35,841 nucleotides of DNA from the NCBI GenBank assembly GCA_000770645.1, contig JQID01000059.1, positions 1-35,841 of the forward strand. Reading direction: 5' to 3'. Shown piece by piece: positions 1 through 35,841 of the stretch (its first letter is position 1; each line of letters starts with the position of its first letter). This DNA comes from Desulfosporosinus sp. Tol-M (GTDB lineage: Bacteria; Bacillota; Desulfitobacteriia; Desulfitobacteriales; Desulfitobacteriaceae). The position numbers and the translations under genes were made by a program. The notes beneath the pieces were generated by a model. The model worked only from the letters and a program-made list of their open reading frames with translations. It did not search any database and was not told where the DNA came from.

Positions 1-596
1 CTAATTCATGGGTACATTATAGTTAATATGATAGGAAGTCGAAGGTATTCGTTGAAAAGCGAAATCAAGGTGCCGTCTTCGAACGTTATAGTTCTTGGCA
101 CTTCTTATCGGCGGCAGCATCCCACAGTGATGTGCTGTGTAAGCAAGCCGGAGTCATGGTCTGGAACAATAAATGCCCAATCAGACCTGCCGGACATGAC
201 AAAACAGAAACTCTGCAAATCAGGTCAAAGATGTAACGAGCCATCAAAGTCTGTGCTGGCGAAAAGTGTTTCTTCGGGTAAGATACTAAATAAGGTACTG
301 GGTATCCTTTTAACAGTGAGTGGAATTCTGTTAATTATCAAACATAAATGACTGATGGATTAAATAAACATAACCTTTAATAACAGAAAGAAGTCTGCTG
401 TCCTTGGCTACAGGAACACTCGGCTATTCATTGGCCAACGTTAAAGCCAGCCAAGTGTATTTATCACCCGTTATCTCCGGTAAGGCTCGAGGAAACTTGC
501 GGAATGTCAGCAACTAAAGATATGAGTCGATAAATTTGGTTTTTTATAGTAAACTGGGAATAATATAATGAACACCAAAGATATTGGGGAGTACAT
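1..596. other. Left-edge stretch without a confident gene
   Basis: I see no recognisable gene here. An open frame at 28-351 (+, 107 codons) has unconvincing composition apart from a hydrophobic C-terminal stretch (GILLTVSGILLII) and no clear ribosome binding site. It could be the decayed end of a membrane protein gene. A perfect -10 hexamer TATAAT lies at 564-569, about 28 bases before the ATG of the flavoprotein gene. No strong -35 is visible at 17-18 bases. Arms CTTGGCT (403-409) and AGCCAAG (449-455) could pair in the leader. Confidence 0.4.
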
Positions 597-1832
597 ATGA
601 AGACAAAGAAGGATGTAATAGTGGTTGGGGGAGGAGCAGCCGGAATGACTGCTGCAATCTCGGCCGGAAGACTGGGTGCTGATGTCACGATCCTGGAGAG
701 GAATCCGCGGGTAGGCAAAAAAATACTGGCTACAGGAAATGGCCGCTGCAACTTCACAAATGTAAATGCCGATATAACTTGTTATCATGGGAACAACCCC
801 AAATTTGCTTATAGTGCCTTAGCATATTTCACCATAGACGATACCATTAGGTTTTTTGAGAAATTAGGGATAGAACATAAAATAGAGGATTTGGGCAAGG
901 TCTTTCCCATGTCCGATCAGGCTTCCAGTATTTTGGATGTATTTTTGTATGAATTAAATGAACTGGGAGTCAATATTATTTGTGATGCTTGTGTAAAAGA
1001 TATACACAGGAAAAAAAATAAATTTATAATAGAATTGGAAAACGGGAAAGTATATCTGGGGGATAGGGTTATCATTGCAGCCGGTGGGAAAGCTATGCCT
1101 TCCAGCGGGTCCGATGGCCGGGGCTATGATTTAGTAATCCGCCTGGGGCATACTATTACCGATATTTTTCCTGCTCTGGTGCAATTGATGTTGGAAGGAT
1201 CGTTTTTCAAACGTATTGAGGGAGTTAAATTTGTAGGGACTGCCGAGATTGTTTATAATAATAAATCAGTTGCTAAAGATAGAGGAGATATTCTTTTTGC
1301 TAATTATGGAGTATCAGGTCCGCCTATTCTCCAGATAAGCAGGAAAGCCGGAGAACTTTTACAAGAAGGTAAAGAAGGGCATTTAAAAATAAATGTAATG
1401 GATAAGCTGTCCAGAGAAGAGTTAAGTAAACTAATCTGCAAACGCTCTCAAATAAGTTCAAACAAGCCGATTGACTTTAGCCTGGTTGGGCTTATAAATA
1501 AAAGATTAATACCTGTAGTGCTAACCGAAGCGGGTATTAATAATTTTAAACGTCCGGTTGGTATGCTGTCTGCTCAAGAGCGAGAAGGGATCATAGATAT
1601 TTTGAGTGGTTGGAGATTTAAGATCAGGGGAACCAAGAGTTGGCCTAGTGCACAAGTAACCGCAGGCGGTGTCGACACTCATGAAATAAATCAAAATACT
1701 ATGGAATCTAAAACGGTTAAGGGCTTATTTTTCGCCGGTGAGATAATGGATATAGATGGGAGTTGTGGTGGTTATAATCTTCAATGGGCATGGTCATCTG
1801 GATTTTTAGCGGGACAGAGTGCAGCTCTCTAA
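597..1832 (+). CDS. NAD(P)/FAD-dependent oxidoreductase, HI0933/BaiN-like family
   Basis: This is a predicted cytosolic flavoprotein of 411 residues, the usual length for the family. The N-terminus has a dinucleotide-binding loop GGGAAGMTAA (about residues 11-20) followed by the family signature ATGNGRCNFTN near residues 45-55. The C-terminus has GGYNLQWAWSSG, the FAD-contacting end of the HI0933-like fold. Members are annotated as aminoacetone-oxidase-like or BaiN-like (bile-acid 7-dehydroxylation reductase) proteins, but the substrate of most, including this one, is unknown. The ATG at 597 is preceded by a GGGGAG ribosome site about 7 bases upstream and a TATAAT at 564-569. The gene appears monocistronic, with a hairpin terminator downstream. 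Family assignment is secure; the reaction is not. Confidence 0.9.
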   Translation: MKTKKDVIVVGGGAAGMTAAISAGRLGADVTILERNPRVGKKILATGNGRCNFTNVNADITCYHGNNPKFAYSALAYFTIDDTIRFFEKLGIEHKIEDLGKVFPMSDQASSILDVFLYELNELGVNIICDACVKDIHRKKNKFIIELENGKVYLGDRVIIAAGGKAMPSSGSDGRGYDLVIRLGHTITDIFPALVQLMLEGSFFKRIEGVKFVGTAEIVYNNKSVAKDRGDILFANYGVSGPPILQISRKAGELLQEGKEGHLKINVMDKLSREELSKLICKRSQISSNKPIDFSLVGLINKRLIPVVLTEAGINNFKRPVGMLSAQEREGIIDILSGWRFKIRGTKSWPSAQVTAGGVDTHEINQNTMESKTVKGLFFAGEIMDIDGSCGGYNLQWAWSSGFLAGQSAAL

Positions 1833-1910
1833 GTTACTGAGCAACAGGAGGTTGTCATTTAAAACGGCCGAAAAAGTAATGACTTAGTATCGCCATATTG
1901 ATGAAAGAAT

Positions 1911-1943
1911 GATGACAGGAGAAGCGTCTCATGTCATCCTTTT
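1911..1943 (+). terminator. Intrinsic terminator after the flavoprotein gene
   Basis: GATGACA (1911-1917) pairs with TGTCATC (1932-1938). An inner GAGA/TCTC stem (1919-1922/1927-1930) closes an AGCG loop, and CTTTT follows. It lies about 80 bases after the stop codon. Confidence 0.6.
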
Positions 1944-2043
1944 GTGCAATTTATGGCGTAAGAGGCAGGATAATGGAAGGTAATGTTGAAAATATATGTA
2001 ATTATAGTTTTTGGATCGAAATTCATTTGAAGGAGGCTAAAAT

Positions 2044-2388
2044 ATGGATTGGAGATTTATATTATCCCTATTGTTTGCCGTTGTTGTGACGGTTCTTGCT
2101 TTACAAAACGCCGGGTCTGTTGAAGTTAATTTTTTCACCCTAAAAATAGCAGTATCACAAGCTTTAGTAATACTAATTTCAACAATGTTTGGCGCAGTTA
2201 TTGTGATGTTGCTCAGCCTGGTCAGATTGGTCAAGCTTAGGTCAAAAGTCAAAAACTCAACTAAAACAATAATTGCATTGGAAGAAGAAAACAGACAGTT
2301 AATATATAAGCTTGAAGCAAATACTAAAAACCAAAAGACGGTTGTAGGGCAGGGACCTGATATAGGTACATATCAACCAAATGATTAA
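2044..2388 (+). CDS. LapA-like (DUF1049) membrane protein
   Basis: This small protein of 114 residues has two predicted membrane segments (about residues 4-22 and 38-60) separated by a short extracytoplasmic loop NAGSVEVNFFTLKIAVS, a typical arrangement of the LapA/DUF1049 family (lipopolysaccharide assembly protein A domain). A short cytoplasmic coiled-coil-like tail rich in E, N and K follows (about 68-95). In Gram-positive bacteria the role of such proteins is not established. The start is supported by a strong AGGAGG at 2031-2036, 7 bases before the ATG. It stands alone between a terminator-like hairpin and the convergent slipin gene. Confidence 0.8.
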   Translation: MDWRFILSLLFAVVVTVLALQNAGSVEVNFFTLKIAVSQALVILISTMFGAVIVMLLSLVRLVKLRSKVKNSTKTIIALEEENRQLIYKLEANTKNQKTVVGQGPDIGTYQPND

Positions 2389-2397
2389 ATAACTTAG

Positions 2398-2442
2398 AGA
2401 AAAAGTGGCCACAAACCTGTTACAATAAGAAGTTCGTGGCTT
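2398..2442. terminator. Possible bidirectional terminator between convergent genes
   Basis: CCACAAAC and GTTCGTGG form an imperfect stem between the convergent stop codons at 2388 and 2449, flanked by AAAAAG on one side and CTTT on the other. The stem has one mismatch and a long loop, so this call is weak. Confidence 0.35.
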
Positions 2443-2448
2443 TAACCG

Positions 2449-3351
2449 TTACTCATCGGAATTTCTGACTGTTGAAGCGAGGCTAGTTAAACCAGACACT
2501 GCCCCTAGACCCATTGTCTCAACTATGGAAGAAGGGACAATGACCATCGCGCCTTTTTCTTTGATTCCCTCATACAAGATATTCATTGCCCGTAGATGCA
2601 AAGCAACAGGATTATTCTCATAAGATTTAGCAGCTTCAGCGAATTTATCAGCAATTTCCGTCTCAGCAGTTCCCAAGATTATTCTGGCCCGCCGTTCGCG
2701 TTCTGCTTGAGCCTCTCGGCTCATTGCGTCTTGTAAGCCTGTGGGCAAAACGACATCCCGAATCTCTACAGCATTGACATTAACACCCCATGGTTCTGTT
2801 CGCATGTCAATTACCTCTTTTAGTTCCCGATCGATTCTTTCCCGGTCCGAAAGCATCTCAGCTAAATTTGTTCGACCGATAACATCCCTTAAAGCCGTTT
2901 GGGCAGCCCAAAACACGGCGTCCTTATAATCCGCTACTTCCAGAGAAGCTTTCTTAGCATCCATAACTGTCCAAAATAACACAGCATCGACGTCAACAGG
3001 TACAGTATCTTTTGTCAAAGTTTGTTCAGCTTTAAAAGTCGTAGTTATCGTACGGTGGTCTATCCAGTTACTTACAGCATCTATTATTGGAATTACAAAG
3101 AACAAACCTGGACCGGCTAAGTGGCTAAACTTACCGAGACGGAGAACGACAGCTTTCTCCCACTGATCGGCAACTTTCACGCCGTAACCAACTAAAATTG
3201 CTGAGAAAAAACCAATTGCTATCCAGCCATACCATCCTGTTATAAACCAAATTAAGCCACTGGCAAGCAGAATGATAAGAGCCAGGAATATGGATACCGG
3301 ACTAGGTCCTCGAAAAGCAAAATTAGGCAGGTTAACATTTGGATTATGCAT
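2449..3351 (-). CDS. Slipin family SPFH/Band 7 membrane protein
   Basis: The protein is a stomatin/prohibitin-like scaffold of 300 residues. The N-terminus has two hydrophobic segments (about residues 18-38 and 42-60). The SPFH (Band 7) domain starts at about 65 (QWEKAVVLRLGKF) and runs to about 245. The diagnostic slipin piece LQDAMSREAQAERERRARII (about 207-226) is present, followed by an alanine/glutamate-rich coiled coil and a hydrophobic C-terminal tail. Slipins oligomerise in the membrane and often pair with an NfeD-type protease partner, but no nfeD gene is next to this one. The start codon is an ATG at 3351 and the gene is convergent with the LapA-like gene. Family call is firm; function in this organism is unknown. 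Confidence 0.9.
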   Translation of the reverse strand: MHNPNVNLPNFAFRGPSPVSIFLALIILLASGLIWFITGWYGWIAIGFFSAILVGYGVKVADQWEKAVVLRLGKFSHLAGPGLFFVIPIIDAVSNWIDHRTITTTFKAEQTLTKDTVPVDVDAVLFWTVMDAKKASLEVADYKDAVFWAAQTALRDVIGRTNLAEMLSDRERIDRELKEVIDMRTEPWGVNVNAVEIRDVVLPTGLQDAMSREAQAERERRARIILGTAETEIADKFAEAAKSYENNPVALHLRAMNILYEGIKEKGAMVIVPSSIVETMGLGAVSGLTSLASTVRNSDE

Positions 3352-3595
3352 TTGAACAGCACCTCACAATTTAATATGGGTTAGAATCCGAAACGATAAT
3401 TGTATGTAAATAATGTAATAAATGTAATATAATGGAATATAGGCTATTACTATTATATGTAATATACTATTAAATGAAATATTTTTCTACTAGCATCGTG
3501 CAAAACGATTGTATTTATACGTAGTGGTCCCGTGGTTTACAAAGGTATGGTTCGAAAGATAGTGAAAAATTGAAGAGAAGGGAGGAGTGTCAACA

Positions 3596-3824
3596 TTGAA
3601 CAAATATACGCTTATTGGAAAAGAAGTAGTTTTATTGATAATTGATATCCAAGACAGATTAGGGTGATGCGGTGTGTTCACGAACCAAGGAAAATTACCG
3701 GAACGGGTTATCTCTTATGTCGTCTATGGGAGCAGTAGTAACTAATACAGAAACAGTATTCTTTGATTTATTGAAGCAAGCGGATACACCTCTGTTCAGG
3801 GAACTCTCCAAACTAATAAAATAG
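3596..3824 (+). pseudogene. Collapsed isochorismatase-family hydrolase
   Basis: A GGGAGGAG ribosome site precedes a TTG start (3596) for a short peptide containing KEVVLLIIDIQDRLG, the conserved N-terminal strand of the cysteine-hydrolase/isochorismatase family with its catalytic Asp. It stops at 3665-3667. In another frame, 3717-3824 encodes MGAVVTNTETVFFDLL followed by QADTPLFRELSKLIK, which resembles the C-terminal end of the same family. About 100 residues of the middle, including the catalytic cysteine region, are missing. This is a gene that lost its core by deletion and shifted frame. The pieces are too short to name a substrate. Confidence 0.65.
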
Positions 3825-3855
3825 GGCTGATAGCCCCATAGGTTCTTCTCTACTC

Positions 3856-3878
3856 CCCCTCCTTGTGAGGGGATTTCT
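3856..3878. repeat. Dispersed 23-nt hairpin repeat, copy 1
   Basis: CCCCTC-CTTGT-GAGGGG (3856-3872) plus ATTTCT forms a perfect 6-bp hairpin. The same 23 bases recur exactly at 16298-16320. Here it follows the isochorismatase remnant. Confidence 0.6.
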
Positions 3879-3893
3879 GAGCCAAATAAAAAA

Positions 3894-3911
3894 GTCGCTA
3901 TCACTAGCGAC
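3894..3911 (-). terminator. Hairpin with T-tract on the minus strand
   Basis: GTCGCTA (3894-3900) and TAGCGAC (3905-3911) form a 7-bp stem with a TCAC loop. On the minus strand it is followed by TTTTTTATTT. It would stop transcripts arriving from the radical SAM genes and the repeat tract to the right. Confidence 0.55.
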
Positions 3912-3929
3912 CTTTAAGGATATGTATAA

Positions 3930-4380
3930 GAGCACGCAATGATCTACCTGACACCAATATAGATCGTTGATTACCTAACTAGGATCTTCCGACCATAATC
4001 AAGCAGGTTACCACCTATACTAATGATTCGTTCAACCTTGCAAGATATCTACCCAGCTATATAAAACCTTTCGGCTCGATATAACCGACTTCTTACCCAT
4101 GCATATATTTTCCAACATATGATTGAGTATGAAAATTCCAACACCCTGCAAAATCTTAGCTCGATCCATTATGATAAGTTGGAACCTCAAGGCAATCGAA
4201 AATGGACTGCAGAAAAGCTTTTCCCCACCATAAAAGATCTTCCCTCCGACTATATACAAGCGTTCTACCACCTGTATATACTCTTTGGCCGACCCATATA
4301 CACCCCTAATGAGCATATATAAATCTTGGCTCAACCATTACGTACCCTTATGATCTTATATTGATCTTTTGAGCTCTATA
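3930..4380. repeat. Degenerate repeat tract, apparently non-coding
   Basis: This tract downstream of the radical SAM genes contains an irregularly spaced core of the form (A/G)ATCTT-N(2-6)-C(G/A)ACC followed by TATA-rich sequence. Examples start near 3983 (GATCTTCCGACCATAAT), 4043 (AGATATCTACCC), 4151 (AAATCTTAGCTCGATCCATT), 4236 (GATCTTCCCTCCGACTATAT), 4281 (CTCTTTGGCCGACCCATATA) and 4321 (AAATCTTGGCTCAACCATTA). Spacings range from 40 to about 107 bases. Read on the minus strand, the units give recurring GGTCG...AAGATCTT and peptides such as VGGKIF and RAKIL in shifting frames, so a decayed repetitive coding sequence is also possible. A 100-codon minus-strand frame (4032-4334) spans part of it but has no convincing start. 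Confidence 0.4.
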
Positions 4381-4512
4381 TTATGCTGGCAATTATTGGA
4401 GTTTATTTTTGTGTTCTGTCATCTGTCATTATCCAGCAAGGTCAATCACTTAACTTAAAAAAATATGGTAGCAAATGGAAAAAATGCTACAATCTAGCTA
4501 AAGAGCATGTAA

Positions 4513-5628
4513 CTAATCCTTGCCCAGGCGTGGTTCATACCAGCATTGCGGATCCGACGCCATAATGTCTCCGGTAAGGCCGTAGGCCATTCGTCTACAG
4601 CCTCCGCAGACGAATCGCAACTCGCACCTGCCACACTTGCCTTTTAATTTATCCCTGTCTCGCAGTAAATTTATCAGTTCCGAGTTGGACCATAGATCAC
4701 TGAGTTTGCTTTCTCTCAAATTACCGATAGACATTTCGGGAGCTATGACATCCCCGACATATACCTGACCGTCAGCGCCAATAATATATTGCCAAATACC
4801 GGTAACACATCCGGCCGGTGAATCCAGATAGGTCCCAATCCGTTCGGGATCTATGGAAATATTCAAAGCAGCTTCATCTTCACTTATTTGATAACGATCC
4901 TCAAAAAGCACCCTGCTTGCGCCATAGATTTTCTTTTGTTCAACTAAGATCCTTTGCCATTCCCTGGTTTGTTCTTTGGATAACATTAGATTCTTTGTAG
5001 CCTCCCCTCTTCCGATAGGGAGAAGTTGTACCATTCCCACATCCACACCCAACTCAACGCCCAGCTTTGTGAGTTCTCGAATTTCATCGAAATTCAGTTT
5101 AGAAATAGTAGCTATCAGCCAGATACTCGGGAATTCTTCTTCAACACAGTTCTTTAAAGCCTGGATACATTTTTCAAAAGTTCCTTTTCCGCGGTTCCAA
5201 TCATGACTATCCTTTAGTCCGTCGACACTGATTTTAATCTGAGAAAATCCGGCGCTTGCCAAGGCCCGTACATAATGCTTATCAGCTAATAATTGACCAT
5301 TAGTATTTAGGGATGCCATCATGCCATGACGATTTACCGCATAATTTGCCAGTTCTAATAAATCCTTCCTTGAGCTGGGTTCCCCTCCTCCAAAGACGAT
5401 AGCCTCGGTCCCGGCTTCAGCGATGTTATCTATTACTTTCAAGGCTTCAGTGGTGGAAAGCTCATTTTCCAAAGGGAAATGGGACCCGGCAAAACAGAAT
5501 TTACATCTTAGGTTGCACGCTTCCGTTGTACTAAACCAGCACATCATTGGTTTAGCTTGCTTAACCATTTCATGATATTTTTTTCTGGTAATTTCCAAAA
5601 ACTCCGCTGGGGACAGGCCGTTTATCAT
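4513..5628 (-). CDS. Radical SAM/SPASM domain protein
   Basis: This cytosolic Fe-S enzyme of 371 residues has a radical SAM core with CNLRCKFC (Cys 38, 42, 45) binding the SAM-ligating [4Fe-4S] cluster, then a GGGEP strand (about 80-84). The C-terminal SPASM region has CGRCELRFVCGGCR and a final DPQC, which normally hold auxiliary Fe-S clusters. The ending CGGCRRMAYGLTGD resembles that of NirJ/AhbC/AhbD heme-modifying enzymes, but no other heme-synthesis gene is nearby, so the substrate stays open (peptide maturation is another SPASM role). The ATG at 5628 has GGGAGGAATTGTT immediately upstream. It lies 119 bases downstream of the ferredoxin-radical SAM fusion on the same strand and may be co-transcribed with it. 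Confidence 0.85.
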   Translation of the reverse strand: MINGLSPAEFLEITRKKYHEMVKQAKPMMCWFSTTEACNLRCKFCFAGSHFPLENELSTTEALKVIDNIAEAGTEAIVFGGGEPSSRKDLLELANYAVNRHGMMASLNTNGQLLADKHYVRALASAGFSQIKISVDGLKDSHDWNRGKGTFEKCIQALKNCVEEEFPSIWLIATISKLNFDEIRELTKLGVELGVDVGMVQLLPIGRGEATKNLMLSKEQTREWQRILVEQKKIYGASRVLFEDRYQISEDEAALNISIDPERIGTYLDSPAGCVTGIWQYIIGADGQVYVGDVIAPEMSIGNLRESKLSDLWSNSELINLLRDRDKLKGKCGRCELRFVCGGCRRMAYGLTGDIMASDPQCWYEPRLGKD

Positions 5629-5747
5629 AACAATTCCTCCCTCTCATAATATCTGTTACCAAAAACTCAGTTTCAAAACAGGTTATTATGGGTTTAATCA
5701 ACCAAAAGCTTCAACAGCGACAAGCGCAGGATTAACGGATAGGAGGA

Positions 5748-6986
5748 TTATGGTCCAAAGAATCCGGCCGATGTTTGACAGGTGACATATTCCAAGCCCA
5801 TACCCTTTAAAAGTTTCCAGACATCAAGCATTTGTCCCGGTGATGGTTTTTTAAGATCCAGACGCCTGAATTCCGGTCTGTAATCAAGAAGGCAAACCTG
5901 TACGGAGGGGTCGATTGCTAAAAGGCGGGATGCTATTTCCTGGACTTCCTCGATAGTGATGAGTGAATTATTATACACTATACCAATGCCAATAAAGATC
6001 CTGTCCCGGTAGTGCTCCAGCAGATACTCAACACTGCTCCAGGTTTGTTGTAATAACCGACGGGTAAGATCTGATGAACTTAAACCTGATATTTTAGCAA
6101 AGGTTTCCAAGCGTGCGGCTTTAATATCCAGCCCGATATCTGTCATCCCGGCGGCAACAAGTTGATCTATATAATCCGTTGTTAACATAGCGGTGCTGGT
6201 GTCTATATGGAGGTGTACTTCCGGAGGGCAGAGTTTACGTAAATTTTCAAGCAGTTCAATTAACCAGCGGTTATTTAAAGTACACTCTCCGCCGGATAAT
6301 GTAATCCGTTCCACATGATAGGCTTGCCTTTTGGATTCAAGTATCTTGGCCGTTTGCTCCGGCGTAAGCGGAGTACCCCTTGAGGCGTATGTGTATGGCC
6401 AGTTTTGGCATGAAGGGCAACGTAAAATACAACCCTGGGTAAAGGCAACAATTTCAGTATAGCGGGGTGTGGCAGCATATAACGACTTTTTTTTCACCCA
6501 GTGAGGTGTACCTACTCCCCCAACTGTGTGGGGTTCAAATGACGCTACCATTCGCAGGGGAGGGTGTTCCTCAATAGCCTCAATCCCGGTATCTATGCTC
6601 ATTCCATTACGTATTGGCGTAACGCACGATGGTTTTAACTCACCATCCACTAATACGGCGCAACTCCAACAACCTCCTGTGCGGCACGGAGCATGGACAT
6701 GTCCTTCCCCGTGAAAATGTGAAATGGTATAGCCGGCCTTTTCCAGGGCCTTCAGGATTGTTATCTGTTCATTAAATTCGTAATGCTTTTTATCAATAAT
6801 AATGGTAATTATTTTTTCACGGACGCGTTCCGATTTCAGGTAACGGGCATAGCCGGGGCAGGCTTCAACGCATGCACCGCATCCTGTACATTCTTCAGGA
6901 TTGTCAAGGCAGCTAAGATATTTATGGCAAAAACCACAGTTCCGGCAGAGTTCTTTTTTTATTTTGGATATTTCTTTTATTATCAA
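5748..6986 (-). CDS. 2[4Fe-4S]-[2Fe-2S]-radical SAM fusion protein
   Basis: This 412-residue protein combines three redox modules. Residues 14-43 hold eight cysteines: an atypical first set CRNCGFCHKYLSC and a canonical CTGCGACVEACP. Residues about 60-140 form a plant-type or NuoG-like [2Fe-2S] domain with Cys 101, 106, 109 and 121 (CRTGGCWSCAVLVDG). From about 178 the radical SAM domain begins, with CILRCPSC (Cys 186, 190, 193) and SGGEC, resembling glycyl-radical-enzyme activases and AmmeMemoRadiSam proteins. A maximum of four Fe-S clusters could form an internal electron wire to SAM. No glycyl radical enzyme is in the window, so the target is unknown. The start is a TTG at 6986 behind GAGAGG. 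It is likely the first gene of a two-gene unit with the SPASM protein. Confidence 0.8.
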   Translation of the reverse strand: MIIKEISKIKKELCRNCGFCHKYLSCLDNPEECTGCGACVEACPGYARYLKSERVREKIITIIIDKKHYEFNEQITILKALEKAGYTISHFHGEGHVHAPCRTGGCWSCAVLVDGELKPSCVTPIRNGMSIDTGIEAIEEHPPLRMVASFEPHTVGGVGTPHWVKKKSLYAATPRYTEIVAFTQGCILRCPSCQNWPYTYASRGTPLTPEQTAKILESKRQAYHVERITLSGGECTLNNRWLIELLENLRKLCPPEVHLHIDTSTAMLTTDYIDQLVAAGMTDIGLDIKAARLETFAKISGLSSSDLTRRLLQQTWSSVEYLLEHYRDRIFIGIGIVYNNSLITIEEVQEIASRLLAIDPSVQVCLLDYRPEFRRLDLKKPSPGQMLDVWKLLKGMGLEYVTCQTSAGFFGP

Positions 6987-7407
6987 TGGGAATACCTCTC
7001 AGTAGCTGTATTGGTAAAACCGCTTGCAACACTTCCGGGTGAACAGCTTACTTTATTATCTAACTCATTATATAATATATTGGGAATTTTACATATGTAT
7101 GTTTACATGAAATTACGCTAATCCGGTCATTTGCAAAGTTAAGGCTACACTGTAAAGCAGAGATATACAATTTGCCCGGAAAGAAAAGGTAAGGTAGTTT
7201 TCATACCGCGCATGAAAAAATCGACAGATAAAGAACGAAACTGAAATTATTTTGTTTAATAAACAAAAAAGCGGTAAAAGATGATAGAATAAAGTTGAAT
7301 AAAATCTAAATATGCTACCCTGGACAGGGCTGTGGAGACAGCAGTTCTCTTTCAAAGCGATAAAATATATCAGTTAAAACTTATCAAGGGCTAGGGGTGT
7401 AGTTGCA
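6987..7407. other. Divergent intergenic region (radical SAM / PurF-like)
   Basis: I see no gene in these 421 bases. They must hold the promoters of the leftward radical SAM unit and the rightward PurF-like gene. Near 7317-7341 two small adjacent hairpins are visible (CCCT-GGAC-AGGG and GCTGT-GGAG-ACAGC) in the PurF-like leader. They do not match a purine riboswitch that I can recognise. Confidence 0.4.
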
Positions 7408-8808
7408 GTGGGCGGATTATTTGGTGTTGTTTCAAAAGAAGACTGCGTAATGGATGTGTATTTTGGTACGGATTACCATTCGCACCTGGGAACCAGTAGG
7501 GGTGGAATGGCTATCTGGAGCGGAAACAGTTTTAACAGGTCAATTCATAACATCGAAAATACTCAGTTTAGAGCAAAGTTTGAATCGGAGCTACCAAAAA
7601 TAAAAGGTAATATGGGCATAGGGTGTATTAGCGATACGGATCCTCAGCCTCTTACAGTACGTTCGCATCATGGTAAATATGCGATCACTACAGTAGGAAA
7701 AATTAACAATTTTGATGAAATCGCTGACAAAGCATTCTTCAATCATAATATTCATTTCATGGAAACGAGCAAGGGCGCTATTAATCCAACTGAGCTGGTG
7801 TCTGTTATAATAGATCATGAAAATTCTTTTAAGGACGGTTTGTTAAAAGCACAGGAGTTGCTTCAGGGATCCTGTTCTATTCTGCTTTTAACGCCGCAAG
7901 GGATTTATGCTTCAAGGGATAAACTTGGCAGAACGCCTTTGATAGTAGGAAAGAAAGAGGGCTCTTACTGCGTTTCCTCTGAATCCTGCACTTTTGCAAA
8001 CCTCGGATACAGTCTTAATTATGAACTCGGTCCGGGAGAAATCATTCTTTTGACGCAGGACGGTGTTGAGAAAATTGCGCCGTCTCGGGATGAAATGAAA
8101 ATTTGTGCTTTTTTATGGGTCTATTACGGTTATCCATCCTCAACCTATGAAGGAATGAATGTTGAGGTTATGCGTTATAGAAATGGTGCTGCAATGGCCA
8201 AAAACGACGATGTAGATATTGATATGGTTGCCGGAATACCTGACTCAGGTGTTGGACATGCCATCGGTTACTCAAACCAATCCAAAGTACCTTATGGACG
8301 TCCTTTCATAAAATATACACCAACTTGGGCAAGGAGTTTTATGCCGCAGGATCAGGACATAAGAAATCTGGTAGCCAGAATGAAACTAATGCCCATTGCC
8401 GAACTTGTTGCTGATAAACGCCTGCTCTTTTGTGATGATTCAATTGTTCGCGGTACTCAGTTGAGAGAAACTGTAGACTTGCTCTATAACTGCAATGCCA
8501 GAGAGGTTCATATTCGATCAGCTTGCCCTCCGCTTGTTTTCGGTTGTAAATTCCTGAACTTCTCAACTTCCCGTTCAGAAATGGATCTCGTGGCCAGGCA
8601 GGCCATCATTGAGCTTGAGGGAAAAGTACCGGAGTCTTTTGAGGCATATTGTGATCCGGCAACAGAAAAGTACAATTGTATGTTGGATTGTATTAGAAAG
8701 CGACTTAACTTTTCAACGCTAAAATACCAAAACATCCATGACATGATTGCCGCAATCGGTGTAGGCGAGGATAAAATATGTACTTATTGCTGGACTGGGA
8801 AAGAATAG
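7408..8808 (+). CDS. PurF-like amidophosphoribosyltransferase lacking glutaminase residues
   Basis: The 466-residue protein has the two-domain PurF layout. The C-terminal phosphoribosyltransferase half has GIPDSG (about 276-281) and the PRPP loop LLFCDDSIVRGT (about 339-350). Cys 233, 380, 458 and 461 (ICAFLW, FGCKF, CTYCWTGK) sit where Bacillus PurF has its four [4Fe-4S] ligands. The N-terminal Ntn-hydrolase half begins MGGLFGVV. The position of the catalytic Cys1 of PurF (CGxFGI) is Gly. The HTRYST and HNGN segments that hold the glutamine-binding Arg and oxyanion Asn also read differently (GIGCISDT, TTVGKINN). It probably cannot hydrolyse glutamine and may use ammonia or another acceptor. 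The start is a GTG at 7408 with AGGGG upstream. It stands alone, away from other pur genes. Confidence 0.8.
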   Translation: MGGLFGVVSKEDCVMDVYFGTDYHSHLGTSRGGMAIWSGNSFNRSIHNIENTQFRAKFESELPKIKGNMGIGCISDTDPQPLTVRSHHGKYAITTVGKINNFDEIADKAFFNHNIHFMETSKGAINPTELVSVIIDHENSFKDGLLKAQELLQGSCSILLLTPQGIYASRDKLGRTPLIVGKKEGSYCVSSESCTFANLGYSLNYELGPGEIILLTQDGVEKIAPSRDEMKICAFLWVYYGYPSSTYEGMNVEVMRYRNGAAMAKNDDVDIDMVAGIPDSGVGHAIGYSNQSKVPYGRPFIKYTPTWARSFMPQDQDIRNLVARMKLMPIAELVADKRLLFCDDSIVRGTQLRETVDLLYNCNAREVHIRSACPPLVFGCKFLNFSTSRSEMDLVARQAIIELEGKVPESFEAYCDPATEKYNCMLDCIRKRLNFSTLKYQNIHDMIAAIGVGEDKICTYCWTGKE

Positions 8809-8864
8809 TAATGGCATTAGGCCAAGTAAAGACTTCACAACCGGCTGATGTGGCAGATCTATAT

Positions 8865-8891
8865 GGGGCTGTGTGCAAACACAGTCCCTTT
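8865..8891 (+). terminator. Terminator of the PurF-like gene
   Basis: GGGGCTGTGT (8865-8874) pairs with ACACAGTCCC (8879-8888) around a GCAA tetraloop, with one G-T wobble, followed by TTT. Confidence 0.65.
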
Positions 8892-8977
8892 AAATAAAGT
8901 GGTATGAGTTTTATTGAATTAACAATAATTTAGCTATCCAGTGGAAGACCAAATAAAATTAAAGACTTTCTAATAGT

Positions 8978-9020
8978 GGGGCTGTTTTCATAAGGAATTT
9001 ACTTATGACACAGCCCCTTT
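8978..9020. terminator. Long hairpin beginning GGGGCTGT; terminator or transposon-end-like
   Basis: GGGGCTGT (8978-8985) pairs with ACAGCCCC (9010-9017). An inner CATAAG/CTTATG stem (8989-8994/9002-9007) extends it, and TTTCT follows. It could be a second terminator. GGGGCTGT ends are also common terminal inverted repeats of IS1182-like elements, so a tiny transposon scar is possible. Confidence 0.45.
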
Positions 9021-9182
9021 CTGCAAGTATAATGCCCCCAGAGAGTTAAAGAATGAGTAAGTTATTGGCGGCCATGCGATATTAATTTGAAATAGTTTTC
9101 ATTGATATTATCTCAGAATATGGCTATAATAAGAACATAAGTTCGATAGACAACCAAATATATGTACTGTGAGGCGAGTGAG

Positions 9183-9344
9183 ATGAAAGATGTATGCGCT
9201 GATTGTAACCGAAAAACTTATTGCTTGGAGCGGTGTGAACAGTGGCTAATTCAGCACGACAAATGCCCCGTGTGCCGGAACAAACTAATCCGTGCTGGAG
9301 GATGTACCGAATGCATAACGGGAGATTGGGCAAAGTGTGGTTAG
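9183..9344 (+). CDS. Small cysteine-rich protein, probable metal-binding
   Basis: I do not recognise this 53-residue protein. It holds nine cysteines in CADC, CLERC, CPVC and GGCTEC patterns, suggesting a zinc-ribbon-like or Fe-S-binding fold. I prefer the ATG at 9183, which follows a GAGGCGAGTGAG ribosome site, over the upstream in-frame ATG at 9162. The stop is immediately followed by the start of the next gene at 9346, so the two are probably translated from one message. Function is unknown. Confidence 0.55.
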   Translation: MKDVCADCNRKTYCLERCEQWLIQHDKCPVCRNKLIRAGGCTECITGDWAKCG

Positions 9345-9345
9345 T

Positions 9346-9594
9346 ATGAAAATAGTAATGAAACCAATTGAAATGATTGCCTGGTTTAGTAAGGATGGGA
9401 TTGCAACTCCGGTGAGGTATAAACTTGAGGGTAAGGTAATAAAGGTTGAGCAAGTTACATCGAGGTCTGAAGAAAAACTGGCCGGAAACCGGATGATAAT
9501 TTACAGGTGCCAGAGCGAGATTAACGGGGAGTTAAGACCATTTGAGCTAAAATATGAGTTGCGGACCTGTAAGTGGTATTTATTTAAACTATAA
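9346..9594 (+). CDS. Conserved hypothetical small protein
   Basis: An 82-residue basic protein beginning MKIVMKPIEMIAWF and ending CKWYLFKL. No domain is obvious. The pattern, short beta-rich segments with a central EEKLAGNRM and a CQSEINGE segment, resembles conserved hypotheticals I associate with Peptococcaceae, but I cannot assign a function. The ATG at 9346 directly follows the stop of the Cys-rich gene. An in-frame GTG at 9337 overlaps that gene and is a possible alternative. Confidence 0.6.
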   Translation: MKIVMKPIEMIAWFSKDGIATPVRYKLEGKVIKVEQVTSRSEEKLAGNRMIIYRCQSEINGELRPFELKYELRTCKWYLFKL

Positions 9595-9679
9595 GAGGGG
9601 ATTAAGATCAGCAGTTAAGGATTAATGTGTTTTCTAATTGAACGATAGGCATCAACCTATGCATAGCGATTTGTTAAGT

Positions 9680-10495
9680 TTACTTTTCTTGCAAGAATTC
9701 TTGGACGTAGATATTTCCCGCAATCCCTATGCCAACATGAGTGAAACGAGGATCCAGAATATTTGCTCTGTGGCCCGGGCTTTGCATGAATCCTGCCATT
9801 GCGCTCTCAACAGACTGGTTACGGGCGATATTTTCCCCAGCCCAGCCAACAGTAAGCCCCACTTGTTGCATCATGGCCCATGGGCTTCCGTAAGTGGGAG
9901 AGGTATGACTGAAGTAATTGTTTATTATCATGTCGTTGGCTTTGGCGCGTCCAACTGCGGCTAGCCGAAGATCTAATTTGAGTGGATTTACACCCGCAGC
10001 AATACGTTCCTGATTAATCATGTCGATCATCTTTTGCTCATTGGCCGTTATTTCTGTCAAAGATGGAATAACGGGGAGCGTAGTGGTTGCAGTGGTTGTG
10101 GTGGTTGTAGTGGTTGGTATGGCGGAAGAAGTAGTAGTTACGGGTGAAGTAACCGTTACCGGGATGGCAGTGGGCTGTGTAACAATATTTTTTAAGGAAA
10201 TTACATTTCCGCTGCCGGTAGGCTGGCCGATCTTGACCGATTGAGTTTGCGTGGGTGTTGAGGTTTGAACATATGTAGTGATTGGTGTCGTAACAGTGGT
10301 TTGGGTTGCCGGAGTAGAAGTTGTAGGAACGGGAGTGACTTGTGTTGTGACGGGAACGTTAGTCTTAAGAGTAACAACAGAACCTGATAAGGTTTGATGT
10401 GCGCCTATTTTAATGGCGGCTTGTACCGGTAAGGTAACAGCGGTTATCAGGACAATGGTCTGTACTCCGATTAAAAACCCGAATATTTTCTTCAC
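9680..10495 (-). CDS. Secreted CAP-domain (SCP/PR1, YkwD-like) protein
   Basis: The 271-residue precursor has a signal peptide (residues 1-27, KK then hydrophobic core, ending VQA). The mature part carries two related short motifs, IKIGAHQTLSGSVVTLK (about 28-44) and VKIGQPTGSGNVISLK (about 87-102), separated by Thr/Pro-rich linkers with a long threonine run. The CAP domain occupies about 150-271, with NQERIAAGVNPLK, the putative active-site His in NNYFSHTSP, Glu in AGENIA and the final SPGHRANILDPRFTHVGIG. YkwD-type CAP proteins are common in spore formers; their activity is unresolved. The start is a GTG at 10495 behind GAGGAGG. The threonine-rich linker creates long shadow frames on the other strand that are not genes. 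Confidence 0.9.
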   Translation of the reverse strand: MKKIFGFLIGVQTIVLITAVTLPVQAAIKIGAHQTLSGSVVTLKTNVPVTTQVTPVPTTSTPATQTTVTTPITTYVQTSTPTQTQSVKIGQPTGSGNVISLKNIVTQPTAIPVTVTSPVTTTSSAIPTTTTTTTTATTTLPVIPSLTEITANEQKMIDMINQERIAAGVNPLKLDLRLAAVGRAKANDMIINNYFSHTSPTYGSPWAMMQQVGLTVGWAGENIARNQSVESAMAGFMQSPGHRANILDPRFTHVGIGIAGNIYVQEFLQEK

Positions 10496-10531
10496 AAATA
10501 TTCCTCCTCATGATAATTTAGGAAAAGCTTT

Positions 10532-10565
10532 GAGACAACAGTAGTATAACATAACAAGTTGTCTC
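10532..10565 (-). promoter_or_regulatory. Extended -10 promoter inside an inverted repeat, CAP gene
   Basis: GAGACAAC (10532-10539) and GTTGTCTC (10558-10565) form a perfect inverted repeat 18 bases apart. On the minus strand the spacer contains TGTTATACT, an extended -10 (TG-N-TATACT), about 45 bases upstream of the CAP-gene start. The layout suggests a dimeric regulator occluding the promoter. Confidence 0.5.
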
Positions 10566-10672
10566 TTAATATCGGTAATTAATTACAGTTGGGAATCAGT
10601 AATCTCTCTGGCTGTGTCAAGGGGCTTCTCTTGGGCGAGCACCTAAAACTAGTGCAAATAGAAGACATAACG

Positions 10673-10703
10673 AAAACCCGCTAAAATAGAAATAGCGGGT
10701 TTT
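10673..10703 (-). terminator. Bidirectional-looking terminator after the DUF456 gene
   Basis: AAAACCCGCTA (10673-10683) and TAGCGGGTTTT (10693-10703) are perfect 11-bp arms around AAATAGAAA. It lies just past the DUF456 stop. Confidence 0.8.
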
Positions 10704-10716
10704 CTACGTAAGCAAC

Positions 10717-11193
10717 TTAAATCTTGATAAAGAAATAGATAATCATGATGATTTCAATACCTAACTTTAAAATGGTACCGCCGATAAAACCGATTAGAGT
10801 ACCAATACCGACCCGGATCGCCTGGTTCAAGTCGGGGCTGTTAATAAATTCTGCTATTACAGCACCCAGGAAGGGACCGATGATAACTCCCAGCGGTCCG
10901 AAAAAGAGCAGGCCTAAGAATGTACCGATGACTGCGCCCCAGACAGCCTGTCTACTGCCTTTGAACTGGCGGGTTCCGGCAGCAGAAGCCAGAAAATCAA
11001 TTGCTAAAATCAAAACCGAGATTAAAGCCTGGATGAGAAAAAAGTTGGTGTCCAGGGTTGAAAAGTGCGTCATAACCCCATAAAGTAACATGCCGCCGTA
11101 GATGAGGATGGCACCGGGTAAAACAGGCAGGACGGTTCCCAGAAGCCCCAATACAAACAAAACCAGAGCCAGGATTAAAGCAGTTGTCATCAT
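10717..11193 (-). CDS. DUF456 family membrane protein
   Basis: A very hydrophobic protein of about 158 residues with four to five membrane segments and the family pattern GLLGTVLPVLPGAILIYGG near the N-terminus, glycine-rich VGA-type helices (WGAVIGTFLGLLFFGPLG, GPFLGAVIAEF) and a final transmembrane helix. DUF456 proteins have no assigned function. An open frame extends to 11226, but the AAAGGG ribosome site lies inside that extension, 9 bases upstream of an ATG at 11193, so I place the start there (an adjacent ATG at 11190 is equally possible). It is flanked on both sides by strong terminators and is therefore monocistronic. Confidence 0.85.
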   Translation of the reverse strand: MMTTALILALVLFVLGLLGTVLPVLPGAILIYGGMLLYGVMTHFSTLDTNFFLIQALISVLILAIDFLASAAGTRQFKGSRQAVWGAVIGTFLGLLFFGPLGVIIGPFLGAVIAEFINSPDLNQAIRVGIGTLIGFIGGTILKLGIEIIMIIYFFIKI

Positions 11194-11262
11194 TATTATC
11201 ATCCCTTTCGCAAGCTCAAGGCACAAAACGGAATGAAACCGTTATAACAATATTATAACAAT

Positions 11263-11291
11263 AAAAAGACCAGTTTATCACTGGCCTTTTT
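11263..11291 (-). terminator. Terminator of the SASP-like gene
   Basis: AAAAAG-a-CCAGT (11263-11274) pairs with ACTGG-c-CTTTTT (11280-11291) around TTATC. On the minus strand it ends in a T-run after the small spore-protein gene. Confidence 0.75.
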
Positions 11292-11306
11292 ATTTATAGC
11301 AGGCAA

Positions 11307-11456
11307 CTATTTTATTTTACCAAAGCTTTCAAATGTACGACGAACCATTTCTCCGCCCACAGAACCATTTTGACGAGATGTAGCATCCCCACCTAATTGA
11401 ACATTAAATTGTGAAGCAATTGTGCTTTTGTCCACGGGTAAATTATACTTCGCCAT
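11307..11456 (-). CDS. Small acid-soluble spore protein, alpha/beta-type-like (short)
   Basis: This 49-residue protein begins MAKYNLPVDKSTIASQFNVQ and contains GGDATSRQNGSVGGEMVRR, the DNA-binding core pattern of alpha/beta-type small acid-soluble spore proteins, which coat spore DNA and protect it. It is shorter than the usual 60-70 residues. The segment STIASQFNV stands where the GPR protease normally finds TEIASEFGV; both acidic residues are replaced, so degradation at germination may differ. An AGGAGG ribosome site lies 9 bases before the ATG at 11456, and a terminator follows. Expected expression is in the forespore (sigma G), which I did not verify by promoter. Confidence 0.85.
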   Translation of the reverse strand: MAKYNLPVDKSTIASQFNVQLGGDATSRQNGSVGGEMVRRTFESFGKIK

Positions 11457-11641
11457 GATAAATTACCTCCTTAATGCTTTAAGTAGTTTCGTCTATTAAA
11501 TTATTCTGAAACTTAGGGGCATTAATAATTCGCGAATTATTGGTTCTAATTTACCCAGATAGAACGCATATATTCAGGAAAGTTTTGGAGTGAGAAAAGG
11601 AAAATGTCAAACAGTAAGAGGGGATAACTTTGTTAACAAAC

Positions 11642-11661
11642 TGTGGATAACCTGTGAACAA
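11642..11661. promoter_or_regulatory. DnaA-box-like sequence in intergenic DNA
   Basis: TGTGGATAA (11642-11650) is a perfect DnaA box (TTATCCACA on the other strand). TGTGAACAA (11653-11661) follows with two mismatches. No dnaA gene or oriC cluster is in the window. It could be a minor DnaA site or a coincidence. Confidence 0.35.
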
Positions 11662-11757
11662 CTTAATTGCAACGTGCCAAAGGGCTATGCCTTTCCAGAT
11701 ATCTGCCCAGGCAGCTGTATCAAATTCCATCTTTTTGAGATTTTTGGACAATAGGAT

Positions 11758-12027
11758 TTAGGTACGGTTGTTAAAATCTCGAGCTCTTTGTTCACCATCT
11801 TGAGCTTGTTGAGCTAGTTGCTCAAATAGTTGAGCTTTTTGTAACTGAGCTTGTTGTTGGGATTGATTCTGGGAAGGCTGTTGACTTTGGTTCATTATGC
11901 CGGAAACAGCTTGCTCCACCTGAGGGACTTTATCTTTTAATTGTGCTAATTCACTAGCTGCCTCCATTTTAGCCATTGCGGCACCGAGTAATTTAAGGTC
12001 TTTAATTCCCTCTTTGCGTTTGCTCAT
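11758..12027 (-). CDS. Gln-rich small hypothetical protein
   Basis: The 89-residue protein begins MSKRKEGIKDLKLLGAAMAK and then becomes glutamine-rich (NQSQQPSQNQSQQQAQLQ about residues 46-63), with a predicted amphipathic helix before and after. No membrane segment or catalytic motif is seen. Polar, low-complexity proteins of this size are frequent among spore or coat-associated proteins, but that is only a suggestion. A strong AGGAGG lies upstream of the ATG at 12027, supporting real translation. No known family recognised. Confidence 0.65.
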   Translation of the reverse strand: MSKRKEGIKDLKLLGAAMAKMEAASELAQLKDKVPQVEQAVSGIMNQSQQPSQNQSQQQAQLQKAQLFEQLAQQAQDGEQRARDFNNRT

Positions 12028-12171
12028 TAAGTAAAACCTCCTTGTATTTGATTTATCTTAAATAGTGTTTCCTCAATTGTTTAAAGAATTTCTTGGATAA
12101 GTGGGGCTAAACTTATACTTTCACAAAACTGATAAACTCATCCGTCCATGTTGTGACAAACAACAACAAGA

Positions 12172-12193
12172 CCGCCTGTTTGAATTCAGGCGG
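12172..12193 (-). terminator. Terminator after the nitroreductase gene
   Basis: CCGCCTG (12172-12178) and CAGGCGG (12187-12193) pair. On the minus strand the stem is followed by TCTTGTTGTTTG. Confidence 0.6.
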
Positions 12194-12212
12194 CCTTGCC
12201 AAATCGAAATTA

Positions 12213-12743
12213 TCATTTTACATAGTTTACAACATCCATGTTTCTGCTGACCGGTGTTTGAGATGGATCTGCATCATATCCAACTATTAGGCACGCAACG
12301 CTACGGTACCCTTTAGGAATACCTACTGCCTGCTTTAGGGTGCTGCCAATTTCGCTTTCTATAAATCTTGTCGGAGAGACAATATAGCGTGAGCCAAGCC
12401 CCAAAGCAGTAGCGGCTAATGTCATATTTTCCACTGCTATAGCACAGTTTTGATCAGCAAATGGGGCATTCTCTATAGGAGCAGAAGTAATTATTAGTGT
12501 TGGGGCCCCATATAAAGGGTTATAGTCGGATGGGGCATCCGTTAGAACTCGGAGGCCATCGTTGATTTGCTGGAGCAATTCTTTGTTTTGAACAACTGTG
12601 AAATGTCTGTTCTGAATATTTCTAGCAATTGGTCCGGCAATACCGGCGGATATTATGATGTTTATGTCACTTTCATTAACTTGTTGACTTGTATAGCTTT
12701 TTACGCCCTTTCTTCTCATGATAGTCTCAATAGTTTGGTTCAT
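12213..12743 (-). CDS. Nitroreductase family protein
   Basis: A flavin-dependent oxidoreductase of 176 residues, typical of small single-domain nitroreductases. The N-terminus has IMRRKGVKSYTSQQV, the FMN phosphate-binding arginine region (here RRKGVKSY instead of the usual RRSxRxF). The middle has LYGAPTLIITSAP and the C-terminal half NCAIAVENMTLAATALGLGS, the standard FMN/dimer helix, followed by a GIPKGYRSVACLIVGY strand. Substrates in vivo are unknown; the family reduces nitro-aromatics, quinones and flavins with NAD(P)H. The ATG is at 12743. It appears monocistronic with its own terminator. Confidence 0.85.
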   Translation of the reverse strand: MNQTIETIMRRKGVKSYTSQQVNESDINIIISAGIAGPIARNIQNRHFTVVQNKELLQQINDGLRVLTDAPSDYNPLYGAPTLIITSAPIENAPFADQNCAIAVENMTLAATALGLGSRYIVSPTRFIESEIGSTLKQAVGIPKGYRSVACLIVGYDADPSQTPVSRNMDVVNYVK

Positions 12744-12995
12744 ACAAATCCACCTCTATTCTGATATTAGTTTATATCATTATAAGTATATATTCAAAAT
12801 ATTGTAAAGGCAATTTTCATTATTTTGAGACGATAGTGTGGACCACGCAATAGAGTCGCAAGATGGCATATTATGGAATAGATAATTTTGATTTCAATTA
12901 TGTCAATTATGTCAATGAGGAGGTTCTATTTTCAGCTTCTTTCAGACCTCTCTTTCTGTTAAAATCAGAGGAGAAGAGAGTGGTAAGATATAAAG

Positions 12996-13030
12996 AATCT
13001 ATCCCCTAACCTAAGATTAGGGGATAGATT
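12996..13030. promoter_or_regulatory. Perfect 14-bp hairpin upstream of yjbQ
   Basis: AATCTATCCCCTAA (12996-13009) and TTAGGGGATAGATT (13017-13030) pair fully around CCTAAGA. The arm ends 30 bases before the yjbQ ATG and no T-run follows, so it may be a leader hairpin or an operator rather than a plain terminator. Confidence 0.6.
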
Positions 13031-13060
13031 GAATTGATTATGCTGAATAGAGGTAATAAT

Positions 13061-13450
13061 ATGATTCATGAAATACATCTTCAGACAAAAAGACGGGATG
13101 AAATGCTAGACATAACGGCGCAAGTTGAAGAAGTTCTGGAAAATGTTCAGGAAGGGCAAGTCGTCGTCTATTGCCCACATACTACGGCGGGGATTACAAT
13201 TAATGAAAATGCCGACCCGGATGTACAAAAAGATTTCCTTCGAAGGTTGGACGAGATATATCCATGGAATATGGCAGGAGACCGCCATTTTGAAGGTAAT
13301 TCTGCCGCTCACTTGAAAGCAAGCACGGTTGGAGCATCCCAAACCGTCATTATTCATAATGGGATATTGCTTTTAGGCCGTTGGCAGGGTATTTACTTTT
13401 GTGAATTTGACGGTCCCCGTTCGCGTACTTGTTACGTGAAAATTATCTGA
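13061..13450 (+). CDS. yjbQ: YjbQ/UPF0047 family protein
   Basis: A compact beta-rich protein of about 129 residues. It shows the UPF0047 signature [15 protein letters not shown] (about 40-54) and the ending [22 protein letters not shown]. Two conserved His/Asp-type metal-site residues are present (H in CPHTT, H in AAHLKAS). Escherichia coli YjbQ was reported to have a weak thiamine-phosphate-synthase activity in overexpression tests; the physiological role is unclear. I start at the ATG at 13061, preceded by AGAGG (13049-13053), not the upstream in-frame ATG at 13034. It probably forms a two-gene unit with the DUF89 protein 28 bases downstream. A second UPF0047 member lies at 21395-21811. 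Confidence 0.85.
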
Positions 13451-13478
13451 AGAATAACTGTCGAGGAGGCTCTTACCG

Positions 13479-14336
13479 GTGAATGTTGTTTTGGATTGTA
13501 TTCCTTGCTATATTAAGCAAATGATCAATACTTTGGCACAAACTGAAATATCTGAGGAAAAAGCGAGACAAATCATCTATCAGACGCTGCCCATCTTTCC
13601 TCAATTAGACCCGCAAGGAACCCCTGCTGAGAACTCGACCATTATTCTTAGAAAGGTCAATGAACTGTTGGGAATCGAGGATCCATTTTATACTGCTAAG
13701 AAGGAGTCAAATGAGCTGGCTCTTAAACTCCTGCCCCAGTTAAAAGAGAGGATTCGCCAAAGCTCAGATCCACTCTTTACGGCTCTGCAAATTGCAGTTG
13801 CCGGGAATATTATCGATATGGGCATCCTGAAAGACTTTGATGTTGAGGGGAGTATTCGGGAGGCCATGGCGAAGAATTTTGCTCGGGATGATTACGAGTC
13901 TTTTCAGCAAAGACTAAAAGAAGCCCGGGAGATAATAATTCTCGGAGATAACAGTGGGGAAATTGCTTTCGATAGGCTATTAGCTGAGCAACTGTCCGAA
14001 TCGGGGATCGAGGTCACATATGTAGTTAAGGACCGCCCGATTTTGAATGATGCCACAATGGAAGATGCGGCTTATGTAGGGATGTTGAAGCAAACTCGCG
14101 TAATTTCCAATGGCAGCGGTTTTTTAGGAACAATTCTCGAAGACTGTTCGGCAGAATTCAAACAGGCCTATAAAAAGGCTGACATAGTGATCAGTAAAGG
14201 GCAGGCTAATTATGAGTCTCTAGAAACGCTCGGCAAAGTGGATAGAAGGCTGTATTTCTTGTTGCGAGCCAAGTGTGAGATTGTAGCGAAGAATTTAGGG
14301 GTTCAATTTGGGGAAATGGTGTTTTGTTGTAGTTAA
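13479..14336 (+). CDS. DUF89/ARMT1-like damage-control phosphatase family protein
   Basis: A 285-residue predicted metal-dependent phosphatase. The N-terminus has DCIPCYIKQM, the CxxC of the bacterial/archaeal branch. The central ILGDNSGEIAFDRLL (about 158-172) carries the metal-binding Asp/Asn of the family, followed by YVVKDRPILNDAT and KGQANYESL (about 247-255), the phosphate-binding end of the active site. The family hydrolyses toxic or over-produced phospho-metabolites, such as sugar phosphates and pantetheine phosphates. The substrate here is unknown. The start is a GTG at 13479 with GGAGG 9 bases upstream. It sits directly behind yjbQ, and this pairing may point to a common metabolite repair role. 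Confidence 0.85.
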   Translation: MNVVLDCIPCYIKQMINTLAQTEISEEKARQIIYQTLPIFPQLDPQGTPAENSTIILRKVNELLGIEDPFYTAKKESNELALKLLPQLKERIRQSSDPLFTALQIAVAGNIIDMGILKDFDVEGSIREAMAKNFARDDYESFQQRLKEAREIIILGDNSGEIAFDRLLAEQLSESGIEVTYVVKDRPILNDATMEDAAYVGMLKQTRVISNGSGFLGTILEDCSAEFKQAYKKADIVISKGQANYESLETLGKVDRRLYFLLRAKCEIVAKNLGVQFGEMVFCCS

Positions 14337-14408
14337 GGGGGTTCACAAGACTTCAGTGTGGCAATACTTGCTTGATCATTCGAAGATGGGGAAGAGTATA
14401 ACACGATT

Positions 14409-14918
14409 TTATAGTTGAACCGTCTTGGTGTCTTTTGCTTTCTTCACATATCGTTCAGCTATTTTGCGGAAAGACTCTATTTCCAGTTCGGTAAGTTCTC
14501 TGATGACTCTTGCGGGGATACCCATGAGCATAACCCGGGGTGGGTAGGTTTTATTTTCTGGGACAAGGGTCCCGGCAGCGATCGAGGTTTCCTCATTAAT
14601 TATTGCGCCATCGAGAACAATCGCGCCCATCCCAACAAGGGATCCTTGACCGATAGTACATCCATGGAGAATTGCCGCATGACCAATCGTTACGTAGTCT
14701 TGAATGATCACAGGCCGATGTTTGCTGGTATGGATCATTACCAAATCTTGAATATTAGTATTTCTTCCAATACTGATTTTTGCCCTATCGCCTCGAATGA
14801 CGGAGTTATACCAGACACTGGAGTTTTCACCGATCGTTACATCTCCGGTTATTTTACATCCATCTGCCAAATATACGCTTCCAGCTATTTCCGGTTTTTG
14901 AGATTGATGATTATCCAT
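14409..14918 (-). CDS. Gamma-carbonic anhydrase family protein (YrdA/PaaY-like)
   Basis: A 169-residue left-handed beta-helix protein built of hexapeptide repeats (VTIGEN, ISIGRN, VTIGHA, CTIGQG). His 63, His 80 and His 85 (MIHTSKH, IGHAAILHG) match the zinc or iron ligands that come from adjacent subunits in trimeric gamma-class carbonic anhydrases, and IRGD (about 41-44) is the conserved Arg-Asp. A C-terminal helix follows (LTELEIESFRKIAERYVKKA). Whether it hydrates CO2 or acts as an acyltransferase-like paralog is not certain. The ATG at 14918 has a GGAG site upstream. It runs convergent with the DUF89 gene. Confidence 0.9.
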   Translation of the reverse strand: MDNHQSQKPEIAGSVYLADGCKITGDVTIGENSSVWYNSVIRGDRAKISIGRNTNIQDLVMIHTSKHRPVIIQDYVTIGHAAILHGCTIGQGSLVGMGAIVLDGAIINEETSIAAGTLVPENKTYPPRVMLMGIPARVIRELTELEIESFRKIAERYVKKAKDTKTVQL

Positions 14919-15107
14919 GTTTTCTCCTCCACTAGGTCACCGCAAGTTACCCTTGATTTTGACATTCATTATACTGTGGGAGTCTAAGAAATGCTAGTTA
15001 GCGCTTGTAATGTTTTGAGAGAAGACGAGACAGGGGTTTAGTCGACATCAATACACTTAAATTCTTTGCTTTTCTCTACGCTTTAAAAATAAGAATAGAA
15101 TTTGCGA

Positions 15108-15133
15108 TACAAATATTACCAATAATATTTGTA
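15108..15133. promoter_or_regulatory. Perfect 11-bp inverted repeat upstream of spo0A
   Basis: TACAAATATTA (15108-15118) and TAATATTTGTA (15123-15133) flank CCAA. It lies about 160 bases before the spo0A start. It may be an operator or a weak hairpin. I do not recognise the factor. Confidence 0.4.
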
Positions 15134-15198
15134 AAACCTCTTCGGATAGGCTTTTTCAAAACATAACCACTTTTCGAAGTCACCTTATTTTTTAGGAT

Positions 15199-15223
15199 TT
15201 CGACATGTCCTTTAACATATAAT
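15199..15223 (+). promoter_or_regulatory. Candidate spo0A promoter with 0A box
   Basis: TTCGACA (15199-15205) is a perfect 0A box (TGTCGAA on the other strand). TATAAT (15218-15223), a perfect -10 hexamer, starts 12 bases downstream, so the box sits at the -35 region, as in Spo0A-activated promoters. A second near-match GTCGACA lies at 15041-15047. This suggests positive autoregulation. No clear sigma-H promoter is seen. Confidence 0.5.
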
Positions 15224-15296
15224 TACGACACCGGCAAAACAAGCGCATAAAAGAGATATTGTAAACCGGAATACTGTTAAGGCGGGATGTTGGGGA

Positions 15297-16094
15297 ATGG
15301 GTAAGAGAATTGAAGTTATTATCGCGGATGATAACCGTAATCTTTGTCAAATGTTACAGAATCACCTTCAAGGACAAGAAGAACTCAGCATAGTTGGCGT
15401 GGCTTATAACGGTTCAGAAGCCTGGGAGCTTATCCAAACCAAGGAACCGGATTTGATCATTCTAGACGCTGTGATGCCGAATATGGATGGATTATGCGTT
15501 TTGGAACGAATCAATGCTATGACAACTTTGACACGCCCTAAAATTATCATGCTGACGGCTTTTGGGCAGGAATCATTGATTAATCAAGCAATGATGCTAG
15601 GTGTGGACTACTTTATTTTAAAACCATTCGATCTGGATATACTCAATAAACGTATCAGCTCTTTAATGCAGGATATGTCGTCCTCCATTCCTACTCAGTT
15701 TTCTTCAGCTTCGCCGATCGTTAAAGCGACAGGAAACGGTGTCAATCTTAATGTTGAAGTGACCACGATGATGCACCAAATTGGGATTCCTGCCCATGTT
15801 AAAGGGTATCAATATATCCGGGATGCAATTTTGATGGTGGTGGAGGATGCCTCATTGTTAGGGGCGGTGACTAAAGAACTCTATCCTGGCATTGCGAAAA
15901 AATATAATACAGCACCCACTAGGGTAGAACGCGGAATTCGTCATGCAATAGAACTAGCGTGGGAACGCGGACAAACAGATACGCTGAAACGGATTTTCGG
16001 ATATTCTATGAATATTGAGCGCCAAAAACCCACGAACTCTGAATTCATAGCCCTTCTTGCCGATAAATTCAGAGTAATGGGTATGGTTAGCTAA
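15297..16094 (+). CDS. spo0A: Sporulation transcription factor Spo0A
   Basis: This response regulator of 265 residues is the master switch for entry into sporulation. The receiver domain (about 5-125) keeps the acidic pocket Asp 11 and Asp 12, the phosphoacceptor Asp 57 (LIILDAVMPNMDG), Thr 87 and Lys 109. A short Ser/Pro-rich linker follows. The C-terminal DNA-binding domain has GIPAHVKGYQYIRDAI, the recognition-helix region PTRVERGIRHAIELAWERG (about 217-235) and KPTNSEFIALLADK, all hallmarks of Spo0A. The ATG at 15297 follows GGCGGGA 9 bases upstream. It is not next to spoIVB as in many Bacilli and Clostridia, so either this organism separates them or this is an additional Spo0A copy. Confidence 0.93.
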   Translation: MGKRIEVIIADDNRNLCQMLQNHLQGQEELSIVGVAYNGSEAWELIQTKEPDLIILDAVMPNMDGLCVLERINAMTTLTRPKIIMLTAFGQESLINQAMMLGVDYFILKPFDLDILNKRISSLMQDMSSSIPTQFSSASPIVKATGNGVNLNVEVTTMMHQIGIPAHVKGYQYIRDAILMVVEDASLLGAVTKELYPGIAKKYNTAPTRVERGIRHAIELAWERGQTDTLKRIFGYSMNIERQKPTNSEFIALLADKFRVMGMVS

Positions 16095-16185
16095 ATCCGC
16101 TTGATTCTTCACATGTCTTAGAACGGTAACAAATATGTTTTGATAAATACAACGACCAGAAAAATATGAAGGGGTGTTCTATAAA

Positions 16186-16272
16186 ATGAAATTGATTATC
16201 CTCTTAGTTATTATCGGTATGATTCCTTCTTTATTAAGGACGTGGGTATCCATCGATCAATACTCAGATTAG
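16186..16272 (+). CDS. Putative 28-residue membrane peptide
   Basis: A very short frame with an AAGGGG ribosome site 11 bases upstream encodes MKLIILLVIIGMIPSLLRTW and eight polar residues. The N-terminal half is a single hydrophobic segment. It lies between spo0A and a hairpin. Single-pass peptides of this size are known in sporulating bacteria, but nothing here shows a function. Confidence 0.4.
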   Translation: MKLIILLVIIGMIPSLLRTWVSIDQYSD

Positions 16273-16297
16273 TTGAAGTTTATGATCCTCCTTACTT

Positions 16298-16320
16298 CCC
16301 CTCCTTGTGAGGGGATTTCT
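16298..16320. repeat. Dispersed 23-nt hairpin repeat, copy 2
   Basis: Identical in all 23 bases to 3856-3878: CCCCTC-CTTGT-GAGGGG followed by ATTTCT. Here it follows the short membrane peptide and could act as its terminator. Confidence 0.6.
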
Positions 16321-16462
16321 TATTGTTTAGGTTGTTTAGGCATACTTGAGCAAACAATCTGATTCCGGATTGTCTGTATATAGATAGGCCACCTTGCATA
16401 ATATGCTAGCAAGATGTTGTGCCTAGACCACCTTTAAAACTAAGTATAAGGGGGGAAGAATA

Positions 16463-16750
16463 TTGGATGATGCACCGCTCCGGATAATTATGCTCCGAGA
16501 TGCAGACCAATGTGCCATTAATGAATCACTTAAGAAAGAGAGGAGCGAATTAACTATCAAAGAGCTCGAAAATGAATACGAGGATTGGGTTAACTTATGT
16601 GAAAAAACTCCAGAAGTGTCTCTCAAGGGTCTTCAAAATGAGTTACCTTGTGTTCAGGGTGGATTAGAACAATTAATAGGATGCCCAAATAGGATTATAG
16701 CTCATGTAGACAGAGGGTACATGTCGTTTTTCCCTTTTCATCCCAAATAA
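16463..16750 (+). CDS. Hypothetical acidic protein
   Basis: A 95-residue acidic protein that I do not recognise. It starts with a TTG at 16463, preceded by AAGGGGGGAAG, an unusually strong ribosome site. The middle has charged helical sequence (SLKKERSELTIKELENEY) and the C-terminal half has two cysteines (NELPCVQG, IGCPN) and an aromatic tail FFPFHPK. No membrane segment. A terminator follows directly, so it is an independent unit at the left edge of the eroded accessory island. Confidence 0.55.
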   Translation: MDDAPLRIIMLRDADQCAINESLKKERSELTIKELENEYEDWVNLCEKTPEVSLKGLQNELPCVQGGLEQLIGCPNRIIAHVDRGYMSFFPFHPK

Positions 16751-16752
16751 CA

Positions 16753-16780
16753 ATGCCGCCTGATTAAAGTCGAGCGGCAT
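16753..16780 (+). terminator. Terminator of the acidic hypothetical gene
   Basis: ATGCCGC (16753-16759) and GCGGCAT (16774-16780) form a 7-bp stem, followed by TTATG, directly after the stop codon. Confidence 0.6.
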
Positions 16781-16913
16781 TTATGTTAAGGGAAGTATGA
16801 CTGAGGTTGTCACACTCCTAAGCTTGGTTACATATCCTATGAGTGAAATTAGTCTCAAGGAGCGTGGATATCATGCCCGGTAAGTAATTGATACAGTAAC
16901 TGAAACTGAGACC

Positions 16914-17215
16914 ATGAGCGGACGTACACCGCATGTAATCGCGGCTGAAATTAACATAATCAAATACCAGGCTGAAAGAATCTACCCTGCCGCTACCGTC
17001 AAGATCGGCAGGTGGCTAACGGAGGCCAACCGAACAACTTACCCCCTCAGATTCGGATTCGAATCCGAATTAAATTACAGCCAGGCGGTGCTTTTTTTAG
17101 ATATCCCGAAGGAAGAACCGTTGATGCTTCCGACAGCAACTCAGATTACGCACCAGTGCGCAATCTGACATACTCCCAGGCAGTGATCCTCTTGATTTCT
17201 GCCTGTGCTTTTTAG
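16914..17215 (+). pseudogene. DUF3102 protein remnant with duplicated motif
   Basis: The frame from 16914 encodes GRTPHVIAAEINIIKYQAER, then VKIGRWLTEA, matching the N-terminus of DUF3102 proteins (usually phage- or plasmid-associated, IGRRLxEAK). The family segment HGEW that should follow is missing. After a perfect palindrome at 17051-17070 the frame continues with LNYSQAVLFLDIPKEEP. A second related segment, DYAPVRNLTYSQAVILL, appears in another frame just downstream (about 17135-17214). Both match the same YxQAVxLL motif, so the motif is present twice. Frame changes, the missing core and a truncated end show a broken gene. It probably came with an integrated mobile element. Confidence 0.6.
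17051..17070. repeat. Perfect 20-bp palindrome at a deletion junction
   Basis: ATTCGGATTC is followed directly by its exact complement GAATCCGAAT with no spacer. It lies where the DUF3102 sequence loses its core, so it may mark the recombination point. Confidence 0.6.
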
Positions 17216-17251
17216 TTTGATGCTTAGGACCCGATAGAGTAGAGCATTTTT

Positions 17252-17447
17252 AGTCCGTTGTACTGAGGCTGAAAAGGCACATCGCGGCTATATCCTGGAT
17301 AAAGAACTGGGCGAGGATGAACTGCTTTATCGAAACCAGGATGACTATATCAGTAAATACAGAACCGTTCTCGAAAACTTTGAGGCCGTAAAAATAGCTA
17401 TTACGGCAACACCCGCTCTCCATACGACCCAAATCTTTGGCAAGCCC
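17252..17447 (+). pseudogene. hsdR: Fragment of type I restriction subunit HsdR
   Basis: About 62 residues of the helicase motor remain, from TEAEKAHRGYILDKELGEDE through DDYISKYRTVLENF to VKIAITATPALHTTQIFGKP. The TATPALHT piece is helicase motif III of HsdR. HsdR is normally about 800-1,100 residues long, so almost the entire gene is gone. The frame runs without a stop into an HsdM fragment (17454 onward), so a large deletion fused the two genes in frame. Confidence 0.75.
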
Positions 17448-17453
17448 CTTTCC

Positions 17454-18133
17454 AATGTTGGCAAGATCATAAAAGGCTTTGACGTAGTGATTACCAATCC
17501 GCCCTTCGGAACGAAAAAGGAGGGGAGCGGACTACTCGTGATGACTTTGTTATAAAACATCCAACAAACAATTAATATCGTTCGCTTAGACAGAACGGAA
17601 AGTCAAGGGCTGGGGTTGTCTTGCCAGATAATGTGCTTTTTGCCGATGGTGATGGGGCTAATATTCGTGCAGACTTGATGGAGAAATGTAATCTACACAC
17701 TGTTTTGAGATTACCGACCGGGATTTTTTATGCCCAGGGCGTTAAAACCATTGTGCTGTTTTTCACCCGTGGTACAACGGATAAAGGCAACACAAAAGAA
17801 GTCTGGTTTTATGATCTGCGTACCAATATGCAGAGCTTTGGCAAGACCACCCCACTAAAGCAGGAGCATTTTGAGGACTTTTTCAAAGCCTATACCGCAG
17901 AAGACAGAAAGGCAGTAAATGACGAGCGTTTCTCTGTCTTCACCAGGAAGCAGATAAAAGAGAAAAACGACAGCCTGGATTTAGGTTTAATCAGGGATGA
18001 CAGCATTTTGGATTATGACGATTTGCAGGACCCGATAGAGAGTGGGGAAGCAGTTGTCGCTCAGTTTGAAGAAGCAGTTGATTTAATCTTGTGTGTAGTA
18101 AAAGAGCTGAAAAGCTTAAGTGGTAATAAATGA
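17454..18133 (+). pseudogene. hsdM: Fragment of type I DNA methyltransferase HsdM
   Basis: The remnant starts with GFDVVITNPPFGTKKEG, containing the NPPF catalytic motif of N6-adenine methyltransferases, then breaks frame. The frame stops at 17553, and two or three shifts follow between 17520 and 17620 (RTTRDDFVIK, SNKQLN in other frames). From a TTG at 17621 a clean 170-codon frame continues with LPDNVLFADG, LRLPTGIFYAQGVKT and WFYDLRTNMQSFGKTTPL to the end of HsdM. The N-terminal half with the SAM motif I is missing. Loss of function is certain. Confidence 0.8.
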
Positions 18134-18240
18134 TGGCAAAGAAAGAGAAGTTATCACTTGAGGAATTGTTGGAACAGGTACTTGTAAAAGATAGGGATAA
18201 GACGTATGCAGTGCCGTCCAATTGGGTGTGGACTAGCTAG
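18133..18240 (+). pseudogene. hsdS: N-terminal stub of specificity subunit HsdS
   Basis: MAKKEKLSLEELLEQVLVKD and then YAVPSNWVW, 35 residues in total, match the first residues of HsdS subunits before the first target-recognition domain. A stop at 18238-18240 ends it. An upstream ATG (18130) overlaps the HsdM stop in an ATGA, the classical hsdM-hsdS coupling. About 90 percent of hsdS is missing. Confidence 0.75.
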
Positions 18241-18273
18241 GCGACAAAATAGTATTAAGGACGCCGTGGGTTC

Positions 18274-18318
18274 TTTTCAATTACAGATATATAGGTTATA
18301 CTGTAATTACAGTATAAC
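18274..18318 (+). promoter_or_regulatory. Toxin-antitoxin promoter with 24-bp palindromic operator
   Basis: GTTATACTGTAA (18295-18306) is followed by its exact complement TTACAGTATAAC (18307-18318), a perfect 24-bp palindrome. Its left half holds a -10 TATACT (18297-18302), and TTTTCA (18274-18279) lies 17 bases upstream as a -35. The antitoxin ATG is at 18342. This is the expected architecture for autorepression by the antitoxin. Confidence 0.7.
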
Positions 18319-18341
18319 TGACAATCAGGAGGCCGAAGGAA

Positions 18342-18650
18342 ATGGCTATTGTTCAACAAGTACAAAAACGTATGCTTATTAGCTTGGCGCAAATAGCTAA
18401 AGATGTAAATCTACATGAGGGGGATCATGTTGTAATTGAAAAAATGGACGGAGGAATCTTTTTAAGGCCGGTTGATTGGGTTGATAAAAACCAGAAATAC
18501 ATTTGGACTGAAGAATGGCAAGGGAAGCTACTGCGAAGCCAACAGGATTTAGAAAAGGGAGACTATCAAACATTTGAGAACATGGAGGATGCTGTAAAAG
18601 ACTTGGAGGAGCTTGCTAATGCCAGTCGTAATAAAGACAAAGAGCTTTGA
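18342..18650 (+). CDS. AbrB/MazE/SpoVT-type antitoxin
   Basis: A 102-residue protein. The N-terminal 45 residues form a swapped-hairpin AbrB-like DNA-binding domain (RMLISLAQIAKDVNLHEGDHVVIEKMDGGIFLRPV). The C-terminal half is charged and helical (WTEEWQGKLLRSQQDLEKGD, EDAVKDLEELAN) and is the likely toxin-neutralising tail. The ATG has a GGAGG about 10 bases upstream. The toxin gene starts inside its 3' end (overlap of 32 bases), so the two are translationally coupled. It sits downstream of the palindromic operator and probably represses its own operon. Confidence 0.85.
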   Translation: MAIVQQVQKRMLISLAQIAKDVNLHEGDHVVIEKMDGGIFLRPVDWVDKNQKYIWTEEWQGKLLRSQQDLEKGDYQTFENMEDAVKDLEELANASRNKDKEL

Positions 18651-18876
18651 TGAGAATTTTTTACAGCTCTCTTCGGAAGAGCAAAAGCAGACAATAAAAG
18701 CACTTCGATTTCTCGCTGAAAATCCAAGACATCCTTCCTTGCAAACCCATAAAGTTGAAGGGACGGTATTTATCGAAGCATACGCAAGTATGGATATTCG
18801 GATTATCTTTGAAAGAACGAGCGATACGATCGTTTTACGTACAGTCGGGCACCATAACATATTAAAAGACTTTTAA
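18619..18876 (+). CDS. RelE/ParE-superfamily toxin
   Basis: A small basic toxin of 85 residues with the RelE-like fold: N-terminal helices (KTKSFDENFLQLSSEEQKQT), a beta-sheet with PSLQTHKVEGTVFIEAYASM, and the end RIIFERTSDTIVLRTVGHHN. In the RelE superfamily the basic face cuts mRNA at the ribosome or, in ParE members, poisons gyrase. The pairing with an AbrB-type antitoxin favours an mRNA interferase but does not prove it. I use the ATG at 18619 behind GGAGGA (18605-18610) over the in-frame TTG at 18613. Confidence 0.85.
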   Translation: MPVVIKTKSFDENFLQLSSEEQKQTIKALRFLAENPRHPSLQTHKVEGTVFIEAYASMDIRIIFERTSDTIVLRTVGHHNILKDF

Positions 18877-18882
18877 TACTCG

Positions 18883-18914
18883 GTGTAACGGTTCGCTACC
18901 GCTCACCGTTACAC
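18883..18914 (+). terminator. Hairpin after the toxin-antitoxin operon
   Basis: GTGTAACGGT (18883-18892) and ACCGTTACAC (18905-18914) form a perfect 10-bp stem just after the toxin stop. No strong T-run follows, so it is a probable but not classical terminator. It also separates the convergent coiled-coil gene. Confidence 0.5.
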
Positions 18915-18926
18915 GACAGGTTCCAT

Positions 18927-19145
18927 TTAGCTGATTTTTAAGATTTCCTCAATTTTGCGAACTCTGTTTTGGAGTTTTTCAACATCTATGTCTAACCCCT
19001 TATGCTGGTAATCTTTAATTTCTTTTATGTCTTTAGCCATAGCTTTCTGTATTTTTTCGATTCTTAATTGACTATTTACTAATTGTGAAACACTGTTTAC
19101 CAGATTTTTATTTTCCTCTAAGATTTGTTTTAGTATCTCTTCCAT
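18927..19145 (-). CDS. Small coiled-coil protein
   Basis: A 72-residue highly charged protein, almost entirely predicted helix, with heptad-like hydrophobics (ILKQILEENKNLVNSVSQLV, EKLQNRVRKIEEILKI). It has no membrane segment or cysteine. Such proteins are frequently found scattered in Clostridia genomes and their role is not known to me. A GGAGG ribosome site precedes the ATG at 19145. It is convergent with the toxin gene. Confidence 0.65.
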   Translation of the reverse strand: MEEILKQILEENKNLVNSVSQLVNSQLRIEKIQKAMAKDIKEIKDYQHKGLDIDVEKLQNRVRKIEEILKIS

Positions 19146-19421
19146 TTTCTCAACCTCCGTAAAATGTTAGTGGTTTAATTATATCACATAACATCAAAAA
19201 TGGATTAAGGGTGCACAAGTAGAGAGTTTGATTAAGAGCAGTCTTTATGTCACAGACTGTACTAAATAGACTGATAAGTATACTGAAATTTTGTTGAGGT
19301 GAAAAAGAAGGTAAAAGTCAATTACCTGCATTAGGTCTACTTTACATAATATCTATTATAGGACCCAATATGAAGAAGCATCAAGCTAATTTCTCAGAGG
19401 TTATTGTAATTATCGGTGTGT

Positions 19422-21098
19422 TCAACCGCACAGATCGATAAGTTTTGCTCGATTCCGGCCGTCTTCTTTTGCCTGGTAGAGAGCTTGATCAGCAGCATTA
19501 ATCAGTGCCACGGACGAGAAATTTGGTTCAGGGTATATAGTAGCAACCCCAAGGCTAATTGTAATGTAATTACTTGTTAAAGAACCGCAATGATCAATGC
19601 CTAAGCTTTCAATTCTCGCCCGAAGCCTTTCGGCAACTCTGGCAGCGCCGTCTATCCCAGTACTTGGTAAGATAACAGCAAATTCCTCACCACCGTATCG
19701 AGCAACAATGTCAGTAGGCCTTTTTAATGTACGCTGTAAAGTATTCGCTACTTTGATTAGACATTTATCTCCTGCCAGATGGCCATAGGTATCGTTATAT
19801 GTCTTAAAATAATCAATATCACACATAATCAGGGTTAACGGTGTACCACTTCGCACGGCCTGTTTCAGTTCCTTCTCCAGATTCTTGTCAAAATATCGTC
19901 GGTTAGCAATACCCGTTAAACCATCCAAGAAAGATAGACGGCGTAACTCTTTTTCTATCTTCTTACGTACAGTGATATCGTGAACGACTGAAAGCAGGCG
20001 ACAGCAGTCATTTAAAAAGATCCGTTTAAAGGTTACCTCAACCCAGAAAGGCTTCCCGGTATTTTTTTTTGCTAACCATTCAAAAATCTGCGGTTTAACT
20101 TGAACAGCCTTCTTCATATATTTTTTCGCATGTTCATTATCATATGGTGGTTCACCAAGACTTATTTCCCCAATACTGAGTTGTTTGATCTCCTCTTGGG
20201 AATAGCCAAACATTTCACACGTTTTATTATTCACATCTAGAATTTTGCCGGACCCAATATCTAGAATAAAGATAGCATCAGAAACTGAATTGAAAATTGT
20301 ACGATAATTTGCCTCTGAAATTTTGATTATCTCTTCAGCATGTTTGCGGTCGGTAATATCTCGGATGACGTTTAAAAGCACATTGCCATTACCCATTAAT
20401 GTTCCTTGTGAACTTACTTCTACGGGAAAAGTGCTGCCATTTTTGCGGCGATGGATAGTTTCAAACAAAATACCTTTCTGGGCTGCCTGTTCTATCTGCT
20501 CTTTCACTATGGAAACGGTTTCAAGAGCTCGCAGGTCATAGATACTAAGAGAAGTCAATTCTTCGCGAGTGTATCCATAGGCTTGGAGTGCAGCGTCGTT
20601 ACCTTCAATAATGTGTCCGTCGCAGTGGACGAACAAAAAAATATCCCTGGCATATTTAAAGAGAATTTGATACCTTTGAAGTCCCTCTTCCGCCCGCTTT
20701 AGATATGTAATATCCATTAAAGATACTACACACCTTCTTGTTCCGGTAAACATTGTTACATTAATTAGGACATTCCTAACATTTCCATGCCTATTTATGA
20801 AACGGCTCTCATATTTGTTGGGAGCCGCATTCGGGTCATTAAAACGCGCTTGTTTATATTCCAGCATTATCTTTAAATCATCTTCGAAAAAAAATTTCGT
20901 CCAGCTTAACTTGTTTTCAACCTCGTCTTTTGAATAACCGGAGAGTTTTCTAAATTCCGTATTTATCATGGATATCGTCGTGTCGTCTTCAACTATTATC
21001 ATTGCGGTTCCAGTTGTTTCAAAGATACTCTGGTATATTTCTTCCGAAGCCTGTAACTTGGCTGCAGTTTGCTGAAGATCCGTAATAATCGTTTTCAT
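19422..21098 (-). CDS. PAS-PAS-PAS-GGDEF diguanylate cyclase
   Basis: A 558-residue cytosolic sensor that probably makes cyclic di-GMP. Three PAS domains are visible: about 15-130 ([20 protein letters not shown]), 140-255 ([20 protein letters not shown]) and 265-385 ([20 protein letters not shown]), with PAC-like ends. The GGDEF domain (about 388-555) carries [29 protein letters not shown] and the active-site GGEEF. An RxxD inhibitory site (RPTD) lies five residues before GGEEF, so product inhibition is expected. There is no membrane segment. It appears monocistronic. Confidence 0.92.
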
Positions 21099-21394
21099 AT
21101 TCTAAAATGCACTCCTTTCTTTATTAAGAGAATAAGAGCTCTCCCAACAGATGCTAATTGATAGTTGAAATGAGTTTCTCTTATAAGAAAAATTAGCGCT
21201 ATTTGTATTATTCGCGAAAATATTATAATTACCTGCAAAAGATTTTTAAAATTTTTGTACCGTTTTATATGGATAATTTACCAGAAGATGACCAAATTTA
21301 TGTACTACGACATACTCCAAACGTTCCTGGGCTTTTTTCAGACAATACTAAAATTCGGTGCTTCTGTACAACAAATGCAAACTACTACGAAGGT

Positions 21395-21811
21395 TCATTC
21401 GCCAATGATCTTGACCAGTACACGTTTTCGGCGGCCACCGTCGAATTCTCCATAAAATATCTGCTCCCAAGGGCCAAAGTCCAGTTTCCCTTGTGTAACC
21501 GCAACCACTACTTCACGGCCCATAATCGTACGTTTTAGATGGGCATCTGCGTTGTCCTCGTAACCGTTGTGCCGATAACGGTCGTAAGGCTTTTCAGGAG
21601 CAAGGTCTTCCAACCATATTTCGAAGTCTTGGTGCAGCCCGCTTTCATCATCGTTAATGAAGACACTGGCTGTGATATGCATGGCATTGCAAAGCAGCAG
21701 TCCTTCCCGGATATTACTTTCCTCTAGGCAATTATGTATTTGGGGCGTGATATTGATATATTCTCGCCGCCTTTTCGTTTCAAACCAAAGTTCTTTTCGA
21801 TAATGTTTCAT
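21395..21811 (-). CDS. YjbQ/UPF0047 family protein, second copy
   Basis: This UPF0047 protein of 138 residues is distinct from the yjbQ product at 13061-13450. It shares [20 protein letters not shown] (equivalent to [15 protein letters not shown]) and the ending [22 protein letters not shown], with the metal-site His residues kept. An in-frame TTG at 21817 is possible, but the ATG at 21811 has GGAGG 9 bases upstream. The stop region overlaps a non-coding AT-rich stretch towards the diguanylate cyclase. Biochemical role is unknown. Confidence 0.85.
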
Positions 21812-21832
21812 TAACAATTACCTCCCGCATAT

Positions 21833-22696
21833 TTACTTTTCAACATTATATTTGATGACTACATCTCTGCCATCAAAATATACCAGGTCTCCTGCCGCAA
21901 AGTGCCATACCGCTTTTAGAGTGGTTGGATACTTTATTCCGTTCACAGCTTGATAATCTCCGCAGACTGCTGACCACTTTACCTTTTGCAGGTTGCCATT
22001 GGTATCAATATTTGCTCGATCATCGGTGGTGAAACTAGTCATCATAACGTTATCATTAAAGGTGAATATTCCACTTGCTGATGTTCCGTAATAAGTTATC
22101 GTCGCCTTGGCATGAGTATTATCAATTTCTGTCCAACTAATATAGTCTTGTAAAGCCAGGTTGGGTAACAACAAACATTCAGCCAGGCAGGTAACCAGAC
22201 CGGCTTTATCCATCGCTGCACCCTTTTGTTCAAACAAGGTGAACGATTTGGCAATAACCCCTTTCATTGAACCTACCCCATTTTGGTAGGCATCAATACC
22301 TTCAAAAGGGATGCCATACATACTGCTATCAATTAAAGCAATCCTCTCCGGTTCGTCAATAAAGTTGTATTGGATATATTTTATTTTCAGCTTGGGTTTA
22401 TCTGGTGATAATACAAAATCAACATCATTGTAATAGACTTGCATGTTCGACATTTTAGGTGTTCCAATATATCCACAATACTGAAAATATTTTTGTACTG
22501 GTGCGGGTAGTTTCGCAATATCCTCGGTGCAAAAAATTCCGTTTGGATTTGGCATTTTTGCTATTTGATAGCTGGTTAATTTCTTAAATTCTGCTTTGTT
22601 GGGCGAATAAGGAAGATTAAACCATACCAATGTACCTGCAATTAATAAAGTAATAACTGCTGAAATCCAAAGCAAAATCTTTTTCTCTCTTTTCAT
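21833..22696 (-). CDS. DUF6544-like membrane-anchored protein
   Basis: A 287-residue protein with an N-terminal signal anchor (KKILLWISAVITLLIAGTLVWF, about 5-26) and a large extracytoplasmic domain. The motif IAKLPAPVQKYFQYCG (about 60-75) and the ending GIKYPTTLKAVWHFAAGDL with YFDGRDVVIKYN match what I know of DUF6544 proteins, whose function is undescribed. It lies 21 bases upstream of the second YjbQ gene on the same strand and may be co-transcribed with it. The ATG at 22696 has an AGGAG nearby. Confidence 0.7.
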   Translation of the reverse strand: MKREKKILLWISAVITLLIAGTLVWFNLPYSPNKAEFKKLTSYQIAKMPNPNGIFCTEDIAKLPAPVQKYFQYCGYIGTPKMSNMQVYYNDVDFVLSPDKPKLKIKYIQYNFIDEPERIALIDSSMYGIPFEGIDAYQNGVGSMKGVIAKSFTLFEQKGAAMDKAGLVTCLAECLLLPNLALQDYISWTEIDNTHAKATITYYGTSASGIFTFNDNVMMTSFTTDDRANIDTNGNLQKVKWSAVCGDYQAVNGIKYPTTLKAVWHFAAGDLVYFDGRDVVIKYNVEK

Positions 22697-22860
22697 TATT
22701 TAGCAACTCCTTTATCATAGCGCCGGTTGAACGCGGATGCATCCTGTCTGTTTTTTTAAATTAAGTACTGCGTATGATAAAAGTTCGCCACGTCCCGTCC
22801 GATTTGTTTCAGGTCGGTGCTGTCTGAGGTAAAGACCATATTCATTAGGGCCTGCTTTCT

Positions 22861-23328
22861 TTATCTCCTCGGGTTTTTTACCCTAATCCGTACTGCCTGT
22901 CCATCTTTCAGGACGTAGGTTTTTTTCAACCCAATAACTCCAGTCTGCAAAGGCAGCACATTGGCCTGATTACTTGTGGTGTCTAATTCAATATAAAAAT
23001 CGTTTTTGTCATCGGCGTCATAATCGACATATTCGTCAATGCGGTCCGGTAGGTTTTCGGCCGGTTGCCAGTCTACCTGCACCAGCCCTTCCTTCTTCTC
23101 GCCCAATAATCCCTGGAAGACCTGCTCATGTATAGCAGTCAGATATTCACCATGGTCGATAGTGTTAATCACATCGCCACCAGTCTCCCAGGGCGAAACC
23201 TTCACACCGGTTATGGCCACCAGCTCATTCATCCAGTAATTCTGCCCCATAAAAACAGCCAGCACCACTGGCACAGCCAGGGCGGCCAGGATATATCCTC
23301 CAACTGTCTTGAATCGTGACACCTTCAC
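22861..23328 (-). CDS. Membrane-anchored hypothetical protein
   Basis: A 155-residue protein with one N-terminal hydrophobic segment (about 10-26, GYILAALAVPVVLAVFMG) and a soluble, acidic outer domain (VDWQPAENLPDRIDEYVDYDADD) ending in a basic tail RVKNPRR. I recognise no family. It lies downstream of the NapH-like ferredoxin gene on the same strand, separated by 259 bases with repeats, so it may be a partner of the redox cluster. The ATG at 23328 has a GGAGGAAAG upstream. Confidence 0.6.
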   Translation of the reverse strand: MKVSRFKTVGGYILAALAVPVVLAVFMGQNYWMNELVAITGVKVSPWETGGDVINTIDHGEYLTAIHEQVFQGLLGEKKEGLVQVDWQPAENLPDRIDEYVDYDADDKNDFYIELDTTSNQANVLPLQTGVIGLKKTYVLKDGQAVRIRVKNPRR

Positions 23329-23356
23329 TTTCCTCCTCTCAGATATCTGACCTAAT

Positions 23357-23400
23357 GCACATTCAAGAAAATAACCAGTCAGTATGCCAGTCTATTTTGT
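23357..23400. repeat. Dispersed 44-nt repeat, copy 1
   Basis: Starts GCACATTCAAGAAAA and ends AGTCTATTTTGT. It matches 34067-34110 at 39 of 44 positions in the same orientation. Directly after it, CATACTG (23403-23409) and CAGTATG (23413-23419) form a small hairpin absent from copy 2. Confidence 0.6.
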
Positions 23401-23430
23401 GTCATACTGCGTCAGTATGTTCACCTAAAC

Positions 23431-23520
23431 TCAGAAGTCAGAGGTCAGAGGTCAGAAGCCGGATGTGTCAGATCGTTGTATTTCCTTTCTGATCTCTGGC
23501 CTCTGTTATCCGACCTCTGG
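23431..23520. repeat. Short tandem GTCAGAG-type repeats with inverted counterpart
   Basis: At 23431-23464 TCAGA(A/G)G units repeat in tandem (AAGTCAGAGGTCAGAGGTCA). At 23491-23520 the complementary ATCCGACCTCTG and TCTGGCCTCTG appear, so the two halves can pair through about 30 bases of loop. It lies between the NapH-like gene and the membrane-anchored gene. Confidence 0.45.
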
Positions 23521-23587
23521 AAAAATACCTCCTTGTCTGACGCAAAATATCCAAGGCATCTTTGACTTGTTATTTTCTTTCATATGC

Positions 23588-24759
23588 CTAAAACATGCTC
23601 CCCGTGCTTACCAGTTTGATCAATTTCGTCAGGGCATCTACAATCATAGAACCACCGATGGCGGTCATAAAAATATAAGCCGGGTAAATGAAAAGCACCC
23701 GAGCCAGATCTGAATGCAGCTTAACCGGAGTCCCCTTTATATGATAAGTGACTGCTCCCCGCGGACAAGTATCCACACACTGGCCGCATTTGGTGCAGGA
23801 CATCAAAGCGGTGCCGTCTTTTACGCATCCTTCGTTCAGGGAGAAGGTGGGGCACTCATTGATACATTTCTTGCAAAGCTTGCACTGCTCCTGATTAATG
23901 CGGATATCGAAGATGTTCACCTTGTTAAACAGAGATTGAAAAGCTGCGAATGGGCAGAAGAGGCCACACTGTATCCTGCGCCGGGTTAGCAAAGGCATTA
24001 CAACCACCAACCCCAGAAACAGACTGACAAAGATAATGGCTTGCACCAGGGTCTTGAAGGATGTTATCTTAACAAACTCAGTAACTGTTTTGAAGGGGCA
24101 GAGCCACTCGCAGTAAACCGGGGTAAGGAGCAGGGCCGAAAGCAGGACGATCACGATCAAAACCGCCCAGGGTAAGTAGGTCCAGCGTGGATCAATTTTC
24201 TTGATTAGGGCTTGCTTGCGTAAACGGGAAAATCCCTCATCAAAGCCCCCGAAGAAGCAGACCCAGCTGCACCAGCCACGCCCCAGGACCAGTGTAGCCC
24301 CCAGCCAGAGCACGATCATGCCTGCAATTGAAGCATAACCGGTCATTAAGGAGCCAGGAAAGATGATGGTTCGGTCAAAGCAGCCGGAATAATAATCATA
24401 GGGATAACCAGATGGCAAAAAGGTGTTTCTCCAGCCAGCATGTGTGCCTCGTCAATAGCCATACTGCCGCGGATTTCAATTAGGTTAGAAATAAAGCCAA
24501 AGCAAAAACAAAACGCAATAAGGGTAAATAGGGTAGCCCGGTACTTATAAGTTTTACCTGTAAGCATCATCATGATAAATACTACATTAAGAATAGAAAA
24601 GGTCAGAATCTTGGCAATCAGCTCTGGAGTGGATTTGGGGATACTTCCCTGAAAAACCATCAAGCCGATTAAGAGCAGCATGGGCAAGGTTAGGAGAACC
24701 GTCCGTAAAATCTTCTTGTTCTGCGGCGGGGTGTCCACCTGGGGTTCAATGATACTCAT
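23588..24759 (-). pseudogene. NapH-like 4Fe-4S membrane protein, frameshifted
   Basis: The intact gene would encode about 390 residues. The 5' part (24346-24759) starts at an ATG overlapping the previous stop (ATGA) and encodes MSIIEPQVDTPPQNKK and two to three membrane segments, ending ETPFCHLVIPMIIIPAALT. The 3' part (to 23588) continues in another frame with TIIFPGSLMTGYAS, GRGWCSWVCFFGG, PVYCEWLCPFK, RIQCGLFCPF and two [4Fe-4S] motifs, CKLCKKCINECP and CTKCGQCVDTCP. One missing base near 24370 (CCC reduced to CC) would explain the break. The family transfers electrons between the quinone pool or periplasm and the cytosol. It may be a true mutation or a sequencing error. Confidence 0.75.
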
Positions 24760-25436
24760 AATTTTATCATTCCTCCTCCTAACATAATAATCCCGATATA
24801 GAGATAGTAAAGGGCCATCACCACGCACGCCAAGCGGCCGACAGTCTGTATGGACGGGAAACGCCGCAAGGTTCCGAGAAAGGGCAAAGGTAAGAAATAT
24901 AGCGACGTTCCCAGGAAGAAGGCCAGGAAGAACAACAGGCTTTTTGCCAGGCTGGCGGAACCGGCCGCTCCCGTGAATACAAGCAGAAAAGGCGGGCAGA
25001 GATTGAGACCGGTGGCCAGAACAAGGGCCACCGGCAGTAGTTCCGGCCATCGTTGTAAGAACCTTGCTCTCTTATCGTGCATGAGCTTTCCGACACATAG
25101 CTCGGGTGGAAGGGATAATCCATAGAAAAACATCATTACTGCCAGGATCACGTAAGCCAGCCCGAAAAACATTTCCTGGTGAGCCGAGTTTTTTAGCAGA
25201 CTGCCAAAAGCCCAGGCCAGGAGGCCAAAAAGCAGGTATCCAATAAGGCGCCCGACCAGAAACCTGGCCAGCAGGCTAAAATTCCGGGCAACACCTGTTC
25301 CCTCACCCAAAATGAGAGGAACCAGAACCGGAGCACAGTAAGCCAGACACTCCACGGAGCATGAAGAATTGGCTGATAAATAATAAAAGCAATTAGATAC
25401 CAAAGGTTTAGAATTGCAGTCAGTAAGGAAGACCAA
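24756..25436 (-). CDS. TauE/CcdA-like membrane protein, start uncertain
   Basis: A polytopic protein (up to 226 residues, six membrane segments). CSVECLAYCAPVLVPLILGE (about 26-45) and GLNLCPPFLLVFTGA (about 142-156) resemble paired cysteine helices of CcdA/DsbD or UreH/TauE-like transporters, which move electrons or sulfur species across the membrane. The 5' end is unclear: no ribosome site supports the TTG at 25436, in-frame alternatives are a TTG at 25403 or a GTG at 25355, and an overlapping frame (25193-25453) has a better-looking hydrophobic N-terminus (IGFWSSLLTAILNLWYLIAF). The stop overlaps the start of the NapH-like gene (ATGA), so the two form one operon. Confidence 0.6.
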   Translation of the reverse strand: MVFLTDCNSKPLVSNCFYYLSANSSCSVECLAYCAPVLVPLILGEGTGVARNFSLLARFLVGRLIGYLLFGLLAWAFGSLLKNSAHQEMFFGLAYVILAVMMFFYGLSLPPELCVGKLMHDKRARFLQRWPELLPVALVLATGLNLCPPFLLVFTGAAGSASLAKSLLFFLAFFLGTSLYFLPLPFLGTLRRFPSIQTVGRLACVVMALYYLYIGIIMLGGGMIKL

Positions 25437-25536
25437 AAGCCAATTTTATACAAAATATGTTTTTTTTCATTGAGTCTTGAAAATGTATTTATTATTTTCT
25501 CCTTATCAACATTATTTTTTGAAAATGATCATATAT

Positions 25537-25580
25537 AAGAAAAGCTTTAAGAACGTACACCACTTCTTAAAGCTTTTCTT
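25537..25580 (-). terminator. Perfect 17-bp stem terminator
   Basis: AAGAAAAGCTTTAAGAA (25537-25553) and TTCTTAAAGCTTTTCTT (25564-25580) pair fully around CGTACACCAC. On the minus strand it follows the CbiET-like gene and precedes the redox cluster. Confidence 0.7.
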
Positions 25581-25720
25581 GGTTGATATTCGAAAAACTC
25601 CAAATACTGCCTTCTCCCCATCTATAAGCATAGTGCATGTTATAGACAAAATGGCTCTCATGCAGCTTTAACAATTATCCTATGCCGGCGGTATCCAGAC
25701 CGCAACGTAATCACTATCCC

Positions 25721-26623
25721 TTAACGCTTCTTAGCAGAGATCAGCCAAGGAGCTGGAAACGATTCCGTCATGTTTTTGCTATTGACTCGCGATACCTTTA
25801 TATGGATTGCTTCAGTGCGCTCTAAGCCGTTTTCCCGAAACAATGCAGGAAGAGAAGTTAGAATTTCAAAGTTCAACGTGTAGATCACAAATTTCATGCC
25901 CGGATTGATAACCAGCAGACTCTTTATTTCACTGCCGATCCTGGGACTTGCCACGATAAACGCTACGTCCGGCGTCGGCAGCTTATCCGGGATACCATCT
26001 TTCAGAGACTCGACGATTGTTACGTTGCTGAGGCCAAATGTCGCAACATTCTCGATCATGGTATTCCGATCCCTGCAGTCATACTCCACAGCAATGACGC
26101 TGCCCTCAGCAGCAATTATGGCGGCCTCCACCGCGATGCTCTCACCGGAGATTATACATATATTATCCCGGTCCCCCAGATTGAGCTTATTCATGATAAC
26201 AGCCCGAACTTCCCGGCACACATAGTGAACTGAACCGTAGGAGAAACGGCTGTTCTCTATCCCTATCGGATAATTCGTTGCCGCGTGAGGATTCTGAATC
26301 AACATAGCTGCCGAGGCATTGATCCCGCGGTTGATCATGTCTGAGAGCTTGTCGTGCTTGATCTCGCCGGATGGATTTGAGCCCTCATTGTACCAGATAT
26401 CACAGTCCCCCAGTTCCGCATTCCACATGTCGTAGAAAATATCCGGATGTCCGGCGTCCGTAAAGACCAGCACTTCCCGGTTGCTCATCACGATTGGAAT
26501 CAGGTTCTTATTCTTTCCTGTAATGTCCAGCATCTTCAGTTTTGCCAGTTTGATCGGGGCATTCCGTGAAAAATACTGGAGCCAAGCTAAAATGACCTCA
26601 TTAGTAAACATTGTCTGTTCCAC
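25721..26623 (-). CDS. CbiET-like protein with truncated CbiE part and altered SAM loop
   Basis: About 300 residues. The C-terminal half aligns with CbiT (decarboxylating precorrin methyltransferase): CREVRAVIMNKLNL, VIAVEYDCRDRNTMIENVAT, FGLSNVTIVE and a final PAPWLISAKKR. The N-terminal part (VLVFTDAGHP) resembles only the C-terminal half of CbiE, so the usual SAM-binding start of CbiE is missing. The CbiT motif I, normally DIGAGTGSVSIEAA, reads CIISGESIAVEAA. No other cobalamin gene is near. It may be a divergent methyltransferase or a non-catalytic relative. I start at the GTG at 26623, because the GGGAGG site lies inside the longer frame that reaches 26668. Confidence 0.65.
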   Translation of the reverse strand: MEQTMFTNEVILAWLQYFSRNAPIKLAKLKMLDITGKNKNLIPIVMSNREVLVFTDAGHPDIFYDMWNAELGDCDIWYNEGSNPSGEIKHDKLSDMINRGINASAAMLIQNPHAATNYPIGIENSRFSYGSVHYVCREVRAVIMNKLNLGDRDNICIISGESIAVEAAIIAAEGSVIAVEYDCRDRNTMIENVATFGLSNVTIVESLKDGIPDKLPTPDVAFIVASPRIGSEIKSLLVINPGMKFVIYTLNFEILTSLPALFRENGLERTEAIHIKVSRVNSKNMTESFPAPWLISAKKR

Positions 26624-26638
26624 AGGCAAAACCTCCCT

Positions 26639-26668
26639 ATTAATAGTTATCATATTAATAGTTATCAT
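26639..26668. repeat. 15-bp direct tandem repeat upstream of the CbiET-like gene
   Basis: ATTAATAGTTATCAT occurs twice head-to-tail (26639-26653, 26654-26668), just before the ribosome site of the minus-strand gene. It could be a pair of regulator half-sites. Confidence 0.55.
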
Positions 26669-26675
26669 ACCATAT

Positions 26676-26820
26676 TTAACAAGTTTTCAAGACCCCCACT
26701 TCTATAAGCAGGGATGGGTTCTTCGTAACTTCAGGTGGGGTAGAGTCCCCATCTGAAGCCTCGATGTTCAGCTTTAGTGTAAGCGAGTTCACTGGATTTT
26801 TCCCCAGTCTCAGCAGTGAA
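26676..26820 (-). mobile_element. Remnant of an IS200/IS605-type 3' end
   Basis: On the minus strand a frame encodes NSLTLKLNIEASDGDSTPPE followed by NPSLLIEVGVL, which resembles the variable C-terminal tail of TnpB-like proteins. It overlaps a 12-bp hairpin (26729-26740 with 26747-26758) and a downstream GGG/CCC hairpin, as at the right ends of IS200/IS605 elements. No transposase core is present. The piece lies between porB and the CbiET-like gene. Confidence 0.4.
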
Positions 26821-27759
26821 TTACGCGCCGGTGCGCTCCAGCAGGCGTTCCCATTTTTGATCCACATAGGCCTGCGCTTCTTCAATCATCCACTCATTGC
26901 CTTTCTGGAACATATGGCGGAATCTACCCTGAGGGCGGAGAAAGTTTTCTACGGGCAGTTTTTTCTTCGGGGTATAACTCAGACGCCACACTCCTTCTTC
27001 TATTTCATAAAGTGGCCAGACGCAGGTATCCACCGCCAGATTAACGATCTCTGAAAGCTTGGCTAAGGGGTAGTCCCAGCCGCGAGGACATGGGGATAAT
27101 ATGTTCAAAAAGCAAGGGCCCTCAGTATAAATTGCTTTATAAGACTTGGTGTGCAGATCCTTGAAATTGCCTATAGGGGCAGTTTGAGCTACATAAGGGA
27201 TATTATGAGCAGCCAATATCTCAGTCAAATCTTTTTTATTCTGTTTCTTACCTGGTTGAACAGAACCGACGGGCGTGGTAGTCGTGCGGGCAAACCGAGG
27301 GGTTGAAGAGGAACGCTGGATTCCGGTATTCATGTAAGCCTCGTTGTCATAGCAGACGTAGACCATGTCATGACCGCGTTCCATAGCGCCCGACAGGGAT
27401 TGAAACCCAATATCATAGGTACCGCCGTCACCTGCAAAAGTAATGAACTTGACGGTTCCTTCCACCTTGCCGCGGCGTTTCAAAGCGGAATATGCCGCTT
27501 CCACTCCGGAACAGGTAGCCGCGGAGTTTTCAAAAGCAGAATGTATATAGCTGTCCATATAGGCAGTGTAAGGATACATAAAGGTGGAGACCTCCAGACA
27601 ACTGGTAGCGTTAACCACCACTGCCCTGTCCTCTTTATCCAGAGCACGCAGAACCCCTGCCACAACGATCCCGGCACCGCAGCCGGCACAAAGTCGATGC
27701 CCTCCGGTGAGACGTGCCGGCTTTTCTACTTCCCGTTTCAGGTTATATACCGTGCTCAT
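26821..27759 (-). CDS. porB: Pyruvate:ferredoxin oxidoreductase beta subunit
   Basis: This 312-residue subunit binds thiamine pyrophosphate and the proximal [4Fe-4S] cluster. RLCAGCGAG (Cys 22, 25), ATSCLEVS and LSPCPRGW give the four cluster cysteines. The TPP motif is FAGDGGTYDIGFQSLSGA (about 107-124) with NEAYMNTGIQRS further on. With PorA it oxidatively decarboxylates pyruvate to acetyl-CoA, passing electrons through PorD to ferredoxin. It is the last gene of porGDAB; its start overlaps the porA stop. The substrate could also be another 2-oxoacid, but the sequence looks most like PorB. Confidence 0.92.
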   Translation of the reverse strand: MSTVYNLKREVEKPARLTGGHRLCAGCGAGIVVAGVLRALDKEDRAVVVNATSCLEVSTFMYPYTAYMDSYIHSAFENSAATCSGVEAAYSALKRRGKVEGTVKFITFAGDGGTYDIGFQSLSGAMERGHDMVYVCYDNEAYMNTGIQRSSSTPRFARTTTTPVGSVQPGKKQNKKDLTEILAAHNIPYVAQTAPIGNFKDLHTKSYKAIYTEGPCFLNILSPCPRGWDYPLAKLSEIVNLAVDTCVWPLYEIEEGVWRLSYTPKKKLPVENFLRPQGRFRHMFQKGNEWMIEEAQAYVDQKWERLLERTGA

Positions 27760-28946
27760 GCTGTCTCCTCCTTTGACCTCTGTCCCATATGGGTATATAC
27801 CGGTCCAATCTCGCCTATCGCGGCAATAGCCGCCAACCGGCCATACACTTTTTCAAAATCCTCGGTCTTTATGTCACGACCGCCTAAACCGTAAACAATA
27901 TTAATCAGAAACGGGCGTTCCTTCAGATCATACAAAGCGCTGCGGGTCTCGGCAAATAACGGACCGCCGTTTGCCGAAAAGCCCTCGGACTTATCCATGA
28001 CGGCAACGGCCCTGGTATTGGCCAGAGCGCGGGCCAGTTCCTCGCCTGGGAAAGGACGGAATACCCTGATTTTTACAAGCCCTGTCTTTACTCCGCCCTC
28101 CCGCAGCTTGTCGACTGCGGCTTTGGCTGTTCCGGCACTGGAGCCGATGATCACCAGAGCAAGTTCCGCATCCTCCATTCTATATTCTTCAAACAGGCCG
28201 TAGTGCCGGCCGGAAATCTTCTCAAATTCAGCGGCTACCTCCAGGATGCGAGCCTTGGCTGCTTTCATTGCCTCAGCCTCCAGGACCTTGTGTTCCATGT
28301 AATAGGGACTCACATCGTACGGTCCTACCGCCAACGGATTTTCTTTTTTCAGCAGAAAGTTTTCCGGGTTATATTCCCCGATAAACTTACGCACACTATC
28401 CGTCTCCAAAAGTTCAATATTCTCTACGGCATGACTGGTAATGAAGCCATCCATACAGGCCATCACCGGCAAGCGTACGCTTGGGGTCTCGCCGATAGGC
28501 ATAGCCATGAGAAAATTATCGTAAGCCTCCTGATTATTTTCGGCGTAGATTTGGATCCAGCCGGTATCACGGGCTCCCATTGAGTCGGAGTAGTCGTTGT
28601 TAATGTTAATTGGCCCTGAAAGGGCCCGGTTGACACAGGCCAGAGTAACAGGCTGACGGCATGAAGCCGCCACGTATAAAAGCTCGTACATCAGTGCCAG
28701 TCCGCAGGATGAAGTAGCGCAGACGGTTCTGGCTCCGGCAGCTTGCGCCGCAAGGCACACGGACATGGAACTGTGCTCAGACTCCGTGGTTACGTATTCA
28801 GTATTAACCTCGCCGTTAGCCACATACTGGGCGAAGTATTCAGGAATTTCTGTGGAGGGAGTGATCGGGAACGCTCCCATGACATCAGGATTTATCTGCT
28901 TCATGGCATAAGCTACAGCCTCGTTGCCGGTAAGACAGTTGCTCAT
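27756..28946 (-). CDS. porA: Pyruvate:ferredoxin oxidoreductase alpha subunit
   Basis: About 396 residues. It carries the pyrimidine-binding domain of the TPP enzyme (GNEAVAYAMKQINPDVMGAF, ITPSTEIPE) and ATSSCGLALMYELLYVAASC, the substrate and dimer region, then PVMACMDGFITSH and the C-terminal domain ALVIIGSSAGTAKAAVDKLR. Pyruvate specificity is suggested by the NRALSGPININNDYSDSM segment shared with PorA proteins. The ATG at 28946 overlaps the porD stop (ATGA) and has GGAGG 9 bases before it, so the longer frame to 28991 is not used. It lies in an operon with four-base overlaps. Confidence 0.9.
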   Translation of the reverse strand: MSNCLTGNEAVAYAMKQINPDVMGAFPITPSTEIPEYFAQYVANGEVNTEYVTTESEHSSMSVCLAAQAAGARTVCATSSCGLALMYELLYVAASCRQPVTLACVNRALSGPININNDYSDSMGARDTGWIQIYAENNQEAYDNFLMAMPIGETPSVRLPVMACMDGFITSHAVENIELLETDSVRKFIGEYNPENFLLKKENPLAVGPYDVSPYYMEHKVLEAEAMKAAKARILEVAAEFEKISGRHYGLFEEYRMEDAELALVIIGSSAGTAKAAVDKLREGGVKTGLVKIRVFRPFPGEELARALANTRAVAVMDKSEGFSANGGPLFAETRSALYDLKERPFLINIVYGLGGRDIKTEDFEKVYGRLAAIAAIGEIGPVYTHMGQRSKEETA

Positions 28947-29251
28947 ATCGCTGCACCTCCAGTCATCATTGTAATCGCCGGGAAGGGACACACGTCCTCA
29001 CATATGCCGCAGCCCTTGCAGTGCATATAATCGAAGTCCAGACGTTTCCCGTCCTTCACCGGAATAGCACTGTCCGGGCAGAAGGGAATACAAAGCATAC
29101 AGTGTTTACATGCTTCCTCGTGAAAAATGGGCGTGTCGGTCCGCCAAGTACCAGTATTGAAAGCCCGTGCGGTTCCCGGTTCGTAGATCTCCCCGCCGGG
29201 GGTCAGATCCTGCCAAGGGGTACGTTCGTTGATATCCTTCGCATAAATCAT
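28943..29251 (-). CDS. porD: Pyruvate:ferredoxin oxidoreductase delta subunit (ferredoxin)
   Basis: A 102-residue ferredoxin-like subunit with two [4Fe-4S] motifs, CKHCMLCIPFCPDS (about 50-63) and CKGCGICEDVCPFP (about 78-91), that carries electrons from PorB to external ferredoxin. The N-terminal half (PWQDLTPGGEIYEPGTA) is the usual PorD extension that contacts the other subunits. The ATG at 29251 overlaps the porG stop (ATGA). Its stop overlaps the porA start, indicating translational coupling. Confidence 0.92.
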   Translation of the reverse strand: MIYAKDINERTPWQDLTPGGEIYEPGTARAFNTGTWRTDTPIFHEEACKHCMLCIPFCPDSAIPVKDGKRLDFDYMHCKGCGICEDVCPFPAITMMTGGAAI

Positions 29252-29832
29252 CCTACCTGTACCTCCTCCATGGATTTTTTCAGTGTTGCCATGTTCCCCT
29301 CGATAACCTGAGGTTTGGCAGCAAATTTATGTTTAAAGGATTCTTCTATATCCGCTAAAAAATGCTCGGTTTCCAAAACGCCGCTCACCTTAACCGTAGC
29401 GGCCAGCATAGGGGTATTCGGGAAGTTTCTGCCTAGAATCTCTTCCGAAATGCGGCGGGCATCTAAGGTACAGACTTTTCCGGTCCATCCCCGCAGCCGG
29501 GGACGCATCTCCTGGGGAGAGCGGGGAGTATTAATGATTATTGCACCGCCCTCTTTCAGTCCTCCGGTAACGTCGACACTGTCCAGCAGACTTTCATCTA
29601 CCACGACCACATAGTCCGGATAGTAAATGTTGGAATGAATCGTACACCGTTTTTCACTGATGCGATTATAAGCCGTAATAGGGGCTCCCATCCGTTCCGG
29701 TCCATACTCAGGAAACCCCTGCACGAATTTACCTTCTATACCGGCCACATCCGCCAGCAGCAGACAGGCCATTTTGGCTCCTTGTCCGCCCCGGCCGTGC
29801 CAGCGTATTTCTACCATATCATTGGTTGCCAT
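29248..29832 (-). CDS. porG: Pyruvate:ferredoxin oxidoreductase gamma subunit
   Basis: A subunit of about 194 residues with the gamma-domain signature RWHGRGGQGAKMACLLLADV (about 9-28) and GFPEYGPERMGAPITAYNRI (about 38-57). It completes the coenzyme A-binding side of the complex. The open frame extends to 29904, but GGAGGG lies 8 bases upstream of the ATG at 29832, so the shorter protein (MATNDMVEIRW...) is chosen. It is the first gene of the porGDAB operon, whose promoter should lie in 29833-29950. Confidence 0.9.
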   Translation of the reverse strand: MATNDMVEIRWHGRGGQGAKMACLLLADVAGIEGKFVQGFPEYGPERMGAPITAYNRISEKRCTIHSNIYYPDYVVVVDESLLDSVDVTGGLKEGGAIIINTPRSPQEMRPRLRGWTGKVCTLDARRISEEILGRNFPNTPMLAATVKVSGVLETEHFLADIEESFKHKFAAKPQVIEGNMATLKKSMEEVQVG

Positions 29833-30191
29833 TGCTTTTCCCTCCAGTTCCTTTGAGAATGCTTCTAATAATCTTGGTTGATAGCTTATCTTATAATATA
29901 ACAATGAGCATACTTAATAAAACAAGTCAAGAGGCATATGGATATCCAGGCATCTGACATTTTCCTCCGGGAGGACATCCGCACCTCTTGCAGAAGCGGA
30001 TACGGGTTGCCATTATGACGGCATTGGTAAAAAGTAAGGCAAAGCCACCTGAACTTATTAAAAACTGGTATACTCTTAGGAGTAGATAACGTTTCTGTAG
30101 TTCTGATTGTAATTTGATCTTATGTTAGAATAGTTGTATTAATATTTTTCTCTTCGAAAATGTACAAGGGGTAAAAAGGAGGAATTTACTG
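29833..30191. other. Divergent region between porG and the Cys-rich gene
   Basis: No gene is seen in these 359 bases. Two small hairpins are present (CCTCC/GGGAGG near 29963-29974, and ATCCGC at 29977-29982 with GCGGAT at 29996-30001). Near 30124-30132 the bases TGTTAGAAT fit an extended -10 promoter for the rightward gene. They also carry the porG upstream region. Confidence 0.4.
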
Positions 30192-30785
30192 ATGTTAGCG
30201 GAGTTTAAAATTATTAATGACCCCTTGCGTCCAAGTGTTTGTACTAACCTTTGTGCTGTTTGTTACCGGCATACAAAGTATGAAAGTAAAGGAATCGGCT
30301 GCTGTTCCTACGAACCGGAACTTTGTCTTTTCGATTTAGTATTTTTAAATCTTTATTACCCCGATATTTATGAGTTTACATTGAAAAAAGGCCGGATAAT
30401 CAAGGGTTATAACGGAATTATGGTAGAAATGAAGGTTGGCTTGGACCGCTGTCCTTTTGTAAGTAACTTAGGTTGTGTTTTACCAAGGGATGCTATGACG
30501 CCCCTGTGCCGGTTATATATCTGCCGGGAGGCTGCTATCTTTGGGCCTGCCATAATTGAAGAAAAATTTGATGAATACTTTTTGAGCAAGGAATTCCATC
30601 TAAATAATTTTTTAAACAGTAAACTGACCTATGACCCGAGTTTAACTAAATCAAGACTAAACACCTTTATCGTGGAATTTGCCCAAACCATAAACACCAT
30701 CATTGCAGGAATCAATAGAATTAACCCGCCGATCGAAACTTTCCATAGAGAAATAAAGATTGAGGATTTTGGCCACTTCGATTAA
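30192..30785 (+). CDS. Cysteine-rich protein, YkgJ-like
   Basis: A 197-residue protein with ten cysteines: CTNLCAVC (Cys 17, 21, 24), GCC (37, 38), Cys 45, then RCPFVSNLGCVLPRD (87, 95) and LCRLYIC (106, 111). This spread looks like the YkgJ family, which is thought to bind zinc or an Fe-S cluster. The C-terminal half is helical and cysteine-free. No membrane segment. The ATG has AAGGAGG about 9 bases upstream. It stands alone next to porGDAB, so a link to Fe-S or redox maintenance is possible but unproven. Confidence 0.65.
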   Translation: MLAEFKIINDPLRPSVCTNLCAVCYRHTKYESKGIGCCSYEPELCLFDLVFLNLYYPDIYEFTLKKGRIIKGYNGIMVEMKVGLDRCPFVSNLGCVLPRDAMTPLCRLYICREAAIFGPAIIEEKFDEYFLSKEFHLNNFLNSKLTYDPSLTKSRLNTFIVEFAQTINTIIAGINRINPPIETFHREIKIEDFGHFD

Positions 30786-30817
30786 ACGTTTCAATATCTC
30801 TGATTCTGATTTTATCT

Positions 30818-31036
30818 TCACTGGTTACCCTTCCCTTTCTGGCGGGAAGTTGTTGGCATATCCGTATTCAACAGTATATCGTCGATCATAATTTTTGCAA
30901 AATCCCCATCTGGAAATTCAAGACATTGACAGCAATTATCACATAGTTTACCAGGATCCAGATCACAAAGATCACATTCGCCGCATTCAGTACATGGCCG
31001 ATCTTCTAAAACACATTCATTACTAAACTTACTCAA
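30818..31036 (-). CDS. Small Cys-rich metal-binding hypothetical protein
   Basis: A 72-residue acidic protein with nine cysteines clustered in CTECGECDLCDLDPGKLCDN followed by CCQC (about 15-38). The rest (IMIDDILLNTDMPTTSRQK) is polar. The motif suggests a zinc or Fe-S site. It starts with a TTG at 31036 behind GGAGGA. It is convergent with the YkgJ-like gene, and it lies downstream of the D-Ala-D-Ala carboxypeptidase region in the opposite direction of lexA. Function unknown. Confidence 0.6.
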   Translation of the reverse strand: MSKFSNECVLEDRPCTECGECDLCDLDPGKLCDNCCQCLEFPDGDFAKIMIDDILLNTDMPTTSRQKGKGNQ

Positions 31037-31091
31037 GGTCTTATCCTCCGGATTTTTTGATGGATTAGATTATTCATTTGCCTTGATAATA

Positions 31092-32081
31092 TTAAAATAT
31101 TCCCGGACTCAAAATTAGCGATTGAGGGTCTTTCGCCAACTCTCGAAGTGCCGCCTCTGAGCGCTGAGCTGCCCATCCTTCATCCAATAACTTGATGGTG
31201 TCGTCGTAGCGATTCTTACTCCCCAATAAGACGAGTAATAAATCTCCGTCCGGTCTTGTGACAAAGGATACAAGGCACTGCGCAGCCTCCGTAGTAGTAC
31301 CGGTTTTCAGACCTTCGTCTCCGGGATAGTTCCCCAAAAGACGATTCGTATTCTCAAACTCGGCTTTATGAAGCACACCCCGGGCATCTTTCCATTGAAT
31401 TTGGGCGCGAGGTTTTTTGACATATTTCATAAGACTTTCATTTTTGAGAAATACACTTGAAATTTTAGCGAGGTCATTAGCGGTAGTATAATGTTCAGGG
31501 TCGGGCATTCCATGAGGGTTCATAAAGTGGCTATGCTGACAGCCTAGAGAGGCTGCATATTTGTTCATTTCTTCCGCAAAGGCCGGGATTGAACCACTGA
31601 TTTTTACGGCCAGGGCTGCAGCGGCATCATTGGAGCTGTGCACATAGAGGGCCGTTAAGAGGTCTTGGACCGATATTTCAGCCCCAGGACTGAGACCGAG
31701 CTGTGACCCTTCAATATTCACTTCAGGGCCAACACGTACGATATCTGTTTCTTGCAGGGTCTTCAGCGCGATCAGCCCGGTGAGGAGTTTTGTCGTACTG
31801 GCAGGCGCACGCTGTCTGTCGGCATTGTTTGATTTTAGAATTTTAGTCGTTTGAGGATCAATAAGTATGTAACTTTCATCTTGCGTTGAGAGTTCCTTAA
31901 CTGATGGGGGGATATTGGAAGTGAGGGAGTCAGGTTTAGTTTCCGCCACCCCAGTAATAAGCTCCTTAGCTCTAGTCGGATTCAGATAGTGAAATCCGAT
32001 ATATGAAAAAATCCCAACAGTCATTATTAGAATTAGTATAGGTAATTTGGAGCGAAAAAAACGATGCGCAAGATGTTTCAC
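31092..32081 (-). CDS. D-alanyl-D-alanine carboxypeptidase (S11, DacF-like)
   Basis: A 329-residue penicillin-binding serine peptidase that trims the last D-alanine from peptidoglycan pentapeptides. The N-terminus has a membrane anchor or signal segment (LPILILIMTVGIFSYIGF). The active-site SxxK is in APASTTKLLTG, the SxN in HSSNDAAAAL, and KTG in GLKTGTTTEA. The C-terminal domain of PBP5 is absent, giving a short form. It fits sporulation-type DacF as well as vegetative DacA. It is likely on its own transcript. The ATG at 32081 has a weak ribosome site (GAAGGGTG). Confidence 0.9.
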   Translation of the reverse strand: MKHLAHRFFRSKLPILILIMTVGIFSYIGFHYLNPTRAKELITGVAETKPDSLTSNIPPSVKELSTQDESYILIDPQTTKILKSNNADRQRAPASTTKLLTGLIALKTLQETDIVRVGPEVNIEGSQLGLSPGAEISVQDLLTALYVHSSNDAAAALAVKISGSIPAFAEEMNKYAASLGCQHSHFMNPHGMPDPEHYTTANDLAKISSVFLKNESLMKYVKKPRAQIQWKDARGVLHKAEFENTNRLLGNYPGDEGLKTGTTTEAAQCLVSFVTRPDGDLLLVLLGSKNRYDDTIKLLDEGWAAQRSEAALRELAKDPQSLILSPGIF

Positions 32082-32257
32082 TAATTCACCCTTCTTTAAT
32101 ATACGTATAAATACATGATAAATAAATACTGAAATTTAAAGTATATCAACATAATCAATATAGTTAACATAATCAAATAATCAATCAACATAAATCAAGT
32201 AATTATAACGAATTTAAAGACTTTGGGCAAGTTTTATCAACTCAGGAGATCATCAGA

Positions 32258-33058
32258 CTAAGCATCTCTATGCTCACCCCAATACTGCCATACCGCCAAA
32301 AAGGGATAGGGATTGATCCATTGCCCGTTTGGCAGTTCAATGCCAAAATGAAGATGATCCGGCGTCGTTAAAGCATCTCCTGTATGGCCCATGGTGCCCA
32401 AGGGATCCCCTGCTTGAACTTGTTGCCCTTTTACAAGCGCCGGAGAAATATATTGGAGGTGAGCGTAATAATAGTAGTTCCCATCATCCCCGCGTATCCC
32501 GACACGTTCTCCACCCAAGCGGTTCCACCCTAATTGTTCAACTCTCCCTCTACAAATACTGACAATGGGAGTTCCTTCTTTGCTAAAAAGGTCGGTCCCC
32601 TCATGTCTGCGTTTACCCCCTTCACGATCCGCACCGAAACTATCTTCAAACCACGTTTTTCCAATAACGGGAAATCTATACTTGCCGGGCTGGTAATAAG
32701 TATATTTTCTGAGAATTTCCCAATGCCTTTGAACAATCTTTTGATTTTTTTGCGGGATTGCTCCCCAGTCTAAATCCGAAAAAGGAACAGAGCCTTTAAG
32801 CTGATCTATTAGCGGTAGTCCTTCTCCTTCAGGGAGTGTCGAGCGTATAGCTAATAATTCCTCTAAGACAATTGTTGGAGACGTTCGATTTTCATTAATA
32901 CACTGCTTCACTAAAGCCGGTGACAGAGAAGTTAAATATGGATAGACATCCGACGGAATAGTGGGAGGACGGTGAAGTTCCTGCCATGCTATTAGGGCTG
33001 CAATAATGAGTAACCCCAACTGAGCAAGTATTCGTTTTAGCTTCGATGGAATTTTCAT
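32258..33058 (-). CDS. M23 family metallopeptidase
   Basis: A 266-residue membrane-anchored peptidase. The N-terminus is a signal anchor ([16 protein letters not shown]). After a helical stretch the M23 domain has zinc ligands in [10 protein letters not shown] and [10 protein letters not shown] (HxH), with Gly-rich YYYYAHL before it. Family members cut glycine-containing or D-Ala-mDAP crosslinks, and relatives such as SpoIIQ act in sporulation. The ATG at 33058 lies next to lexA in a divergent arrangement with only 108 bases between, containing a LexA box, so SOS control of this gene is possible but not shown. Confidence 0.88.
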
Positions 33059-33098
33059 GGTCCCCTCTCCCTAATTAAAATATTTCTTTCTAATTCTA

Positions 33099-33112
33099 CG
33101 AACATTTGTTTG
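33099..33112. promoter_or_regulatory. LexA operator
   Basis: CGAACATTTGTTTG matches the Gram-positive LexA box CGAAC-N4-GTTYG. It is 55 bases upstream of the lexA ATG and 41 bases from the divergent M23 gene start, so autoregulation is expected. Confidence 0.8.
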
Positions 33113-33166
33113 TATTTTATTTCGATAAATGATAAAATATTTGTTAAAAGATGGGGGTGTGAGATT

Positions 33167-33784
33167 ATGTACCCGGATTTATCACTGCGGCAAACGAAAA
33201 TTCTAGAATTCATAAAACAAGAAATACGAAAAAAAGGATATCCGCCGGCCGTACGGGAAATTGGCGAAGCTGTCGGGTTGCTGTCCAGCTCTACAGTACA
33301 TGGCCATCTGCAGACGTTAGAGGACAAAGGATATATTCGGCGTGATCCCACAAAACCTCGGGCGATCGAGATTTTGGATAGTTCGAGTGACGTACTCGAG
33401 GGCAAAAAAGTCGTTCATATACCCGTTGTCGGCCGTGTCGCTGCCGGGCAGCCTATTCTAGCCGTGGAAAACATTGAAGGAACCTTTCCCCTTCCTGCCG
33501 ATCTTGTTCGCCAGGATAACGTTTTCATGCTTAAAGTTCAGGGGGAAAGTATGATTGATGCTGGAATTTTCGATGGAGATTTTATTGTTGTCCGTCAACA
33601 GAATGTAGCCCGAAACGGTGAAATCGTTGTCGCTTTAATTGAAGATGAAGCTACGGTCAAGCGCTTTTTTAAAGAAAGAACTCTTATTCGACTTCAGCCG
33701 GAGAACTCATCGATGGAACCGATATATTCCCAGGATGTCTCGATTTTAGGGAAAGTTATTGGAGTTTTTCGTAATCTTCAGTAA
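33167..33784 (+). CDS. lexA: LexA repressor
   Basis: A 205-residue SOS repressor. The N-terminal winged helix-turn-helix has [20 protein letters not shown] and [20 protein letters not shown]. The cleavage site Ala-Gly is in RVAAGQPIL (about 94), the nucleophile serine in [10 protein letters not shown] (about 130) and the general-base lysine in [10 protein letters not shown]. On DNA damage, RecA-stimulated self-cleavage releases the SOS genes. The start is the ATG at 33167 behind GGGGGTG, 57 bases inside a longer open frame. The LexA box at 33099-33112 lies upstream. Confidence 0.95.
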
Positions 33785-33916
33785 AAATAAAATAACCAAT
33801 AATCCTAGAAATACCTAAGAATGTTAGGTTAATGCTCTAATTGATAATTCCCCATTAGAATCTTAGCAACGGCCGTATTAACAATCGTGTTTGAGTGAGG
33901 GAAGGAGAGTGGGGGT

Positions 33917-33967
33917 ATGAAAGTAAAATTTAATATGACGGTTGAACAGAAAGAGCAATTACCTTGA
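33917..33967 (+). other. Very short frame with strong ribosome site
   Basis: GGGAAGGAGAG precedes an ATG for a 16-residue peptide MKVKFNMTVEQKEQLP. A neighbouring frame continues with LDASLYAQANVFR, so the sequence may be a frameshifted remnant of a small gene. The other bases between lexA and the next terminator show no gene. Confidence 0.3.
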
Positions 33968-34003
33968 TGCTTCATTGTATGCGCAGGCAAATGTTTTTAG
34001 ATA

Positions 34004-34047
34004 AAAAAGGGGAGCAGATGGATGTTGCCATCAATGCTCCTCTTTTT
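34004..34047 (+). terminator. Strong terminator, lexA end
   Basis: AAAAAGGGGAGCA pairs with TGCTCCTCTTTTT (one G-T wobble), with an inner GATGG/CCATC. It ends transcription from lexA. Confidence 0.75.
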
Positions 34048-34066
34048 GTTCGCCCTGCAAATTAAG

Positions 34067-34110
34067 GCACATTCAAGAAAAAAGTCAGTCAGGATGCAAG
34101 TCTATTTTGT
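34067..34110. repeat. Dispersed 44-nt repeat, copy 2
   Basis: Same orientation as 23357-23400; 39 of 44 bases match. It ends at the stop codon of the ddl gene on the minus strand, which begins at 34111. Confidence 0.6.
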
Positions 34111-35214
34111 CTAATCTTGAGAAATTTTACTGTTTTGTTTATCCAAAAAACGTTCCAACCCAAAGGAAATTAAACGGTCGATTAATTCAGAATACGGAAT
34201 TCCTGACGCCTCCCAAAGCTTAGGGTACATTGAAATTTCTGTAAATCCCGGCAAGGTATTTATTTCATTAAGGAAAATTTCGTTTTGGGGAGTTACAAAG
34301 AAATCGACCCGACTCAGCCCGCTAGCCTCTACGGCACGGAAAGCTTCAATTGCCATTTCCTGAAGACGTGCGATTAAGGCTTCATCGAGAGGCGCTGGAA
34401 TTATTACGCTGGAGCCAATATCAGAATACTTTGCATCGTAAGTATAAAATTCTTGTGCCGGTTTAACTTCTCCAGGAATTGAGGCTTGGGGAGAATCATT
34501 TCCCAGAACGGCGACTTCAATTTCTTGGCCGTTAATATTTTCTTCGACAACAATTTTACGGTCAAATATGGCAGCAACATTCAAAGCATCCAATAACTCT
34601 TTACGGCTGTGCGCTTTGGATATCCCCACACTGGACCCTAGATTGGCAGGCTTAATAAAACAAGGGTAACCTATCTTTGCTTCAATTTCATTAAGGCAGG
34701 TTTCCCGTCCACGAAGTAAGTCTGAACGTAGTAAGGTCAGATAGCGGGCTTGGGGTAGATCTTTCTCACGGAAGACGGCCTTCATCCGATCTTTGTCCAT
34801 CCCAAGAGAGGACCCTAAAACCCCGGAACCTACATAAGGTACATTTGCCATCTCCAGTAATCCCTGGAGGGTTCCATCTTCCCCATACGGACCATGGAGT
34901 ACCGGGAAAATAAGGTCAATTTGTCCTTGGTTTGGCAGCGTTTGGCCGTCTAAGGCTCTAAAATGCGGGTTTGTTGGATCAATGACCAGCGTAACCTGGT
35001 GTGTCCGGTCAGCCGGGGGAAAACCTTCTTTTATCAGAGCTTCAGGAAGAAGGCCCCAAAACCATTGGCCTTGTTTATTAATCCCGATCGTTTCTACCTG
35101 ATAGCGAGTTCGGTCAATCGCTTTGAAGATCGACTGGGCTGAATTTAAAGAAACTTCATGTTCTCCTGAACGACCGCCAAATAAAAGAACGACCCTTAGT
35201 TTATGATCTTCCAC
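34111..35214 (-). CDS. ddl: D-alanine--D-alanine ligase
   Basis: A 367-residue ATP-grasp enzyme that makes the D-Ala-D-Ala dipeptide for peptidoglycan. GGRSGEHEVSLNSA (about 12-25), PVLHGPYGEDGTLQG (ATP-grasp entry), the ATP-binding lysine in FIKPANLGSSVGISKA, and the ending LNEINTLPGFTEIS are all standard. The loop EFYTYDAKYSD carries the tyrosine typical of D-Ala-D-Ala rather than VanA-type D-Lac ligases. An open frame reaches 35223, but GGAGG is directly adjacent to that ATG and 9 bases before a GTG at 35214, so I use the GTG. Confidence 0.9.
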   Translation of the reverse strand: MEDHKLRVVLLFGGRSGEHEVSLNSAQSIFKAIDRTRYQVETIGINKQGQWFWGLLPEALIKEGFPPADRTHQVTLVIDPTNPHFRALDGQTLPNQGQIDLIFPVLHGPYGEDGTLQGLLEMANVPYVGSGVLGSSLGMDKDRMKAVFREKDLPQARYLTLLRSDLLRGRETCLNEIEAKIGYPCFIKPANLGSSVGISKAHSRKELLDALNVAAIFDRKIVVEENINGQEIEVAVLGNDSPQASIPGEVKPAQEFYTYDAKYSDIGSSVIIPAPLDEALIARLQEMAIEAFRAVEASGLSRVDFFVTPQNEIFLNEINTLPGFTEISMYPKLWEASGIPYSELIDRLISFGLERFLDKQNSKISQD

Positions 35215-35282
35215 AAGCACCATCCTCCCAATTAAGCAACTTAAGCAATTAAAGAAATTGGATTAAATGCCCTCCCTATAGA

Positions 35283-35311
35283 GCATATGCTTAAAAAAAA
35301 GAAAAAAGCCC
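35283..35311 (-). terminator. Weak terminator after signal peptidase
   Basis: On the minus strand GCCCG and the facing GGGGGC can pair around TTAGGC, followed by TTTTTTCTTTTTTTT. The stem overlaps the end of the signal-peptidase gene region. Confidence 0.4.
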
Positions 35312-35315
35312 CCGC

Positions 35316-35841
35316 CTAACGGGCAAGGGCACCTATTTGATCCAAAGGCCAATAGCGAAATAGAGTTCGGCCGGTTATATTTTGGGCAGACAAAATGCCC
35401 CACTCCCTTGAATCAGCACTATTGTTACGATTATCCCCCATAACGAATACTGTATCAGCCGGAACAACGAGCGGCCCGAAATTATTTATTGATTTTTCCA
35501 AGACATAAGGTTCATAAAGGGGTTGATTGTTTACATAAGTAGTGTGATCGCGTATTTCTACTTTATCTCCGGCCAAACCAACTACTCTTTTAATAAAGTC
35601 CTCAGTTGCGTGAGCACTCGGCGGCGGATGAAAGACTATGATATCTCCATGATCAATGTGGTCAAAGTGTTTGAAGAAAAACTTATCTACAATGACCCGG
35701 TCTTCCAGTTGAATCGTCGGCAGCATTGAACCGGTAGGGATTTTGCGAGCTTCAATAACATAGGTGCGCAATACCCAGGAAAGGGCAAAAGCAATCAGAA
35801 TGATTTCAACTAGTTCAAATAAATAACGGATTATGCTTTTC
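35316..35841 (-). CDS. lepB: Signal peptidase I, 5' end outside the window
   Basis: The readable part covers about 174 residues and runs off the right edge. Upstream of the TTG at 35771 the same frame continues with the membrane anchor RYLFELVEIILIAFALSW, so the true start lies beyond 35841. The catalytic serine is in IPTGSMLPT and the lysine in DFIKRVVGLAGDKVE; MGDNRNNSADSREWG is the conserved Box E. It removes signal peptides of secreted proteins at the outer membrane face. It is convergent with nothing and sits upstream of ddl on the same strand. Confidence 0.9.
   Translation of the reverse strand, partial: KSIIRYLFELVEIILIAFALSWVLRTYVIEARKIPTGSMLPTIQLEDRVIVDKFFFKHFDHIDHGDIIVFHPPPSAHATEDFIKRVVGLAGDKVEIRDHTTYVNNQPLYEPYVLEKSINNFGPLVVPADTVFVMGDNRNNSADSREWGILSAQNITGRTLFRYWPLDQIGALAR

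Follow-up and report, generated by a model that had tools for sequence, protein, structure and literature searches.

A conserved fusion of [4Fe-4S], [2Fe-2S] and radical SAM domains in Desulfosporosinus sp. Tol-M, with relatives in Bacillota and archaea

One gene of Desulfosporosinus sp. Tol-M encodes a two-[4Fe-4S] module, a [2Fe-2S] domain and a radical SAM barrel in a single chain. Sequence comparison confirms the triple fusion as real and conserved, neither a product of chance nor a one-off. Judged by the usual tests, it does not belong with the ordinary glycyl-radical activases. The tentative reading (probability about 0.45) is that the protein is a radical SAM enzyme resembling the PFL activase, is supplied through an electron relay of its own, and serves a single catabolic partner as a dedicated activase or maturase.

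Fusion gene and domains

The window, i.e. the whole stretch of DNA analysed, comprises 35,841 nucleotides of contig JQID01000059.1 (assembly GCA_000770645.1). Coordinates of the features are given in Table 1. The original prediction of two [4Fe-4S] clusters, a [2Fe-2S] domain and a radical SAM domain in one chain is borne out in reading frame, strand, length and the positions of all 15 cysteines that it named. Further cysteines are present at residues 235, 253, 365 and 403. The start codon is TTG; the putative ribosome-binding site lies 7 bases upstream. Matches in a promoter/terminator scan are no more frequent than in shuffles.

Pfam cut-offs are exceeded by Radical_SAM PF04055 (residues 182–334, 52.5 bits against a cut-off of 29.5), Fer4_12 (residues 179–259, 47.2 bits), Fer2_4 PF13510 (residues 59–133, 36.9 bits) and Fer4 PF00037 (residues 29–47, 27.5 bits). 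PF04055 together with the CX3CX2C motif places the protein in the radical SAM superfamily. None of 20,000 shuffles of the window protein reproduces the ordered cysteine pattern (two [4Fe-4S] motifs, C-x4-C-x2-C-x11-C and C-x3-C-x2-C). Compared with the 87% identical relative in genome G014, dN/dS is 0.27 over the whole gene and 0.19 in the radical SAM part. The gene is under purifying selection, stronger in the radical SAM part than over the whole gene.

Table 1. Coordinates of the fusion gene, its domains and its neighbour in the window
Feature	Position	Strand	Evidence
Fusion gene, 412 aa: 2[4Fe-4S], [2Fe-2S] and radical SAM	5748..6986	(-)	Open reading frame, Pfam, alignment
Putative ribosome-binding site AGAGGT, 5' of the TTG start at 6986	6994..6999	(-)	Read from the sequence
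Compact two-[4Fe-4S] module, residues 14–44 (C14, 17, 20, 26 / C33, 36, 39, 43)	6855..6947	(-)	Pfam Fer4 over cut-off in the second half; eight Cys invariant in 21 aligned N-termini
[2Fe-2S] domain, residues 59–133 (C101, 106, 109, 121)	6588..6812	(-)	PF13510 (3.8e-9); HydA/NuoG fold match; Cys in 32/32
Radical SAM barrel, residues 177–405 (C186, 190, 193; SGGE 231–234)	5772..6458	(-)	PF04055 (8.5e-14); PFL-AE and NifB structure matches
Partner gene, radical SAM/SPASM protein, 371 aa, 119 bp downstream of the fusion gene	4513..5628	(-)	Same order in L030, L032, L033 and L119

Two other features of the window are recorded. Positions 17621–18133 hold a fragment of an N-6 DNA methylase (HsdM-like, PF02384), apparently the remnant of a restriction-modification system. 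Positions 13034–13450 and 21395–21817 encode two related small proteins of ~140 aa, probably YjbQ/UPF0047.

Conservation, distribution and phylogeny

Thirty-two members from Bacillota and archaea were aligned. The four [2Fe-2S] cysteines and the CX3CX2C motif are retained in 32/32, both [4Fe-4S] motifs in 29/32. The 15 ligand cysteines are preserved across Bacillota and archaea in members 37–86% identical to the window protein, and all 12 cysteines of the N-terminal part are invariant in 21 aligned N-termini. The fusion therefore withstands the refutation proposed for it at the outset, that the [2Fe-2S] cysteines might not be conserved in relatives. The first cluster motif, described in the original prediction as unusual, has an invariant fourth cysteine; what varies across members is the spacing of that cysteine (x4–x5). 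Three archaeal proteins of 349–361 aa (L096 6050–7099, L097 4542–5627, L098 6234–7289) consist of the [2Fe-2S] and radical SAM domains only, without the [4Fe-4S] pair. They begin directly at the [2Fe-2S] domain. Across the 32 members, [2Fe-2S] plus radical SAM is thus the fixed core, with the [4Fe-4S] pair nearly always added.

The same domain order, sought in other genomes, occurs in Bacillota and archaea and is rare, not unique. Full-length relatives are present in 3 of 61 near-kin genomes, the window's own included, and in 4 of 398 genomes sampled across the phylum. Matches to the fusion are present in 13 of 113 genomes of the class that includes G395, and in 22 of 238 from the class that holds the archaeon G450 and the Methanoperedens loci. 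N-terminal peptide patterns recover only part of the family; genome searches recovered more. No relatives were found in plasmid records and viral contigs. Since MAGs and draft assemblies make up many of the genomes, a gene missing from one of them counts for little as evidence; contamination in the genome of the window is 8%.

In the maximum-likelihood tree, two bacterial clades with fixed partners are recovered with 100/99 support each. The window protein lies outside the clade associated with acetone activation.

Some loci depart from the usual gene structure. In L043 (UBA5766, 2831–5236) the match to the fusion frame ends near residue 118, and reverse-transcriptase-like open reading frames follow on the opposite strand, a picture that insertion of a group II intron would give. 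In L042 (UBA206, 9971–11200) the homologue is interrupted by stops and frame changes, a pseudogene or a poor assembly. At L032 9998 and L033 1678, no ATG, GTG or TTG is homologous to the TTG start of the window gene; the open frame is nevertheless conserved ahead of the following start codon, and a rare start codon may be used.

Structure models and type of the [2Fe-2S] domain

The full-length model has a mean pLDDT of 77, residues 1–56 being poor; the N-terminal 150 residues, modelled separately, reach 85. The best Foldseek match of the full model is the PFL activating enzyme (PFL-AE, 3cb8; E 2.2e-10), to which the radical SAM core is closest in profile as well as in fold. With VIA-align 2 the full model matches NifB (Z 20.8), PFL-AE 3cb8 (Z 19.8, rmsd 3.0 over 225 residues) and viperin (Z ~16), NifB and PFL-AE being about equal.

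Top Foldseek matches of the N-terminal fragment are the [2Fe-2S] domains of 9mqx, HydA1 (8a6t) and complex I, in agreement with a [2Fe-2S] ferredoxin fold. By profile and fold this domain is nearest to NuoG/HydA. Its spacing, C-x4-C-x2-C-x11-C, matches that of the Mo-hydroxylases: aldehyde oxidoreductase 1sij has a counterpart for each of the four cysteines, whereas C101 finds no partner in alignments to complex I (9iho) and HydA1 (8a6t). The original label 'NuoG-like' is thus true of the fold, not of the cysteine spacing. Fumarate reductase has this spacing as well. The N-terminal domains of HydA and NuoG resemble the fusion in the [2Fe-2S] fold and in combining a [2Fe-2S] with [4Fe-4S] modules for electron input. 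They differ in cysteine spacing and in module order, which is reversed in the fusion, where the [4Fe-4S] pair comes first.

Gene neighbourhood in the sister (acetone) lineage

The best-fitting evidence for a partner is that of the sister lineage, not that of the window lineage. A gene for a TDP-dependent acetone-activating enzyme (676–704 aa where complete) adjoins the fusion gene in nine loci (L031/L041, L040, L055, L056, L123, L124, L125, L128 and L129). Genes for HMG-CoA lyase, thiolase, acyl-CoA synthetase, carboxyltransferase or Kor (2-oxoacid:ferredoxin oxidoreductase) are nearby in most of these loci. Small proteins of 106–182 aa, encoded between or beside the fusion and TDP genes (L055 8806–9129, L056 8781–9179, L123 8257–8577, L128 10396–10944), have no Pfam match; in L056, L128 and L129 one small protein is all that separates the two genes. 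A glycyl-radical motif was sought in the TDP enzyme and in the small neighbour and was not found, so the target residue is not evident.

A published cluster of Desulfotomaculum arcticum offers a comparison. Its genes are given as 04012 carboxyltransferase, 04013 acyl-CoA synthetase, 04014 3-hydroxyacyl-CoA dehydrogenase, 04015 thiolase, 04016 hypothetical protein, 04017 'pyruvate-formate lyase-activating enzyme', 04018 TDP enzyme and 04019 HMGL; Ga0056061_04017 is reported only from acetone-grown cells, at low coverage, with the proposal that it may activate the TDP enzyme, and the TDP enzymes of D. arcticum and D. geothermicum are given as 88.76% identical (PMC8084838). L055 and L123 carry eight genes in the matching order (carboxyltransferase–ACS–HADH–thiolase–hypothetical–fusion–TDP–HMGL), and their TDP enzymes are 89% identical, which fits the published value. 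Judged by this eight-gene synteny with the cluster as there described, Ga0056061_04017 is very likely a sister-lineage member of the fusion family; like the fusion of L055, it is placed between the hypothetical protein and the TDP enzyme. The window protein differs from it in belonging to the other lineage and in having no TDP neighbour.

Gene neighbourhood in the window lineage

The window clade comprises the window protein and members from G014 (L030), UBA7919 (L032), UBA4049 (L033) and G753 (L119). A radical SAM/SPASM gene lies ~120–130 bp downstream of the fusion gene in 5/5 of its loci. The conserved partner that the original prediction proposed to look for is thus this gene in the window lineage, where it had been overlooked, and the TDP enzyme in the nine sister-lineage loci. 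The SPASM protein is AhbD/NirJ2/TIGR04053-like but stays below the family cut-offs: 195.8 against 500 for AhbD, 192.7 against 500 for NirJ2 and 191.3 against 395 for TIGR04053. The fusion gene of genome G747 (L120 5945–9281), 58% identical to that of the window, has a gene for an HdrA-like flavoprotein on its upstream side and no SPASM gene downstream.

The genome of the window, G000, encodes a benzylsuccinate-synthase-type glycyl radical enzyme on contig C26 (41620–44205, L057 5618–8206; 1499.7 bits against TutD 4pkc), with a BssD-type activase, a MoxR-type ATPase and a von-Willebrand-type protein as neighbours. Among 61 relatives a BssA-type enzyme is present only in G000 and G014, which marks the organism of the window as probably an anaerobic hydrocarbon degrader. 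Window-clade fusion, SPASM gene and BssA-type enzyme co-occur in these same 2 of 61 relatives (Fisher p 5e-4, which overstates independence, G000 and G014 being congeners). In L032, L033 and L119, three closely related MAGs, the fusion/SPASM pair faces bss genes in convergent orientation, at a distance of no more than 1 kb; BssA of L032 and L033 is 76–79% identical to that of G000. Candidate clients of the window protein are the pathway of the SPASM protein or a step of a bss-linked hydrocarbon pathway. No homologue of the TDP enzyme was found in the window genome or in the clade I and archaeal genomes searched, and the neighbourhood that marks the acetone lineage is not that of the window protein.

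Archaeal and other members have no constant partner gene. An O-methyltransferase gene lies just upstream of the fusion gene in L036 and L038. L039 provides a second case in which the fusion is paired with another radical SAM protein: there a PflX-like radical SAM gene (2566–3495) overlaps the fusion gene at its 3' end. In G014 korC overlaps the fusion gene. Kor was considered as a general electron partner and rejected: none adjoins the fusion gene of the window, and the closest korC of the window's genome lies beside a different radical SAM gene.

Proposed function

Radical SAM enzymes normally take electrons from separate flavodoxins or ferredoxins. In the fusion, the N-terminal clusters would accept electrons from a cellular donor, and the two predicted [4Fe-4S] clusters and one [2Fe-2S] cluster would pass single low-potential electrons within the same chain to the SAM-binding [4Fe-4S] cluster. 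There SAM would be cleaved reductively to yield the 5'-deoxyadenosyl radical, which would modify a partner protein, a target favoured over a small molecule. The fusion would act on one partner enzyme of an anaerobic catabolic pathway and not as a glycyl-radical activase. The window-lineage form would be paired with the radical SAM/SPASM protein and serve probable hydrocarbon degraders with benzylsuccinate-synthase-type genes; for the sister lineage, the TDP-dependent ketone-activating enzyme encoded next to the fusion is the likely client.

A small-molecule substrate (e.g. a C1 donor, a CoA-ester intermediate or a cofactor), with a relay that supports many turnovers, is possible, although on the whole doubtful. 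The nearest folds, beside PFL-AE, include NifB and viperin, whose substrates are not proteins; an electron relay is of more use to an enzyme that turns over many times than to one that activates its target once; and the archaeal members stand alone. As donors of the C1 unit added to acetone by the TDP enzyme in sulfate reducers, CO, formate, formyl-CoA and others failed in vitro (PMC7888143). However, no substrate-binding signature was identified in the fusion, its sequence profile is nearest to NrdG2 (with YjjW and PFLA also matching all 14 members scanned), and the low coverage of the D. arcticum protein suits an accessory protein more than a pathway enzyme.

Relation to glycyl-radical activases

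PFL-AE is the nearest fold by Foldseek, the fusion adjoins bss genes in three MAGs, and a PF01228 glycyl radical enzyme is present in all four window-lineage genomes searched (G000, G014, G448 and G449). These findings would suit a glycyl-radical activase after all, a second one for BssA or one for NrdD, with an unusual electron-input module; such a role is nonetheless improbable, and the original comparison of the fusion with glycyl-radical activases is not supported. The activase signature around the SAM cluster, [GV]xGx[KR]x3Fx2GCx3Cx2CxN (GPGxR...GCxxxCxxCxN), is found in 0/32 fusion members, yet both controls, the BssD-type activases of G000 and L032, match it. E178 of the window protein occupies its Lys/Arg position. 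BssD is already present.

No glycyl radical enzyme is encoded in the window, as originally noted; the same genome has the BssA-type enzyme on contig C26 and NrdD on C86. PF01228 has no match in 8 of 14 distinct fusion genomes, and NrdD was found in 11 of the 14. Genome G034 carries the fusion and matches neither PF01228 nor NrdD. It is reported as 100% complete, in 190 contigs, so the absence is not absolute.

The window protein reaches the curated cut-off of no NCBIfam model: 58.7 bits for NrdG2 (TIGR02495; cut-off 131.15, of which this is less than half), 51 for YjjW (250.2), 50.7 for PFLA (231.75), 32.5 for TIGR02494 (174.35) and 29.6 for NrdG (126.1). NrdG2 is the best NCBIfam match in 14/14 members scanned. 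No characterised family was found to include the fusion, which thus also withstands the second refutation proposed at the outset. Literature searched for a radical SAM and [2Fe-2S] fusion, or for a radical SAM accessory protein in bss clusters, yielded no paper.

The fusion shares with PFL-AE 3cb8 the radical SAM barrel and the CX3CX2C motif, and differs in the added 2[4Fe-4S] and [2Fe-2S] modules and in lacking GPGxR. NrdG2 is the best match in profile, but the score is below cut-off and the window's genome has a separate short radical SAM gene (241 aa) directly adjoining NrdD on C86. BssD and the ferredoxin-bearing activases (TIGR02494) likewise combine radical SAM and [4Fe-4S] clusters in one chain; in the BssD type, however, the [4Fe-4S] module is inside the radical SAM domain, after the SAM motif (L057 1010–2044), whereas in the fusion it is N-terminal and joined by the [2Fe-2S] domain.

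A protein of mainly redox function, in maturation or sensing, with a degenerate barrel and no radical chemistry, might be read from four Fe-S clusters predicted in 412 residues and from the varying neighbours in archaea, but is highly improbable given PF04055 over its cut-off, CX3CX2C and GGE intact in 14/14 aligned members and the lower dN/dS of the radical SAM part.

Significance

The suggestion of an activase role was already made in PMC8084838. The present analysis adds the architecture of the triple fusion and how far it is conserved, the tree, the occurrence in archaea, a separate clade linked to bss genes and the negative outcome of the glycyl-radical tests.

If the fusion is a dedicated activase or maturase with its own electron relay, four predicted clusters in conserved order in one chain make it a model for a self-wired radical SAM enzyme. 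Such an activase with a client other than a glycyl radical enzyme (the TDP ketone-formylating enzyme in the sister lineage, a hydrocarbon-breakdown enzyme in the window lineage) would be a new activation principle; this bolder form of the proposal is rather unlikely. Were it true, the need for the fusion would explain why no one has reproduced the TDP reaction in vitro. Through the sister lineage the family is linked to the open problem of acetone activation: because one fusion group adjoins an acetone-activating enzyme whose reaction is unsolved, the fusion is a testable missing factor, and together with the small neighbour it offers concrete components to add. For the window lineage, the fusion and SPASM genes are a so far unstudied pair of accessory genes in genomes that carry benzylsuccinate-synthase genes.
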